Source: Megasphaera stantonii (GTDB lineage: Bacteria; Bacillota; Negativicutes; Veillonellales; Megasphaeraceae). From it: 64,000 nucleotides of DNA. Below are positions 1 through 64,000 of the stretch, piece after piece. A program made the position numbers and the translations under genes. The stretch covers positions 992,001 through 1,056,000 of the forward strand of contig NZ_CP029462.1 of the NCBI RefSeq assembly GCF_003367905.1, in the 5' to 3' direction. The notes below the pieces were generated by a model. It worked only from the letters and a program-made list of their open reading frames with translations, was not told the DNA's origin and searched no databases. Numbering within the stretch: position 1 is the first letter of the stretch; the number at the start of each line of letters is the position of its first letter.

Positions 1-3000
1 GACGTCCTTACCGAGACGGAAGCCGACGCGGCCAATCAGGCTGTCGATGGCGTCGAGCTGGACGTGCGTATCCTGGCTCGTCGTGTAGTCGGCGTCGGTG
101 ACATGAGCGTACTGGATCTGAGCCTGCGGCTCGATGTACCAGTTGTTGCCCAGGTCTTTCTTGCGGCCGTATTCGGCGCTGGCCGAGTAGACAAAGTTGC
201 TGTAATCGCCAGTGACTTTTTCGCCGAGAGTTCTCGTGTACAGTTCGAAATCATTGGACAATCTGCCGAATTTCAAGACGTAGTCCGTGTAATGGCCCTT
301 ATTGCCCAGCCACGTATCGTAGAACCAGATGCCGCCGCGGCGAACGTCGCCTTCACCGGCTACGTTCTTGTAGTCCGCCGTGCCGCGCATGTAGTCGATG
401 GCCACTCCCTGACGGTGTTCGCCGTCTTCACGGTCGTTCACCCGCGTATCATAGCCCAGTTCCATCATGGTGTTCATACTGCGGAAGGCGTCGGACTTGC
501 CGATGCGGTCGTGACGCATACGAACCCAGAGGCCTTCGTCGCCATCGATGTAACGAGCTTCGCCCATGCGCTTGTTCAGGCGGTCCATGTATACGGCGTT
601 GGAGTAGTTAATTCGCGACATGGCAACGACAGTTTTACCGGCGTCAGACGTCGTATCGCCAGACGACGTACGGGTCAGATACCAGTTCGTACCATCAGTA
701 TACGTTTCATCTACATATTCATCGCCCGGTTTCGTTTCTGTAAAGTCAGTACCATTATAGCCTGTATTTTCCGTGTCTGCCGTCGTGTATTTTTCATTTT
801 CAATGGTAAGCGCCATATCCATAACGCCGATATCCCGCATCATGACGCGCGCTTTATTTCCATATCCATTTTCGCCTTCATACTGGCCCACGAAGGATAA
901 CTTATCCGTCGAGGCGTTTACCGTAGCAAAACGGAGTTTTTCGCCGTCAGCCATGTCTTCCACGCCCGTAAGGCGATTGATAAATATGGTTTGTTCCCCT
1001 GCCGAGGCATTCGGGTCTTTGATGTACAGCATATCGCTGACATTATGATTATCATGGTTCAAGTCCATGACAAAGGTATGATTCCCCGTAATCGTATCGA
1101 CATGTACGGCATGAGACGTTGTCTTTTCATTCTCGCTGTTGCGCATGTCGATAATACCGCCGTCACCCTTTAAGCTGGTCAGCCAGCTCTGACCCGTAAC
1201 ATCCCAGTACGAACCGCTGCCCATCGTGAGGTTGACTTCGCCGCCGCGATAAATCGTACTGCTGAAGGCCGGGTTAAAGAACTGGATATGCTCGTCATTT
1301 ACAATCTTATCGTTGGCGTCACCATAATCGTCCGTACGGCCTACCAACGAGCCGCCGTTGCCCAGATCGACGTTCAGTACGCCGTTGTTACCGGCAAGGA
1401 GGTTGCCCGTAATAGAAATACCGGCCGAATTGCTCCTCGTCGTCGATTCCTGCGGCGCAATATCTACTTTTCCAGCATATGCTGACAACACATCGCCAGT
1501 AATGGAACTACCTGCGCCGTAATGCAACGTAACCTTTGCACGGTCTGCCTCATCTACACCTGCTTCTACCTTAGTTTCATCAAGATTTACAGCCGTACCA
1601 GCAGCAATAGCAATGTCCGCGCTGTTATGTGGCTGAAGTGCAGACGTTTCTGCGTACCGATCCGTACTAATAAGCGTACTGCCGTTGATTTCAATATTCG
1701 CACCCTCATAGGCCCAAATCGTTCTTTCTAATGTCGTATCATCATCAGGATCATCGGCGTATGTTCTAAATTCATTCCAATCGCCAGATACGGTAATATT
1801 GGCACTGTCTTCTGCATACAAGGAAGAAATAACTTTTCTGTTTTTGAATGAAGTTTCTGGGTCTGTATTTTTATCTTCATTCAAATCCCCCGCATTAGCA
1901 ATAATTGCAGCAGAATAAACTTCGTTTTTCTTTGACGCGGTTTCCTCCAAACCATTTACAATGATAGTCGTATTTTCACCACTCCCATAAACTGCACCAG
2001 AAAAGCTATTATCAAAACGGGCTTCCAACGTTACTGTACTGCCATTCAGTGCCCGAATCGCTTCTGCAGATCCAAATGTAATCGCATCTTCCTCACCATA
2101 TATAACACCTAACAAAGTGCCTGCGTAAATATTATTATCTTGAGTATTAGCTTTTAATTCTACAGTACTCCTTACGTCAGCTTCAATGGCAGATTGATCT
2201 GTATATAAACGGTTATTGCCACCATCCAAAGATACCTTAGCAGCGGTATTAGCTAGCGATGTTACGCCTGTTGTTTTAATACCAATTCCTTTGCTATAAA
2301 TTTCATTGTCTTGACTTGACTGTAAGATAACTTCTGTCGCTTTAGTTGCACTAGTATTATTTTCAGCATTAATCCCCATATCGTCAGCAAATATCATATT
2401 GTTTCCGCGATTTGCAGTTAAAGAAACTGTACTATTTGTCGTCGCATCAATACCTTTGGTCGCTGCGGTTATATTATTTTCACCACCGGTCAAAGTTACA
2501 TTAGAAGATGCTCCCTTGGCGAAAATAGCAGAACTTTTATCACTAATGACATTATTACTCATGTCCGCCGTCAGTTCAACAGCCCCGCCATTAGCATAAA
2601 TAGCTTCCTTTTCTAATGCTTCAAGGATATTACTGCCTTTATCAGTCGTAATTTTGATATATGCTTCGCTTTTCCCTTCGCTCCTAACAGCATAATGACT
2701 TGCTTGTATTATGTTACCTAATTTACTGTTAATTTCCGTGTTTCCTACCCCACTAGCCTTCAAGAGCACTCCCATGCCCTCGGATTGCCCTTTGGCAATA
2801 ATTTGGGTCATTCCGTCTGTATTAGTTATATCAGTAAAAGCCGCTCCATCATTATATACGCCGTAAGCTATAGCTGTTCCGTCAACCTGAATATTTACAT
2901 TACTATTAGCAGTTAAACTTACCTTTCCACCATTGTTATTACTAATCCCTTGGGCCATCCTCCCTTCTGCTGTGATACTGATATTCTTCCCATTAACCGT

Positions 3001-4287
3001 AACCTGACCGTTATCATTTACTAACCCATTAGACGGATTATTTTTAGCAATAGAAGAAATATTTACATCGGTATTAGCTGTGATAGTTATTTCTCCATCT
3101 TTATTATAGATAGTATCTTCTTTACTTGAACCAGAAGCTTTTAAATTTGCATTTTCAGCAGTAATAGAAACCGTTCCACCAGTACTGTTAATAGCGTTTT
3201 TGTTACCAAAGACACTTGTATCATTTGTCGAATTAATAGTTACAGTTCCAGCAGAAACATTGATACCAACATTGCTTGTAATAGTCTGATTTTTATCTGT
3301 ATACTGCCCAATAATATTGTCATGACCTGCCGTTACATAGATCATGCCTGTATCATTAGACAAAATACCTGTTTCTGTACCAGCTATGATATTATCATTA
3401 TCAGCTATAACGTTTGTTGTCCCTGTACCGTCAGACCTTACGCCGTTTACATCGCCAGTTAATTCATTGTCATAATCCTCGTAATTTGCTAACAAAGAAA
3501 TTCCTTCGCTGTCGGTTTCCGCAGTGGCTCTAATAGTAATCATGCCCGAACCTCTGGCATATACAGCGTTTTGTTTCCCATGAATGACGTTCTTACCGCC
3601 GTTCGCCGTAACCGTTATGTTTCCTTTATTTTCGCCAGCAGTATGAATACCATTGTTACCGTCAATGTAGTTGCCAATACCCTCTTCATCGCTTCCTGTA
3701 GCCGTCAGCGTAATATCCGCCGCAGCTCCGCTGTCTTGATGGATATACAAGCCGTCGTCAATAACGGTAATTGTATTGGTTTTCCCCGTTACAGTTGCCG
3801 TCCCGTCGCCCTGAATCCGAATACCGTCGCCGCCGGGAATGTTTGTTACAGTTTCCCCATAATTTTCGGCATGGATATAGTTCTGTCCATTTTCCGCACT
3901 GACTATAACGTCGGAGTTATCTTCTACGGTAATCCCATCGCCTTTTTTATCGTTTCCTTTATTGAAAAGGATCTCATTATCGCCAGCTGATGTCAGTGTT
4001 ACGGTATGACCTTCATTTCCGTTTAATGTACGAATACCACTTCCATCAGATTCCAATGTAATATCCGAGTCGGTTCCAGTTGTTGCAATAGAAACAGTCT
4101 GATCCGATACATATATTGCTGCTCTATCTTCATCTTCATTAGTAACAGTAACATAATCTTCATACGGACCATTATACTGACTATCTATAATCGGGCCTGT
4201 AATCTCCGCCGCCATGCCCGTCGTCCAGACAGCCATGCTCATGGCCATGCCGAGCAGCACGGCTTTTCGTAATTGTTTGCCTTTCAT
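1..4287 (-). CDS. Autotransporter adhesin, type Va-like (3' end outside window)
   Basis: Reading leftwards from ATG 4287, one frame stays open for 1,429 codons to the window edge, so the C-terminus is missing. The start has a strong AGGAGG about 8 bases upstream. Residues 1-27 form a signal peptide (basic start, hydrophobic core, TTGMAA end). The next roughly 1,150 residues are low-complexity, rich in Asn, Thr, Gly and Ser, with a loose 20-25 residue repeat (N-x-I-x-A, G-I-x-A, V-x-L), as in a parallel beta-helix passenger. From about residue 1,210 the sequence changes to aromatic/glycine alternation typical of the outer-membrane autotransporter barrel; about 215 residues of it are visible, so perhaps 60 are lost. 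It would be exported by Sec and surface-displayed. The passenger is close to adhesin-like proteins of Veillonellaceae, but the ligand cannot be told. No frameshift was found. Confidence 0.88.
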   Translation of the reverse strand, partial: MKGKQLRKAVLLGMAMSMAVWTTGMAAEITGPIIDSQYNGPYEDYVTVTNEDEDRAAIYVSDQTVSIATTGTDSDITLESDGSGIRTLNGNEGHTVTLTSAGDNEILFNKGNDKKGDGITVEDNSDVIVSAENGQNYIHAENYGETVTNIPGGDGIRIQGDGTATVTGKTNTITVIDDGLYIHQDSGAAADITLTATGSDEEGIGNYIDGNNGIHTAGENKGNITVTANGGKNVIHGKQNAVYARGSGMITIRATAETDSEGISLLANYEDYDNELTGDVNGVRSDGTGTTNVIADNDNIIAGTETGILSNDTGMIYVTAGHDNIIGQYTDKNQTITSNVGINVSAGTVTINSTNDTSVFGNKNAINSTGGTVSITAENANLKASGSSKEDTIYNKDGEITITANTDVNISSIAKNNPSNGLVNDNGQVTVNGKNISITAEGRMAQGISNNNGGKVSLTANSNVNIQVDGTAIAYGVYNDGAAFTDITNTDGMTQIIAKGQSEGMGVLLKASGVGNTEINSKLGNIIQASHYAVRSEGKSEAYIKITTDKGSNILEALEKEAIYANGGAVELTADMSNNVISDKSSAIFAKGASSNVTLTGGENNITAATKGIDATTNSTVSLTANRGNNMIFADDMGINAENNTSATKATEVILQSSQDNEIYSKGIGIKTTGVTSLANTAAKVSLDGGNNRLYTDQSAIEADVRSTVELKANTQDNNIYAGTLLGVIYGEEDAITFGSAEAIRALNGSTVTLEARFDNSFSGAVYGSGENTTIIVNGLEETASKKNEVYSAAIIANAGDLNEDKNTDPETSFKNRKVISSLYAEDSANITVSGDWNEFRTYADDPDDDTTLERTIWAYEGANIEINGSTLISTDRYAETSALQPHNSADIAIAAGTAVNLDETKVEAGVDEADRAKVTLHYGAGSSITGDVLSAYAGKVDIAPQESTTRSNSAGISITGNLLAGNNGVLNVDLGNGGSLVGRTDDYGDANDKIVNDEHIQFFNPAFSSTIYRGGEVNLTMGSGSYWDVTGQSWLTSLKGDGGIIDMRNSENEKTTSHAVHVDTITGNHTFVMDLNHDNHNVSDMLYIKDPNASAGEQTIFINRLTGVEDMADGEKLRFATVNASTDKLSFVGQYEGENGYGNKARVMMRDIGVMDMALTIENEKYTTADTENTGYNGTDFTETKPGDEYVDETYTDGTNWYLTRTSSGDTTSDAGKTVVAMSRINYSNAVYMDRLNKRMGEARYIDGDEGLWVRMRHDRIGKSDAFRSMNTMMELGYDTRVNDREDGEHRQGVAIDYMRGTADYKNVAGEGDVRRGGIWFYDTWLGNKGHYTDYVLKFGRLSNDFELYTRTLGEKVTGDYSNFVYSASAEYGRKKDLGNNWYIEPQAQIQYAHVTDADYTTSQDTHVQLDAIDSLIGRVGFRLGKDV

Positions 4288-4491
4288 GCTATTTTCCTCC
4301 TTAGCTACATGCTATTACATACCTAAAAAAACGACTTACATACGCAGCTGTCCTCCGTATGACAAGGGGTATGCTTCGGGAAAATGGCACGACAAAAGGG
4401 CAGAACTTGCGCTCTGCCTGCATAGATATGCTATATGCAGTAGGGTATAAAATCCCTGCGTTTTCAGGCTATATCTACAATATGAACCGTA

Positions 4492-4501
4492 CCCCCCCCC
4501 C
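4492..4501. repeat. C10 homopolymer upstream of the autotransporter
   Basis: Ten consecutive C residues (ten G on the autotransporter strand), 204 bases ahead of the autotransporter ATG. Tracts of this length are prone to slipped-strand changes, and in other bacteria they switch surface-protein expression. No matching -35/-10 pair with the tract as spacer was found, so the effect is an inference. Confidence 0.6.
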
Positions 4502-4733
4502 GTATATGATTTCACATAATTATACCGATTGGTATGATGTGCAGCTATTTGGCATTCCTGCCTACGGAACCGGACAGGTCTCATATTCGTTCACCCCCAT
4601 TCTGTTTTTTTTATTCTTGTATATCATGATTTTACTACGACTTTAGGGGTGTACGCAATATTTTTTCGAAACATTTTACTCATACCCATGCGGTTATCCT
4701 ATTCTATCTGCACGCTTTCCCTTTTCCCGCATC

Positions 4734-4747
4734 CTATGGTACCATAG
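4734..4747. promoter_or_regulatory. Perfect 14-bp palindrome upstream of mobAB
   Basis: CTATGGTACCATAG is a perfect 14-bp palindrome with no spacer, centred about 43 bases before the preferred mobAB start. Its position fits an operator. The regulator is unknown and it does not match the palindrome at the fdhF promoter. Confidence 0.35.
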
Positions 4748-4783
4748 ACATACTACATGGGGAATGCAAAGGGGGAATCTGCA

Positions 4784-5881
4784 TTGACGAATACAGCACG
4801 TACTGTTTCACTCGGCTTGATCATCTTAGCCGGCGGCCGCAGCTCCCGCATGGGACGCGACAAGGCTGCCCTGCCGTGGCGCGGCGCGACGCTGCTGACC
4901 GATTTGCTGCTGCGCAGCCAAGGCGTCGCCTTTGATGAAATCATCGTCTCGGCCAACAGGCCTCCCGACCTTTCAGCCCTTCCGCCGGATCTGGCTGCAC
5001 GCATTATCGTCGTCGCTGACAGTTTCCAAGGCTGCGGTCCCCTCGGCGGCATGGAAGCGGCCTTCCGCGCCTGTACCTGCTCATACTGCCTCGTCTTGTC
5101 CGTCGACCTGCCCTTTTACGATTTCTCCCCCGTGAAGCAAATTCTGCCGGAGCTGGCTCAAATGCCGCAGGTCGACTTGTTCCTGTCTATGTCCGAAAGC
5201 CGGCCTCAGCCCCTGGCCGCCATATACAGACGAGGGCCGGCTCTCGAAGCCGTGCAGGCAGCCCTAAACGCTGGAAAACGCCGCGTCTTATCCATTGCCG
5301 ACAAGCTGGCCGTCCGCATCCTCGACGACGCAGGCGCACCGATTCTATATGAAAACGTCAACACGCCGTCGGCTTACAAGGCCGCCCTGGCCATCGACGC
5401 TAACCGCCGCCGCGCCGTCCCCATCGTCTCCCTCTCTGCCGCCCGCTCGGGAGACGGCAAGACCAGCCTCGCCGTGCAGGTCATCGCCGAGCTGACGCGT
5501 CGCGGCTATGCCGTCGCCTACGTCAAGAGTACTCACCATCGCCGCTGCCGGGAAAAAATCGGTTCCGATACGGACAGAGCCGCCCAAGCCGGCGCAGTCC
5601 AAACTCTGCTCTGCAGTCCCGACGACATGGCCGACGGCGAAGGCAAAGAAGAGGCCCTCCTGCGTCTGGCCCAGCAGATGGCCGCCGATGTAGCCATCGT
5701 CGAAAGCCGCAGCCACGGCCCCTTTCCCGTCCTCTACATCGACGGCCCAGAGCCGCCGCCAATGCATCCCGACCATATCACAGCTGTCATCGGCCGCGGC
5801 GGCAATCCTTCCTTCTGCTATATCGCGCCAGCACACATCGACAGCCTTTGCAGCTATATCTTGTACCTAACAACATCCTGA
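4784..5881 (+). CDS. mobA: Molybdopterin guanylyltransferase MobA fused to MobB
   Basis: Makes the guanine dinucleotide form of the molybdenum (or tungsten) cofactor needed by formate dehydrogenase. The N-terminal 200 residues are MobA: the GTP-binding loop AGGRSSRMGRDKA, a G-P-L-G-G motif and LSVDLPFYD. From about residue 205 a MobB GTPase domain follows, with a P-loop-like SAARSGDGKTSL (the first Gly is Ala) and then VKSTHH and a D-T-D-R-A segment. MobA-MobB fusions are known in several anaerobes. A TTG at 4784 is preferred because AAAGGGGG sits 8 bases ahead; an in-frame ATG at 4757 lacks a ribosome site and would add nine residues. It lies directly ahead of fdhF, moeA and fdhD, which fits a dedicated cofactor block. 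Confidence 0.9.
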   Translation: MTNTARTVSLGLIILAGGRSSRMGRDKAALPWRGATLLTDLLLRSQGVAFDEIIVSANRPPDLSALPPDLAARIIVVADSFQGCGPLGGMEAAFRACTCSYCLVLSVDLPFYDFSPVKQILPELAQMPQVDLFLSMSESRPQPLAAIYRRGPALEAVQAALNAGKRRVLSIADKLAVRILDDAGAPILYENVNTPSAYKAALAIDANRRRAVPIVSLSAARSGDGKTSLAVQVIAELTRRGYAVAYVKSTHHRRCREKIGSDTDRAAQAGAVQTLLCSPDDMADGEGKEEALLRLAQQMAADVAIVESRSHGPFPVLYIDGPEPPPMHPDHITAVIGRGGNPSFCYIAPAHIDSLCSYILYLTTS

Positions 5882-5902
5882 CAGGAGCTGCTGTACAAAG
5901 TA

Positions 5903-5932
5903 TTTGCATATTCTCGCCGAGAATACTAAAAT
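5903..5932 (+). promoter_or_regulatory. fdhF promoter with palindromic operator in the spacer
   Basis: TTTGCA (5903-5908) and TAAAAT (5927-5932) are 18 bases apart and lie about 40 bases before the fdhF start. The spacer holds a perfect odd palindrome, TATTCTCG-C-CGAGAATA (5909-5925). A protein bound there would cover the promoter, so repression is the simplest reading. The regulator is unknown. Confidence 0.6.
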
Positions 5933-5971
5933 AGATATATTAAGCATTACTATGTAAGAAAGGAACTGCCT

Positions 5972-8173
5972 ATGTCAGCCTATAAAACGATTACTACGGT
6001 CTGCCCGTACTGCGGCGCAGGCTGCGTCATCGACTGCACTGTCGATACGGAACATAACTGCGTCGTCGAAGCCAAAGGTTCTCCCGACGGCGTCAACAAC
6101 GAAGGCCGCTTGTGCCTGAAGGGCCTGTACGGCTGGGATTATCTCAACGACCCGCAGATTTTGACCCGCCGCCTGCGCCAGCCTATGATCCGCAAGTTTG
6201 GAAAGGATTCCCCCCTCGTCGAAGTGTCCTGGAACGAAGCCATCCAATTTGCCGCCGAACGGCTCAAAGCCATCATCAAGTCCTACGGCCCCGATACGGT
6301 CATGGGCGCCGGCTCGGCCCGCGGCCCGGGAAACGAAGCGGCTTATATCATGCAGAAATTCATGCGCGCAGTCGTCGGCACAAACAACGTCGACCACTGC
6401 GCCCGCGTTTGACACGCTCCGTCTGTTGCCGGGCTCGGTGAGTCCGTAGGAGAAGGGGCGATGTCTATCAACATCCCCGAAATCGAAGATGCAGAAGTCA
6501 TCTTCAACATCGGCTACAACGGGCCGGCGTCTCATCCCATCGTCGCCCGCCGCATCGTACGGGCCAAGAAAAAGGGCTGCAAGATTATCTGCGTAGACCC
6601 CCGCAAGACCGAAACGGCCCGCATCGCCGATATTTACCTGCCCATCAAGGGCGGCACCAACATGCTGTTTCTCAACGCCATGGCCCACGTCATCGTCACG
6701 TCGGACTTGGTAGACCACGACTTTATCGAGGCCCACACGACGGGCTTCGAGGAATACGCAGCGGAAATTTCGCAGAAGAAATACGCCCCCGAAGCGGTTT
6801 CCCTCGCCACGGGCCTGGCTGCCGGCGACATCCGCGCCGCCGCCCGCTTGTTCGCTTCATCGAAGCACACCATCACCTTGTGGGGCATGGGCGTGACGCA
6901 GTTTTCCCAAGGCGTAGAATGCGTCATCGCCTGTTCAAACCTAAACCTCATGACGGGAAACTACGGCCGCCACGCCTCCGGCGTCGGTCCCGTCCGCGGC
7001 CAGAACAACGTTCAAGGCACGTGCGACATGGGCCTGCTGCCTAACAATTATCCTGGCTATCAGCCCGTCGCCGATCCGCAGGTGCGGCAGAAATTTGAAA
7101 AGGCCTGGGGCCGTCCCCTGCCGTCTAAGCCCGGCATGATGCTGACCCAGGTCCCCCACGCCGTGTTGGAAGAAACGGATCCGGCCAAGAAAATTCACGC
7201 CTACTACATCGTCGGCGAAGATCCGGCCCAATCGGACCCGAATTTGGCCGAAGTCCGGGAAACCTTGTCCAACATCGATTTCGTCATCGTGCAGGATATT
7301 TTCTTCAACAAGACCTGCGAATACGCCGACGTCATCTTCCCGGCTACGGCCTGGGGCGAACACGACGCGGTGTACACGTCGTGCGACCGCCGCTTCCAGC
7401 GCGTCCGCAAGCTCGTCGAGCCCCAAGAGGGCTGCCTGACCGACTGGGACATCACGTGCCGCCTGGCAACGGCCATGGGCTATCCCATGCACTACGCCGA
7501 CACGGAGCAGATATGGGATGAAATGCGCCGCTTATGTCCCAAATTTACCGGCGCGACCTATGAAAAAATCGCCGCCAACCACGGTGTCCAATGGCCCTGT
7601 ACGTCGGAAGACCCGTCCGACACGGGCACGCCGATCCTCCATGAAGGCGGCCATTTCGCCACGGCCGACCACAAAGGCTATTTCTACTACTATCCCTATA
7701 CGCCGGTCCGCGAACGGGAAAACGCCGAATATCCCTTTTCGCTGGCTACGGTCCGCGAGGTAGGACATTATTCGGTCCGCACCATGACCGGCAACTGCCG
7801 CGTCCTGGCCGGCCTGGCCGACGAGCCGGGCTACATCGCCATGAACACCGAGGACTGCCGGAACCTGGACATTACGGAAGGGGAACTGGTCAATGTCGTC
7901 TCGCCGCGGGGCCATACGATTACCCGCTGCCTGCCGACGGACCGCGTATCTCCCGGCTCGACGTACATGACCTACCAATGGTGGATCGGAGCCTGCAACG
8001 AGCTGACCACGTCGGTCCTCGACCCGAAAAGCCGCACGCCTGAATTCAAGTACTGCGCCTGCCGCATCGAAAAAATCCAAAACCAGAAAGGCGCCGAATT
8101 GTTCATCAAGCGGCGGTACGAAGAAATCCGCGCCCGCATGGGCGTATCCGTCAAAGGAGAAAACCATGTATAA
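5972..8173 (+). CDS. fdhF: Formate dehydrogenase catalytic subunit, selenocysteine-containing
   Basis: Oxidises formate to CO2 (or the reverse) at a molybdenum or tungsten bis-MGD centre. The frame is 734 codons with one internal TGA at 6410-6412, codon 147, in the context VDHCARV-U-HAPSVAGLGES, the selenocysteine site of FdhF-type enzymes. Reading through restores one 733-residue protein that continues in frame. The N-terminus has CPYCGAGC and a later cysteine for a [4Fe-4S] cluster; GRHASGVGPVRGQNNVQG and EDPAQSDPN are typical of the molybdopterin domains. There is no twin-arginine signal, so it is cytoplasmic. Its last 8 bases overlap the ferredoxin gene. Annotation software that treats TGA as stop would split it into 146- and 570-residue pieces. 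selA, selB and selD are not in this window. Confidence 0.95.
6413..6455 (+). promoter_or_regulatory. Bacterial SECIS element of fdhF
   Basis: Immediately after the selenocysteine TGA, a stem UUGCCG/CGGUGA (6426-6431 with 6436-6441) closes a four-base GGCU loop, starting 13 bases after the codon. Position and G-rich loop match bacterial SECIS hairpins that recruit SelB. The stem was paired by eye. Confidence 0.7.
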
Positions 8174-8660
8174 ACACGTCAAAGTCGACCCGGTTCTATG
8201 CATTGGCTGCAATACCTGCATGGCCGCCTGCGTCGTCAGCCATACGGGCAAGCGCATCTTTTCCATGGAGCCGGACAGCTACGATTTTACGCCGCGCATC
8301 CGCATCGTGCGCACCAGCGACGTCACCAAGCCCATCCACTGTATGCAGTGCGCCAATCCGCAATGCATGGCAGCCTGCCCCTTCAACTGCATCTTTTTCG
8401 GCGAGCGCACTATCGTCATCGACGAGGACGCCTGCCGGGGCTGCGGCAAATGTGCCCGGGCCTGCCCATTCGGGGCCATTACGATGACCCGAATCGTCCA
8501 CGGCAACACCCAGGGCCGGTCCTTCCGCCTGGTGGCCTTAAAATGTGACCTCTGCGCCAATACGATCAAAGGGACGCCGGCCTGTATCGACGCCTGCCCG
8601 ACGGAAGCTCTCTCCCTGTTTGAGCCGCCGCCTCCCCGCAAAAAGAAAAAGAACACCTGA
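8166..8660 (+). CDS. Four-cluster ferredoxin, formate dehydrogenase electron-transfer subunit
   Basis: A 164-residue iron-sulfur protein of the HycB/HydN/FdhB type. Four cysteine sets, each fit for a [4Fe-4S] cluster, are visible: CIGCNTCMAACVV near the start, CMQCANPQCMAACPF, CRGCGKCARACPF, and CDLCAN with CIDACPT. There is no signal peptide or membrane anchor, so it should work in the cytoplasm with FdhF. The ATG overlaps the last eight bases of fdhF, which implies translational coupling. No hydrogenase genes follow, so whether electrons go to a hydrogenase, a transhydrogenase or ferredoxin cannot be told here. The C-terminus is a short lysine-rich tail. Confidence 0.92.
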   Translation: MYKHVKVDPVLCIGCNTCMAACVVSHTGKRIFSMEPDSYDFTPRIRIVRTSDVTKPIHCMQCANPQCMAACPFNCIFFGERTIVIDEDACRGCGKCARACPFGAITMTRIVHGNTQGRSFRLVALKCDLCANTIKGTPACIDACPTEALSLFEPPPPRKKKKNT

Positions 8661-8684
8661 TATATGTGACAGGAGAGTATCGTC

Positions 8685-9914
8685 ATGAACGCCCTCACGC
8701 TGGCCGAAGCCGCCGCCCTCTGGCGCGGCATACTGGCTCATACGACGCATACAATAGAATACGTCCCACCCGATACGGCCTGGGGCCGCATTGCCGCCGC
8801 CGACATCTGCGCGGCTCATCCCTATCCGCCCTATCGGAAATCGCCCTTCGACGGGTACGCCCTCTGCCTGAACGGAAAGGAACGGTCCTACGAGGTCGTC
8901 GCCACCATCGGCGCCGGCGAGCACTATGACGAGCCCGTCCTTCCCGGACAAGCCGTGCGCCTCATGACGGGCTGCGCCGTGCCGCGCAGCTGTCAGGCCG
9001 TCGTCATGCAGGAGGCCGTCCGCCGTCAGGGAAAGAGGATTGAATTGACGACCATTCCCCTGCCGGAAGACAATATCATTCCCATCGGCGAGGAATGCCT
9101 GTCCGGCGAGGTGCTTCTATCCCAGGGAACGTACCTGACAAGCGGAGCCGTATCGGTCGCCGTCGCCATGGGAAATACGGCGATTCCCGTGTACAAAGAC
9201 GTCCGGGTGCTCCTCGTCACGTCGGGGCGGGAACTCGTCATGGCCGGCCAAGAGCGTCAGTACGGCCAGATATACAACTCCAACGCTTATCTGTTTCAGC
9301 AGCTGCTGCGCAACGAAGGAATTCGCAGCGCCGCCTTCTGCCACGTCAGCGACGCGCCGGAAAGGCTGGCGTCAGAAATAGAGCGGGTACGGGAGCTGGC
9401 TGCCGACGCCGACCTGATCCTGTCGACAGGCGGCGTTTCCGTCGGATTGTACGACACCATGCCTCAGCTCTTTCAGCATCTGGGAGCCAGAGAGCTATAC
9501 CGGCGCATCGCTATGCGGCCCGGCTCGGCGTCGTACGGCGGCCTCATCGAACGAAAGGGCGGCAACGCCGTGCCCGTCCTGGGACTGTCGGGAAATCCTT
9601 CAGCAGCATTCAACGCCTTTCATCTCCTGGCCGTCCCGGTGCTGCGGCAGCTCCGCGGCGAAAAGCGCGGCGATTTCCCCGTCGTAACCTGCCGGCTGAA
9701 CGGAAATTTGACGAAGGAAAATCCTGTAGACCGATTCGTCCAGGGACGCCTTTCCTTTGCACAAGGCCAGCCGGTATTCACGCCGAACCACGTCGTCACG
9801 TCCAGCGCCCTCTTAGGGCTAAAGGCGGCAAACGCCCTGGCCCTGCGCCCCAAACACTCGCCGCCACTGACCAATGGAGCGGAAGTTCCCGTCCTGCTGC
9901 TGCGGCGAATATAA
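8685..9914 (+). CDS. moeA: Molybdopterin molybdenumtransferase MoeA
   Basis: Inserts molybdate into adenylylated molybdopterin. The 409-residue length is usual for the family. Motifs seen include SPFDGYAL (usual form MDGYA), an LMTGCAVP segment, the MoCF-fold signature STGGVSVGLYD, MRPGSASYGG and GLSGNPSAAFNAF. It follows the ferredoxin gene by 24 bases with a GGAG-type ribosome site, and a strong hairpin follows it, so mobAB-fdhF-ferredoxin-moeA may be one or two transcripts serving formate dehydrogenase. MoaA-E and MoeB are not in the window. Confidence 0.93.
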   Translation: MNALTLAEAAALWRGILAHTTHTIEYVPPDTAWGRIAAADICAAHPYPPYRKSPFDGYALCLNGKERSYEVVATIGAGEHYDEPVLPGQAVRLMTGCAVPRSCQAVVMQEAVRRQGKRIELTTIPLPEDNIIPIGEECLSGEVLLSQGTYLTSGAVSVAVAMGNTAIPVYKDVRVLLVTSGRELVMAGQERQYGQIYNSNAYLFQQLLRNEGIRSAAFCHVSDAPERLASEIERVRELAADADLILSTGGVSVGLYDTMPQLFQHLGARELYRRIAMRPGSASYGGLIERKGGNAVPVLGLSGNPSAAFNAFHLLAVPVLRQLRGEKRGDFPVVTCRLNGNLTKENPVDRFVQGRLSFAQGQPVFTPNHVVTSSALLGLKAANALALRPKHSPPLTNGAEVPVLLLRRI

Positions 9915-9920
9915 CGATAC

Positions 9921-9968
9921 AAAATAAGACCTATGCACGCTGTCAAAGGCTGCATAGGTCTTTATTTT
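9921..9968. terminator. Bidirectional terminator between moeA and fdhD
   Basis: A long hairpin, with arms ending CCTATGCA and TGCATAGG around a 13-base loop, is flanked by A-rich sequence on the left and T-rich on the right. It lies between the convergent ends of moeA and fdhD and can stop transcription both ways. Confidence 0.85.
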
Positions 9969-9971
9969 GTA

Positions 9972-10679
9972 CTATTTAACAATAATGCGTTCTTCATGAG
10001 CAAAGACGCGGAACGAATCGCTCCGCAAGGCACAGACCAGCGTAAGGCCCAGCCGTGCCGCCGCTTCGATGCCGGCGCTCGTCGCCATGGCCCGCGAGGC
10101 GATGCACGATACGCCGAGGACGCTGGCCTTTTCCGCCACCTGCTGCGGCACGCGGCCGCTGAATACCAAGACAGCCTGCGACGTATCTATGTTGCGGAGA
10201 TATACTTCGCCGGCCAAACGGTCCAGCACGTTATACCGGCTTACGTCTTCTGCATAGGCCAGGACCACTCCATCCTGCACGAGAGCCCCTTCATGGACGC
10301 CGTGAGTCATATGATGAGCCGCCGATAATTCGTCCAGCAGTGTGCCGTACGAGCATAATCGTTCGACCGTAACAGTCATGGGCCGCCGCTTGCTCGCCAA
10401 GGTCGGTTTAATGCCGACGACGGCAACAGATACGCCGCGATTTTCATAAAAGGCGCGAACGGCCTGCCCGTCTTTTATCAAGCCCTGCTGCAGGCAATAC
10501 CCGACGGCTAATACGTCCAGCTCATGAGGCGACGACGTCATATGCCTCACGCAGCAGTCATTCAGCCATAGATCCCAGGCGATTTCATCGGAAACCATAG
10601 CCGATGCCGCCTCTGTGCCTCCCTTTCGATACAGCAGACACGGATACTCCCGGCAAGATGATGTCTGATTACCCCTCAT
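9972..10679 (-). CDS. fdhD: Formate dehydrogenase sulfurtransferase FdhD
   Basis: FdhD moves sulfur from a cysteine desulfurase to the bis-MGD cofactor, without which formate dehydrogenase is inactive. The 235-residue protein shows the family landmarks: PHELDVLAVGYCLQQGLI near residues 51-68, a THGVHEGALV stretch, AEDVSRYNVLDRLAG (usual EDVGRHNALDK) and SGRVPQQVAEKASVLGV, then TLVCALRSDSFRVF. The CxxC loop of the E. coli protein is reduced to a single cysteine at about residue 109 (RLCSYG). Several other positions also depart from the consensus. The gene overlaps the end of yqeB by 11 bases, so the two are co-transcribed towards moeA. Confidence 0.88.
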   Translation of the reverse strand: MRGNQTSSCREYPCLLYRKGGTEAASAMVSDEIAWDLWLNDCCVRHMTSSPHELDVLAVGYCLQQGLIKDGQAVRAFYENRGVSVAVVGIKPTLASKRRPMTVTVERLCSYGTLLDELSAAHHMTHGVHEGALVQDGVVLAYAEDVSRYNVLDRLAGEVYLRNIDTSQAVLVFSGRVPQQVAEKASVLGVSCIASRAMATSAGIEAAARLGLTLVCALRSDSFRVFAHEERIIVK

Positions 10680-11535
10680 GTCCCGTCTCCTGCCTTTTCC
10701 GCCCTTCCAGCCATAACAAGGCCGTCACGACGGCGCCGCCGATACAGCGGGACTTGTCAGAAATGGTAAAGCAATTTTTCACTTCCTCCTGCCGCGGGTC
10801 AATATCGGCGATTTTAAAGCCTTCGATGACAGGATAGGAATCTCGAATCAAGCCGCGAACCAATCCCGTCAAAGACGCCAGCACAGGTACTCCGTCATCC
10901 AGACTCGGGACATATCCCTCAGGCAAAGCTTCCTTCGTAATAACTCCCAGAGGCCGCCTTTTTTCGACTATGCTTCCGATGCGGACGAGACCGTAAAAGC
11001 GGCCCGCCGCCGGACTGTGGATGACCCGTTCTTTTCCATAGCCGCCGATCAGCCCCGGCACGCCCGTGTTGGCTTTGGCCTGCCCTTCCAATATGATGCG
11101 TCCTAAATCGTGGCCTCTCATCGTCTCGATAACGGCATCTGCATCGACGCCGGCCATAAAGCCTGGCCCCAAAGCGACGACATGGCGCGCCATGTCTTTA
11201 TTCGTACCAAGATTGCGTTTCGCTAAAATAGCGTCGACGACGGCCCAGGGCTGCAGCTCCGCAATAGAGCGGCCCTTAGGGTCGATGACAACCGGGACTT
11301 CGCCCTTGCTCCAAGCCTTCTCGATAGCCTTGCCGCTGCGGCAAAGACGGGCCGTAAGGTCTTCGATAGACGCCGTTTCATCATATACGGCTTCCGACAA
11401 GGCGACTTGCCGCCGAATCGCCGACGGGTCGGCCACTTCCAACACTAAGAGGGAAAATCCAGCCCGATGCAAAGCCTGGATTGTTCCGGTCGCAATGTCG
11501 CCGCCGCCGCGGACAATAACGAGTTTATCTTTCAT
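10669..11535 (-). CDS. yqeB: YqeB-type selenium-dependent molybdenum hydroxylase accessory protein
   Basis: A 288-residue member of the EF2563/YqeB family, found with selenium-dependent molybdenum hydroxylases and their labile-selenium cofactor. Its precise reaction is not established. The N-terminus has a Rossmann-like VIVRGGGDIATG loop, and GTNKDMARHVVALGPGF and EGQAKANTGVPG are family-typical. The chosen ATG at 11535 has AAAGGA about 10 bases upstream; a longer in-frame start at 11721 would add an unconserved, cysteine-rich stretch and has no ribosome site. It overlaps fdhD. No xanthine dehydrogenase-like hydroxylase is in the window, so it may instead assist the Sec-dependent formate dehydrogenase, which is an inference from proximity. 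Confidence 0.85.
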   Translation of the reverse strand: MKDKLVIVRGGGDIATGTIQALHRAGFSLLVLEVADPSAIRRQVALSEAVYDETASIEDLTARLCRSGKAIEKAWSKGEVPVVIDPKGRSIAELQPWAVVDAILAKRNLGTNKDMARHVVALGPGFMAGVDADAVIETMRGHDLGRIILEGQAKANTGVPGLIGGYGKERVIHSPAAGRFYGLVRIGSIVEKRRPLGVITKEALPEGYVPSLDDGVPVLASLTGLVRGLIRDSYPVIEGFKIADIDPRQEEVKNCFTISDKSRCIGGAVVTALLWLEGRKRQETGHEG

Positions 11536-11596
11536 GGAGATACTATCCTTTCTCTTCTTTCTGTATAGGCGGTTAGATTCACAAGTAATTAAACTC

Positions 11597-11625
11597 ATTG
11601 TATCATACATTTGCAAGGTGCAACA
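11597..11625 (-). promoter_or_regulatory. Probable yqeB-fdhD promoter
   Basis: On the minus strand an extended -10, TG-A-TACAAT (TACAAT at 11597-11602), lies about 60 bases ahead of yqeB. Upstream hexamers TTGCAC (spacer 15) or TGTTGC (spacer 17) are weak. Further upstream is GTGTATT/AATACAC, a 7-bp inverted repeat at about 11644-11664. Confidence 0.4.
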
Positions 11626-11670
11626 TATGTCGGGAAAAGTCATCGTGTATTCTGAAAAAATACACATGCC

Positions 11671-11699
11671 AAAAAAAAACGCATACATGTTACATGCGT
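11671..11699 (-). terminator. Hairpin with T9 tail upstream of yqeB
   Basis: On the minus strand arms ACGCAT and ATGCGT enclose a small loop and are followed by nine T residues. It would stop read-through from the rRNA operon before yqeB, or act as an attenuator if transcription starts further upstream. Confidence 0.6.
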
Positions 11700-11738
11700 C
11701 GCCTGCTGCCAGTCGCCTCACCTATCTGTCGCTTTTAT

Positions 11739-11904
11739 GCGTTGTGTCTATCTGTTTAGTATATCCCCATCAGGACTTCGAATCGACAACTTTTGCCGCA
11801 TAGACCTATCAGTATTCCATCTCATTTTCCCTGATTCGAAGTAAGGGACTCTCTCCCGTTTGCGCGTCGCTGCGCTCCTTCAAATGGGGTTCCCTGCTTA
11901 TGCT
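11739..11904. repeat. Duplicated intergenic element, copy A
   Basis: About 166 bases that recur at 12076-12242, offset by 337-338 bases, roughly 80 percent alike by eye. Conserved inner inverted repeats are CTTCGAATC (11776-11784) with GATTCGAAG (11833-11841), and CCCGTTTG (11855-11862) with CAAATGGG (11881-11888), the latter containing one G-U pair. No open frame is shared, so it looks non-coding. Confidence 0.65.
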
Positions 11905-12075
11905 GATCTTAAGGCAACTCTTTGACATCGGATGGGAAGCCGCTATATATAAAACATATACGTCTCCTGCTGGCGGTCGTCTCACCTATCAGTCGGAGCG
12001 GCACGTATGCATATGTTGCTGCAACATATCCTGTTTAGGTTAGCGGTCCGACATAAGCGACTCGCACAAGTTTGC

Positions 12076-12242
12076 GCGTCGTGTCTATCTGTCTAGTGTA
12101 TCTCCATCAGGGCTTCGAATCGGCAGGCTTTGCCACAATAGGCCTATCGGTCTTCTATCTCATGTGTCCCGATTCGAAGTAAGCGACTCACTACCGTTTG
12201 CGCGTCGCTTCGCTCCTTCAAACGGTGTTCCCTGCTTATGCT
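12076..12242. repeat. Duplicated intergenic element, copy B
   Basis: Second copy of the element at 11739-11904. Its inner stems are cleaner: CTTCGAATCGG (12113-12123) with CCGATTCGAAG (12169-12179), 11 bp, and CCGTTTG (12194-12200) with CAAACGG (12219-12225). A partial module, a TAAGCGACTC followed by GTTTGCGCGTCG, occurs just before it at about 12054-12080, and TAAGCGACTC also recurs at 12567-12576 next to 23S. Confidence 0.65.
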
Positions 12243-12245
12243 TAT

Positions 12246-12263
12246 CCCAGGGCAAGCCCTGGG
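12246..12263. terminator. GC-rich hairpin beyond the rRNA terminator
   Basis: CCCAGGGC-AA-GCCCTGGG forms an 8-bp stem with a two-base gap, downstream of the 5S terminator. There is no T-run, so it may only be a secondary structure aiding termination. Confidence 0.4.
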
Positions 12264-12279
12264 TGATAGGATAGAAGAT

Positions 12280-12333
12280 GCTGATTACAAAAAGAGAGCA
12301 GCGCATTTGCACTGCTCTCTTTTTGTAATCAGC
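12280..12333 (-). terminator. rRNA operon terminator
   Basis: A perfect 22-bp inverted repeat with a 10-base loop. The inner arms GAGAGCAG/CTGCTCTC are flanked by A5 and T5, so it reads as an intrinsic terminator in both directions. It begins at the very 3' end of 5S rRNA. Confidence 0.9.
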
Positions 12334-12441
12334 GGCTTCCTATCCTCCCAGGGGGCCTCCCCCCAAGTACTTTCGGCGTTTGCGGGCTTAACTGCTGTGT
12401 TCGGCATGGGAACAGGTGGATCCCCGCAGCTATCGCCACTG
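12330..12441 (-). rRNA. rrf: 5S ribosomal RNA
   Basis: About 112 bases. The reverse complement carries the 5S signature CCGAACACAGCAGTTAAG, and the ends pair as CAGTGGC/GCCGCTG, which sets the boundaries to within a few bases. It is the last gene of the operon, followed at once by the terminator. Confidence 0.93.
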
Positions 12442-12582
12442 AATTTCCTAAGGGCCCGTGCCCTTACAACTGCATAAAACGAACTTCCTTAACGAGCCTC
12501 CGCTCTGTTACGGTCTTCTTTCCTCAGAACCTGCTTCCAGATTCCCTCACCCACTCCCTTCGGGAGTAAGCGACTCTCTACT

Positions 12583-15498
<2,916 letters not shown>

Positions 15499-15618
15499 GT
15501 CTTCACCGTTTTTCAGAGTTTCTTCGGTTCGTTAAGTCTTTCTCTTTTCTTCAAAAAAGAGGTTTGTTCGTTTCGTTTTATGCAGTTGTCAAGGTACGGG
15601 TCTTTCGTAATAAAATTG

Positions 15619-15694
15619 TGGTGGAGATGAGGAGAATCGAACTCCTGACCCCCTGCTTGCAAGGCAGGTGCTCTCCCAGCTGAGCTACACCCCC
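15619..15694 (-). tRNA. tRNA-Ala (TGC)
   Basis: 76 bases with encoded CCA. Acceptor GGGGGTG pairs with CATCTCC, the anticodon loop is CTTGCAA (TGC), and the T-arm contains GTTCGAATC. It lies in the 16S-23S spacer, as usual. Confidence 0.96.
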
Positions 15695-15805
15695 ACACTC
15701 GTTGCGCCGGCTTCCCACCAGACGGGCAGGCATGTCATTGCAACATATGACGGCTCCTCGATTGTCCGTACTCTGCCTTTGCATTTCGGGTGTATCGACT
15801 TGCCC

Positions 15806-15882
<77 letters not shown>

Positions 15883-15999
15883 ATGGGATATTTTTTTTTA
15901 AGAGGTTCATGGCCTCTCAAAACTGAACAATGTGTACGTACTCCAGAATGCCGACCTGAAGTTTCGTAACGTCTTCCTCAGAATCCGTTACTTCTTCCC

Positions 16000-17565
<1,566 letters not shown>

Positions 17566-17711
17566 TGTGAAGAGCTGATTGCTCGTTCTTACTTACATTA
17601 TTGGTGTTACCTGTTTTGAAATCTTATTGCTAAGACCTCGCACTCTGGCGTATTGTTTCGTATCACACTGTTCAGTTTTCAAAGGCCATGCCGTCTCGCG
17701 ACGACTTGTAT

Positions 17712-17740
17712 ATCTTACCAGACTCGCCCGGCCTTGTCAA
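17712..17740 (-). promoter_or_regulatory. rRNA operon promoter P2 (proximal)
   Basis: Minus strand TTGACA (17735-17740), 17-base spacer, TAAGAT (17712-17717), about 147 bases ahead of 16S. The perfect -35 and GC-rich spacer just after the -35 fit a strong rRNA promoter. Confidence 0.8.
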
Positions 17741-17818
17741 GCACTTTTTTTGAAGTTCTTTTGACAAATCCCAACCGATTACTTTCCGTAATTTCTGGCT
17801 TGCCTCAACGGCTTTTAT

Positions 17819-17848
17819 ATTATAAGCTTTATCTCTTTACTTTGTCAA
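17819..17848 (-). promoter_or_regulatory. rRNA operon promoter P1 (distal)
   Basis: Minus strand TTGACA (17843-17848), 18-base spacer, TATAAT (17819-17824). Both hexamers are perfect. With the proximal promoter it makes the usual tandem arrangement. Confidence 0.82.
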
Positions 17849-17971
17849 GAGAATTTTACAAAGAGATACGCATCTCTTGCCTCATTTCCATGGAACCGTG
17901 TATTAACTTTCGTCTATATAAAGAATATTATGCAGCATGCTATTTAATTTTACAACTTCTCTTCTTCATTC

Positions 17972-18000
17972 TGGTAAATTCATGCATTATATAGTATAAT
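17972..18000 (+). promoter_or_regulatory. Probable promoter of the binding-protein cluster
   Basis: A perfect TATAAT at 17995-18000 lies 54 bases before the first binding-protein gene. The -35 at 17972-17977, TGGTAA, is weak (spacer 17). Confidence 0.5.
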
Positions 18001-18054
18001 TTATAAAAGCAACAGATGAATAGACATACAGTCGCATCAATAGGAGATGGTAAC

Positions 18055-18840
18055 ATGATGAAGAAACAACTTATGTTGGCTGCCGCGGCTTTGACGGCGA
18101 CGGCATGTATCGCCGGCTGCGGTTCGTCGGATAACGCCGGCGCCGCAAAGGAAAACGCCACGTTTATTGTCGGCATGGAACCGACGTTCCCGCCTTTTGA
18201 ATTTACGGAAAACGACAAATACGTCGGCTTCGATTTGGATTTAGCCCAGGCCCTCTGCGATAAGATGGGCGTAAAGATGGAAGTCAAGAGCATGGGCTTC
18301 GACGCCTTGATCCCGGCCCTGAAGAGCGGCCAAATTGACATGATCGCTTCCGGCATGGACGCGACGGAGGAACGGGCTAAACAGGTCGCCTTCACTACGC
18401 CTTATTTCTTTGACGGCTATTCCGTCGTCGTCCGCAAAGACAATACGACGATCAACGGCTTTGACGACTTGAAGGGCAAGGTCGTCGGCGCCCAGGTCGG
18501 CACGAAGCCTGTCGACATCGCAACAGAACACGGTGCAGCAACGGTCAAGCAGTACGACGCTAACAGCCAGGGCTGGATGGAATTGAACAGCGGCACCTGC
18601 GACGCCGTCGTCATCAATACCTCCGTCGCCCTGTTCTATTTAAAGCAAGGCGGCGACAAGGACTTGAAGATCGTCGGCGAATCGGAAGTGCTCAACAGCG
18701 GCCTGGCTATGGCTCTCAACAAAGAAAAACCGGAGCAGCTTGAAAAGGTCAATAAGGCCCTTGCCGACATCAAGGCCGACGGCACGTATGCCCAAATTTA
18801 CAAAAAATGGTTTGGCGTAGAACCGCCTGCTGATAAATAA
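18055..18840 (+). CDS. Amino-acid ABC transporter substrate-binding lipoprotein
   Basis: A 261-residue family 3 solute-binding protein. A lipoprotein signal ends IAGCG, with Cys near residue 22 as the lipid anchor. The mature part starts with the family-typical VGMEPTFPPFEFTEN, then GFDLDLAQALCDKMG, GFDALIPALKSGQIDMIASG and TEERAKQVAFTTPYF, which mark polar amino-acid binders. The ATG at 18055 is chosen for the AGGAG eight bases upstream; an earlier in-frame ATG at 18016 would add a non-signal prefix. A close paralogue lies two genes on (19507-20286). No permease or ATPase is adjacent, so it must share a transporter encoded elsewhere. Substrate cannot be read from the sequence. Confidence 0.9.
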   Translation: MMKKQLMLAAAALTATACIAGCGSSDNAGAAKENATFIVGMEPTFPPFEFTENDKYVGFDLDLAQALCDKMGVKMEVKSMGFDALIPALKSGQIDMIASGMDATEERAKQVAFTTPYFFDGYSVVVRKDNTTINGFDDLKGKVVGAQVGTKPVDIATEHGAATVKQYDANSQGWMELNSGTCDAVVINTSVALFYLKQGGDKDLKIVGESEVLNSGLAMALNKEKPEQLEKVNKALADIKADGTYAQIYKKWFGVEPPADK

Positions 18841-18845
18841 TCTCT

Positions 18846-19481
18846 ATGTATACGACGTATATTTTTGATTTTGATTACACGCTGGCAAATTCAGAGCAGG
18901 GCATCGTCATGTGCTTTGAAATGCTGTTTGCTGACGAGGGGTACGGCCCCGTCCCGCGCGAAGACATTTGCCGGACCATCGGCATGACGATGTACGACGC
19001 CATGGCCCGCCTGACCGGCGAAACGAATCCGGAGCAAATCGAAGAACTCATCCGATTGTATAAAGTCCGCTATTCCGACTATTACATGGTAGATAACACG
19101 CATTTGTACCCGCAGACGGTACCCATGCTGCGCCGCTTAAAGGCAAAAGGTGCGCACTGCTGCATCGTCTCGACGAAGACCCGGTCGCGCATTAATCAGA
19201 CCATTGAAAAGGAACATCTGGAATCGCTCGTCGACTGCGTCGTCGGTATGGAAGATGTCAGCGAGGCCAAGCCGTCTCCCGAAGGGATTCAGCAGATTCA
19301 GCAGCGCTTTAATCTCGAGCCGTCTGAAATCTTATACGTCGGCGACAGCCTTATTGACGCCGAAACGGCTCTTCATGCCGGCGTAGATTTCGCCGCCGTG
19401 ACGACGGGCACGACTGATGCTTCTGCCTTTGCCAGCCTGCCTCACGTTCAAATCATGCAGGATTTAAGCGAACTTGTGTAA
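18846..19481 (+). CDS. HAD-superfamily phosphatase (phosphoglycolate phosphatase-like)
   Basis: A 211-residue hydrolase of the HAD-IA group. Motif I is FDFDYTLANS (nucleophile and acid Asp near residues 8 and 10), motif II the C-I-V-S-T-K stretch, and motif III/IV the E-A-K-P-S-P and VGDSLIDAETA segment. A helical cap lies between motifs I and II. It resembles PpaX/Gph-type phosphatases, but the substrate is unknown. It starts 5 bases after the first binding-protein gene with no clear ribosome site, so translation is likely coupled, and it sits between two paralogous binding proteins. Confidence 0.85.
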   Translation: MYTTYIFDFDYTLANSEQGIVMCFEMLFADEGYGPVPREDICRTIGMTMYDAMARLTGETNPEQIEELIRLYKVRYSDYYMVDNTHLYPQTVPMLRRLKAKGAHCCIVSTKTRSRINQTIEKEHLESLVDCVVGMEDVSEAKPSPEGIQQIQQRFNLEPSEILYVGDSLIDAETALHAGVDFAAVTTGTTDASAFASLPHVQIMQDLSELV

Positions 19482-19506
19482 TTTTACTTTGTAAGGGGTG
19501 TTCCAC

Positions 19507-20286
19507 ATGAACAAAAAATATCTTTCTATACTCGCCGCCTCTGTCGCCGCAGTGTCTCTCTTCGCCGGCTGCGGCAGCGATTCGGCGGACAATAAGGGCG
19601 CAGCCAGCGAAGAAAAAGTGCTCATCGTCGGTACGGAACCGACCTTCCCGCCTTTTGAATTTACGGAAGACGGCAAGGATGTAGGCTTTGACATCGACCT
19701 TCTCCAGGCTGTCAGCGATAAAATCGGCTACAAGATGGAAATCAAGAACCTCGGCTTCGACGCCTTGATCCCGGCCTTAAAGAGCGGCCAGATCGACCTC
19801 ATCGCCGCCGGCATGGATGCGACGGAAGAACGGAAGAAGCAAGTCGATTTTACCGACGTATACTTCAGCGGCGGCTATACTGTCGTCGTCCGCAAGGACA
19901 ACACGGATATTACGGGCTACGAAAGCTTAGCCGGCAAGACCGTCGGCGCTCAGGTCGGCTCGCGTGCGGCCTTCTACGCCAAGGAACACGGCGCGACAGT
20001 AAAAGAATTCGACACGAACAGCCAGGGCTGGATGGAACTGGAAGCCGGTACGTGCGACGCCGTATCGATCGACAGCGCCGTCGCCATGTATTACTTAAAA
20101 CAGGGCGGCGACAAGAGCCTGAAGCTCGTCGGCGATTTGATCAAGGACCGCAACGTCGCCATGGCCGTCAGCAAAGAAAAACCCGAATTGCGTGAAAAGG
20201 TAAACAACGCATTGAAGGAATTGAAAGCCGACGGCACGTACGCCAAATTATACAAAAAATGGTTCGGCACAGAACCTGCGCTTTAA
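19507..20286 (+). CDS. Amino-acid ABC transporter substrate-binding lipoprotein, paralogue
   Basis: A 259-residue protein very similar to the product at 18055-18840: VGTEPTFPPFEFTED, GFDIDLLQAVSDKIG, GFDALIPALKSGQIDLIAAG and a NSQGWMELEAGTCDAV block shared almost word for word. A lipoprotein signal ends LFAGCG. ATG 19507 is preferred, with AAGGGG about 9 bases upstream; a GTG at 19498 is possible. The pair most likely arose by tandem duplication, with divergence in the ligand-contact stretches (for example SRAAFYAKEHGA against TKPVDIATEHGA). A strong terminator follows. No membrane components are nearby. Confidence 0.9.
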   Translation: MNKKYLSILAASVAAVSLFAGCGSDSADNKGAASEEKVLIVGTEPTFPPFEFTEDGKDVGFDIDLLQAVSDKIGYKMEIKNLGFDALIPALKSGQIDLIAAGMDATEERKKQVDFTDVYFSGGYTVVVRKDNTDITGYESLAGKTVGAQVGSRAAFYAKEHGATVKEFDTNSQGWMELEAGTCDAVSIDSAVAMYYLKQGGDKSLKLVGDLIKDRNVAMAVSKEKPELREKVNNALKELKADGTYAKLYKKWFGTEPAL

Positions 20287-20304
20287 TAGAAACGGCCGCA
20301 AGGC

Positions 20305-20337
20305 AACAAAAAAACTCCCTTTCGGGAGTTTTTTTGT
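20305..20337. terminator. Bidirectional terminator
   Basis: AACAAAAAAACTCCC and GGGAGTTTTTTTGTT form a long stem around a four-base loop. It lies between the convergent ends of the binding-protein cluster and the whiA run. Confidence 0.92.
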
Positions 20338-20353
20338 TATCCGTAAACATTAC

Positions 20354-21487
20354 TTATGCATCTGTCTTCGCTTCTCCGGCAATAGACCGCAGATCTTCGT
20401 CAGGCACTACGATGAAGCGCACCGGCAAGTTCGCCGCGCCTGGCGGCATAAACCGAAGGTTCACATCCGTTCCGGCCCTGAATGTATCGACATACTGCAT
20501 GCTGTACACGTCCTCCTTGCCAATGCTGAGGGCATGGGGAGGAAGCTCGACGATTTTCCGTACCTCGTCCTTTTTTCCCTGATTATACGTGACTTCCATT
20601 ACGCCGGCATATTCACCGCCCTGGGGATTAAAGTACAAATGCAGGTCTCCCTTCCCCTTCGTGCGCAGTCCGATACGATATTCAACGCCGTAATTTCCCA
20701 CGTTGACAGACAGGCGGTTGTCCATGACGTCCCGCCCCACTAAATACCGGTCGTCTTCGCCGCCGACCTTGATATAGGCCGGACCGTCTTTCGGGGCGTA
20801 GGAAAACAAGGCATCCCACTCCCGATCCTTGCCAGTAAACGTACCGCGCAGCTTAACGGAATCGCTGGGCAGGTATATCTGCTTCTGCACGAACGCAATG
20901 GGGTCTTCTTCCGACGGCACCATGATTGTCGACACATACATGGGCGACGGAAGCTCTACGTCGACAATGCCGGAAAAGAGCTGACCCCGCCAAATGACGA
21001 CGTGGTCCAGCCGTTCGCCCAGCAGCGCATACCCATGGGCCGGGACGCTCACCGTATGGATCGTCTCGTCGCCTTCATAATACATCATCGACAATGTCTT
21101 CCCGACGCTGTAAATAGACGAGCTGGGCCGGGCGTACTGGCATCCTTTGACGACGGCGTCGACAGGCTCGTCCGCCGGGTTATAGGCCATGACGACGACA
21201 TTGCACGTCTCCCAGCTCTGGTTCATGTGATAAAAATAGACCCGGCAATCGCCGCTTACCTTGTCGCCGTATAAAATCCCCGGCCGCTCCGGATATTCCG
21301 GGCTGTCGGAAAAAATCAGCGTCCCCGTGTCGACGGGGTCTTTCATTGCAATATGCTTCATGGGAAAACGCACGACTTTCCCCATCACCGCCGGATCGGC
21401 CGGGTCAACCGCGCCTGCAGAACCCCACAAGGCACCGGCCATCAGCAGTCCCGCCGCAACGGCTCGATATAGTTTCTTTACGTTCAT
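20354..21487 (-). CDS. Exported protein of unknown function, coupled to whiA
   Basis: I do not recognise this family. The 377-residue product has a signal peptide (KKLYRAVAAGLLMAGALWG, cut after SAGA) and no other membrane span, so it is periplasmic or surface-exposed. The mature protein is rich in beta-strand-like stretches, with polar and aromatic alternation and few cysteines. A segment around residues 110-150 has YARPSSSIYSVGKTLSMMYY. ATG 21487 begins right at the signal peptide; an ATG at 21499 overlaps the whiA stop as ATGA and is also possible. It is the last gene of a run that includes whiA, yvcK and rapZ, and its stop is followed by a shared terminator. Confidence 0.6.
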   Translation of the reverse strand: MNVKKLYRAVAAGLLMAGALWGSAGAVDPADPAVMGKVVRFPMKHIAMKDPVDTGTLIFSDSPEYPERPGILYGDKVSGDCRVYFYHMNQSWETCNVVVMAYNPADEPVDAVVKGCQYARPSSSIYSVGKTLSMMYYEGDETIHTVSVPAHGYALLGERLDHVVIWRGQLFSGIVDVELPSPMYVSTIMVPSEEDPIAFVQKQIYLPSDSVKLRGTFTGKDREWDALFSYAPKDGPAYIKVGGEDDRYLVGRDVMDNRLSVNVGNYGVEYRIGLRTKGKGDLHLYFNPQGGEYAGVMEVTYNQGKKDEVRKIVELPPHALSIGKEDVYSMQYVDTFRAGTDVNLRFMPPGAANLPVRFIVVPDEDLRSIAGEAKTDA

Positions 21488-21495
21488 CCTATCTC

Positions 21496-22413
21496 TCATT
21501 CCTCAATTTGCTTTGCCATATCGGAAATCTTTCGAAACCGATGGGCAAGGCCTGATTTCGTCAATCCCGACAACGTCGCCAGCTCACTCATGGACGCTTC
21601 GGGATGACTCATGCGCAGCTCCGCCGCTTCCTGCAGCTTAGGCGTCAGGCGCAGGTACAAGCCCGAAGCCTGAAGCTTTTCGATATCTCTGCGCTGGCGT
21701 ATGGCCGCATCGACGGTTTTCTGCAAATTTGCCGTTTCGCAGTTGACGACGCGGTTGACGTTGTTGCGCATTTCCTTGACGATACGGACGCTTTCAAACT
21801 TCATATAGGCCTGGTCAGCCCCAATGAGCTGCAAAAAGGCTGACACGCCGTTTCCCTCTTTTATATACACGAGATAATCGCCCTTGCGGTCCGTCATCTT
21901 GGCCGGCAGGTGAAACCGGCACATAATTTTAAGCAGCTTCTGGGCAAAGGATTCGTTTCCCGTCAAAAGCTCCAGATGGTAATCTCCCTTAGGCTGGTTG
22001 ACGGAGCCTCCGCCCATGAAAGCGCCCCGCAGAAAGGCCCGCTGACAGGCTGGATTTTTCAAATCAATAGCGGAAAATTCCTTGTCTTTCGGGAACAGCG
22101 ACAGCTGCTGCAGCGTTTTCGTGCTGGCAAAGGACGGCGGAACGCGCAGTATATAATAATTTTTCTTGCGCAGCCGAAGGCCCTGGCGCACGCGCACTTC
22201 CGGACGAACGGCAAAGGATTCCATCCACATCTTCAGGGCCTTGCGGGCTACGGCGTTGTTCGACGTGCTGAATTCGATGCCCACATGCCCGCGGGAGCCA
22301 AGCATCAGGGACCCGCCCATGCACAGCAGAGCCGCCAATTCGGCATAGCGGCAGGCGGCGTTTTCCGGCTTGCAGTGAGCAATCTCATTTTTAACCTGTT
22401 CAGCAAAGGACAT
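21496..22413 (-). CDS. whiA: DNA-binding protein WhiA
   Basis: A 305-residue WhiA, usual for the family: an N-terminal pair of LAGLIDADG-like lobes without nuclease activity (LRGAFMGGGSVNQPKGDYHLEL near the middle) and a C-terminal helix-turn-helix (MSELATLSGLTKSGLAHRFRK). NCETANLQKTVDAA is family-typical. In Firmicutes it influences division and chromosome segregation. The gene order rapZ-yvcK-whiA is conserved across Firmicutes and supports the call. Its stop overlaps a possible start of the next gene. Confidence 0.95.
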   Translation of the reverse strand: MSFAEQVKNEIAHCKPENAACRYAELAALLCMGGSLMLGSRGHVGIEFSTSNNAVARKALKMWMESFAVRPEVRVRQGLRLRKKNYYILRVPPSFASTKTLQQLSLFPKDKEFSAIDLKNPACQRAFLRGAFMGGGSVNQPKGDYHLELLTGNESFAQKLLKIMCRFHLPAKMTDRKGDYLVYIKEGNGVSAFLQLIGADQAYMKFESVRIVKEMRNNVNRVVNCETANLQKTVDAAIRQRRDIEKLQASGLYLRLTPKLQEAAELRMSHPEASMSELATLSGLTKSGLAHRFRKISDMAKQIEE

Positions 22414-22427
22414 AGGGTATGCCTCCT

Positions 22428-23786
22428 CTAGCGGCGTCTTAAATTGCGCTTCAACTCATACCGCTTCAAATAATAGTGGAGCAGCTCCGGCGACAGGTCG
22501 GTCCGCAAGGCGTTGATCAAATCGAAGAGAACATTCGCCAGTTTTTTCGGATCGTGGGTTCCGCCTTTTTCAGCGTTTACCAAATCGGCGGACAGCAACG
22601 TCGCGCCCAAGTCTCCGACGCGCCGCTTGTCTATGACGACGGGCTGGGAGCCTGCGTCGGCATACCGCTGCAGCACAGCCGTGTCAATATCGCCGCTGTT
22701 GGCGATGACGAAATCGACGATTTCCTGGCCGGCATGCTGGTTAATGGCCTTGACGTGATCCGACACGGTGTAGCCGTCCGTTTCCCCGGGCTGGGTCATG
22801 ACGTTGCAGATATAAATCTTCTTGGCTTTGCTGGCCCGTACGGACGCCGCTATATCGGGCACGCACAGATTCGGCATAATGCTGGTATACAGGCTTCCCG
22901 GCCCCAGCACGATGACGTCGGCTTCCTGAATCGCCTCGATGGCAGACTGAATCGCCTTAGGCTGTTCAGGCGTCGTAAACACCCGTTTGATTTTGCCGTG
23001 GGCGTGGGGAATCTGCGATTCGCCGCAAATGACCCGGCCGTCGGTCATCTCCGCGTTCAGCTGTATTTTTTCCGCCGACGCAGGAATGACCTTGCCGCGG
23101 ACCTTCAAAACCTTGCTCGTCGCATCCATAGCCTCCTCTACGTCGCCGAGAACTTCGATCAAGGCGGCGATAAATAAATTACCGAAGCTGTGACCCGTCA
23201 AATTGCCGGAGCCGCCGAAGCGATGGGCAAAGAGCTTTTCCATCAGCCCTTCCTTATCGGCCAGGGCGACCAGGCAGTTCCGCAAATCGCCGGGAGCGAT
23301 GATATCCAAATCCTGCCGTATGCGGCCCGTAGAGCCGCCGTCGTCGGCTACAGTAACGACGGCCGTCAGATTATACGTCTTGGTCTTCAGCCCTCGCAGC
23401 ATGACCGACAGCCCCGTGCCGCCGCCGATGACGACGACCTTCGGCCCCTTGGCCAGCTGCAGATTAGCCAAGATTAAATCGCTGATGTTTTCCGACTCAT
23501 TGGGCATGACGACGCCCAGCATCGTCCGGATGAGCCGGCGCGTCGCCCATCCCATGAGGAAAAGGCCCGACACGATGACGAGGATGCCGATCGTCGCCAG
23601 CACCGTATAGTTGTAATGGCCGGTCATTTCGTACAGCAGGCGGAACATCCACTCTTCAACCTGCCCCAGCCATTGGTAGTTAAAGGTCAGGACCAGGCCG
23701 AAGCTGGTCGCCATCATTCCCAAGCCGAAAAGAAACAGCCATCGCTTGATATGCAGTCCCGGATGCAGCCATTTAAAAAAGCGCAT
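22428..23786 (-). CDS. yvcK: YvcK/CofD-like gluconeogenesis factor with membrane anchor
   Basis: A 452-residue protein. The first 110 residues contain two hydrophobic spans (around 15-33 and 60-82), then the CofD-like Rossmann domain starts at VVIGGGTGLSVMLRGLK and continues with TVADDGGSTGRIRQDL, DLRNCLVAL and GPGSLYTSIMPNL. YvcK binds UDP-sugars and supports growth on gluconeogenic carbon and cell-shape control in Bacillus. The extra membrane anchor is seen in several Clostridia and Negativicutes. It lies between rapZ and whiA. Confidence 0.93.
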   Translation of the reverse strand: MRFFKWLHPGLHIKRWLFLFGLGMMATSFGLVLTFNYQWLGQVEEWMFRLLYEMTGHYNYTVLATIGILVIVSGLFLMGWATRRLIRTMLGVVMPNESENISDLILANLQLAKGPKVVVIGGGTGLSVMLRGLKTKTYNLTAVVTVADDGGSTGRIRQDLDIIAPGDLRNCLVALADKEGLMEKLFAHRFGGSGNLTGHSFGNLFIAALIEVLGDVEEAMDATSKVLKVRGKVIPASAEKIQLNAEMTDGRVICGESQIPHAHGKIKRVFTTPEQPKAIQSAIEAIQEADVIVLGPGSLYTSIMPNLCVPDIAASVRASKAKKIYICNVMTQPGETDGYTVSDHVKAINQHAGQEIVDFVIANSGDIDTAVLQRYADAGSQPVVIDKRRVGDLGATLLSADLVNAEKGGTHDPKKLANVLFDLINALRTDLSPELLHYYLKRYELKRNLRRR

Positions 23787-23801
23787 ACTCCGACACCTCC
23801 A

Positions 23802-24704
23802 TTACATTCCTTCGTAGCCCGGCGCGTCTTCTTCTACGTCGTTTTTATACAGATCCCGATGCTCGATGGATACGTCTACGCCCGTTTCTTTCAAGTGCTT
23901 GTACAAGGCCTCGGCCATGCAGACGCTGCGGTGCATGCCGCCGGTGCAGCCGACGGCGATGACCAGCTGGCTCTTTCCCTCCCGTTCGTAGTTGGGCAGC
24001 AGGAAATCGATCATGTCAAACCATTTTTCCTTGAAGGTCGCCGATATGGGAAAGCTTTCTACGTACTCGCGAACGGCAGGAACGCGGCCTGATTTATTCC
24101 GATATTCTTCGATGTAAAAGGGATTAGGCAAAAAACGGACGTCTTCGACAATGTCGGCATCGATGGGCATGCCGTGCTTAAATCCGAAGGATACGACCGT
24201 AACGTTCATGCCCTTCCGTCCCTCGCTGATGGCGTATTTCTTCACCAGCAGTTCTTTAAGCTGCTTCGGCTTCAAATTCGTCGTATCGATGATGAAATCA
24301 GCGTGCTTCCGCAGCGATTCCAGACGCTTCCGTTCTTCTGCAATCCCCTGGCTCAGCCGGCTGTGCGGCGCCAGCGGGTGCAGGCGGCGCGTTTCCTTGT
24401 AGCGGCGTACGAGGGTCTGGTCCGATGCTTCGATAAATACGATTTCATACGAAACGCCCTGAGCTTTCAATTCTTTCAGCGACTGGCTCATGGCGTCGAA
24501 AAACTCTCCGCCCCGTATATCGGCGATGAGGGCCACGTGACGGACTCGTTCGCCGCCCTTCATGCATAGTTCGGCAAACTTGGGAATGAGGACGGGAGGA
24601 ATATTATCAATGCAGAAATAGCCCATATCTTCCAATGCCTGTACGGCCTGGCTTTTTCCGGCGCCAGACATGCCGGTTACGATGATCAGATGGAATTGGT
24701 CCAT
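23802..24704 (-). CDS. rapZ: RNase adapter / nucleotide-binding protein RapZ
   Basis: A 300-residue RapZ (YvcJ). The Walker A motif GMSGAGKS is near residues 10-17, and FIEASDQTLVRRYKETRRLHPL is highly typical. The C-terminal domain has VAVGCTGGMHRS-like sequence (AVGCTGGMHRSVCMAEAL), the phosphofructokinase-like pocket. In enterobacteria it controls GlmS RNA decay; in Firmicutes its role is less clear but it is found with yvcK and whiA as here. Start with a GGAGG about 7 bases upstream. Confidence 0.95.
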   Translation of the reverse strand: MDQFHLIIVTGMSGAGKSQAVQALEDMGYFCIDNIPPVLIPKFAELCMKGGERVRHVALIADIRGGEFFDAMSQSLKELKAQGVSYEIVFIEASDQTLVRRYKETRRLHPLAPHSRLSQGIAEERKRLESLRKHADFIIDTTNLKPKQLKELLVKKYAISEGRKGMNVTVVSFGFKHGMPIDADIVEDVRFLPNPFYIEEYRNKSGRVPAVREYVESFPISATFKEKWFDMIDFLLPNYEREGKSQLVIAVGCTGGMHRSVCMAEALYKHLKETGVDVSIEHRDLYKNDVEEDAPGYEGM

Positions 24705-24718
24705 AAGAGCCTCCTTGT

Positions 24719-25531
24719 CTATAAAACGAACTTCTCAATCACCTTGGCGACGCCGTCATCGTCGTTGCCGGCCGCGACGTAGTCCACGACGTCCTTTACG
24801 GCCGGCGAGGCGTTGTCCATGGCGACGGCAAAGCCCGCCTCTTTCAGCATATCGACGTCGTTCGGCGAATCGCCGACGGCCATAATCTGTTCGACAGGCA
24901 CCTGGAACAGCTCGCCCAGGCGATGCAGGCCGATGCCCTTATTCACGCCCTTCGGCATGATTTCCAAAAACGTCGGGTCGGAAAACAAGATAGTAAACCG
25001 CCCCGGCATGGCCTCTTCGATGATATCCCTGCGCCGTACCAGCTCATCGTGCTCGCCGCGGCTCAGCAGCTTATTGGGCGCTCCCTGGGGCGTATAAAAA
25101 TCGTCGCCGCAGACGACGGCCCGGCAATGGGTAATGCGTTCGTAGTCCTGAATCCATTCGTCGTATTCGGCCACACGCAGCACGTCGTCGATGTAGGTCT
25201 GCATCTGCCAGCCCATTCGTTTCGTCAGGGCCAGCAATTCCGCCGCGTCCTGCACGTCAATGGCCTGTTCAAACAGCTTCCGTTTCGATTCGACCGTCTG
25301 GATCAGCCCGCCGGCATAGAGCATCATTGGAATATCTCCCAAGCCCAGCAGCTTGCCGTAGGGACTGGCCGTCGCATACATGCGGCCCGTGGCGATGGCT
25401 ACGACGACGCCGCGCGAGCAGGCTTCCTGAATCGCGCTGAGAGTCCGCGGCGATACGGCAGAGTCGCTGCGCAGCAGCGTGCCGTCCAAATCGAGGGCGA
25501 TCATCCGTATTTCTGATTTCGGTGTATTCAT
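24719..25531 (-). CDS. Cof-type HAD-IIB sugar-phosphate phosphatase
   Basis: A 270-residue HAD hydrolase of the Cof/YidA group. Motif I is IALDLDGTLLRSD, motif II AIATGRM, and motif IV GDSPNDVDMLKEAG; a large C2B cap lies between. KGIGLHRLGE before the last motif is typical. Members dephosphorylate sugar phosphates or FMN/PLP-like compounds; substrate unknown. ATG 25531 has GGAGG seven bases ahead and overlaps the stop of the upstream gene as ATGA, so translation is coupled. An in-frame ATG at 25552 is less likely. Confidence 0.9.
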   Translation of the reverse strand: MNTPKSEIRMIALDLDGTLLRSDSAVSPRTLSAIQEACSRGVVVAIATGRMYATASPYGKLLGLGDIPMMLYAGGLIQTVESKRKLFEQAIDVQDAAELLALTKRMGWQMQTYIDDVLRVAEYDEWIQDYERITHCRAVVCGDDFYTPQGAPNKLLSRGEHDELVRRRDIIEEAMPGRFTILFSDPTFLEIMPKGVNKGIGLHRLGELFQVPVEQIMAVGDSPNDVDMLKEAGFAVAMDNASPAVKDVVDYVAAGNDDDGVAKVIEKFVL

Positions 25532-25920
25532 TGTACGTCCTCCTTCTTCCATTCAAAGGGCTGTCCGCCCGTCGACGGCGCCAGCTGGGACGGATATACG
25601 CCGGCCAGAGCCAAATCATCGGCAAAGGCCTCGGCCAGCCGGTCTATTTTCTTCTGCTGTTCTTCCGTCGCCTGATTCCGGTTTCGCAGGGCCGCTTCTA
25701 CCATGGGCACCATTTCAAACCGGGTCAGGGGATAGGACGGCGAAAATTTCGACAGGTCGGCGTCGGTCAGGCCGTCCTTCGTCAAATCATATACGTACTG
25801 ATATTCCCAGGAGTTCTGCTCCATCGCGTCAAAGGGGTTGGGCGCGTAGGGATTATAGGCTCCCGCGCCGCCGGTCAGCAGCACGGCCGCGGCTATGAGC
25901 AGCAAGGCAATTCGCTTCAT
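25528..25920 (-). CDS. Small exported protein with SLH-like segment
   Basis: A 130-residue product with a signal peptide (MKRIALLLIAAAVLLTGGAGA). The mature part contains a single S-layer-homology-like block, YQYVYDLTKDGL followed by a stretch with PSYPLTRFEMVPMVEAAL, where the TR(F)E motif is the SLH hallmark. The rest is charged and helical. In Negativicutes SLH domains of outer-membrane proteins bind polyaminated peptidoglycan, so a wall-binding periplasmic role is plausible but inferred. ATG 25920 has GGAGG eight bases upstream. The gene sits in the divIVA-sepF run and overlaps the HAD gene by four bases. Confidence 0.75.
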   Translation of the reverse strand: MKRIALLLIAAAVLLTGGAGAYNPYAPNPFDAMEQNSWEYQYVYDLTKDGLTDADLSKFSPSYPLTRFEMVPMVEAALRNRNQATEEQQKKIDRLAEAFADDLALAGVYPSQLAPSTGGQPFEWKKEDVQ

Positions 25921-26004
25921 TCTTCCATACCTCCATAAAATAAATATACTCCCTGCCGGGTCTAACTGTGTCGTCATACCTGAAAGAGAGCATATTCGTT
26001 CCTA

Positions 26005-26523
26005 TTATTCTTCTGCTTTTGCGTCTTCCGCAGGCGGTTCTTCCACCGGCTTAACCGCTGCGTCGTCATCTTTTTTGCTGTCTAAGGCCATATCGTCCAG
26101 CAGCCGCAGCTGGCTGGTCAAAATAGCCCGGCACTTTTCACGGAACGCCCGGGTCTGGGCGACAACCTTGTCTAATTCCTGCTGCGAAGACTGCAGGCTC
26201 ATCGTCGTTTCGTTCAGCATCTGCTTTTTCTTATTCGACGCTTCCTGCAGGATGAGTTCTGCTTCCTTGCGGGCCGTAACTTTGACGTTTTCCGCCGTCT
26301 GCTGGGCGAGCATCAGGGTGCTGTTCATCGTCGATTCCATCTTTTCATACTGCGTCAGCTTGTCCTGCAGCTTGTCACACCGTTCTTTCAGCTCGCAATA
26401 TTCGCGATAGACCTTTTCATAGTCGGCGGCAATACTATCCATAAACGCATCTACGTCTTCTTCGCTGTATCCGCGGAATCCCCGTTTAAATTCTTTATTA
26501 TGAATATCCATTGGTGTCAGCAT
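26005..26523 (-). CDS. divIVA: DivIVA-domain cell-division protein
   Basis: A 172-residue DivIVA-family protein. The N-terminus LTPMDIHNKEFKRGFRGY and DVDAFMDSIAADYE is the lipid-binding domain that targets negatively curved membrane at poles and septa. Residues 40-150 are a long coiled coil rich in Glu, Lys and Leu, and the tail is acidic (PAEDAKAEE). ATG 26523 is chosen with AGGAGG at 9 bases; a longer frame adds an unconserved prefix. It neighbours ylmH and sepF in the usual Firmicute order. Confidence 0.93.
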   Translation of the reverse strand: MLTPMDIHNKEFKRGFRGYSEEDVDAFMDSIAADYEKVYREYCELKERCDKLQDKLTQYEKMESTMNSTLMLAQQTAENVKVTARKEAELILQEASNKKKQMLNETTMSLQSSQQELDKVVAQTRAFREKCRAILTSQLRLLDDMALDSKKDDDAAVKPVEEPPAEDAKAEE

Positions 26524-26568
26524 GACAAAATTCCTCCTTGAATCAGATCTACTACAACCCAATACGCC

Positions 26569-27354
26569 TTACATATACCGCTTCAGCAGCACGCCGATGC
26601 GCCCCTTGCGGGACGTCCCCGTAATCTGCGCCAGTTCCATCCGGCCCTTGCCGCGCAGGGAGATGACGTCGCCTTCCTGCACGTCCTGAGAAGGGCCCTT
26701 CGCCGGCTGCCAATTTACCTGCACGCGGTCGCCCTTAATCGCTTCGGCCGCCTTCGTACGGGAAATGCCGAATCCCGACGACGCGACGGCATCCAGCCGC
26801 AGAGACGCGACGGTCGTCTTGATTTCCTTTACCTTTTCCTGCCGCGGCGCAATATCGCTCAGCGGCATTTCTTCGACCGTTACGGACACCATGGCCACCT
26901 TGGTGAAGTTCTGCTTCAAATACTGCAGCAGCGCCGTATCGGCCAGAATGACCGCGCCGTCGTCCTGCATGATGATGTCGCCGAAGCGTTCGCGGCCAAT
27001 GCCCAGTCCCATGAGAGAGCCCAGCACGTCGCGATGGCTGAGAAGGCGGTAGCGGGAATCCCATTTGACGCGGCAGGCCGTCAGGTTAAAATCCACCGGG
27101 CCGTCGTAATCGGCGCTGACAAAGGCCAGCTTTACCCGTTCCGCCCCCTGATAGCCGCCGAAGGTACGCAGTACCAGCGCCGGCGCGTGGGCTTGAATCG
27201 TTTCGCCGATCTGCACCGCGCCGGGCGAAACGAATTCGCTGACGGCATAGGGACGGCCCTTGGCGGCGCTGTCGGCCAAATCGATCAGCCGTGCCGCCAG
27301 CTCCCCATTGTCCGTGCCTTGGTAATACCGAATAATTCTATCTCTGTTTTTCAC
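26569..27354 (-). CDS. ylmH: YlmH-family S4-domain RNA-binding protein
   Basis: A 261-residue protein. The N-terminal two thirds match YlmH (FGGYQGAERVKLAFV, LSHRDVLGSLMGLGIGRERFGDI), and the last 70 residues are an S4 RNA-binding domain (LRLDAVASSGFGISRTKAAEAI with GDVISLRGKGR). YlmH family members bind ribosome-associated RNA and in Bacillus act in a ribosome rescue path. It lies between sepF and divIVA as in most Firmicutes. Confidence 0.93.
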   Translation of the reverse strand: MKNRDRIIRYYQGTDNGELAARLIDLADSAAKGRPYAVSEFVSPGAVQIGETIQAHAPALVLRTFGGYQGAERVKLAFVSADYDGPVDFNLTACRVKWDSRYRLLSHRDVLGSLMGLGIGRERFGDIIMQDDGAVILADTALLQYLKQNFTKVAMVSVTVEEMPLSDIAPRQEKVKEIKTTVASLRLDAVASSGFGISRTKAAEAIKGDRVQVNWQPAKGPSQDVQEGDVISLRGKGRMELAQITGTSRKGRIGVLLKRYM

Positions 27355-27373
27355 AAAAATCCCTCGTTATGTC

Positions 27374-27859
27374 TTACTTCTGCGGCGTGTCGTCGCCGTT
27401 ATTCCAGGCCAGCTGCGCCGCATTGAAATCGCCGTAGTCGTGCTTGCTTCTGTCGACGGTCACGTTGCTCGGAACGCACAGGAAAATATCCTTGCCGACC
27501 TTCTGGATGTTGCCGTCGAGAGCATACGTCGCGCCGCTGATGAAGTCTACGACGCGCTTCGATACGTCGGGAGCCGTCGATTCGAAGTTGATGACCACGG
27601 GCTTGCGTTCCCGCAGGAAATCGGCGATGCTCTGCGAATCGTCAAAGGTTTCCGGTTCGACGATCATCATTTTCAGGGGCTGCGCCGGCTGTGCGCCGTA
27701 TCCTAAGGCAGGACGATGGGGCGCAGCGACAGAGCGGCGGTTCTGCCGTTCTTCCACAACGTCTTCTTCGTCTTCGAATTCATCCGTTTCGAAATCGTCT
27801 TCGTCGTTTACTCCGCTAATAGAATTCGTAACCTTATTCCAAACATCTTTCAATCCCAT
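27374..27859 (-). CDS. sepF: Cell division protein SepF
   Basis: A 161-residue SepF. The first 12 residues (MGLKDVWNKVTN) form the membrane amphipathic helix, residues 20-60 are an acidic linker, and the C-terminal domain begins at MMIVEPETFDDSQSIADF, followed by KPVVINFE and a hydrophobic strand set ending FLCVPSNV. SepF links FtsZ to the membrane. It lies in the yggS-sepF-ylmH-divIVA order. Confidence 0.95.
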   Translation of the reverse strand: MGLKDVWNKVTNSISGVNDEDDFETDEFEDEEDVVEERQNRRSVAAPHRPALGYGAQPAQPLKMMIVEPETFDDSQSIADFLRERKPVVINFESTAPDVSKRVVDFISGATYALDGNIQKVGKDIFLCVPSNVTVDRSKHDYGDFNAAQLAWNNGDDTPQK

Positions 27860-27871
27860 GTCATATCCTCC

Positions 27872-28555
27872 TTAGTAATTACGCGCGCCGAAGATAGCCG
27901 TGCCTACGCGGACTACGTTCGCGCCTTCTTCAATTGCTATTTCAAAATCATGGGTCATGCCCATAGACAGATACTGAACCTGGCCTTCAGGGAATTTGAG
28001 CTTCATGTCGTCGTACAGCGCGCGAGCAATGCGGAAGATGGGACGAACGTCCTCTACCTGCTCAAAATTCGGCGCGATGCACATCAGCCCCCGCACGCGG
28101 ACGTTAGGGAGCTCGCCGGCCAATCGGCACAGGGCGGGAAACTCTTCCACTTCCATGCCGAACTTCGTTTCTTCCCGGGCCACGTTGACCTGCAGCAAAA
28201 TATCCTGAACCTTGCCGATCTTTCCGGCTTCCTTGTCGACGGCCCGCAGCAAATGCTCCGAGTCGACGGAATGAATCAAATCAAAGTGTTCGACGGCGTG
28301 CTTGGCCTTATTGGTCTGCAAGTGACCGATCAGATGCCACGTCAATCCATTATCGGGAAATTCCTTCTGTTTCTGCAGAGCTTCCTGCACACGGTTTTCA
28401 CCTACGTCGGTAATACCGGCTGCGGCCGCTTCTTTCATGAATTCGACCGGGTGGTTCTTCGTCACGGCAACCAGCGTAATCGCATCGGTTCTCCCGACGC
28501 GGGCGGCTGCTGCGGAAATCCGCTGCCGTACGGCCTCAATATTATCCTTAATCAA
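27872..28555 (-). CDS. yggS: PLP homeostasis protein YggS family
   Basis: A 227-residue YggS/PLPBP protein that binds pyridoxal phosphate; the family has no known enzyme activity and regulates PLP pools. The PLP lysine is in VAVTKNHP, and [19 protein letters not shown] and [22 protein letters not shown] are diagnostic. I chose a TTG start at 28555 because GGAGGG lies eight bases before it and the protein then begins in the family-typical place; in-frame ATG codons at 28579 and 28597 lack a good ribosome site. It heads the sepF-divIVA run. Confidence 0.92.
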
Positions 28556-28718
28556 GCGTAATCCCTCCGTAGCGCCCATAGTTTCAGTAGGGTACATGAC
28601 TTACTTCATAAAACATTACACTGTTTCTATTATATATATTTAACGCTGCAAATGCTAGTAATTTTTATAAAAAATTCTCACTCCGTCCATTCGTCTTCGT
28701 CAGCCGTCCCCGCTTCCC

Positions 28719-29522
28719 TTACAGAACGGCGAAGGCCGCCATGCGGCCCGTACGGCCGAAGTCCCGCCGGTAGGAAAAAAATCGTTCTTCCTCTTCGTAT
28801 ACGCACGAAGAAGAAATATCTATATGGCCCAGTAAAAGTCCCGCATCTGTCAGCAGCTGCCGCGCGGTCTGCTTCAAATCGATCGTCCGCCGGGCTCCGC
28901 GGCCGATGCAGCAGGCATAGGCAGGCCCCATGCGTTCTACGGCCTGGGCGAAGCCTTCGCTGATTTCGACATGGTCCGCGCCGGCGCAGGGGCCGACGTA
29001 GGCGTACAGGTCGGCGGAAATAGAACCGTATACCAGTTCCATGGCCAGGACCATTTTCGCAGGCAGCCTCGTCGTCGTTTCCCGCAGGCCGGCCCGTCCG
29101 ACAGCGCAGGCATGATGGGCCGGATCGAACAGGATGACAGGAGCGCTGTCTGCAGTAAAAACGGCCAGGGGCAGGCCGGCGCAGTTTGTCATCAAGGCGT
29201 CTGTATGAGCCAGCTCCGTATGGACGCTGCCGGCGCCGCAGCCGGCTTCGGCAGGGCCGACAGCGACGATGTGGCCTTCGCCGGTCTGGCGGCACGTCGT
29301 CAGCTTCGTCAAATCCATGCCGACGGCCTGACACAAGCGACGGCGGTTTTCCAGCACATGCAGCGCAGCGTCCCCAGTCTGAAACGACAGGTTCAGCGAT
29401 TCATAGGCCCCCTGGCTCACGCCGCCGCAGCGGCCCGTCGCGCCGTGACGCAGGCCGGCCTGCCGCAGCAGGCGACTCTGTTCCCAGCCGAGGCCATCGC
29501 GGCTAATCCATTCCGTCGCCAT
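28719..29522 (-). CDS. pgeF: PgeF/YfiH-family protein lacking the usual active-site residues
   Basis: A 267-residue protein of the former laccase-domain family, which includes purine nucleoside phosphorylase/adenosine deaminase-type enzymes and peptidoglycan editing factor. The fold markers GGVSQGAYESLNLSF, TADS, ISSSCVYEEEERFFSYRRD and GRMAAF are clear. However, the first His (usual QVHG) reads RQTGEGH, the catalytic Cys (TADC) is Ser in TADSAPVI, and the second His (HAGWRG) is Arg in GRAGLRE. Loss of all three suggests an inactive or altered protein. It overlaps the radical SAM gene by 20 bases. Confidence 0.82.
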   Translation of the reverse strand: MATEWISRDGLGWEQSRLLRQAGLRHGATGRCGGVSQGAYESLNLSFQTGDAALHVLENRRRLCQAVGMDLTKLTTCRQTGEGHIVAVGPAEAGCGAGSVHTELAHTDALMTNCAGLPLAVFTADSAPVILFDPAHHACAVGRAGLRETTTRLPAKMVLAMELVYGSISADLYAYVGPCAGADHVEISEGFAQAVERMGPAYACCIGRGARRTIDLKQTARQLLTDAGLLLGHIDISSSCVYEEEERFFSYRRDFGRTGRMAAFAVL

Positions 29523-31251
29523 CGCCGCCTCCGCATACGTGACACCGCCGGCAGCCGTCGAAGCACGGTATGGTAAACGCGCCCTTGCGAGCCAGCTCCA
29601 GCTCTTTCACCAGGTAGTTCGCATCTAAACCCATATCCAGCACGCTCCACGGCAATACGGCGTCTACAGGCCGCTCTGTATACAGGAAACCCTGTACGTC
29701 GAAGCGGAGCTCTTTCACGGCCCGCTTCCAGCCCTTTACGCCGCCGTATTGATGGGCCAGGGCCAGCAATTGGCCGACTCTCCGGTCGCCGCGGGCCAGC
29801 ACGCCCTGAATATAGCATTGCCGCAGCGGCTCGGCCAATATTTCGATTTGCTTATCCTTGTCCAAGGCCTTCTTTATATAGGACAGCCGTTTTTCGACGG
29901 TCTTCTGGTCGGTCATGGCCATCCACTGGAAGGGCGTGCACGGCTTGGGAATAAAGGGATTGATGCTCAGAGTAATCTTGCCCTTATTGCCGATGGAAGC
30001 CATATGGGCCTGCACGCGCCTGGTCATCGTCACGATGCCTTCGATGTCCTCGTCTGTTTCCATTGGAAGGCCGATCATGATGTACATGCGGACGTGGCGG
30101 ATGCCGGCAGCCGTCGCCAAGTCGATGGAATGGAGCAGGTGCTCTTCCGTAATCCCTTTATTGATGATGTCGCGCATGTGGGTGCTGCCCGCTTCCGGCG
30201 CCAGGGTAATCGTCTTTTGGCCGCTTTCGGCCAGCCCCTTAACGATGGCCGGCGTAATCGAATCGGCCCGCAGGGAGGCGCAGGAAAACGCCAGCCCCTG
30301 GCTGCGGATAAATTCGACGAGCTCGTCGATATAGGGATAGTCCGATATGGCTGCGCCCATGAGGCCGATTTTCTTGCCCAGGCGCTTGCCCCTCAGCACG
30401 GCTTCCTTCACGTACTCCAAAGGCCGCACGCGGGGCCGCCGGTAACAGTAGCCGGCCATGCAGAACCGGCAGTGCCGGCCGCAGCCGCGGGCGATTTCAA
30501 TGAGGTACATCGCTCCGAATTCCGTATGGGGCGTCGCCACGACCGTTTCTCCCGGCCCGGTAAGCTCCCGCCACTGCCGCCGTACCGACGCCGGCGCGCC
30601 GTCTTCCGGGACGATGGCCCGCAAACGGCCGTCCTCGTCGTATTCATGACGATACAGGGACGGCACGTATACGCCGGGCACCTTCGCCAGCCGCCGCAGC
30701 AGCGCCTGCCGGCTTTCCCCGGCCTCGCGGCCCGCCGTGTAGGCGTCTAAAAAAGAATGGATCAGCCCTTCGCCTTCGCCGATCAGACAGACGTCGACAA
30801 AGGGAGACAAGGGTTCGGGATTAAAAAACGCTACGGGGCCGCCCATGACGACGAGAGGGTCTGTTTCCTCCCGATCCGCAGCCAGCACGGGCACGCGGCC
30901 CTGCTCCAGCATAGCCGGAATATTAAAATAATCCATTTCAAAGCTGACGGATAAGCCGATGATTTCAAAATCACAGAGAGGCCGGCCGTTTTCCAGGGTC
31001 AGCAAAGGAGAGCGCTCTTTGGCGTACAAGGCGGCCAATTCTTTATCGGGAAGGAAGGCCCGTTCGCACAGCCAGTCGGCCCGTTCGTTCACTTCGCGAT
31101 AAATGATCTGCATTCCCAGGTTGCTCATGGCGACTTCATACGTATTGGGGTAGCAAAGGGCCATAGCCCGCCGCGTGCCGAAGGGATACTTGTAATATCC
31201 CGTCTCGTCAGCCAGGCGCTCGGCTAATTTCCGTTCAATCTGCCAGCTCAT
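29503..31251 (-). CDS. B12-binding-domain radical SAM protein
   Basis: A 582-residue radical SAM protein of the family often found before ribonuclease G or with a DUF2344 partner. Residues 1-170 form a cobalamin-binding-like domain (NLGMQIIYREVNER, VVMGGPVAFFNPEPLSPFVD, GEGEG). The radical SAM core has CGRHCRFCMAG (Cys ligands of the [4Fe-4S] cluster), then LAPEAGSTHMRDIINKGITEE and MIGLPMETDEDI. A cysteine-rich tail, CFDGCRRCHVCGG, may hold another metal. Its substrate is unknown. It starts 25 bases after the flavoprotein gene with AAAGGAG, so it is co-transcribed with it. Confidence 0.88.
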   Translation of the reverse strand: MSWQIERKLAERLADETGYYKYPFGTRRAMALCYPNTYEVAMSNLGMQIIYREVNERADWLCERAFLPDKELAALYAKERSPLLTLENGRPLCDFEIIGLSVSFEMDYFNIPAMLEQGRVPVLAADREETDPLVVMGGPVAFFNPEPLSPFVDVCLIGEGEGLIHSFLDAYTAGREAGESRQALLRRLAKVPGVYVPSLYRHEYDEDGRLRAIVPEDGAPASVRRQWRELTGPGETVVATPHTEFGAMYLIEIARGCGRHCRFCMAGYCYRRPRVRPLEYVKEAVLRGKRLGKKIGLMGAAISDYPYIDELVEFIRSQGLAFSCASLRADSITPAIVKGLAESGQKTITLAPEAGSTHMRDIINKGITEEHLLHSIDLATAAGIRHVRMYIMIGLPMETDEDIEGIVTMTRRVQAHMASIGNKGKITLSINPFIPKPCTPFQWMAMTDQKTVEKRLSYIKKALDKDKQIEILAEPLRQCYIQGVLARGDRRVGQLLALAHQYGGVKGWKRAVKELRFDVQGFLYTERPVDAVLPWSVLDMGLDANYLVKELELARKGAFTIPCFDGCRRCHVCGGGDGDGMD

Positions 31252-31276
31252 GACATGCTCCTTTCTCTCATCGCCG

Positions 31277-32887
31277 TCATCCTCTCGTACCGCGGTTATG
31301 GGTATAGTTCGGCAGCAGCTTCGGCGACGGCGTCCCGTTTTTCACGTGGGCCGCCTCCCGCTCTTCTTCAAAGCGCTGCACGTGCGCTACCGTCAGCGCC
31401 CCCAGAGACGCCGTCCGGCTGTAGGCCGCCGCTTCCCTGCCGGCAATGCGCCCGAAGACGATGATGTCGAGGAGGCTGTTGCCCATCAGCCGGTTCGTCC
31501 CGTGAATGCCGCCGACGTCTTCCCCTGCTGCATACAGGCCGGGAATCTTCGTCGCGCTGCGCTCGTCGATGCAGATGCCGCCGTTTTGATAATGAAGGGT
31601 AGGATATACTAAAATAGGCTGCTTGCGGATATCGATGCCGAACCGCTCGTACATATGAATCATCGCCGGCAGCCGCCGCTCCATCGTCCCTTCGCCGTGA
31701 ATCATATCTACCATTGGCGTATCGAGCCACAGCGCAGGCCCGTGAAGGGCATGGACGCCTTTATGGCGGGCCAGGCATTCGCGGATAATCGACGCCGCTA
31801 CGACGTCGCGCGTCTCCAGCGGATGCAGGAAGGCTTCGCCGTCCTTGTTGACCAGCATCGCGCCGAGGGAACGGACCTTTTCCGTCACCAGGGCGCCGTA
31901 AATCTGCGGCGGATAAGCGGCTCCCGTCGGATGATACTGTATCGCGTCGGCGTATACCAGAGGCACGCCGGCCCGATAGGCCAGCACCAGCCCGTCTGCC
32001 GTCGAGCCGTAGTGATTGGACGTAGGAAATCCCTGATAGTGCAGCCGCCCGGCGCCGCCCGTGGCGATGATGACGCTTTTCGCCCGGACGCCATGGTATT
32101 CCTGCGTATCGAAGTCATACAATACGGCTCCGGCCGCTTTGCCTTCTTCATCTAAAATGAGCTCTACAGCCGGCGAATATTCCAGGACTTCTACGCCTTC
32201 GTCGCGCACCTCGTCGCGGAGGACCCGCATGATTTCGGCTCCCGTATAGTCGCCGCAGGCATGCATCCGCTTGCGCGACGTGCCGCCGCCGTGAGTCGTG
32301 ACCATCGTGCCGTCGTCGTATTTATCAAACATGACGCCCAGGCCGCCTAGCCATTGGATCGCCGCAGGCCCCTGCATGACGAGGCATTTCAGCAGTTCCG
32401 GCACATTTTTAAAATGACCGCCGCCCAGAGCGTCTAAATAGTGGATAGCCGGCGAATCGTTTTCCTTATCGGCCGCCTGGATGCCGCCTTCAGCCATGCC
32501 CGTGTTGGCGTCGCCGAGACGCAGCTTCGTCGCCAGCAGGACGGACGCGCCGTGCTGGCGCGCTTCAATAGCCGCCGCGGCCCCGGCGCCCCCGCCTCCG
32601 ATGATGAGGACGTCCGCATCGTGCTCGATATGGCTCAAGTCGAAGTCCGCGCTGAGAAGGCGGCTCTTTCCCTCCAGAACCGCCGCCAGCTCGCTGGGCA
32701 CCTTATCGCCTTTATTGGGGCCGACCATCAAAATAGAAAAATCCTTATGGCTGTAATCGGGATGATAATTCCGCAGCAGCTCCTGCTTTTCCTGAGCCGT
32801 ATACCGGCGAAGCTCCGCGTACAGGCGCTCGTTCCGCGTAGCGTCTACGCAGGCCTGCGACGCCAGCATTTCTTCTGTATATTTCAT
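31277..32887 (-). CDS. Fumarate reductase/succinate dehydrogenase-type flavoprotein
   Basis: A 536-residue flavoprotein of the FrdA/SdhA/NadB family. The FAD loop is VLIIGGGGAGAAAAIEA near residue 90; MAEGGIQAADKEND, THGGGTSRKRMHACGD, the QYHPTGAAYP motif and IHGTNRLMGNSLLDIIVFGR are conserved. The first 80 residues are an extra N-terminal helical segment. With the FeS gene at 32896-33579 it forms a two-subunit soluble enzyme without a cytochrome b anchor, similar in layout to thiol:fumarate reductase or heterodisulfide-coupled types. Fumarate reduction at the end of the pyruvate-oxaloacetate branch is a reasonable guess given pyruvate carboxylase next door, but the substrate is not proved. 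Confidence 0.85.
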   Translation of the reverse strand: MKYTEEMLASQACVDATRNERLYAELRRYTAQEKQELLRNYHPDYSHKDFSILMVGPNKGDKVPSELAAVLEGKSRLLSADFDLSHIEHDADVLIIGGGGAGAAAAIEARQHGASVLLATKLRLGDANTGMAEGGIQAADKENDSPAIHYLDALGGGHFKNVPELLKCLVMQGPAAIQWLGGLGVMFDKYDDGTMVTTHGGGTSRKRMHACGDYTGAEIMRVLRDEVRDEGVEVLEYSPAVELILDEEGKAAGAVLYDFDTQEYHGVRAKSVIIATGGAGRLHYQGFPTSNHYGSTADGLVLAYRAGVPLVYADAIQYHPTGAAYPPQIYGALVTEKVRSLGAMLVNKDGEAFLHPLETRDVVAASIIRECLARHKGVHALHGPALWLDTPMVDMIHGEGTMERRLPAMIHMYERFGIDIRKQPILVYPTLHYQNGGICIDERSATKIPGLYAAGEDVGGIHGTNRLMGNSLLDIIVFGRIAGREAAAYSRTASLGALTVAHVQRFEEEREAAHVKNGTPSPKLLPNYTHNRGTRG

Positions 32888-32895
32888 GGTGCCGC

Positions 32896-33579
32896 CTACC
32901 TTTCCATGTCCCGCGCTTCATACAGCCGGTGAATTTCTTTATCGGACAAATGCATAAGACGTTCCAATTCCTCATCGTACAGCCCGGCCTCAATATCCTG
33001 CACCCGTTGATCCAGATGGACGCTTTTTTTCGCGATATACCGGCCCGTCAGGCGGCGGACCATGAGGCTGACCGCGCTGTGGCTGATCTTTACCGGACAA
33101 CGGGAGGCGCAGATATCGCAGGCGACGCAGCGGAAGGATTCTTCGGCGCAGCCTTCGTAATCGCCGCGCTGGGCCAGGGCGATGTACTTCATGACGTTGA
33201 TGCCCTGGGGGCAGCTCTTCGTACAGGCGTTGCAATGAATGCAGTTGTAGATTTCCGGGTAAAACTGCCCTACGACGTTGCCGGCCAGGGGCAGATTGTT
33301 GATATCGTAATCCTTTTTATTGATGGGAAAGGATTCCAGGCGTCCAACGCACATCCCCTCTTCTACCTTCGTCTGACAGGCCAGGGCGGAATACAGCTTC
33401 GTCTCGCCCTGAATGCGGTACACGACGGCGCAGGCTCCGCAGAACCCGCTGCGGCATCCGCAGCCCCGCACGAGGCGGAAGCCGGCGTACTCCATGGCCC
33501 GCATGATCGTTAAATCATCAGGCACAGTGCATCGTTTTCCCAATATATACAGGGTAACCATATGATGTTTCGTAGTCAT
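32896..33579 (-). CDS. Fumarate reductase-type iron-sulfur protein
   Basis: A 227-residue protein. N-terminal plant-type [2Fe-2S] domain with RGCGCRSGFCGAC and a later LACQ cysteine; then two cysteine sets, CIHCNACTKSCP and CVACDICASRCP, for [4Fe-4S] clusters. The last 60 residues are helical. It pairs with the flavoprotein gene 8 bases downstream. SdhB/FrdB usually have one 2Fe-2S, one 4Fe-4S and one 3Fe-4S cluster; here both C-terminal sets have four cysteines, as in methanogen-type soluble TfrB. No membrane subunit is present. Confidence 0.85.
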   Translation of the reverse strand: MTTKHHMVTLYILGKRCTVPDDLTIMRAMEYAGFRLVRGCGCRSGFCGACAVVYRIQGETKLYSALACQTKVEEGMCVGRLESFPINKKDYDINNLPLAGNVVGQFYPEIYNCIHCNACTKSCPQGINVMKYIALAQRGDYEGCAEESFRCVACDICASRCPVKISHSAVSLMVRRLTGRYIAKKSVHLDQRVQDIEAGLYDEELERLMHLSDKEIHRLYEARDMER

Positions 33580-33641
33580 ATATGCTCCTTTTCTTTTAAT
33601 GCAACCAGCTCTGCCGCTTCCTGCGGCATGAGGTGTGTTTC

Positions 33642-33671
33642 ATTATACCATACTTCGGCCGCCTGCAACAA
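33642..33671 (-). promoter_or_regulatory. Promoter of the FeS-flavoprotein operon
   Basis: Minus strand TTGTTG (33666-33671), 18-base spacer, perfect TATAAT (33642-33647), about 60 bases ahead of the iron-sulfur gene. Confidence 0.6.
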
Positions 33672-33735
33672 AATCGATTTTCCCCTGCCTGCCGCAGCTT
33701 TCACGCCGCAACCATAGAGGCACTCCGTCTAAAGG

Positions 33736-33768
33736 AAACGCCAAGCACGGAATGCATGCTTGGCGTTT
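33736..33768 (-). terminator. Terminator after pyruvate carboxylase
   Basis: Arms AAACGCCAAGCA and TGCTTGGCGTTT form a 12-bp stem with a nine-base loop, 30 bases beyond the pyc stop. A T7 run exists on the plus strand and a weaker T-rich tail on the minus strand, so it may work both ways. Confidence 0.75.
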
Positions 33769-33800
33769 TTTTCCTGCCTGTTCAGCAGGTACATATTCTA

Positions 33801-36800
33801 TTAGGCTAATACTTCCAGGAGGCAGTCGCCGCTGATGATGGCCTGGCCCTTGGTGACGTAGATTTCGCCGATAGTGCCGTCGATAGGAGACGTAATGGTC
33901 GTTTCCATCTTCATGGCTTCCGTTACGACGAGGTCGTCGCCTTTCTTGACCTTCTGGCCCGGCGATACGAGGACGTTGACGACGGAGCCGGACAAGGTGG
34001 CGCCGATATCGCCTACCTTAGACGGGTCGGCTTTGCGTCTCGTCACGGTCTTCATGTCGACGCTCTTATCCTGTACCTGGATTTCACGTTCGACGCCGTT
34101 GAACATGAACGTAATGGTACGCATGCCGCTTTCGTCGGGGTCGCTGATGTTGATCATCGTGATGACCAAATCCTTGCCCTTTTCGATTTCAACGTGGATT
34201 TCTTCGTTTTTCTTCATGCCGAAGAAGAAGGTCGGCGTATCCAATACGCTTACGTCGCCGTACAGCTTGACGTTTTCATTGTAATCCTTGAATACTTTTT
34301 CGTATTGGCAGTATGCGTTGATATCTTCGTCTTCATGCTTGTAGCCTGCGCCGGCCAGCTTCTTGCGGACGGCTTCAAAGTCTACGGGAGCCAGGCTCTT
34401 GCCCGGACGTTCCGTCAACGGCTTGCGGCCCTTGAGGATAATCTTCTGCAATTTTTCCGGGAAGCCCTGATAGGGAATGCCCAAGCGGCCTTCAAAGAAT
34501 TCTACAACGGACTGCGGGAAGTTGAGGATATCGCCCTTTTCGTAGACATCTTTTTCCGTCAGGCCGTTCTGCACCATGAACAGCGTCATGTCGCCGACGA
34601 CCTTAGACGACGGCGTTACCTTGACGATATCGCCGAACATCATGTTGACGTCGTGGTACATCTTCTTGATGTCGTTCCATTTTTCGCCGAGGCCAACGGC
34701 TTTCGCCTGCTGACGGAGGTTGGAGAACTGTCCGCCAGGCATTTCATGCTGGTATACTTCCGTGTTGGGGAACGGTTCGGCCTTGTCTACGCCCTTGTAG
34801 TACGGACGAACTGTCGCCCAGTAGCGGGACATTTCTTCCATGGCGTCGATGTCCAGATCGGGCTGGCGGTCGGTGCCGCTCAACGCATAGTACAGCGTGT
34901 TCATGCTCGGCTGGCTCGTGCCGCCGGCAAAGGACGAGTAAGCTGCGTCTACGATATCGACGTTGGCAGCCACGGCGCGGCTCAATGTCGCGACGCCGTT
35001 GCCCGAGCCGTCGTGCGTATGGAGATGGATCGGCAGGTCGACCGTTTCTTTCAGAGCCGAAACGAGGCGGTATGCCGCTTCCGGCTTGAGCAGGCCGGCC
35101 ATATCCTTGATGGCGATGATGTTTGCGCCGGCGTTCTGCAGTTCCTTCGCCATGTTGACGTAGTACGCCAAATCGTATTTCGTGCGGGAGCTGTCGAGGA
35201 TATCGCCGGTGTAGCACAAGGCGACTTCGGCGATCTTGCCCGTTTCGCGGACGGCCTGAATCGTGCCGTACATGTTGTCCAGGCTGTTGAGGCTGTCGAA
35301 AATACGGAATACGTCGATGCCGTTTTTCGCCGACAGTTCGACGAAGTTCTTGACGACGTTGTCCGGATAGCTCGTGTAGCCTACGGCGTTTGCGCCGCGG
35401 ATGAGCATCTGGAGCAAAATGTTCGGCGCTTTTTCGCGCATCTGGCGGAGACGTTCCCACGGATCTTCATAGAGGAAGCGGTAAGCGACGTCGAAGGTCG
35501 CGCCGCCCCAGCATTCATAGGAGAAGAACTGCGGCAGCTTCTTGGACGCCGTTTCGAGAACGCGGAGCATATCGATGGTGCGGACGCGGGTAGCCATCAG
35601 GGACTGATGGGCGTCACGCATCGTCGTATCCGTAACCAAAACTTTTTTCTGGTCGAGAATCCATTTAGAGAACTTTTCCGGCCCCATGGAATCGAAAATC
35701 TGCTTCGTGCCGGCCGGATACTCACCTGCTACAGCTGTCGGCATTTCCAATCGTTCGAATTCCGGTTTTTCCTGATGGCCAGTGCCAGCATAGCCGTTAA
35801 TCGTCGTGTCGCCGATGTATTTCAGCAGCTTCGTGCCGCGGTCCTGTACGACGGGCAGGTTAAACAGTTCCGGATGGTTGTCAATGAAGTTGACATTGTA
35901 CGAACCGTCTACGAATTCCGGCGATTTCAGCACGTTGATGAGGAAGCCGATGTTCGTCTTAACGCCGCGGATACGGAATTCTTTCAGCGTACGCAGCATT
36001 TTCTGCACAGCCCCTTCATGGGTCAGCGCATATGTCGTAGCCTTAACGAGAAGGGAATCATAATACGGCGTAATAATCGCGCCGGTATACGCATTGCCGC
36101 TGTCGAGACGGACGCCGAAGCCGCCGCCGCTGCGGTATACCATAATTTTGCCCGAATCCGGCATAAAGTTGTTCATCGGGTCTTCTGTCGTAATACGGCA
36201 CTGGATGGCATTACCTTGGCAATGAATCGATTCCTGCGACGGAATGGCAATTTCCTTGCTGTCCAGCGCATAGCCTTCGGCCACTTTTATCTGGGTCTGC
36301 ACAATATCGATACCCGTAATCATTTCCGTGACAGTATGTTCTACCTGTACGCGGGGGTTAACTTCGATAAAGTAGAATTTTTCATCAGGCGTAACGAGGA
36401 ATTCGACTGTGCCGGCATTGACATAGTTGACGTTCTTCATGAGCTTGATCGCCGCGGCGCAGATGTCATGGCGAAGCTTTTCCGACAAGGAGAAGGCCGG
36501 AGCGATTTCGACTACCTTCTGGTGACGGCGCTGGATAGAGCAGTCCCGTTCGAACAAGTGGATGACGTTGCCGTGTTCGTCGCCCATGATCTGGACTTCG
36601 ATGTGCTTCGGATTGACGATGCACTTTTCCAAATAAATTTCGTCGTTGCCAAATGCCAATTTAGCTTCTGACCTTGCCCGGTCATAGGCTTCGCGCAAAT
36701 CAACCATGCGGTTGACCATGCGCATGCCGCGGCCGCCGCCGCCGTTGACGGCTTTGAGCATGATGGGGAAGCCTTCTTCGCGGGCGAATTTTTCGACTTC

Positions 36801-37235
36801 TTCATAATTCATAACCGGGCCGTCGCTGCCGGGAATATACTGGATGCCCGCTTTTTTAGCCTGAATACGGGCGTTGATTTTATCGCCGAACATGATGAGA
36901 TGTTCGACCTTAGGCCCAATGAAAATAATGCCTTCTTCTTCGCAGCGCTTCGCCAAATCGGCGTTTTCGGACAAGAAGCCGTACCCCGGATGGATTGCGT
37001 CTACGTCGTGTTCATGGGCAATGCGGATAATATCTTCAATATCTAAATATGCATCTACCGGTTTCTTACCTTCCCCAACCAGATAGGATTCGTCCGCACG
37101 GAAACGGTGCAGAGACAGCGAATCTTCTTTGGAGTAAATAGCTACGGTGCGGATTCCCAGCTCGTTGCAGGCACGGAATACGCGGATAGCGATTTCCCCG
37201 CGGTTGGCCACTAAAACCGAACGAATTTTTCTCAT
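33801..37235 (-). CDS. pyc: Pyruvate carboxylase
   Basis: A 1,144-residue single-chain pyruvate carboxylase: ATP plus bicarbonate plus pyruvate to oxaloacetate. Domains in order: biotin carboxylase (residues 1-450; VANRGEIAIRVFRACNELG, GGGGRGMRMV, EVNPRVQVEHTVTE), carboxyltransferase (about 530-800; DTTMRDAHQSLMATRVRT, with LHTHDGSGNG metal ligands), PC allosteric linker, and a C-terminal biotinyl domain with the acceptor lysine in TEAMKMETTI. Full length and no breaks. It has its own promoter and terminator, next to the fumarate-reductase-like operon, consistent with anaplerotic C4 formation. Start has GGAGGG seven bases ahead. Confidence 0.97.
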   Translation of the reverse strand: MRKIRSVLVANRGEIAIRVFRACNELGIRTVAIYSKEDSLSLHRFRADESYLVGEGKKPVDAYLDIEDIIRIAHEHDVDAIHPGYGFLSENADLAKRCEEEGIIFIGPKVEHLIMFGDKINARIQAKKAGIQYIPGSDGPVMNYEEVEKFAREEGFPIMLKAVNGGGGRGMRMVNRMVDLREAYDRARSEAKLAFGNDEIYLEKCIVNPKHIEVQIMGDEHGNVIHLFERDCSIQRRHQKVVEIAPAFSLSEKLRHDICAAAIKLMKNVNYVNAGTVEFLVTPDEKFYFIEVNPRVQVEHTVTEMITGIDIVQTQIKVAEGYALDSKEIAIPSQESIHCQGNAIQCRITTEDPMNNFMPDSGKIMVYRSGGGFGVRLDSGNAYTGAIITPYYDSLLVKATTYALTHEGAVQKMLRTLKEFRIRGVKTNIGFLINVLKSPEFVDGSYNVNFIDNHPELFNLPVVQDRGTKLLKYIGDTTINGYAGTGHQEKPEFERLEMPTAVAGEYPAGTKQIFDSMGPEKFSKWILDQKKVLVTDTTMRDAHQSLMATRVRTIDMLRVLETASKKLPQFFSYECWGGATFDVAYRFLYEDPWERLRQMREKAPNILLQMLIRGANAVGYTSYPDNVVKNFVELSAKNGIDVFRIFDSLNSLDNMYGTIQAVRETGKIAEVALCYTGDILDSSRTKYDLAYYVNMAKELQNAGANIIAIKDMAGLLKPEAAYRLVSALKETVDLPIHLHTHDGSGNGVATLSRAVAANVDIVDAAYSSFAGGTSQPSMNTLYYALSGTDRQPDLDIDAMEEMSRYWATVRPYYKGVDKAEPFPNTEVYQHEMPGGQFSNLRQQAKAVGLGEKWNDIKKMYHDVNMMFGDIVKVTPSSKVVGDMTLFMVQNGLTEKDVYEKGDILNFPQSVVEFFEGRLGIPYQGFPEKLQKIILKGRKPLTERPGKSLAPVDFEAVRKKLAGAGYKHEDEDINAYCQYEKVFKDYNENVKLYGDVSVLDTPTFFFGMKKNEEIHVEIEKGKDLVITMINISDPDESGMRTITFMFNGVEREIQVQDKSVDMKTVTRRKADPSKVGDIGATLSGSVVNVLVSPGQKVKKGDDLVVTEAMKMETTITSPIDGTIGEIYVTKGQAIISGDCLLEVLA

Positions 37236-37317
37236 GAAAATACCCTCCTGAGTAATGATTTACAGTACATAACAATGAATGATAGGTATATTACCTTTTC
37301 TTTTCACTGTAGTTTTA

Positions 37318-37345
37318 ATTATAACAAAATAGGAAAACATTACAA
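37318..37345 (-). promoter_or_regulatory. pyc promoter
   Basis: Minus strand TTGTAA (37340-37345), 16-base spacer, perfect TATAAT (37318-37323), about 85 bases upstream of the pyc start. Confidence 0.6.
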
Positions 37346-37427
37346 GAGAAGGAATCGTTATATACGGAATAAATACTGTATACAAAATAAGAACTGCTGA
37401 GTTATCCCCGAATCCTTCCGAAAATGA

Positions 37428-37461
37428 TAAAAAGCCCGCCGCACATTGCTGCACGGCAGGC
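37428..37461 (-). terminator. Terminator of the phosphonate operon
   Basis: Minus strand arms GCCTGCCG and CGGCGGGC (one T-G pair) with a 12-base loop and a T5 tail, just past the phnX stop. Confidence 0.8.
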
Positions 37462-37472
37462 AGGGAGAGGCG

Positions 37473-38255
37473 TTACCGATGCTGAATCGCTTCGACGACA
37501 GCTGGTAATTCTGTAATATTCTGGATCACGTAGTCTGCGCCGGCTCCTTCAAATACGGCCCGCACGTCCTGACGCTTCTGAGTTTTTTCTTCTTCGCTCA
37601 AGGCGTTGAACTGGTCTTCGTTCAGCCCCATGACGGAACTGCCGTCGATAATGCCGACGGACCAGACGCCGGCGGCCTTGCCCTCTCTAATATCCGACAC
37701 GGTATCGCCGACCTTGACGACGCAGCGTACGTCCGACAGGCCCAGCTTCATCATGTTTTTAAAGATCATATAGGGATACGGGCGTCCCTTGCCGTCCGTC
37801 GAATCAGGGGAAAACCAGCAGTCCGGCTCATAGCCCTGGTCCGCCGCGGCTTTGACGACGATGTCCATCATGACGTCCGTATATCCCGTCGTCGAGCCGA
37901 TGGCCAGCCCCATAGCCCGAAGCTTGGCTACCGTCTCGATGACGCCGGGCTTTACCTTCGAATAATTGGCGAGCGTCGACAACAGCTCCGGTTCAAAATG
38001 GCTGTAAACTTTTTCTACGTCTTCTTCCGCCCAAGCGCTGCCGTTTGCGTCTTTCCAGGCTTCGCCGATGCGGTCCATGGACAGCATCGTGCGGATGTGG
38101 TCGCGCTTGAGCATCCCCATGGGCTTTCTCGTTTCTTCTTCCGTAACGGTTACGCCGTTGGCGGCAAAGCTGTCCATAAAGGCCCGGACAGGAGCCATGC
38201 AGCCGAAGTCGACCGTCGTGCCTGCCCAGTCAAAGATAATTCCTTCTATTTTCAT
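37473..38255 (-). CDS. phnX: Phosphonoacetaldehyde hydrolase
   Basis: Cleaves the C-P bond of phosphonoacetaldehyde to acetaldehyde and phosphate. 260 residues, the usual length. The HAD nucleophile is in IIFDWAGTTVD (Asp near residue 9), and the Schiff-base lysine lies in the cap at MGMLKRDHI (about residue 51). GSTTGYTDVMMDIV and VKVGDTVSDIREGKAAGVW are family-specific. It is the last gene of the operon, four bases after phnW. Confidence 0.96.
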   Translation of the reverse strand: MKIEGIIFDWAGTTVDFGCMAPVRAFMDSFAANGVTVTEEETRKPMGMLKRDHIRTMLSMDRIGEAWKDANGSAWAEEDVEKVYSHFEPELLSTLANYSKVKPGVIETVAKLRAMGLAIGSTTGYTDVMMDIVVKAAADQGYEPDCWFSPDSTDGKGRPYPYMIFKNMMKLGLSDVRCVVKVGDTVSDIREGKAAGVWSVGIIDGSSVMGLNEDQFNALSEEEKTQKRQDVRAVFEGAGADYVIQNITELPAVVEAIQHR

Positions 38256-38259
38256 CGTC

Positions 38260-39360
38260 TTACTTCAATCCCTTCATATAATCTGTGAAAATCTGCAGAA
38301 TTTTCTGTACGTCTTCGTCGTAAATTTCGCCGATATTGCCCAGGCGGAACGTATCCTGGGCCGTCAGCTTGCCCGGATAGATGACGTATCCCCGTTCTTT
38401 CAGGAAGGCGTACATATCCTGGAAGTCGAAAGACATGGTTTCCGGATACAGGAAGGTCGTAATGATCGGCCCCTGCACGTCCTTGTCGATATACGCCGTA
38501 AAGCCCAGGGCTTCCATCCCTTCGCGAAGGGCGGCGTTCGTGCGGGCGTACCGTTCGTGACGGGCCGCAATCCCTCCTTCGGCGCGCAGTTCTTCCAGCG
38601 CCTTGCGGAAAGCCGCGACGACGTGTGTCGGCGACGTGAAGCGCCATTTGCCGCCGTCCTTTTCCATCGTTTCCCACTGGGCGTATACGTCGAGGGACAG
38701 GCTGCGGGCCGTGCCCTTCGTTTCCTTCAAATCAGCTTCCTTGGCAATGATGAAGGAGAAGCCCGGCACGCCCTGGATGCACTTGTTGGCACTGCTGATG
38801 AGGTACATAATCCCCAGAGCCGGCACGTCGATATCGACACCGCCGAAGCTGCTCATAGCGTCGACGATGAATTTCTTCCCGTACTTCTTCGCCACTTCGC
38901 CGACGGCGGCAATATCGTTGAGAATGCCCGTCGTCGTCTCGCTGTGGACCATGGAAATATGGGTAATGGCCGGGTCGGCTTTTAAGGCTTCTTCAATAGC
39001 GTCCGCCTGGGGAATCGTATCGTACGCCGTTTCAACGACAGCGTAGGGAAGGCGGTGATAGCGGCAGATTTCCGCCATGCGCTTGCTGTACGCGCCGTTT
39101 ACGGCGATGAGAAGCTTGTCCGTATCCTTGATGACGCTGGACAAGACGGCTTCTACGCCGAAGGTGCCGCTGCCCTGCATGAGAACCGTCGTGTATCCCG
39201 ATTCCGCATGGGCCAGGCGGAGGAGCTCCGCCCGGATTTCCTGGGTCATGTTCTTATAGTCGTCGTCCCAGGTGCACAAGTCGACGAGCATTTCTTCTTT
39301 TACCGTTTCCGTCGTCGTAAGCGGCCCCGGAGTGAGCAATTTATATTTATTTTTATCCAT
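38260..39360 (-). CDS. phnW: 2-Aminoethylphosphonate-pyruvate transaminase
   Basis: Transfers the amino group of 2-aminoethylphosphonate to pyruvate, giving phosphonoacetaldehyde and alanine. 366 residues. The start has LLTPGPLTTT; MQGSGTFGVEAV, VHSETTTGILNDI and DAMSSFGGVDID follow, and the PLP lysine is in SANKCIQGVPGFSF (about residue 192). It precedes phnX and follows the binding-protein gene by about 25 bases, which makes a complete AEP degradation pair. Confidence 0.96.
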   Translation of the reverse strand: MDKNKYKLLTPGPLTTTETVKEEMLVDLCTWDDDYKNMTQEIRAELLRLAHAESGYTTVLMQGSGTFGVEAVLSSVIKDTDKLLIAVNGAYSKRMAEICRYHRLPYAVVETAYDTIPQADAIEEALKADPAITHISMVHSETTTGILNDIAAVGEVAKKYGKKFIVDAMSSFGGVDIDVPALGIMYLISSANKCIQGVPGFSFIIAKEADLKETKGTARSLSLDVYAQWETMEKDGGKWRFTSPTHVVAAFRKALEELRAEGGIAARHERYARTNAALREGMEALGFTAYIDKDVQGPIITTFLYPETMSFDFQDMYAFLKERGYVIYPGKLTAQDTFRLGNIGEIYDEDVQKILQIFTDYMKGLK

Positions 39361-39385
39361 AATTCGTTACCTGCTTTCTCTTCGA

Positions 39386-40381
39386 TTATCCTTTAATGAG
39401 CTGCTGATGCTTTTTCAAGAGGTCTACAGTCAGCGCTTCCTTATACTGCTTCGGATAGGCCGGTTCGAAGGTCTTGTCTACGGTTTCGCCTTCATACAGG
39501 GCCATGGGGTAGAATTTGAGCAGTTCCTGGCGGCTGTTCTTGACGATGCATTCGGCCATCTTCATAGCCAGCTCTTTCTTCTTGCTGTCGGCCTTATTGA
39601 TAACGGCTACGCCTTCGGTGAGGAAGAAGTTGCCTTCCGTCGGGTCGACGACTTTAATGGGCAAGCCTTTCTGTTCTTCCATCAGGCCCTGATGACGGAG
39701 GCCGAAGCCGACGGCCACTTCGCCGGCCTTAACTTTTTTGAGGGGGCCGGAACCGGATTTTTCCATGTGCGGGCCGGCGTTGGCTTCGAGCTGTTTCAAG
39801 ATAGCTGCGCCTTCCTGTTCGCCGTAAGCGTCGAACACGGCCTGGGCCAGCAGCCAGGATGTAGACGAGCCCATGATATCAGGCAGGGAAATCTTATCTT
39901 TATATACGGGGTTGGTCAAGTCTTTAATGGATTTCGGCATGGGGAGATTTTCCTTCTGCAATACTTCCGTATTGACGAAGATGGCGCCGAACTGGCCTGT
40001 CGTCGGCTTGTAATACGACGGCGTTTCCTGCAAGGTCTTGGCGTCGAAGGTCAAGTCTGCGAACATCTTGTTTTCCTTCTGGGCCGAATCGATATAATAG
40101 GTGCTCATGGTAATCAAGTCGGCTTCGATATTCGTGCCTTCGGCCATGAGCTTACCGCCTAATTCGGACGTGCCGAAGGCCTGCATGACATATTTTCCTT
40201 CAAAGCCGTTGCTGTCCAAGGCATGCTTGAAGGCGTCCTGCGCTTCCGGGTCGGCGTTGGTATAGATGACGACTTGTTCGTCTGCCGACGCGCTGTCGCC
40301 GCTGCTGCCGCAGCCGGCAAATCCGGCGGCCATAGTCACGGCCAAACATCCGGCGATTAAATACTTGTACCATTTTTTCAT
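39386..40381 (-). CDS. 2-Aminoethylphosphonate ABC transporter substrate-binding protein
   Basis: A 331-residue family 1/Fe-type extracellular binding lipoprotein. The signal ends AAGFAGCGSSG with a lipid-anchor Cys. VVIYTNADPEAQDAFKHA, YYKPTTGQFGAIFVNTEVL, SLPDIMGSSTSWLLAQAVFDAYG and ADSKKKELAMKMAECIV resemble PhnS2-type AEP binders and iron-binding relatives. Location between the permease and phnW supports phosphonate rather than iron. Its expression may be affected by the insertion in the upstream permease gene. Confidence 0.86.
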   Translation of the reverse strand: MKKWYKYLIAGCLAVTMAAGFAGCGSSGDSASADEQVVIYTNADPEAQDAFKHALDSNGFEGKYVMQAFGTSELGGKLMAEGTNIEADLITMSTYYIDSAQKENKMFADLTFDAKTLQETPSYYKPTTGQFGAIFVNTEVLQKENLPMPKSIKDLTNPVYKDKISLPDIMGSSTSWLLAQAVFDAYGEQEGAAILKQLEANAGPHMEKSGSGPLKKVKAGEVAVGFGLRHQGLMEEQKGLPIKVVDPTEGNFFLTEGVAVINKADSKKKELAMKMAECIVKNSRQELLKFYPMALYEGETVDKTFEPAYPKQYKEALTVDLLKKHQQLIKG

Positions 40382-41958
40382 GATGTAAATCCTCCTCGTA
40401 GTAGCTGATACATATTGTGATTTTTATATGCGTTCCGGCAAATCTTCCAGGCCGGCGTTCTGCCGTTTGGCCTCTTTGCCGAAAATGCTTTGGAATTTCT
40501 GCTTGACATGGAGCACGATATCGTCATGGCTCGACAGATAATCGAAGATGACCTTGACGATGATATTCGTCAGGAAAATGAGCAGGGACAACACGAATAC
40601 TTCGTCGTATTTTTCAAAATACTGGGCCTGGGTGATCTTCGTCGTCATGACCATCGTGCGGGCGCCGGTGACGAAGATAATGGCGCTGATCGTGACCATA
40701 GCCTGAATGAAGATATAGCTGAGCATCTGGAACACCGTCGACATCGTGTTGGGAATGATGACCCGGAAAATCGTCTTCAGCCACGAATCGCCCATCAGAG
40801 CCCCCGTCGTTTCCCAAGACATGTTGATCTTAGACAGGGAAGCCTGAATCATGAGGTACGGCGTCGTAAATTCGCGGACTGAATTCAGCAGGATAATGAT
40901 GATGAAGGTGTTCTGAATTGGCGAGCCCGTAAAGGCAAACAAGAATGCCACGCCGAGGACCATGCCGGGAACGGTATTCGTCACCATGGCGCAGGCGTCC
41001 ATGAGCATCTTGCAGACGCCGGGAAGCTGGGAGCGGGCGTTGACCAGTGCGGCCATGTAGGCCAGGACCGTGCCGATGACGGCCGTGGCGGCGGCTACCA
41101 TGACGGAGTTCGTATATACCGTTTCAATGGACCGGTCGCTCAAAATGCGCTGCAGTGTTTCCGTCGTAAAGACGACCTGATAGGGCCAGCTCTTGATAAA
41201 GGGTACGATGAACATGATGGCGAAAATAGCGAAGATCGCAGCAATCACGACGACGTACACGGCGGCAAAGAAACCATCGCGCACCTTGTCGTCGGCCAAT
41301 TCAAAGGTGCTGATCTTGTTGTAGCGGAAGTTGAAGCGTTCTGTAAACCGCAGGAGCCACACGGCGACGATAGACGGAATCAGCATGATGACGGCAATAG
41401 CCGAGCCGGACTGGAAATCAGGCACGGCGCCCATCATGACCATGTACAGCTGCGTCGCCACGACGGTGTACTGTCCTCCGATAGAAGCAGGAATACCGAA
41501 ATCCGTAAAGGATAAGAAGAAGGAAAGAATAAAGGCTGCGGCAATCGTCCCAATCATAGGACGCACGCTCGTAATATAGAACGTGCGCAGCGGGCTGTCG
41601 CCCATAATCTGCGATACGATGATGAAATGTTTGTCTACGTACTTAAAGGCGTTGTACAGCAAAACAAAGGCTGGCGGCAGCGTGTAGATAACGTAGGAAA
41701 TGAGCAATCCCCAAAATCCATAAATGGAAAAGAGCTGGTGCCCGATAATCTGAGTAATTAACCCCTGTTTGCCCAAGGAATAAATGACGGCAAACCCATA
41801 GGTTAAGGTCGGCAGAAACATGGGAAGGATGATGAGAATCTGTACGACAGATTTAAATTTCTCAGGAAGCTTCGTATAATGAAGGCCATAAGCCAATACA
41901 AAGGCCAGCACGACTGTGATGAAGGCTTCCAGTCCCGATACGGCAAAGCTGTTGCGCA

Positions 41959-41966
41959 GGGACAGT
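41959..41966. repeat. Target-site duplication, left
   Basis: GGGACAGT, identical to 43448-43455 at the other end of the element. Eight bases fit IS256-family insertion, and merging both copies restores the permease frame. Confidence 0.9.
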
Positions 41967-43447
41967 GACTATGTGAAGCTTTTTCTGTAAATAACTGCCA
42001 GGTATAGGTCTTCTATGATACAATCTAAATCATAGGAGGCTTAGTATCATGGCAAGAGAAAAGAAACCGGTACATAAGGTCATTATGACCGAAGGAAAAC
42101 GCAGCATTATTCAACAACTGTTTCAAGAATATGACATTCAATCCGCAGAAGATATTCAGGAAGCACTGAAAGACCTGCTGGGCGGTACCATCAAAGAAAT
42201 GATGGAAACCGAGATGGACGAACACCTTGGCTATCAGAAATCCCAGCGGTCTGACAGCGAGGATTACCGCAATGGGTATAAGAGAAAGCGGGTCAACAGC
42301 CGGTATGGTACCGTAGATATCCAGGTACCGCAGGACCGCAACTCCACGTTCGAACCGCAGGTGGTCCGTAAACGGCAAAAAGATATCTCTTCTATCGACC
42401 AGAAAATTATCTCCATGTATGCCAAGGGAATGACGACCCGGCAAATTTCAGAAACGTTAGAGGATATCTATGGATTTGAGGCTTCCGAAGGCTTCATTTC
42501 CGATGTAACCGATAAAATCCTGCCTCAAATTGAAGACTGGCAGAAACGCCCGCTGTCGGAAGTGTATCCTGTCCTCTATATTGATGCCATTCATTATTCT
42601 GTCCGGGATAACGGAGTGATCCGGAAGCTGGCAGCCTACGTCATTCTGGGAATCAACATAGACGGACAAAAAGAAGTTCTGACGATTCAGGTCGGAGACA
42701 ATGAGAGCGCAAAATATTGGCTTTCCGTGCTGAATGAATTGAAAAATCGCGGGGTAAAAGATATCCTGATTCTCTGTGCCGATGGCCTGAGCGGGATCAA
42801 AGAAGCCATCGCCGCAGCCTATCCTAACACGGAATACCAGCGCTGCATCGTACATCAGGTACGAAACACGCTGAAATATGTAGCAGACAAGGATCGTAAG
42901 CCTTTTGCCAATGATTTAAAGACTATTTATCAGGCTCCGTCTGAAGAACAGGCTTTGGAATCTCTGGAAAGGGTAACCAAAACATGGTCTGTAAAATATC
43001 CGAATTCCATGAAAAGTTGGAAGCAAAACTGGGATGCCATCTGCCCAATTTTCAAGTTTTCCATGAACGTAAGAAAAGTGATTTACACGACCAATGCCAT
43101 CGAATCCCTGAATTCCACCTACCGGAAGCTGAACCGTCAGAGAAGCGTATTTCCAAGCGATACAGCGCTTTTAAAAGCCCTGTATCTGGCGACGTTTGAA
43201 GCCACCAAAAAATGGACCATGCCAATCCGAAACTGGGGACAGGTGTATGGGGAACTGAGCATAATGTACGAAGGCCGACTCCCAGAGTAACGCATAGCTG
43301 GCAAAAGCAGGCGAAAATCCTGTCTGTACTTGACATGTTCAGCATGTGTTGTTATATATAAACCATGAGCTGAAAGTTCTCAAATTCGCTTTCAGCTTAC
43401 CGAGTATCATAGAAGATCTATGTTTACAGAGATTTTTTCACAGGCTC
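41967..43447 (+). mobile_element. IS256-family insertion sequence, 1,481 bp
   Basis: Bounded by GGGACAGT direct repeats. Ends are imperfect inverted repeats: the left starts GACTATGTGAAG and the right, read inwards, GAGCCTGTGAAA, both continuing to TCTGTAAA. A single intact transposase gene on the plus strand fills 42049-43290. The element's lower GC content and codon use differ from the host genes around it. It sits in the permease gene of the phosphonate operon. The intact ORF and perfect duplication suggest a recent insertion. Confidence 0.92.
42049..43290 (+). CDS. IS256-family transposase
   Basis: A 413-residue DDE transposase. The N-terminal DNA-binding part is followed by the catalytic core: VLYIDAIHYSVRDNG (first Asp), ILCADGLSGIKEAI (second Asp, 60-odd residues on), CIVHQVRN (the C/DxxH signature) and TTNAIESLNSTYRK (Glu). 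NGYKRKRVNSRYGTVDIQVPQDR is typical of the family. Complete, with AGGAGG-type site 6 bases ahead of the ATG, so probably active. It is on the strand opposite to the interrupted gene. Confidence 0.96.
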   Translation: MAREKKPVHKVIMTEGKRSIIQQLFQEYDIQSAEDIQEALKDLLGGTIKEMMETEMDEHLGYQKSQRSDSEDYRNGYKRKRVNSRYGTVDIQVPQDRNSTFEPQVVRKRQKDISSIDQKIISMYAKGMTTRQISETLEDIYGFEASEGFISDVTDKILPQIEDWQKRPLSEVYPVLYIDAIHYSVRDNGVIRKLAAYVILGINIDGQKEVLTIQVGDNESAKYWLSVLNELKNRGVKDILILCADGLSGIKEAIAAAYPNTEYQRCIVHQVRNTLKYVADKDRKPFANDLKTIYQAPSEEQALESLERVTKTWSVKYPNSMKSWKQNWDAICPIFKFSMNVRKVIYTTNAIESLNSTYRKLNRQRSVFPSDTALLKALYLATFEATKKWTMPIRNWGQVYGELSIMYEGRLPE

Positions 43448-43455
43448 GGGACAGT
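43448..43455. repeat. Target-site duplication, right
   Basis: GGGACAGT, the second copy of the 8-bp duplication that flanks the IS256-family element. Confidence 0.9.
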
Positions 43456-43636
43456 AAAAATTCCTCATTGTTCAGCACGGCCAGATAATTTTCCAATCCG
43501 ACGCCGCCGGAAGCCTGCAAGAAGGACTTGCTGAGCAAGATAGCCAAGGGACAGCAAACGGCGCCTAAAAAGACGACGCATATAAGCCCGAATATAAACT
43601 TTAACTCTATTCGTTCTTTTTCCATGACCTTCTCCT

Positions 43637-44410
43637 TTACTGCGCCTGCCGCGCCGCAGGCATCGCGCCGGGTTCAAACAGCTTGTAAATGTTGTCGCGC
43701 TTGATTTGCAGCTGCGACAAGATAAACTTTTTGATGAAATCGTCCTTCGGAGCATGGATAATGTTGTCCGGCGTATCGAACTGGGCGATTTTGCCGCCGT
43801 TCAAAATAAGCACCCGATGAGACAAGGTAAGGGCCTCTTCCGGGTCATGGGTTACGATAATCGTCGTCAGATGATACTGCTTGGCAATGGTGCGGATGCG
43901 TTCTTTAATGGATTCCTTAATAACGCCGTCCAGCGCGCTGAGCGGTTCGTCGAGCAGGAGAATCTTTGGCTTCATCACCAGCGTTCTGGCTAAAGCGACG
44001 CGCTGCTTTTGGCCGCCCGAAAGCTGACTGATGCGCTTATCGACGTGGTCCTGCAGGTCCAGAAGACGAATGAGATCGGCAACTTCTTCTTTTGTCGCAA
44101 TGCCCGGCTTATTGCGCAAGCCGTACACGATATTCTGATAGGCCGTCAGGTTGGGGAACAACGCATAATCCTGAAATACGATGTTGAATCCCCGCTTCTG
44201 CATGGGAACGCGGCTTAAATCTTCGCCCTTATACAAGAGTTGACCGCCGCTGAGCGGCGTAATTCCTAAAATGACGTTCAGCAGCGTCGTTTTGCCGCCG
44301 CCTGAAGGTCCTAAGATAGAAATAATTTCGCCGTCTTCCACGGTCAGGGAAATATCGTTAAGAATCACTTTTTCATCATACTTTTTAACAATATGCTTTA
44401 ACTCCAGCAT
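43637..44410 (-). CDS. 2-Aminoethylphosphonate ABC transporter ATP-binding protein
   Basis: A 257-residue ATPase. Walker A is LGPSGGGKTTLL (about residue 36), the Q-loop is in VFQDYALFPNL, the signature LSGGQKQRVALARTL, and Walker B ILLLDEPLSALD; the H-loop is IIVTHDPEEAL. It begins the operon ATPase-permease-binding protein-phnW-phnX and resembles PhnT2/PotA-type subunits. GGAGG lies ten bases ahead of the ATG. A TATAAT at about 44467-44472 upstream is a candidate -10 without a clear -35. Confidence 0.88.
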   Translation of the reverse strand: MLELKHIVKKYDEKVILNDISLTVEDGEIISILGPSGGGKTTLLNVILGITPLSGGQLLYKGEDLSRVPMQKRGFNIVFQDYALFPNLTAYQNIVYGLRNKPGIATKEEVADLIRLLDLQDHVDKRISQLSGGQKQRVALARTLVMKPKILLLDEPLSALDGVIKESIKERIRTIAKQYHLTTIIVTHDPEEALTLSHRVLILNGGKIAQFDTPDNIIHAPKDDFIKKFILSQLQIKRDNIYKLFEPGAMPAARQAQ

Positions 44411-44562
44411 AGGGGATGTCCTCCTTTTTCAACACTCTTGTTGCAGTATACGTCCCCTTTGCAAAGATTATATTTATATATCGTAATTTTTAGGTAAAAT
44501 ACGGAAAATAAAAGCAAATAACGTTAATTTATTGCTCCATAACTACAGCCTATAAAATGCAT

Positions 44563-44602
44563 AAAAAAAGACCGTCCAGTCTTCATAGTGCACTGAACGG
44601 CC
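44563..44602 (-). terminator. Terminator of tatAC
   Basis: Minus strand arms GGCCGTTCAGT and ACTGGACGGTC (two G-T pairs) with an 11-base loop and a T7 tail, 54 bases past the tatC stop. Confidence 0.85.
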
Positions 44603-44655
44603 TTTCACATTATATTTCTGTTCGCTTCATGCTGCAATATTCTGCAAATATTATG

Positions 44656-45438
44656 TTATTTTCTCAAAATAAACCGCACCAACAGGATGCTCGCTTCATA
44701 CAATACAATCATCGGCACGGCGATCATAACCTGCGTAAACACGTCCGTCGTCGGCGACACGACAGCGGCGAAGATAAAGGCGACGACGATGAGAACGCGC
44801 CGCTTAGATTTCAAAAAGGCCGACGTAATCAAACCCATCTTCGCCAGGAAAAACAAGACGAGGGGCAGCTCGAAGACAACGCCGAAGGGCAGCATGAAAG
44901 CAATAAAAAAGGACAAGTACGAGCTGAGTGAAAACATAGGCTGCAGCGACGCCGTAGCAAATCCCATAAAAAACAGCACGGCCGCCGGAAATACGGCGTA
45001 ATACGAAAAGGCCAGGCCGGCATAAAACAGCAGCACCGCCGTTGGAATAAGCCAGAACACGGCGGCCCGCTCGGAAGGCATCAGGGCCGGACGGACGAAG
45101 CCCCATAGTTCATAGCAAATAATCGGCAGCGTCACCAACACGCCCGTACACACGGCTACCTGAATATACGAGAAAAAGACTTCTGCCGGATTGAGAAAAT
45201 ACAGCTTGCCTGCCGGAGCCGATATGACGTCGATGATTTCCTCTACAAAATTATAGGAAACGCCGCTGGCAACGGCTACCGCTGCCAGGCAGATAATCAG
45301 GCGGCTGCGAAATTCCTGCAAATGTCCGCTCAGCGGCATTTCTCCGTCCTGGTTCTCCTTAACGGGAGAGTTATCGCTGTCTGCTGCGCTCTGCGCGACC
45401 GCGATTTCCTCTTCCGCCTTATCGGGCTTTGTCTCCAT
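44656..45438 (-). CDS. tatC: Sec-independent protein translocase TatC
   Basis: A 260-residue polytopic protein with six predicted spans. The family marks are MPLSGHLQEFRSRL near residue 33 (usual HL.ELR.R), YFLNPAEVFFSYIQVAVCTG, LWGFVRPALMPSERA and the FGVVFELPLVLFFLAKMG span. The first 30 residues are an acidic cytosolic extension. It overlaps tatA by 20 bases. The proteins that use the Tat pathway are not evident in this window: FdhF here has no twin-arginine signal. Confidence 0.95.
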   Translation of the reverse strand: METKPDKAEEEIAVAQSAADSDNSPVKENQDGEMPLSGHLQEFRSRLIICLAAVAVASGVSYNFVEEIIDVISAPAGKLYFLNPAEVFFSYIQVAVCTGVLVTLPIICYELWGFVRPALMPSERAAVFWLIPTAVLLFYAGLAFSYYAVFPAAVLFFMGFATASLQPMFSLSSYLSFFIAFMLPFGVVFELPLVLFFLAKMGLITSAFLKSKRRVLIVVAFIFAAVVSPTTDVFTQVMIAVPMIVLYEASILLVRFILRK

Positions 45439-45664
45439 GGCTTCCTCCTATGTGCTTCACGTCGTTTATATCCTTTTGAATCGATTCTTTTACTTCCTGT
45501 ATGTCCCCGGCATGGATGTCGTCGGCGACGTCGCGCATGGCCTTTCGGAATTCCCGCAGGCCCTTCCCGAAGGCTCTCGCGACTTCCGGAAGTTTCCCCG
45601 GGCCGAAGACGAACAGGGCGACGACGGCTACGACGATCATCTCGCCCATTCCGATGTTGAACAT
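45419..45664 (-). CDS. tatA: Twin-arginine translocase subunit TatA/TatB
   Basis: An 81-residue protein: one N-terminal span (EMIVVAVVALFVFG), the GPGKLPE hinge, then an amphipathic helix ARAFGKGLREFRKAMRD and an acidic tail. One such gene with tatC makes the minimal TatAC system common in Firmicutes. It overlaps tatC by 20 bases, and starts near GATTGGAG in the leader. Confidence 0.93.
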   Translation of the reverse strand: MFNIGMGEMIVVAVVALFVFGPGKLPEVARAFGKGLREFRKAMRDVADDIHAGDIQEVKESIQKDINDVKHIGGSHGDKAR

Positions 45665-45686
45665 AGCTCCAATCCCCTCTTTTTAC

Positions 45687-45719
45687 GAAAACAGGCGCCT
45701 GATTTGCTCAAGCACCTGT
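45687..45719 (-). terminator. Terminator after the nitroreductase gene
   Basis: Minus strand arms ACAGGTGC and GCGCCTGT (one G-T pair) with a 13-base loop, followed by TTTT. It separates the nitroreductase gene from tatA. Confidence 0.65.
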
Positions 45720-45738
45720 TGAATCCGTACGTATATAA

Positions 45739-46242
45739 TTAGAGATAATGAACCCGGGACGGGTCGTAGCGGTCTTCTTTCAGCCGTTCGTTGCCGCTGT
45801 CCTTCGGATAGCCGAAGGATACGATAGCGAAGGGCGTAAAGCCTTCGGGAACGCCTACGGCGCGGCGGACGATGACTTCTCTCGATTTATACGGCGAAAC
45901 GCCGATCCACACGGCGCCCAATTCCAAATGAACTGCTTCCAGCAGTATATTTTCTACACAGGCGCTTAAATCGAGGTTGACGAAGGCCGGGAAGCGCTGG
46001 TTTGTATCACGGCTGCAAACGACGATAGCCGCAGGCGCATTTGCCGCGCAGCCGGCGTAGGGGCTGCAGCGGGATAAATCCTGAATCACCCGTTTATCAC
46101 GAACGACGTAAAATTCCCAAGGCTGTTGGTTTCCCATGGAAGGGGCGGCCATGCCGGCGCGCAGCAAGAGTTCTATCTTTTCATCTTCAACCATAGTCGG
46201 CAAAAATTTTCGAACGCTGCGTCTGGTAAAGATTTCATTCAT
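45739..46242 (-). CDS. Nitroreductase-family FMN oxidoreductase
   Basis: A 167-residue short nitroreductase. The N-terminus FTRRSVRKFLP (RRS..F binding FMN phosphate), AAPSMGNQQPWEFYVV, LDLSACVENILLEAVHLELGAVWIGV and a C-terminal IVSFGYPKD are classic. Substrates of this group range from nitroaromatics to flavins, and the physiological one is unknown. Monocistronic, with GGAGGG nine bases before ATG and a palindromic site upstream. Confidence 0.9.
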   Translation of the reverse strand: MNEIFTRRSVRKFLPTMVEDEKIELLLRAGMAAPSMGNQQPWEFYVVRDKRVIQDLSRCSPYAGCAANAPAAIVVCSRDTNQRFPAFVNLDLSACVENILLEAVHLELGAVWIGVSPYKSREVIVRRAVGVPEGFTPFAIVSFGYPKDSGNERLKEDRYDPSRVHYL

Positions 46243-46261
46243 ATTAATCTACTCCCTCCTG

Positions 46262-46281
46262 AGTACTAAAATAAAAGTACT
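46262..46281. promoter_or_regulatory. Inverted repeat ahead of the nitroreductase gene
   Basis: Two AGTACT hexamers flank eight A/T bases, 20 bases before the start codon. A TATAGT -10-like hexamer overlaps the right half, so a repressor site is plausible; the regulator is unknown. Confidence 0.4.
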
Positions 46282-46299
46282 ATATTGGTTTATTATACC

Positions 46300-46690
46300 A
46301 TACATAGTAAAAAAGAAGAATAGAAAATAAGCTGTAAAAAATTCTTACGCGCCCCGTAAAAAGGACGTAAAATAGAAAGGACGCCGTCCGAAAGCTCAGC
46401 GGCGCGCCGTATATCCTTACGTATATCGTTAAACCTATATTCCATCATTACTAACAGCCAAGCACTCCTCCTTCTGGCTGGAAACACAAAAAAGCTGCCG
46501 CACGAAGAGGAATGCGAATCCATAACACCACGATTCCACTCAAATCGAGGCAATAGTCCACTGTCTTTTACCTAACATTCTGCCCTTCTGCGAGACCGAG
46601 GAAGGTCAGTGAGAATTTACAGCGCGGGGTGCCTTCGGCAGTTGACGAAAGAAACCGCAAAAGGCCAAGCAGTCAAAAGAGTATCAGCAT
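46300..46690. other. Unexplained intergenic stretch
   Basis: About 390 bases between the divergent-facing nitroreductase leader and the nuclease terminator. Short frames exist but have no good ribosome sites or family look. The segment near 46590-46680 is GC-richer and contains small stems (GACCGAGGAAGGTC, GCCTTCGGC), so a structured RNA is possible; I could not match it to a known class. Confidence 0.4.
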
Positions 46691-46693
46691 CTA

Positions 46694-46732
46694 CAAAAAA
46701 ATGAAAGCCCACTGCCGACAGGGGCTTTCATT
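46694..46732 (-). terminator. Terminator of the nuclease gene
   Basis: Minus strand arms AATGAAAGCCC and GGGCTTTCATT form an 11-bp stem followed by TTTTT, 18 bases past the nuclease stop. Confidence 0.9.
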
Positions 46733-46749
46733 GCACAATATAAAAATAT

Positions 46750-47664
46750 CTAAGGCTTGCAGCTGCCGCAGGGTGAATATCCCTGGGCCAATAAGTCGCC
46801 GCGCGAGCCGGTATAGGTTTCCTTATTCTGGCTCTTTATGGTCTTAGCGCCGGAACAAGAAGGCTTGTGAAATTTTTTAGAGTTCGTATTTAATATGTAC
46901 GTATCGGTTTGGTCTGCGCCGACAGGAGCTGTTCCGTCATGAGCCGGCACGGTTCCGCCGCCTTCTGCATGGCTTTCGCCCGTTCCATAGTCGATGACGA
47001 TGCCTGGCTGGACATTATAGCAATAGACGTTAAAGCAAATGCCGGCGCCCTTGTCCTCTACCGATTCCGCTTCGATCTGCACGCCCCGGGCGACGAGCTC
47101 CTTTCCCTGAAAGACCGGCGTAACCCGGTACAGCACGTGGTTTCCCGTTTCCTTCACATAGTCGGCTACCATGTTTTCAAAGGGAAGCATTCCCTGTACG
47201 TTCATATACCGTGTGCCCGTAATGAGGTTTTGCTTATTTGCATTTTCCGCCGACAGCTGATAGCCGATGAGATGGCAGCGGTTATACAAATATTTGCCGT
47301 CGACACTGTCGTATTTCGCCACCTGCCAGCCTGAAGGCTTCACCTGACCGATAGCGCCCCTCTTTTCTGTCGGCATAATATCCCTGCCGATATTGGCGAA
47401 GGCGGCGCCGCAGCGTCCCAGCGAATCTAAAGGGCTATACCGCTCAAAGGACGACTCCGAAAAGTCGCTTTCCGAAAAATCCGGCTTATTGTCATGAAGA
47501 ACGACGTAGGGCTGGCCGGAAAAGGCTGGTATGTCGGCCAACGACGCGGCAGCCGATACAGAGCTGGCCTGTACCGGACGCGAAGTCTCCGTACTACTGC
47601 ATCCCGACAAAATCAGACACAACGCCGCAACCAACGTCAATAACAAAGATATACATTTTTTCAT
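46750..47664 (-). CDS. DNA/RNA non-specific endonuclease lipoprotein
   Basis: A 304-residue lipoprotein nuclease. The signal ends LILSGCSS, then a Ser/Ala linker and the beta-beta-alpha metal nuclease core: LYNRCHLIGYQLSAENANKQ (catalytic His), ITGTRYMNVQGMLPFEN (metal-binding Asn) and NHVLYRVTPVF. The last 45 residues form an Ada-type zinc-binding module with CSGAKTIK and GYSPCGSCKP. The same two-part layout is common among Firmicute DNA-entry nuclease relatives; a role in digesting external DNA or in competence is inferred. It overlaps the next upstream gene by four bases. Confidence 0.9.
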   Translation of the reverse strand: MKKCISLLLTLVAALCLILSGCSSTETSRPVQASSVSAAASLADIPAFSGQPYVVLHDNKPDFSESDFSESSFERYSPLDSLGRCGAAFANIGRDIMPTEKRGAIGQVKPSGWQVAKYDSVDGKYLYNRCHLIGYQLSAENANKQNLITGTRYMNVQGMLPFENMVADYVKETGNHVLYRVTPVFQGKELVARGVQIEAESVEDKGAGICFNVYCYNVQPGIVIDYGTGESHAEGGGTVPAHDGTAPVGADQTDTYILNTNSKKFHKPSCSGAKTIKSQNKETYTGSRGDLLAQGYSPCGSCKP

Positions 47665-48071
47665 TTTTTATAAATCTCCTCCGTAATGCATGCATGGGAA
47701 TTTCCCGAAAAATCCGTTTTTTCCGCAAGCTTCCATCCCTGCGTCAGGGAAATAGGAAAAAATACGTCTCCCGGATAGGCCCGATTCCAGCGATACAGCC
47801 ATATTTCTTCAATCTCGTCCGCCCAGGACGCAAAGGCCGCCGTTTCTACGAAGCAAATATCGCCGCTGCCGGCCTGCTGCAGAAAATCCTCGGCAGCGCG
47901 TACGCTGCCCGCCTCCTGCGCTTCAAACAGCACGGCGCTGTCCGGATGTATCCACACGGTCCGGCCCGCCGCGCGCTGCAGCAGACGCCGTATCAGGAGC
48001 ACATCCCGGCTTTGCCGGCGATGATTGAAGGCCATCCCCATAGCGTCGTCTACGCAAGCTGCAATAATCAT
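47661..48071 (-). CDS. Conserved small protein of unknown function
   Basis: A 136-residue cytoplasmic protein. It begins MIIAACVDDAMGMAFNHRRQ, then SRDVLLIRRLL and, later, GDICFVETAAF and LYRWNRAYPGDVFFP. I recall similar small proteins next to DNA-entry nucleases in other Firmicutes, but the function is unknown and I do not assign one. No signal peptide or membrane span. Its last codons overlap the start of the nuclease lipoprotein gene, so they are co-translated. Confidence 0.75.
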   Translation of the reverse strand: MIIAACVDDAMGMAFNHRRQSRDVLLIRRLLQRAAGRTVWIHPDSAVLFEAQEAGSVRAAEDFLQQAGSGDICFVETAAFASWADEIEEIWLYRWNRAYPGDVFFPISLTQGWKLAEKTDFSGNSHACITEEIYKK

Positions 48072-48124
48072 TCTGCTGTCACCTGCCCTTTCGCATGAGT
48101 ATTATGATATTAATGAATATTACG

Positions 48125-48160
48125 AAAAAAAGAGCTGTCAATTTCTCGACAACTCTTTTT
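48125..48160 (-). terminator. Terminator of the tRNA operon
   Basis: Minus strand arms GAGTTGTC and GACAGCTC (one G-T pair) extended by A5/T7 flanks, immediately after tRNA-Leu. Confidence 0.88.
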
Positions 48161-48162
48161 CC

Positions 48163-48248
48163 TGGTGCGGTTGATGGGACTTGAACCCATACGAGCTTTC
48201 GCTCACTACCCCCTCAAAGTAGCGCGTCTGCCATTCCGCCACAACCGC
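48163..48248 (-). tRNA. tRNA-Leu (GAG)
   Basis: 86 bases with encoded CCA and a long variable arm (GAGCGAAAGCTC). Acceptor GCGGTTG, anticodon loop TTGAGGG (GAG), T-arm GTTCAAGTC. Last of three tRNAs in this operon. Confidence 0.95.
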
Positions 48249-48260
48249 ATGTGTAATTGT

Positions 48261-48336
48261 TGGTGCTCAGGGACGGAATTGAACCGCCGACACGGGGATT
48301 TTCAGTCCCCTGCTCTACCGACTGAGCTACCTGAGC
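48261..48336 (-). tRNA. tRNA-Phe (GAA)
   Basis: 76 bases with encoded CCA. It begins GCTCAGGTAGCTCAGTCGG, the anticodon loop is CTGAAAA (GAA) and the T-arm has GTTCAATTC. Confidence 0.96.
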
Positions 48337-48344
48337 AAAAAATA

Positions 48345-48421
48345 TGGCGACCCCGATCGGATTTGAACCGACGATCTTCGCCGTGACAGGGCGACATGTT
48401 AAACCGCTACACCACGGGGCC
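48345..48421 (-). tRNA. tRNA-Asp (GTC)
   Basis: 77 bases with encoded CCA. It begins GGCCCCGTGGTGTAGCGG, the anticodon loop is CTGTCAC (GTC) and the T-arm has GTTCAAATC. First of the three tRNAs transcribed. Confidence 0.96.
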
Positions 48422-48462
48422 GTTTCATACTTTTCAGAACGTCTCGCGTTCCGACAAAAAGT

Positions 48463-48491
48463 ATTCTATCATGTTCCGGCTCTTTTGGCAA
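48463..48491 (-). promoter_or_regulatory. Promoter of the tRNA-Asp-Phe-Leu operon
   Basis: Minus strand TTGCCA (48486-48491), 17-base spacer, TAGAAT (48463-48468), about 40 bases before tRNA-Asp. The rest of the 48422-48775 gap shows nothing else clear except a TATAAT for the gene to the right. Confidence 0.75.
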
Positions 48492-48712
48492 GTACTTTTT
48501 TTATAATTTTTGCAGAACACGCCTCTTTTTTTCAAATCCCCCTGCCGCCTCAGGACATTCGGCGTCTTACGCTGTTGGGAAGGCCTTGCCAAGAAGATAA
48601 AAGCGTGATCTCTTTTCTCAGTGAGACCCATCGCGGCTTCACGTCGCCTTAAATCTGAAAAAAATCTCGATTTCCCCGGCTGCCGCTACTATGTAAACCC
48701 TGTATTTTGATG

Positions 48713-48718
48713 TATAAT
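48713..48718 (+). promoter_or_regulatory. -10 hexamer of the phosphoethanolamine transferase gene
   Basis: A perfect TATAAT 57 bases before the ATG. No good -35 is seen at 16-18 bases. Repeated ATTTACA blocks follow (about 48732-48761). Confidence 0.4.
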
Positions 48719-48775
48719 AAGGTCGATACATGCATTTACACAGTATTTACATTATTTACAGAAAGGTGACATTCC

Positions 48776-50635
48776 ATGGTAAAACCCGCCAATAAACCGC
48801 AGCGGCTGTCCTTGTCTTCGTTGAAAGCGGATTTTTCTTCTGCCGTTTCAAGACGCAGGCTCGTTTACTTGCTATGCACGTTTTTCGTCATCTACGCCTT
48901 GTGCTATCAATGGCAGTTTCTCGTGTCCCTCGGCCTGGGGCCTGATAATATTCATCACATGACGGTCGGGCTGATTCCAGCCGTAGGAGCCGTCGTCCTG
49001 TCCCTGGCCCTGTATTGGCGTCATCTATGCATCGCCTCCGTCGTGCCGACGGCCCTCATCGCCGTCAGCTGGATCGTGACGGGGCCTTATCTGAGCTACA
49101 TCACGCTGATACAGCAAAATACAGTGTATTTAAATAATATGTACGATATTTACGTCGGCCTGTATCTCTTCGCCATTCTCTTTTGTCTGAACATGGCGGC
49201 CCGGCAGTTTTTAAACCGCAAAATCAGCGCGGCCATCATGACGGCCGTGCAGTTCGCGGCCTTCTTCATCATCGCCCTGCAGTGGGTGTACTTCGCCCTG
49301 TACCACTCGTGCATTACCACGTCGGGGGCGCTGCTCATCTTCCAAACGGGGCCGGCGGAAACGCTGGAATACTTCCATTCCCTCGGCGTCGGCCGCATCG
49401 TATTCATCGCATTGTTCGTAGCGCTTTTAATCGGCGGCCTTCTCTTCGCCAACTACACGCAGAAGACCTTGCCCCGCACGCCTGTATACCGAAAGATTCT
49501 CCCCTTGCTGTCGCTGCTGATTATTTTCCCATCTGTCGGCGCGCTGGGCGAAGAAATCTTCCCCCAAGCCTTCCCGATCCGCACCTTTATCGATACGCAC
49601 GATTACATGGAACGCTCCGCCCTGTACGCGGAAAACCATGACGGCAAATTCGCCGCCCTGCAGGCGGTCCAGCTGAACCCGTCCGAGTCTCCCAATACGG
49701 TCGTCGTCGTCATCGGCGAATCGGAAACGCGGACCCTCATGCACGCCTTCAACCCGAATCACGTGGAAAATACGCCGTGGCTGACATCTATGAAGGAAGA
49801 CTCGGACTTTACGCTGTTTTCCAACGCTTACAGCTGCGTCTGGTACACTGTCCCCGTTTTGGAACGGGCCTTGACGGAAGCCAATTTCTATAATAATAAG
49901 GAATTCAATTCTTCCATTTCCATTTTGGATATGGCGAAAAAGGCCGGCTACAAGACGTACTGGTTCAGCAACCAGGGCTCTATCGGCGTCGCCGACACGC
50001 CCATCACGCTCGTCGCCAAGACCGCTGACGTATCCGAATGGGTAGACCAGGAATTGAAGCAGTCGACGATGGACGGCGCGCTCCTGCAGTTCCTGCAGCG
50101 CGTCGACCCGAATGAAAAGAACTTCGTCGTCCTTCACCTCATGGGCAGCCACATTGAATACCGCAACCGCTATCCCAAGGAATTCCAGGTATTTAACGAC
50201 GGCACGGTAAATCAGCAGGCCGATTTCGACAACACCGTCCTGTATACGGACTGGGTATTGTCGCAGATTTTCGAATACGCCAAGGAAAATCTCAACTTAG
50301 ACGCCATGATTTATTTCTCCGATCACGGCAGCGATCCCGACAAAGGCCGCCAGCCCGACGACATCTCCTTCAAGGTGCTGCGCATTCCCATGTTCTGCTA
50401 CTTATCGGAAGGCTATCAGGCCCGCAATCCCGAAGTCGTCGAAGCCGTCAAACAAAATAAAGATAAGTTCTTTACCAATGATTTAGCCTATGAATTTGTC
50501 TGCGGCATCCTCAACATGCAGTCGCCCAACTACGACCCGACGTACAGCATCGCGTCGTTGCAGTGGAAAATGGAACGAAAGGATCTCGTAACCCGCTTCG
50601 GCAAGGTCAGCTTGCTGGAGGATACGGAATTCTAA
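48776..50635 (+). CDS. Phosphoethanolamine transferase, EptA/sulfatase family
   Basis: A 619-residue inner-membrane enzyme. Five spans occupy residues 28-250 (for example LVYLLCTFFVIYALCY), then an alkaline-phosphatase-like domain begins at VVVVIGESETRTLM (Glu metal ligand). The likely nucleophile is Thr358 in SCVWYTVPVL, in the place of the EptA Thr. HLMGSHIEYRNRYP and MIYFSDHGSDPDKG supply further ligands. Such enzymes add phosphoethanolamine to lipid A or LPS core and lower the affinity of cationic peptides; a diderm host fits. It might also act on other glycans. It stands alone with its own promoter and terminator, opposite an atypical response regulator. Confidence 0.88.
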   Translation: MVKPANKPQRLSLSSLKADFSSAVSRRRLVYLLCTFFVIYALCYQWQFLVSLGLGPDNIHHMTVGLIPAVGAVVLSLALYWRHLCIASVVPTALIAVSWIVTGPYLSYITLIQQNTVYLNNMYDIYVGLYLFAILFCLNMAARQFLNRKISAAIMTAVQFAAFFIIALQWVYFALYHSCITTSGALLIFQTGPAETLEYFHSLGVGRIVFIALFVALLIGGLLFANYTQKTLPRTPVYRKILPLLSLLIIFPSVGALGEEIFPQAFPIRTFIDTHDYMERSALYAENHDGKFAALQAVQLNPSESPNTVVVVIGESETRTLMHAFNPNHVENTPWLTSMKEDSDFTLFSNAYSCVWYTVPVLERALTEANFYNNKEFNSSISILDMAKKAGYKTYWFSNQGSIGVADTPITLVAKTADVSEWVDQELKQSTMDGALLQFLQRVDPNEKNFVVLHLMGSHIEYRNRYPKEFQVFNDGTVNQQADFDNTVLYTDWVLSQIFEYAKENLNLDAMIYFSDHGSDPDKGRQPDDISFKVLRIPMFCYLSEGYQARNPEVVEAVKQNKDKFFTNDLAYEFVCGILNMQSPNYDPTYSIASLQWKMERKDLVTRFGKVSLLEDTEF

Positions 50636-50662
50636 CGGGTTCCCATTCTTTTATACGATACG

Positions 50663-50698
50663 AAAGACCCTGTCTGAAACGGCTCAGACAGGGTCTTT
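50663..50698. terminator. Bidirectional terminator
   Basis: AAAGACCCTGTCTGA and TCAGACAGGGTCTTT form a 15-bp stem with a six-base loop, between two convergent genes. Confidence 0.92.
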
Positions 50699-50709
50699 TT
50701 AGTATTTGC

Positions 50710-51408
50710 TTATGCAGTTTGAAATCGGTAGCCGTTTCCCCATACGGTTTCAATGGCCGTAAAGGCCGGCGATACCTGATTCAGCTTGTCCCGCAGCCGG
50801 TTGATATGTACCGTCACAGTCGCCAAATCGCCGCTGGCGTCGAGATGCCAAACCTGTTTAAACAGCTCCTGCTTGGAAAACACCTGATCGGGATGGCCGG
50901 CTAAAAATGCCAGCAAGTCGAATTCCTTAACGGTCAGCGGGATTTCCGTCCGGCCGCGGAAGGCTTGGCGGCGGCGAATAAAAATCGTTAAATCGCCGGC
51001 GCATATATCGGCGTCTTCGCCGACGGTCCGCCGTTCTTCCAGAAGCCGACGGCGCATAGACAAGCACGCTTCGATGCGCGCCGCCATGACGGCCGGCGAA
51101 ACGGGAGCCGTAATATAGTCGTCCGCCCCGGCTTCCAAGGCCTTGATCTGTTCTTCGTCGCAGCCCCTTTCTGCGACGAGAAACACCGGAACGCTCTGGG
51201 CCGCGCGGATCTGACAGCACAGGCCGATGCTGTCCCCATCCGGCAAGGGCGAATGAATCAGGATTACGTCGGCCCCTCCTTGCTTTGCTGCTACCAGCCC
51301 GTCTTTTCCGCTGGCCGCGGCAACAACGTCGAATCCTTTCTTTTCAAAAAAGCCTTTTTCCCAGGCACTTGACGTGCCCGTTCCCCCAATAATCAACATG
51401 TGCGCCAT
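50710..51408 (-). CDS. Atypical OmpR-type response regulator with degenerate receiver
   Basis: A 232-residue regulator. The C-terminal winged helix is normal (LTVKEFDLLAFLAGHPDQVF, VHINRLRDKL, ETVWGNGYRF). The N-terminal receiver keeps its fold but lacks the phosphorylation residues: the acidic pair after strand 1 is GGTG (MLIIGGTG), the acceptor Asp is His52 in VILIHSPLPDGD, and the invariant Lys is Ala in DDYITAPVSP. It should therefore work without phosphorylation. No histidine kinase is nearby. It lies after the carboxypeptidase gene and faces the phosphoethanolamine transferase gene. The ATG has AGGGGG eight bases upstream. Confidence 0.9.
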   Translation of the reverse strand: MAHMLIIGGTGTSSAWEKGFFEKKGFDVVAAASGKDGLVAAKQGGADVILIHSPLPDGDSIGLCCQIRAAQSVPVFLVAERGCDEEQIKALEAGADDYITAPVSPAVMAARIEACLSMRRRLLEERRTVGEDADICAGDLTIFIRRRQAFRGRTEIPLTVKEFDLLAFLAGHPDQVFSKQELFKQVWHLDASGDLATVTVHINRLRDKLNQVSPAFTAIETVWGNGYRFQTA

Positions 51409-51444
51409 TGAAATTCCCCCTCTGCGCCAGATGAATAGAAAGAC

Positions 51445-52293
51445 TTATTTGCCTGTCTGAAGACGCCGGAACCCGTAATCGAGGATAGCCGGCGCATCTT
51501 CCCAGCGGTTGTCGTCGTTGAACAGGACGACGAGGAGCGTGCGGCCGTTCCGCGTCGCCGATGCGACCAGGCAGTCGCCGGCCGCATTGGTAAAGCCCGT
51601 CTTGATGCCGTCGGCGCCCTTATACCCGCTGGTCAAAAAGCGGTTCGTCGTCGTGACGTGCTTTGGCGTCCGGCCGTCCAGATACTGCACGTCGTACGAC
51701 GTAAGGCTTACGATACGGCGGAATTCCGGGAATTTCTTCATGCCGTAGGCCGCCATCTTTGCCATATCGACGGCCGTCGTGTAGTGCTTCGCCGCCGTCA
51801 GGCCGTGAGGATTGACGAAATGCGTGTGCTTTGCCCCCATTTTCACAGCTTCCGCATTCATCATGTCGGCGTACCCGGCTACGGACCCGCCCAGCGTTTC
51901 CGCTACGGCGACGGCAGCGTCGTTCCCCGATACGACCATCATGCCGCGCAGCGCTTCCCGCACGCTCAGCTTATCTCCCGGCGCAATGCCCAGCGAAGAG
52001 GGCTCCGTATTCGCCGCGTAGCTGGAAATTTTCAGCGGCTGGTCCAGCTCGTCTTCTTTCTGGTCCAACGCCGTGATGAGCGTCACGATTTTCGTAGTGC
52101 TTGCCGGGTGCATCCACTTTGTCGGATTGACCTGATACAATATTTTTCCCGTATCGGCATCGATCATGCAGGCCGCTTCCGCGCCTGTCGACGGTACCGC
52201 CGCCTGAGCCGCGCTCCCGCTTACGCCGGAGCAGACTGCTAAAATCAAGGCGCACAGGCCGACTGCCATGATGCGCCGCCATTTACAAAACAT
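51445..52293 (-). CDS. Serine-type D-alanyl-D-alanine carboxypeptidase
   Basis: A 282-residue low-molecular-weight penicillin-binding protein (DacF/PBP5 group). Signal peptide to about residue 32, then the SxxK motif STTK at 65-68, SGN at 122-124, and KTG in DGIKTGFTNAAGDC. It trims terminal D-Ala from peptidoglycan stem peptides in the periplasm. Members of this group usually have a further C-terminal beta domain and an amphipathic anchor; here the chain ends soon after the catalytic domain, so it is probably free or signal-anchored. A gene for a regulator follows by 36 bases. Confidence 0.93.
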   Translation of the reverse strand: MFCKWRRIMAVGLCALILAVCSGVSGSAAQAAVPSTGAEAACMIDADTGKILYQVNPTKWMHPASTTKIVTLITALDQKEDELDQPLKISSYAANTEPSSLGIAPGDKLSVREALRGMMVVSGNDAAVAVAETLGGSVAGYADMMNAEAVKMGAKHTHFVNPHGLTAAKHYTTAVDMAKMAAYGMKKFPEFRRIVSLTSYDVQYLDGRTPKHVTTTNRFLTSGYKGADGIKTGFTNAAGDCLVASATRNGRTLLVVLFNDDNRWEDAPAILDYGFRRLQTGK

Positions 52294-52405
52294 GCTGCAT
52301 CCACTTCCTTATCCAAATACATATTCTGCTGCCTGCCGACAGCTTCTAAATATAATGCTTATTATATTTTTTATTAAATCATATGTCAATTTTCCGGGCC
52401 GAAAA

Positions 52406-52450
52406 TAAAAAACACGCGCCTCCGGCAGGGTTTCCGCCGAAAACACGTGT
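52406..52450 (-). terminator. Probable terminator after the CpXC gene
   Basis: Minus strand ACACG and CGTGT close an imperfect stem containing TTTCGGC/GCCGGAGG, followed by TTTTTTATTTT. It lies 20 bases past the stop. Confidence 0.55.
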
Positions 52451-52470
52451 CTCTTATGCGAATCGTATCC

Positions 52471-53283
52471 TTATTCAGCCGGCTGTATCTCCGCATGGAA
52501 CAGCTCCTTGCCCAGGGTCTGCACCCAAAATCCGAGGAGCTGGCTATACGCCTCCTGTCCCGACGACGCAGCTTTTAAAACCTGGGCCATAAATTGCTGG
52601 GCCCAGGAGTAGCTGAAGCGGTCGAACCGCCCCATTTCGTTCATAGCGGGAATCCGCTCCAATAAGGGCAGGAAAATATCCGACGTCACTTCTTTCGCCT
52701 TCGGCGTAATATCGTATACGTATCCCATGCCCTTACGGTCCCGTTCCAGGAACACGAGAGACACGTCCTCGCTGCCGCCGCCTTCGGTCAAATCGATGTG
52801 ATAGGCCTCCAGAGGCAGCTTTTCCCGATCTCCTTCCTTGACGAGCTGGTACGCGCCGTATTTGATGATTTCATACAGCCTGTCGTCATATCCGCTCTCT
52901 ATTTCGATGATTTTTTCCCGCCATTCACCCCAGGTCAGCGCCGCCCGGCAGCGGTACTCTGCGAACGAATCGCCGCCTAAAAAGGAGCGCACGTCTTCCG
53001 ACGTAACGGGCGTCTTGGGGTCCGGTATATGCCATACCATAAACTTCTTATGCTTGTCGACGTACAAACAGGGGCTTTCTACATGTATCTGGCTATGGCA
53101 ATGGGGGCATTGATAAAAAAATAATCCTTCGTCGTGAAGCACGCGCCGGCGCATCTCAGCGTTTTCCCCGCCGTCGATGCAGTCCCATGTGGAAAATGCG
53201 CCGACGCCTCCGCAGGCCGGGCACGTGAGCTGCAGCTCGGTGCGGTGCGTCCTGTCTTTCTGCTGATTGTCTTCAACTGCCAT
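52471..53283 (-). CDS. CpXC-domain protein
   Basis: A 270-residue cytoplasmic protein. The N-terminal 130 residues are a CpXC domain with two zinc-finger-like pairs, LTCPACGGVGAF and YQCPHCHSQIHVE, followed by PCLYVDKHKKFMVWHIP. The rest is alpha-helical with RLYEIIKYGAYQLVKEGDREKLP and a conserved-looking ALTWGEWREKIIEIE. CpXC proteins are common in anaerobes but have no known activity; the cysteine pairs suggest metal binding. It lies 39 bases after a macro-domain gene, apparently as one unit. Confidence 0.85.
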   Translation of the reverse strand: MAVEDNQQKDRTHRTELQLTCPACGGVGAFSTWDCIDGGENAEMRRRVLHDEGLFFYQCPHCHSQIHVESPCLYVDKHKKFMVWHIPDPKTPVTSEDVRSFLGGDSFAEYRCRAALTWGEWREKIIEIESGYDDRLYEIIKYGAYQLVKEGDREKLPLEAYHIDLTEGGGSEDVSLVFLERDRKGMGYVYDITPKAKEVTSDIFLPLLERIPAMNEMGRFDRFSYSWAQQFMAQVLKAASSGQEAYSQLLGFWVQTLGKELFHAEIQPAE

Positions 53284-53322
53284 GATATATCCTCTCTTAT
53301 CCTATAGTGTTTCGCGTGCCGC

Positions 53323-54111
53323 TCAATAATACGACTGCAGCAGCGATTCCAAGCCGGAACTGCTCTTGATTTCCGGCTGCTCTTGGTATGACTGCATTAC
53401 CGTATCGGCGGCCTTTTCAATATCGACGATGCCGCGGGGCTGGCTCATATCCAGGAAGGGGCGCAGCACCCGCTTCATGGCCCGCACCTGCTCGGCGAAG
53501 GCGATGGGGTCGGGCTTATCCGTTTCCACCTGCAGCATGACCAGAGAAATCATCGCCTCTTCTATCATGTCGGCCAATTCGTCCTTATGAGCATCGTTGA
53601 GGTGACGCAGCCAAAAGAGGACGGCCGCTCGCGTATACACAGCCTGCATCTCCGCATCGGCGCAGACCAAATCGATGCGCTCCATTTTCCCGCCTTCTTC
53701 CATGAGCAGCGGCACGACGGCCGCGGCGGCCCGCTGTCGGGGATAGCGCTTATCTTCCGTGCTGACCGAGGTAAAAGCCAGATAACGCACTCCCTTGTCT
53801 TCAGCCAGGCTCAGGCTCTTTCGATAGCAGGACAGCAGCTCCTCTTCTTCGCCGCGCTTGCCGCCGACCCAGATGGGCCCTACGGCATGAATCACATATT
53901 TCGCAGGCAGCTTGTAGCCAAAGGTTATCTTGGCGTCGCCTGTACGGCAGCCTTTCAGAGACCGGCACGCCGCCGTCAGCGAAATGCCGCCTGCCTTATG
54001 GACGGCCCTGTCGACGGCGCCGCTCAGGCCCAGCAGGCTGGAGCTGGCCGAATTGACGATGGCGTCGGCCGGCCATTTCGTTATATCTCCCACTAACACG
54101 CGAAATTGCAT
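53323..54111 (-). CDS. Macro-domain protein with helical C-terminal extension
   Basis: A 262-residue protein. Residues 1-160 form a macro domain (VLVGDITKWPADAIVNSA, VDRAVHKAGG, GDAKITFGYKLPAKYVIHAVGPIW, YLAFTSVST). Macro domains bind ADP-ribose or remove it from proteins. In hydrolase-type members the loop is NAAN followed by GGGG; here it is NSAS and GLSG, so the Asn needed for catalysis in YmdB/MacroD proteins is Ser while the Asp (AVDRA) remains. About 100 residues of C-terminal helices follow (SLVMLQVETDKPDP, FLDMSQPRGIVDIEKAAD), unlike simple macro proteins. It may bind rather than cleave ADP-ribose. It precedes the CpXC gene. Confidence 0.87.
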   Translation of the reverse strand: MQFRVLVGDITKWPADAIVNSASSSLLGLSGAVDRAVHKAGGISLTAACRSLKGCRTGDAKITFGYKLPAKYVIHAVGPIWVGGKRGEEEELLSCYRKSLSLAEDKGVRYLAFTSVSTEDKRYPRQRAAAAVVPLLMEEGGKMERIDLVCADAEMQAVYTRAAVLFWLRHLNDAHKDELADMIEEAMISLVMLQVETDKPDPIAFAEQVRAMKRVLRPFLDMSQPRGIVDIEKAADTVMQSYQEQPEIKSSSGLESLLQSYY

Positions 54112-54193
54112 GGTATCACATCCTTTACGATATACGCTCGTACATATAAATTCATTATACCATACGGGAAAAGGCGGCGCATAGCGAAGCGGC

Positions 54194-55108
54194 CTATTTC
54201 ACAAAAATACTGATGGCCTTCTTGAGCTTTTCTACAGATTCTAAATCGTTTCCCCGCACGGCGTCGGCCAGGCAGTGGTCGATGTGATCCTTCAAGATGA
54301 CCTTGCTGACGCTGACGACGGCCGAGTCGACGGCGGCCAGCTGGACCAGCACGTCGCTGCAGTCGCGCTCGTCTTCGACCATCCGCTTGATCGCCTCCAA
54401 ATGGCCTCCGACGCGGGCCAGGCGGTTGACGACGGCCTTCTTCTGCGTATGGCTGCGGTGCGGGCTGCCTGCCGGAGCAGCAGCGCCGCCGCGGCCGTAG
54501 GGATCGTAAGAAAATTCGTCGGCCTTCGTCACGCTGACAAAATACAGGTCGTCCCAGTCGACGGTAGCCGAAAGGGTAAATCCTCTGCCGACAAGATCCG
54601 CCGCCAGCATGTCCGCAGGCGGCAGCAGCCGGCGGTCTGCCCGATCGTCGTGAATGCGGTTTACCTGCCGCCGTCCCATATCGTGCATGACGATCAGGGA
54701 GCCGCCGTCCTTTAAGGCCCGCCGTATCTTTTTGACAAAGTCCCGGCTGCGGCTGCTGATATGGGGATAGAAATTCAGGCAGACGACGGCGTCGTAGGCC
54801 TGCTCCGGCAGGTCGTACTTCAGCACGTCGCCCTCGATCAGCGAGAGGCCCGGCAAATCGGAAAATTTTTCCCGCGCCTTATCCAGCATCTGCCGGGAGT
54901 AGTCGAGGCCCGTCACCAAGCCTCCTTCGCCGACGGCCCGACTTATATAGGGCAGCAGCACGCCGGTGCCGCAGCCTGCGTCCAGCACCGACGCGCCGGC
55001 CCGTATCTTTGCCAGCTTCAGCAGAAACTGCAGCTTTGCCGGATTTTCCTTGCGGTCCCGGTCCCACGTATCGGCATAATTTTCAAAATATATATGTTCT
55101 TTATCCAT
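54194..55108 (-). CDS. Methyltransferase fused to a CsoR/RcnR-type metal sensor
   Basis: A 304-residue fusion. Residues 1-195 are a class I SAM-dependent methyltransferase (SVLDAGCGTGVLLPYIS, GLDYSRQMLDKAREKF, VVCLNFYPHISS). After a Gly/Ala/Pro linker (about 200-215), residues 215-304 are a complete CsoR/FrmR-family repressor domain: KAVVNRLARVGGHLEAIKRM, DERDCSDVLVQLAAVDSAV and KDHIDHCLADAV. The metal-site residues Cys, His and Cys are in their expected places. In other bacteria this domain is a free DNA-binding four-helix protein sensing copper, nickel or formaldehyde. An MFS gene is divergent, 166 bases away. ATG 55108 is used; in-frame ATGs at 55144 and 55162 are possible. Confidence 0.85.
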   Translation of the reverse strand: MDKEHIYFENYADTWDRDRKENPAKLQFLLKLAKIRAGASVLDAGCGTGVLLPYISRAVGEGGLVTGLDYSRQMLDKAREKFSDLPGLSLIEGDVLKYDLPEQAYDAVVCLNFYPHISSRSRDFVKKIRRALKDGGSLIVMHDMGRRQVNRIHDDRADRRLLPPADMLAADLVGRGFTLSATVDWDDLYFVSVTKADEFSYDPYGRGGAAAPAGSPHRSHTQKKAVVNRLARVGGHLEAIKRMVEDERDCSDVLVQLAAVDSAVVSVSKVILKDHIDHCLADAVRGNDLESVEKLKKAISIFVK

Positions 55109-55229
55109 CGCACCTGGTCGTTTCCTTTCATCCTTTTCTATCATTGTAACGGCTGGCCGCAAATTTTACAAACATGAAGTCCGCTCTATGGCGCCCTGAA
55201 ACAAACGACTGCTCCCGTCGGGGCTTTTT

Positions 55230-55238
55230 TGCTATAAT
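55230..55238 (+). promoter_or_regulatory. Extended -10 promoter of the MFS gene
   Basis: TG-C-TATAAT, an extended -10, lies 36 bases before the MFS start; the -35 at the usual distance is weak. It is in the gap shared with the divergent methyltransferase-CsoR gene, so it is a candidate target of that protein. Confidence 0.6.
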
Positions 55239-55274
55239 ACAGATAAGGGAAACACATTCGCGAGGTGAGCCTCT

Positions 55275-56612
55275 ATGACTATGGAAAAACATATCTTTTA
55301 CTCCGTCTGCATCATCAGCTTTGCCGGCTCGTTTTTATCGACAGCCGTTAACATCGCTATTCCCGTCATGTCCCATGAATTCGGCCTGACGCCGGATAAG
55401 CTGAGCTGGGTCGTCACGGCCTTCCTGATCCCCACAGCGGCCTGCCTGCTGCCGATGGGAAAGGTATCCGATATCTATGGCCGCAGAAAAACATATGCCG
55501 CGGCGCTCTTGGCCTTCGCCTTTACGACGGCTGCCGCTGCTCTGGCAGCGACGCTGCCGGTTCTCGTCGCAATACGGGCCTTGCAGGGCATCGCCTTGTC
55601 AGCCGTATACGTATCCTATATGCCCCTGCTGCTGGCAACTACAGACGAGGATTGCCAGGGCCGCATTCTCGGAATCTGCGTCGGCCTGACCTACCTGGGC
55701 CTGTCCCTGGGACCGGTCGCAGGCGGCCTGCTGACGGAATACGCAGGCTGGCGCTCTATATTTCTCCTGTCAGCCGCCATGGCTTCCGCAGCCTATCTGT
55801 TCATCCGCCCGGTGCGTCAGGAATGGTATGCCAGCGGCGCTCCCTTCGTCAACGCCGTGAGCTCGGCCTTATCCATTGCCGGCATCGTGCTCTTTCTCTG
55901 GGGAATATCGTCCTATGCCGAAACGAACCTCCCCTTATGGGCCGGCTTGTTCCTGCTGCTGGCCTTTATCCTTCACGAAAGCCGTTCTTATCATCCCCTG
56001 CTGCCGCTGTATATTTTCCGCAGCGTCTCCTTTTCCATGTCCAATCTGGCAGCCTTCATTCAATACAGCGCGACGTACGCCATGTCCTTTCTGCTGTCTC
56101 TCTACCTTCAGGTGCTGACGGGCTTATCGCCGGCCGTCTCGGGCCTGATACTCCTCGTCCAGCCCATCATCATGGCCCTGCTGTCGCCGAAAGCCGGCGC
56201 CTTGTCCGACGCCTACGGCCCCATGCCGATCGCGACGGCCGGCCTGGCCCTGACGACGCTGGGACTGGCCTGCTTCGCTATCTGGCCCGACCCGTCCGTC
56301 GCCTCAGTCGCCGCCTTTCTCGTCCTCATCGGGACGGGGTCCGCTTTATTCGGCGCGCCGAACAACAGCGCCATCATGAGCGCCGTCAAGCCGGCCTATC
56401 ATGGCGTCGCGTCCAGCATGCTGGCCTTGGCCAGAAATCTCGGCCAGGCGTCCAGCATGGCCGTCGTCACGCTGATTCTGTCGCAGCATACGGCGGCGAC
56501 AACCTTATACGCCGACGCCGTGCGCGCCGCCCTACGTCAGTCCTACACGCTATTTGCCGTCCTCTGCCTGTGTTCCGTCTTCGCTTCGCTAGCCCGCGGA
56601 AAAAAGAAATAG
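55275..56612 (+). CDS. MFS transporter, drug-exporter type
   Basis: A 445-residue transporter. The spans can be counted to about 14, matching the DHA2 (drug:H+ antiporter) layout. Motif A-like GKVSDIYGRRKTY lies in the loop after span 2, and an antiporter-like LGLSLGPVAGGLLTEYAGWRSIF (motif C) is in span 5. The substrate is unknown. GAGGTG stands seven bases before the ATG. It is divergent from the methyltransferase-CsoR fusion gene, which suggests local regulation. The C-terminus ends in a lysine-rich tail. Confidence 0.88.
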   Translation: MTMEKHIFYSVCIISFAGSFLSTAVNIAIPVMSHEFGLTPDKLSWVVTAFLIPTAACLLPMGKVSDIYGRRKTYAAALLAFAFTTAAAALAATLPVLVAIRALQGIALSAVYVSYMPLLLATTDEDCQGRILGICVGLTYLGLSLGPVAGGLLTEYAGWRSIFLLSAAMASAAYLFIRPVRQEWYASGAPFVNAVSSALSIAGIVLFLWGISSYAETNLPLWAGLFLLLAFILHESRSYHPLLPLYIFRSVSFSMSNLAAFIQYSATYAMSFLLSLYLQVLTGLSPAVSGLILLVQPIIMALLSPKAGALSDAYGPMPIATAGLALTTLGLACFAIWPDPSVASVAAFLVLIGTGSALFGAPNNSAIMSAVKPAYHGVASSMLALARNLGQASSMAVVTLILSQHTAATTLYADAVRAALRQSYTLFAVLCLCSVFASLARGKKK

Positions 56613-56686
56613 CCGAACGGGCCGTCTTCGCGTATAATAGACGTATTCAATCTATCATAAAATTATCTGCAAGGAGGGTTTGCCTT

Positions 56687-57115
56687 ATGAAAAAACAAGT
56701 AATCGCCGCCATGCTCACCGTATCGCTCCTGGCCGCCGGCGGCACGGCCGTCACCCAGGCCTTCAGCCTCGGCTCGATCTTAAAAGTCGGCGGCGTGACG
56801 GTCCTCGTCGATAAATTCGGCGACCAAATCAACGATTTCCTCAACAAGCTGCTCATGAAAAACGGCGTCGGCACCGATTACGCTACGAAAGTCGTGCCGG
56901 TCCTCAGCATCGGCACGGGCAAGTACATCGGAGCCGTCCAGGTCGTCGGCCCGACAGCTCAGGTCGATAAGGTCAAGGCTGTCGGCCAGCTCGAAGGCAG
57001 CTTCAACGACATTGCCCGGGCCAAGGCCCTCATCCCCCTCGAATCCGTCGATATTACCCACCTCAGCCGCGTACAGGGCGTCGGCGTATCGGCTATTATC
57101 GACCTGAAATTCTAG
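56687..57115 (+). CDS. Small exported protein of unknown function
   Basis: A 142-residue protein with a signal peptide (KKQVIAAMLTVSLLAAGG, cut near TQAF). The mature domain has alternating strands and helices (VGGVTVLVDKFGDQIND, VVPVLSIGTGKYIGAVQVV, VSAIIDLKF at the end) and no cysteine. I do not recognise the family. AAGGAGGG lies 9 bases before ATG 56687. A TATAAT at 56633-56638 may give it its own promoter. It stands between the MFS gene and the D-lactate dehydrogenase gene. Confidence 0.8.
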   Translation: MKKQVIAAMLTVSLLAAGGTAVTQAFSLGSILKVGGVTVLVDKFGDQINDFLNKLLMKNGVGTDYATKVVPVLSIGTGKYIGAVQVVGPTAQVDKVKAVGQLEGSFNDIARAKALIPLESVDITHLSRVQGVGVSAIIDLKF

Positions 57116-57173
57116 TTTTCTAATCCCCCTCGTCGTGGTAGAATAATAACAGCGACATAAAGGGGGAATTTTT

Positions 57174-58574
57174 TTGAAAACATATCAACCGATAACACCT
57201 GAAATCATCGATAAACTCAAGGCCATTACGGGCCCGTCATACGTCAAGACCGACCGGGACATTCTCCTGCAGTATCAGACGGATTACGAAACGAATCCGG
57301 CTATGTTCCGCGTCCCCGAAGCGGCGGTCCTTCCGGCGAATGCCGAAGAAATCTCGCAGATCGTAAAGCTGGCCAACGAATACGATTTCCCGATTACCGT
57401 CCGCGGCGGCGGCACCAGCCTGGCTGCCGGAGCCATTCCGGTCTGCGGAGGCCTCGTCTTGTCTATGGAACGGCTTAATAAAATCATCGAGCTGAACGAA
57501 GAAGGCATGTACATGACCGTCGAAGCCGGCGTCCGCACGATCGACATGCAGAATGAAGCCAAAAAAGTCGGCCTCCTCTACGCCGGCGACCCGTCGAGCG
57601 CCGAAAGCTGCCTTATCGGCGGCAACCTGGCCACCAACGCCGGCGGCCTCCGCGCCGTCCGCTACGGCGTCACCCGCGACCAGGTCTACTCCCTGGAAAT
57701 CGTCACGCCGACAGGGGACATCGTCGAATGCGGCCGCATCCTGAAAAAATGCTCTACCGGCTACGACCTGGAACAGCTCATCATCGGCAGCGAAGGCACC
57801 CTGGGCATCATCACCAAGGTCACGGTCAAGCTCATTCCCTTGCCGCCGTACCGCATCGACGTCCTGGCCATCTACACCGACCCGAAAAAGGCCCTGTACA
57901 TGGTGCCGAAGCTGCTCAAAGCCGGCGTCGACCCGACGAGCGTCGAATACATGGACAACTCCTACGTCCGCGATACGGCCGACTACTGCCAGTATTCCGA
58001 CATGCCTCATTACGAAGACGGCATCTACGTCATCATCACCGTCGAAACGTTCCGCGAAGACGAATTAGACGCCAAGATGGACACGGTCTGCACGATTTGC
58101 GAAGAATCGGGGGCCGTAGAAGTGCTGGAAGCCGACGACCGCATCTGGAACATGCGCCGCAACGTCCAGACGTCGTGCGAAATGATCAGCAAGGTTTTCC
58201 TCACCGACGACGTCGTCGTTCCCGTCCATAAAATCGCTTCGACCATCGAAAAGATCATGGAAATCGGCGAAAACTATCCCTTCCAGGTTAAGATCAACGC
58301 CCACATCGGCGACGGCAACCTGCACATCGTCCTCTGCAAGATGGACATGAGCGACGGAGAATGGAATAAAAACGTCGAAGAATTCCATCAGCAGGTATAC
58401 GCCTACGCCTACAGCGTCGGCGGCAGATTGGCCGGCGAGCACGGCATCGGCGCGAAAAAGCTGAAATATATGGAACAATTTACGCCCCAGGGCGAGCTGA
58501 AGGTCATGAAGACCATCAAGCGGGCCATGGACCCCAACCTTATCCTCAATCCGGGCAAGGTAATCGACGCGTAA
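57174..58574 (+). CDS. FAD-dependent D-lactate dehydrogenase (GlcD family)
   Basis: A 466-residue FAD-linked oxidase. The PCMH-type FAD domain has ITVRGGGTSLAAGAIP, GDPSSAESCLIGGNLATNAGG and GSEGTLGIITKVTVKL; the C-terminal domain has NAHIGDGNLH and GRLAGEHGIGAKKLKY, with His residues for a metal site. It resembles the Etf-linked D-lactate dehydrogenase of Megasphaera and relatives, which oxidises D-lactate to pyruvate, though glycolate or 2-hydroxyglutarate are possible. The start is a TTG with GGGGG about nine bases ahead. No etfAB genes are adjacent. An L-lactate dehydrogenase gene faces it. Confidence 0.88.
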   Translation: MKTYQPITPEIIDKLKAITGPSYVKTDRDILLQYQTDYETNPAMFRVPEAAVLPANAEEISQIVKLANEYDFPITVRGGGTSLAAGAIPVCGGLVLSMERLNKIIELNEEGMYMTVEAGVRTIDMQNEAKKVGLLYAGDPSSAESCLIGGNLATNAGGLRAVRYGVTRDQVYSLEIVTPTGDIVECGRILKKCSTGYDLEQLIIGSEGTLGIITKVTVKLIPLPPYRIDVLAIYTDPKKALYMVPKLLKAGVDPTSVEYMDNSYVRDTADYCQYSDMPHYEDGIYVIITVETFREDELDAKMDTVCTICEESGAVEVLEADDRIWNMRRNVQTSCEMISKVFLTDDVVVPVHKIASTIEKIMEIGENYPFQVKINAHIGDGNLHIVLCKMDMSDGEWNKNVEEFHQQVYAYAYSVGGRLAGEHGIGAKKLKYMEQFTPQGELKVMKTIKRAMDPNLILNPGKVIDA

Positions 58575-58610
58575 GGCTCGCAAACGCTGCGCCTCACGCG
58601 AAATGGCAAT

Positions 58611-58656
58611 ATAAAACGGGATGATTCCGGTACCTGCCGGTGTCATCCCGTTTTTT
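58611..58656. terminator. Bidirectional terminator
   Basis: AAAACGGGATGA and TCATCCCGTTTT form a stem with a nested CCGG/CCGG hairpin and T6 tail, between the convergent lactate dehydrogenase genes. Confidence 0.9.
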
Positions 58657-58689
58657 ATATGCTGCGCATCATCTGTGCGCAGGAGGTTC

Positions 58690-59643
58690 TTATTTCAGCA
58701 ACGCCGCAGCTTTGGCGATGTTGTTGCGGATCGTCTGGCAGCAGCTCTTGAATTCCTGCAGTTCGTCGTCCGGCAAATTGTATTCCATAACCTGTTCGAC
58801 GCCATGGATGCCGATGACGGCAGGCACGCCGCAGAAAATACCCGTTTCGCCGTATTCGCCGTCCAAGGGGACGCTGGCAGCCATGATTTTCTTTTCATCG
58901 TGGAGAATCGCCTTGACGATGGACGCAGCCGTCGAGCAGATGCCGTATTCCGTGCAGTGCTTGCCCTTGTAGGTTACCCAGCCGCCGCCGATAGCCCGTT
59001 TTTTCATGTCTTCCCGGTCAAAGGCAAAGCGGGGATCGTCGCCATAGTCGGCCAGCGGTTTGCCGCGGAAGTTGACGATAGACCAGGGAACCATCTGGGC
59101 GTTGCCGTGTTCGCCCATCATGTAGGCAGTGAAGGAGTGATGTTCCAAACCCGTCTGCTGTACGATGGCGCTGATGAGGCGGGATGAATCCAATCCCGTG
59201 CCGGTGCCCAGCACGCGGCCCTTCGGCAAGCCGCTCTTCTTGGCAATCAAGTCGGTAATGACGTCGCAGGGATTCGTAATGTTGACGAAAATGCCGTCGA
59301 AGCCGCCGGCCATGACCTTGGGAACGTAGTCGGCTACCTGGGCCACGGTATATTCCATTTCGTCGTCGCGGTTGCCCGTAGCGCACAAGTTGATGTCGCC
59401 GACAGCGTTGACGATAACGTCGCAGTCCTTCAAATCAGCGTAATCCGCTATCGTATACGTGACGCGGTGCGGCATGAACATGACGGCGTCCATTAAATCC
59501 TGCCGTTCGCTTTCAGCCTTCTGGGCGTTGCAGTCGCAGATTTTTACTTCATCGGCAATGCCCATCACGCCCAAAACAAAGGCGACATGAGCGCCTACGT
59601 GGCCTAAGCCGACGACGCCGACAACTCGTTTCTTTAACTCCAT
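58690..59643 (-). CDS. L-lactate / L-2-hydroxyacid dehydrogenase
   Basis: A 317-residue NAD-dependent dehydrogenase of the LDH/MDH family. The dinucleotide loop is VVGLGHVGAHVA, strand 2 ends in an Asp (KICDCN) that favours NAD; VNITNPCDVIT and GTGTGLDSSRL follow, and the catalytic His is in MMGEHGNAQMVPWS. An LDH or L-2-hydroxyisocaproate dehydrogenase is the best guess; the substrate loop GDINLCATGN departs from standard LDHs. With the FAD enzyme convergent to it, the organism can process both lactate isomers. Start and ribosome site (AGGGAT) are usual. Confidence 0.85.
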   Translation of the reverse strand: MELKKRVVGVVGLGHVGAHVAFVLGVMGIADEVKICDCNAQKAESERQDLMDAVMFMPHRVTYTIADYADLKDCDVIVNAVGDINLCATGNRDDEMEYTVAQVADYVPKVMAGGFDGIFVNITNPCDVITDLIAKKSGLPKGRVLGTGTGLDSSRLISAIVQQTGLEHHSFTAYMMGEHGNAQMVPWSIVNFRGKPLADYGDDPRFAFDREDMKKRAIGGGWVTYKGKHCTEYGICSTAASIVKAILHDEKKIMAASVPLDGEYGETGIFCGVPAVIGIHGVEQVMEYNLPDDELQEFKSCCQTIRNNIAKAAALLK

Positions 59644-59767
59644 ATGTATCCCTCTTTCTGCATAAGTGCTGTAAATAATAATGTAATGGTTTTATGATAA
59701 AATATTTTTACGGCAAATACAATAGATGTTTTTAAATTCAACGGATTTGGTCAAATACTAAAACGTT

Positions 59768-60367
59768 TTAACGGAAAACTTCTTCAAACTTTTTACGGCT
59801 GCGGCAATGCACGGCCCCGTCTTCGGAAACGACGATGTCCATCGCGGCGTCGTGGAGCTCCATGGGAATCGGCGCAGTCATCATAGCGTTGCGGCACAGC
59901 AGTACCCGCAGGAAGGGCGCCTTCGCCAAGTAAGCGTCGTAAAATCCGCCGCCATAGCCTAGGCGCTGCCCTGCTTCGTTGCCGCTGACGCAGGGAATCA
60001 AGCCCAGGTCGATCTCATCGGGCTGCAGCAGCGGCGCATTCGGAGACGGCTCCAGTATGCCCCAGGTTCCGGCCTGCAGCTCGTCCAGCCCGCCGATTTC
60101 CCGCATCTCCATGACGCCTTTGCCGACGCACAAGGGGACGCCGACCCGTTTTCCGTCGGCCAGCATGCGTTTAATCAGGGGCTTCGTATCGATTTCATGG
60201 GCCATGCCGACATAGGCGCATACCGTACGGGCCGCCTGATAGGCCGGCAAGGATACTACATGGCGGTATATGGCCTCGTCAGCCTTCCGGCAGTATGCCG
60301 GCAGCAAGGTTTGCACCCGTTCCAGCAGCAGCCGTCTCAGCCGTTTCTTTTCTTCCCTCTTCGTCAT
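59768..60367 (-). CDS. 5-Formyltetrahydrofolate cyclo-ligase
   Basis: A 199-residue enzyme converting 5-formyl-THF and ATP to 5,10-methenyl-THF. Family marks: KREEKKRLRRLLLERV at the start, VGMAHEIDTKPLI, GVPLCVGKGVMEMREI, DLGLIPCVSGNEAGQRLGYGGGFYDAYL and a final CRNAM-type strand. ATG 60367 has GGAGG eight bases ahead; an in-frame ATG at 60388 would add seven residues without a site. It stands alone. Its role in one-carbon metabolism does not depend on the neighbours. Confidence 0.93.
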   Translation of the reverse strand: MTKREEKKRLRRLLLERVQTLLPAYCRKADEAIYRHVVSLPAYQAARTVCAYVGMAHEIDTKPLIKRMLADGKRVGVPLCVGKGVMEMREIGGLDELQAGTWGILEPSPNAPLLQPDEIDLGLIPCVSGNEAGQRLGYGGGFYDAYLAKAPFLRVLLCRNAMMTAPIPMELHDAAMDIVVSEDGAVHCRSRKKFEEVFR

Positions 60368-60503
60368 CTGCTCCGCCTCCTGTATCAAAGTCTCATGGCT
60401 TCATTATAGCATACCCGCCGGCCCTTCCTGTACAGTCCCTATGAGCCGCCGTTAAGATATCTTATGTATTGATAAAAAAGTATAATAATTTTAACTTTTC
60501 CTC

Positions 60504-60532
60504 ATGACAAATTAAAAATACCATGCTATAAT
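60504..60532 (+). promoter_or_regulatory. Promoter of the cupin gene
   Basis: ATGACA (60504-60509), 17-base spacer, extended TG-C-TATAAT (60527-60532): five and six of six bases match consensus. Transcription would begin near 60540. Confidence 0.8.
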
Positions 60533-60573
60533 ATAGGTAAGAAATGCGGAAGCATTAGAAAGGGGTGAGTCCA

Positions 60574-60900
60574 GTGAACACAGAGATTATTGAACATGCG
60601 TCTGGAGGCAAAGGGCATCTTGTAAAAGAGCACCTATTGTCGGCGGAACAATTGCTGGGCAAGAATGACATGTTCGCGAGAGTCACTCTGGAACCTGGAT
60701 GTTCCTTAGGCTATCATGTTCATCATGGCAACGCAGAGGCTTATTATATCCTTTCCGGTGAAGGCGAGTACGACGACAACGGCACAGTCCGAACCGTCAA
60801 AGCAGGAGATGTCACTTATACGTCGGACGGAATGGGTCACAGCATCGAAAACAAGGGCGGCGAAAACCTCGTTTTCATCGCGTTGATTATTAAAAACTAA
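60574..60900 (+). CDS. Single-domain cupin protein
   Basis: A 108-residue cupin. Metal-ligand motif 1 is GYHVHHGNAEAYYILSGEG (His, His, Glu) and motif 2 VTYTSDGMGHSIEN (His). There is no fusion partner, and substrates of such small cupins vary, so no function is assigned. The start is GTG 60574, with AAAGGGG eight bases upstream; a GTG at 60565 is also in frame but overlaps that site. It has a strong promoter and its own terminator, and no operon neighbours. Confidence 0.88.
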   Translation: MNTEIIEHASGGKGHLVKEHLLSAEQLLGKNDMFARVTLEPGCSLGYHVHHGNAEAYYILSGEGEYDDNGTVRTVKAGDVTYTSDGMGHSIENKGGENLVFIALIIKN

Positions 60901-61097
60901 ATAATGTCCACTTATTTCGCTTGATGATTCGCCAATGTTCGTTAGTACTAACTTGTCGGATTTTAGTTCTTCGAGCTTTTCGAATACTTGCAGATTTGCA
61001 AATCAGGATAGTCCACAGTTTGAGACGAATGTATGTATTTAGCGAGGTTAAAGATACCAGAACCAAAAACCATATGAATATGAATCCTATACCATAA

Positions 61098-61135
61098 GGC
61101 CCGGTACGCATATGTCGCGTGTATACCGGGTCTTT
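61098..61135 (+). terminator. Hairpin downstream of the cupin gene
   Basis: CCCGGTA and TACCGGG form a stem with a 17-base loop followed by TCTTTAT, 200 bases past the cupin stop. Placement is consistent with a terminator but the gap is long and holds nothing else recognisable. Confidence 0.5.
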
Positions 61136-61148
61136 ATCATGGGTAAAG

Positions 61149-61180
61149 CAATCCCCTCGGCCAACAGGCTGAGGGGATTG
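61149..61180 (-). terminator. Hairpin after trpA
   Basis: CAATCCCCTC and GAGGGGATTG with inner GGCC/GGCT pair into a strong stem four bases past the trpA stop. The T-run after it is short, so efficiency is uncertain. Confidence 0.65.
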
Positions 61181-61184
61181 TCCT

Positions 61185-61964
61185 TTATATGCTTCGGCTC
61201 GCCGCGGCCTTCATGGCCTTGACGTATTCGTAAATATGGGGGCCCGCTTCCGTTCCGTACTTGCCGATAATCTTGACGATGGCGCTGCCGACGATGACGC
61301 CGTCGGCGACGGCGGCGATCTGTTCGGCCTGCTCGGTCGTATTGATGCCGAAGCCGACTGCGCAGGGTACGTCGGTCACGCTTTTCGCCACGTCGATGAT
61401 TTCCTTCAAGTCCGTCGTAATCTCGCTGCGCGTCCCCGTGACGCCCAGGGACGACACGATGTACAAAAAGCCCTGGCCAACGGCGGCGATTTCCTTGATC
61501 CGTTCCTTCGACGTCGGCGCGATCATGGCGATGATGTCGATGCCGTGCCGAGCTGCCTCGCCGGCAAATTCGCCCCGTTCCTCAAAGGGCACGTCGGGAA
61601 TGATGACGCCGTCGACGCCCGTTTCGGCGCATTTTGCAAAGAATGCATCCTTTCCGTAATTGAAAATCGGATTGGCATAGGTCAAAAATACCAGCGGAAC
61701 CTGAGACTGCTGCCGTACCATTTCGACGAGGCGGAACACGTCTTCCAGCCGCGTGTTGACCGACAGGGCCCGGATGTTGGCTTCCTGGATGACGACGCCT
61801 TCGGCGATGGGATCGGAAAAAGGAATGCCGATTTCCACCAAATCTGCGCCGGCCCGTTCCATCGTCAGGATATATTCGCAGCTTTTTTCAATCGACGGGT
61901 CTCCTGCCGTCAAAAATCCAATAAAAGCCTTGCCGTCTTTAAATGCGTTTTGAATCTTACTCAT
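61185..61964 (-). CDS. trpA: Tryptophan synthase alpha subunit
   Basis: A 259-residue TIM barrel that splits indole-3-glycerol phosphate into indole and glyceraldehyde 3-phosphate. Catalytic Glu and Asp are in [43 protein letters not shown] and [14 protein letters not shown] are standard. ATG 61964 has GGGAGGG upstream and overlaps the trpB stop by eight bases. The pathway needs both subunits to channel indole. Confidence 0.97.
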
Positions 61965-63141
61965 GGATGTCCCTCCCTTTATATCTGGCAATTGCCGCTA
62001 CGTCCTTATCGCCGCGGCCCGATAAGCAGACGATCATCACGTCGTCCTTGTTCATCTTCGGCGCCAGCTGCATCGCGTGGTACACGGCGTGGGCGCTTTC
62101 AATAGCGCAGATGATGCCTTCCGTTCGGGCCAAATATTCAAAGGCTTCGACGGCTTCGTCGTCCTTTACGGGAACGTACTGGGCCCGGCCGCTTTCGTAC
62201 AGATGGGCGTGCTCCGGCCCGATACCCGGATAGTCGAGGCCGGCAGAAATGGAATATACTTCGTCGATCTGCCCCTGGTCATTCTGGCAGAAAATCGATT
62301 TCATGCCGTGGAAGATACCGACGCTGCCTTTTGAAATCGTCGCGGCGTGGAATTTCGTGTCGATGCCCTTGCCGGCAGCTTCGCAGCCGATGAGCCGTAC
62401 CGATTCGTCGCCGATGAAATGGTAAAACATGCCCATGGCATTGCTGCCGCCGCCGACGCAGGCCAGCACGGCCGCCGGGAGCTTTCCTTCCCGTTCCAAA
62501 ATCTGCGCCCGCGCTTCCTGGCTGATGACGGACTGGAAGTCGCGGACCATCATCGGGAAAGGATGGGGCCCCATGGTCGAACCGATGACGTAATGCGTGT
62601 CGTCTACGCGGCTGACCCATTCGCGCATCGCTTCGTTGACCGCATCCTTGAGGACCTTCGTCCCCGTGGTGACGGCGTGGACCTTCGCGCCCAGCAGCTC
62701 CATGCGGTATACGTTCAGAGCCTGCCGTATCGTGTCTTCTTCGCCCATAAAGACTTCGCATTCCAAGCCCATAAAGGCCGCGGCCGTCGCCGTCGCCACG
62801 CCATGCTGGCCGGCCCCCGTTTCGGCAATAACCCGCGTCTTGCCCATCTTTTTCGCCAGCAGGCACTGGCCCAGGGCGTTGTTGATCTTATGGGCTCCCG
62901 TATGATTCAGGTCTTCCCGTTTCAAATAAATCTTCGCGCCGCCCAAATCTTCCGTCATCTTGCCGGCGTAGTACAGCAGCGACGGCCTGTTAGCGTAATT
63001 ATCCAGCAGGTCCTTTAATTCCCGCTGAAACTCCTCGTCCTGCTTATAAAAGGCGTAGGCCTTTTCCAACTGATGAATCTCGTTCATCAGCGTTTCCGGT
63101 ATGTACTGTCCTCCAAAGAGTCCGAATCTTCCATTGCTCAT
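61957..63141 (-). CDS. trpB: Tryptophan synthase beta subunit
   Basis: A 394-residue PLP enzyme joining indole with serine. The PLP lysine is in [13 protein letters not shown] (near residue 86), [16 protein letters not shown] supplies the catalytic Glu, and [10 protein letters not shown] binds the phosphate. It lies between trpF and trpA with eight bases overlapping trpA. Typical length, no defect. AGGAGG lies about seven bases before the start. Confidence 0.97.
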
Positions 63142-63151
63142 GATGTACCTC

Positions 63152-63751
63152 CTAAAAAGTATGTCTTATTCGCCTTGCGAATTCTACCATCTTCTGTCTG
63201 TCTTTTACGCCTTCTGTTTCTATGCCGCTGCTCACGTCTACGGCATAGGGGCGAAGCTCAGCCGCCACGGCGGCGTTGCCCGGGTGCAGCCCGCCGGCCA
63301 GAAAATACGGCCTGTCCAGGGCCGCAGCCAGCGTCCAGTCGAAGGCCTGTCCCGTGCCGCCGGTGCCATGGTCCAGCAGGATGAAATCTGCCGAACTCTT
63401 GCCTGCGGCCTGTATATCCTCAGGCGAGCGGACGGAAAAGGCTTGTATGACCGGAACCGATACGGCCCGGCGCAGCTCCCGGATATAACCTTCGTCCTCC
63501 GCGCCGTGGAGCTGCACCATCTGGATGACACCCTGCCGTACCAGCGCCGCAACGTGGTCTATAGGCTCGTCGACGAATACGCCTACGGCCGGGATGTCCT
63601 CCCGCAGGATTTTCCGCAGCTGCGCCGCCTGCCCGTCCGTCACGCGGCGGCGGCTGCCGGCAAAGACAAAGCCGACGTAATCCGGATGCAGTTCATTGGC
63701 CCACTTGATATCGCAGCGCCGCGTCAGGCCGCATAGCTTAATCTTAACCAT
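63152..63751 (-). CDS. trpF: Phosphoribosylanthranilate isomerase
   Basis: A 199-residue TIM barrel carrying out the Amadori rearrangement of phosphoribosylanthranilate. The acid-base Cys is in KLCGLTR, with [17 protein letters not shown] and VQLHGAED; the catalytic Asp lies in [15 protein letters not shown], and GGLHPGNA binds phosphate. It overlaps trpC by eight bases and is followed by trpB at 11 bases. Confidence 0.96.
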
Positions 63752-64000
63752 GACGTTCTCCCGTCAGCTCTACCAGGGCCGCTTTTTTGTCGGCGCTGCG
63801 CATGAGCGTTTCGCCGATGAGAACGGCGTCGGCTCCGGCCTCGCGCAGGCGGTCTATGTCGGCACGGCAGCGTATGCCGCTCTCCGCTACGAAGAGGACG
63901 TCCTTCGGAACGAGAGGCCGCAGGCGGCAGCTCATGTCCAAGGATACGGAAAAGTCCTTCAGGTTGCGGTTATTGACGCCGATGATGCGCGCGCCGACAG
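63744..64000 (-). CDS. trpC: Indole-3-glycerol phosphate synthase, C-terminal part (5' end outside window)
   Basis: The last 85 codons of trpC, entering from the right edge. The visible part has IIGVNNRNL, the strand with the phosphate-contact Asn, then VAESGIRCRADIDRLREAG and AVLIGETLM, diagnostic of the family. It makes indole-3-glycerol phosphate. It overlaps trpF by eight bases; order trpC-F-B-A is the common operon layout, so trpE/G/D probably lie outside to the right. Confidence 0.95.
   Translation of the reverse strand, partial: VGARIIGVNNRNLKDFSVSLDMSCRLRPLVPKDVLFVAESGIRCRADIDRLREAGADAVLIGETLMRSADKKAALVELTGERHG

Follow-up and report, generated by a model that had tools for sequence, protein, structure and literature searches.

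A methyltransferase and a CsoR-type domain are encoded in one open reading frame

The gene studied here lies in a window of 64,000 nucleotides of Megasphaera stantonii DNA, by which we mean the whole stretch analyzed. The features to which we refer, numbered from the first nucleotide of the window, are as follows.

52471–53283, minus strand: CpXC-domain gene, on the same strand as the fusion; its family is called in 11/11 fusion loci
53323–54111, minus strand: macro-domain gene downstream of the fusion, on the same strand; its family is called in 8/11 fusion loci
54194–55108, minus strand: fusion gene, a single uninterrupted open frame of 304 aa plus stop
54197–54451, minus strand: CsoR/RcnR-family domain with three helices (residues 220–245, 250–286, and 289–303), from PF02583 and the structure model
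54272–54274, minus strand: codon of C279 (Z ligand), from translation and alignment of 11 fusions
54284–54286, minus strand: codon of H275 (Y ligand), from translation and alignment of 11 fusions
54359–54361, minus strand: codon of C250 (X ligand); position names follow the available text of PMC4235346
54452–54523, minus strand: linker, residues 196–219, predicted to be disordered, from the alignment of relatives and the structure model
54524–55108, minus strand: SAM methyltransferase domain, residues 1–195, with the motif DAGCGTG at 43–49 and the family histidines H116, H142, and H153, from Pfam, 73 aligned rows, and the structure model
55211–55224, plus strand: terminator-like hairpin followed by six T, directly before the extended −10, from a hairpin scan
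55230–55238, plus strand: extended −10 element TGCTATAAT, directed at the MFS gene, from the sequence
55275–56612, plus strand: MFS gene divergent from the fusion; in a family search its best NCBIfam model is DHA2-type EmrB, below cut-off

The original prediction described a complete SAM methyltransferase joined to a CsoR/FrmR-type domain, and Pfam indeed recovers both domains above their curated cut-offs within one 304-aa frame: Methyltransf_25 at residues 41–136 (E 1.5e-20) and Trns_repr_metal (PF02583) at residues 222–299 (E 2.7e-26; 92.2 bits vs. a cut-off of 22.8). The start is a conserved ATG at 55108, a longer form from a TTG at 55162 being possible. In an AlphaFold2 model of the monomer, computed from 18 sequences (mean pLDDT 81.7, pTM 0.64), a class I methyltransferase is predicted to be followed by an unordered stretch at 200–220 (pLDDT <50) and by three helices within 220–303. 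A Foldseek search with this model returned SAM methyltransferases and the like among the 50 matches listed, the best being 3dh0 (E 4e-13), and both the fold and the SAM motifs place the N-terminal half among class I SAM methyltransferases. The C-terminal half has the three-helix domain common to InrS, RcnR, and CsoR (DUF156, PF02583), from which it differs in being joined to a methyltransferase, and we assume from the behavior of this family that it forms a tetramer.

The Cys-His-Cys site that had been noticed in the CsoR domain consists of C250, H275, and C279, which are retained in 11/11 fusions; as in InrS, according to the available text of PMC4235346, there are His residues on the N-terminal side of the site. 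As for the linker, its description as Gly/Ala-rich holds for the window protein but not for most of the other ten fusions, in which it is rich in His and resembles the His-rich N termini of many stand-alone sensors. The Gly/Ala linker is thus a local variant.

The fusion is conserved in the family

A search for the same domain pair in other genomes had been proposed as a check, and it found the full-length fusion in 11/17 genomes of the family, the other ten proteins showing 53–60% identity and no internal stop. Because of this conservation we could rule out a sequencing or frameshift artefact: between the two domains, where a frameshift or stop might have been suspected, the frame is open here and unbroken in the 11 genomes. 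In a second collection, the fusion members with names were Megasphaera cerevisiae, M. massiliensis, Colibacter massiliensis, and Megasphaera sp. (MJR8396C, NM10, and UBA1696). Outside the genus, no methyltransferase-CsoR fusion was seen among 60 fetched methyltransferase loci, where the longer frames are extended at the N terminus by what looks like non-coding frame from upstream. Among the literature matches listed, we recognized no paper that deals with the fusion or with either the family of its methyltransferase or the clade of its regulator.

In a genome of the sister genus (G015), the methyltransferase and the sensor are encoded by two genes located away from each other. The methyltransferase gene shares its run with an ECF S-component-like gene and a TonB receptor gene, as well as with genes labeled ExbB-, ExbD-, and TonB-like by reading. 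A run of this composition spans L287:392–5315 and was read as a diderm importer. In trees, the methyltransferase halves of the 11 fusions group together (100/96) and have the unfused G015 protein as their sister, and the 11 sensor halves form, together with the unfused G015 sensor, one clade (99/99) among stand-alone sensors, within which the G015 sensor sits on a long branch and is not resolved as the outgroup to the fusions. A single fusion event is the simplest account.

One way to read such a protein is as two metal-homeostasis proteins that act independently, joined by a flexible linker for co-expression only. The disordered linker of variable length would suit this, as would the separate places of the unfused halves in the sister genus; yet every one of the 11 genomes in which the fusion was found has it intact, at 53–60% identity, and we find this reading distinctly unlikely.

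The G015 sensor adjoins lactate racemase (LarA-type) genes. Lactate racemase was rejected as a discriminating link because LarA_C is present in 11/11 family genomes with the fusion and also in 4/6 without it; in the genome of the window, the LarA_C genes lie elsewhere, away from the fusion.

The divergent MFS gene is not a conserved partner

In most relatives, too, the fusion gene is followed on its own strand by the macro-domain and CpXC genes (window 52471–54111). The MFS gene, in contrast, is beside the fusion in 1/11 loci, that of the window genome, and was not found beside the other 10, so that we rejected it as a conserved partner. The promoter element foreseen for it in the shared gap, an extended −10, is present at 55230–55238, and a promoter scan found no −35/−10 pair on the MFS strand of the gap. 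A search for a CsoR operator in the gap, also suggested with the original prediction, came back empty: the window has no match to the nik-type site described below with ≤3 mismatches, and the gap has only a CCCCGACGGG inside the hairpin. With the MFS gene in 1/11 fusion loci and no CsoR-type operator seen in the gap, the idea that the divergent exporter is the target finds no support.

The same observations bear on whether the fusion might be a detoxification enzyme, for arsenic, mercury, or formaldehyde, with its own sensor driving the MFS exporter. The adjoining MFS gene, divergent and equipped with an extended −10, speaks for such an enzyme. On the other side, this gene was found at none of the remaining 10 fusion loci, the gap showed no operator of the types sought, the neighbors of the enzyme family are importers (see below), and arsenite-methyltransferase models score far under their cut-offs. 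Identity with ArsM was rejected (PRK11873, 41.7 bits vs. 263; two ArsM selenoprotein models, 51.7 vs. 510 and 49.6 vs. 575), and we regard the detoxification reading as highly improbable. While a coupling of metal sensing to methylation, as originally proposed, is plausible, the arsenic or mercury detoxification guessed at with it finds no support.

Further along the window, at 57174–59643, lie FAD-linked oxidase-like and lactate/malate dehydrogenase-like genes (labels from reading).

The sensor half keeps its DNA-binding residues and is not a copper CsoR by its second shell

The main DNA-binding residues of the sensor half, RLxR and Gln256, are kept in 11/11 fusions. They are shared with Streptomyces lividans CsoR, in which, according to the available text of PMC3902906, RLxR-type residues and the Gln are needed for DNA binding. 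Two other positions, which may be of consequence, set the fusions apart from their 68 stand-alone relatives. At position 261, 62/68 relatives have Lys or Arg and all 11 fusions Asp or His; at the allosteric B position, 46/68 relatives have Glu or Asp and 11/11 fusions Asn, Lys, or Arg. The unfused G015 sensor has Asn at position 261 and Arg at the B position.

Compared with InrS, RcnR, and CsoR, the fusion lacks a Tyr at the A position and an acidic residue at B or C. In an alignment with InrS, the second-shell Tyr (A) and Glu (B) of copper CsoR proper correspond to D249 and K294, and copA linkage was not found for the fusion, the CsoR that adjoins a CopA-like gene being a different protein (L002) whose gene has a distinct palindrome, TACCC-N5-GGGTA. 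By its sequence, the fusion is a member of PF02583 and, judged from second-shell residues and linkage, not a copper CsoR. With 144 bits, it is the sole member of its sensor clade in its own genome, where two further proteins of the CsoR family score 77 and 74. That genome also has, at L284:10700–10900, the palindromes TATACCCC/GGGGTATA, another CsoR operator type, 5' of a P-type ATPase-like gene.

Nickel-linked genes (NikMQO-type, NikABCDE-type, CODH/ACS, CooT) lie within 6 kb in 15/68 stand-alone sensor loci, one of which (L093) was counted through an EcfT-like match alone, and in 0/40 control windows, which came from 29 of the methyltransferase genomes and not from sensor-locus genomes. A further 19/68 stand-alone sensors adjoin an EamA-like permease (L050, L052, L065–L067, L072, L079, L081, and others), and many of these sensor genes have a TATCCCC-N-GGGGATA palindrome immediately 5'. 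The unfused halves are rarely neighbors, since a methyltransferase-like gene lies within 6 kb in 4/68 sensor loci vs. 2/40 controls at that loose threshold.

The methyltransferase half belongs to an importer-linked family

At E up to 1e-25, a profile of this methyltransferase had matches in 65 of the 398 genomes sampled from the phylum; 67 matches lay outside the genus, of which 60 loci were fetched and 7 dropped. An importer component is encoded within 5 kb in 49/60 of these loci (L170–L229) and within 300 bp in 41/60, compared with 0/40 control windows; the importer set takes in peptide-transporter-like SBP5 and permease families and EcfT-like proteins, and these counts, like those of nickel-linked genes above, are descriptive because the neighbor profiles were built from the neighbors themselves. 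The importers found within 5 kb were ECF S-components (21), ABC-3-like permeases (20), ZnuA-like binding proteins (18), SBP5 (11), and Nik-type permeases (10), and there were FmdE-like proteins at 5 loci, with the labels ABC-3, ZnuA-like, FmdE, CbiM/CbiQ/CbiO, and EamA assigned by reading rather than by family search. The methyltransferase family thus adjoins several types of importer that are unrelated to one another. Only 2/60 of its loci have a member of the sensor clade within 5 kb.

The fusion fits this family, as a row of profile A2 (in which the window protein itself is included) that keeps H116, H142, and H153. Among the 73 aligned methyltransferase rows, which were chosen by the profile, H116 and H142 occur in 73/73 and H153 in 70/73. 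A His near H116 is often present in related enzymes. While the fold and SAM motifs are common to Methyltransf_25/UbiE/BioC-type class I enzymes, the fusion differs from these in the three conserved histidines, in the importer neighborhood of its family, and in scoring below the cut-offs of NCBIfam models, none of which is reached by the methyltransferase half among the 25 listed of 55 matched. Next to the fusion itself, there is no importer gene in the genome of the window, and there is one in the family genome G004. For both halves, sequence and gene neighborhood suggest a link to metal import rather than to detoxification.

In five loci from one genus (L199, L200, L203, L206, and L207), the protein encoded 3' of the methyltransferase in an ABC-3-like metal operon is presumably akin to a YedE-type selenium transporter.

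The two halves meet at nik-type operons

A second methyltransferase family of about 250 aa, which we call MT2, is often encoded with nikBCADE-type operons (L332–L351, L279, L115). Of the 20 phylum loci fetched for it, 13 have SBP5 and 11 have Nik-type permeases within 5 kb. In G004 the fusion is flanked by an MT2 gene on either side, and a nikBCADE-type operon diverges from this trio; in G008 an MT2 gene immediately precedes the fusion. The fusion in the window's own genome stands alone, and an MT2-MT2-nikBCADE run is found at 2162.4–2168.8 kb. All components are unfused in Acetobacterium paludosum (L076), where a 12-kb stretch encodes CbiM/CbiQ/CbiO-like proteins, an ECF S-component, the methyltransferase, MT2, the sensor, a LysR-like protein (labeled by reading), and a nikBCADE-type operon. 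Across 6/11 fusion genomes (G001, G002, G006, G011, G012, and G014, two of them only 82–83% complete), we found neither MT2 nor a close NikB nor a near-exact copy of the site described below.

The metal of the nik-type importers is likely nickel, since the nik-type proteins that were tested are closest to nickel models, although those of Megasphaera are below the cut-offs (in G004, 375 bits vs. 600 for the NikA model and 319 vs. 350 for Opp2B); the NikB-type permease of Acetobacterium passes (379 vs. 350 bits). NikR was not found in any of the 17 family genomes.

A candidate operator precedes the nik genes

A 19-bp G/C-tract palindrome, TAAGCCCCCTATGGGGATA, is present near nik genes in identical form in the window's own genome, G007, and G010, and as variants in G004 and G008. 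The exact sequence occurs once in the own genome, at 2162313–2162331, upstream of the MT2-MT2-nikBCADE run. This site ends 20 bases before a TATAAT, so that it would overlap or touch a −35 element, a repressor's position. It resembles TATCCCC-N-GGGGATA, which precedes 18/71 CsoR-family genes scanned and was not found before those nearest the fusion in identity (e.g., L039–L048).

We scored sites with ≤1 mismatch in 15 fixed positions at 26 of 27 MT2 or nik loci, G155 being left out, in a test that was not blind, as the half-sites had been taken from sites seen in the same data. Such a site is present in 9/16 loci from genomes with the sensor clade vs. 0/10 from genomes without it (Fisher p 0.0037, which overstates independence because the genomes are related), and in neither the 40 control windows nor 14 other loci of the genus. 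Best sites at two mismatches occur in 4/16 loci with the sensor clade, 1/10 without, and 6/40 controls. Of the five fusion genomes with a close nik operon, four have a site with ≤1 mismatch there and the fifth has one with two mismatches. We put weight on near-exact sites only, because a scan of the 17 genomes at three mismatches gave 10 matches vs. 5 with a control pattern.

Within 400 bases before the fusion, no nik-type site was seen in the 11 loci apart from CCCCGACGGG in the hairpin of the window, and an alignment of the 11 regions 5' of the fusion genes revealed no common motif. In G004, the gap between the fusion's run and the nikBCADE-type operon has a site with one mismatch, which precedes MT2, the first gene of that run. 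In Acetobacterium, the stretch examined before nikB has no such site. Operator-like matches in G002 and G006 were discarded, since they overlap the likely ribosome-binding site of a glutamate synthase-like gene. G004 has one two-mismatch match beside a gene that reads like cobT.

The site could be bound by something other than the fusion, either another CsoR-family protein or an unrelated regulator. There are two further CsoR-family proteins in the genome and, in Acetobacterium, a gene that reads as LysR-like at nik. Against this, both paralogues score 77 and 74 bits vs. 144 for the fusion, the copA-linked gene has the different palindrome TACCC-N5-GGGTA, and the near-exact site tracks the sensor clade, which leaves an uninvolved fusion quite improbable.

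A possible regulator-enzyme of metal uptake

We favor, tentatively and at somewhat less than an even chance, a reading of the fusion as a bifunctional protein that would unite a regulator and an enzyme of metal uptake, the metal most likely being nickel. The CsoR-like domain would form a tetramer of the family type and hold the metal at C250'-H275-C279. On a G/C-tract operator, TAAGCCCCC-N-GGGGATA, before the methyltransferase-nikBCADE operon, this sensor half would switch import according to metal status. The methyltransferase half would probably methylate a small metal ligand or a transport intermediate of the same pathway, since its family works beside metal importers. Our data show that the fusion exists, is conserved, and retains its metal ligands and main DNA-binding residues, and they show its genomic links and an operator-like site elsewhere in the same genome. 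We infer from this that the fusion binds the site, which metal it responds to, in which direction it regulates, and what kind of molecule it methylates.

The CsoR part might instead have ceased to regulate genes and serve as a metal-dependent tetramerization and allosteric module that switches the methyltransferase on or off. Such a metal-gated enzyme would fit with the persistence of the fusion in 6 genomes that lack MT2 and a close nik operon, with the lack of a site directly before the fusion gene, with the retained methyltransferase motifs, and with the changes at position 261 and the B position, which are already Asn and Arg in the unfused G015 relative. Retention of RLxR and Gln256 in 11/11 fusions argues against it, as does the nik site, which among the five fusion genomes with a close nik operon has ≤1 mismatch in four and two in the fifth, and we hold the metal-gated enzyme to be somewhat doubtful.

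For a bifunctional regulator-enzyme, the sign of regulation is a difficulty. In the available text of PMC4528141, PMC4235346, and PMC3902906, InrS and CsoR let go of DNA upon metal binding, so that an importer under such control would be switched on by abundant metal, opposite to what simple feedback requires. InrS itself controls the nickel-efflux gene nrsD (PMC4528141, available text), whereas the sensor of the fusion is linked to an importer operon instead.

Trigger enzymes such as BirA or PutA catalyze and repress in the same pathway with one protein, and the likeness of the fusion to them concerns a function that is itself conjectural here. Occupancy of the methyltransferase by SAM or substrate and of the CsoR domain by metal might jointly decide whether the tetramer occupies the nik operator, so that the cell would read nickel plus methylated ligand rather than free nickel. 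This extension is rather unlikely to be right in full; if true, it would remove the difficulty over sign that arises when a CsoR-type repressor controls an importer, and offer an entry to a widespread methyltransferase-assisted pathway of metal import.

The proposed target is, as in the NikABCDE/NikR system, a nik-type operon under a metal regulator, which in these NikR-less family genomes would be of the CsoR type and joined to an enzyme. In the acetogen Acetobacterium wieringae, too, according to the available text of PMC10134865, NikR is not encoded and the systems that import and export nickel still await identification; the Fur suggestion made there concerns the isoprene-reductase operon. 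For the control of nickel uptake in anaerobes without NikR, our data offer a candidate regulator clade and a candidate operator, and a methyltransferase family beside several unrelated importer types would fit an unrecognized methylation step in metal acquisition. The fusion physically links the two ideas, both of which can be tested on one protein.

Sites like TAAGCCCCC-N-GGGGATA are also found at the MT2 loci L332, L333, L334, L335, L337, and L345, in other genomes of the class and one outside it, in which the sensor clade is unfused.
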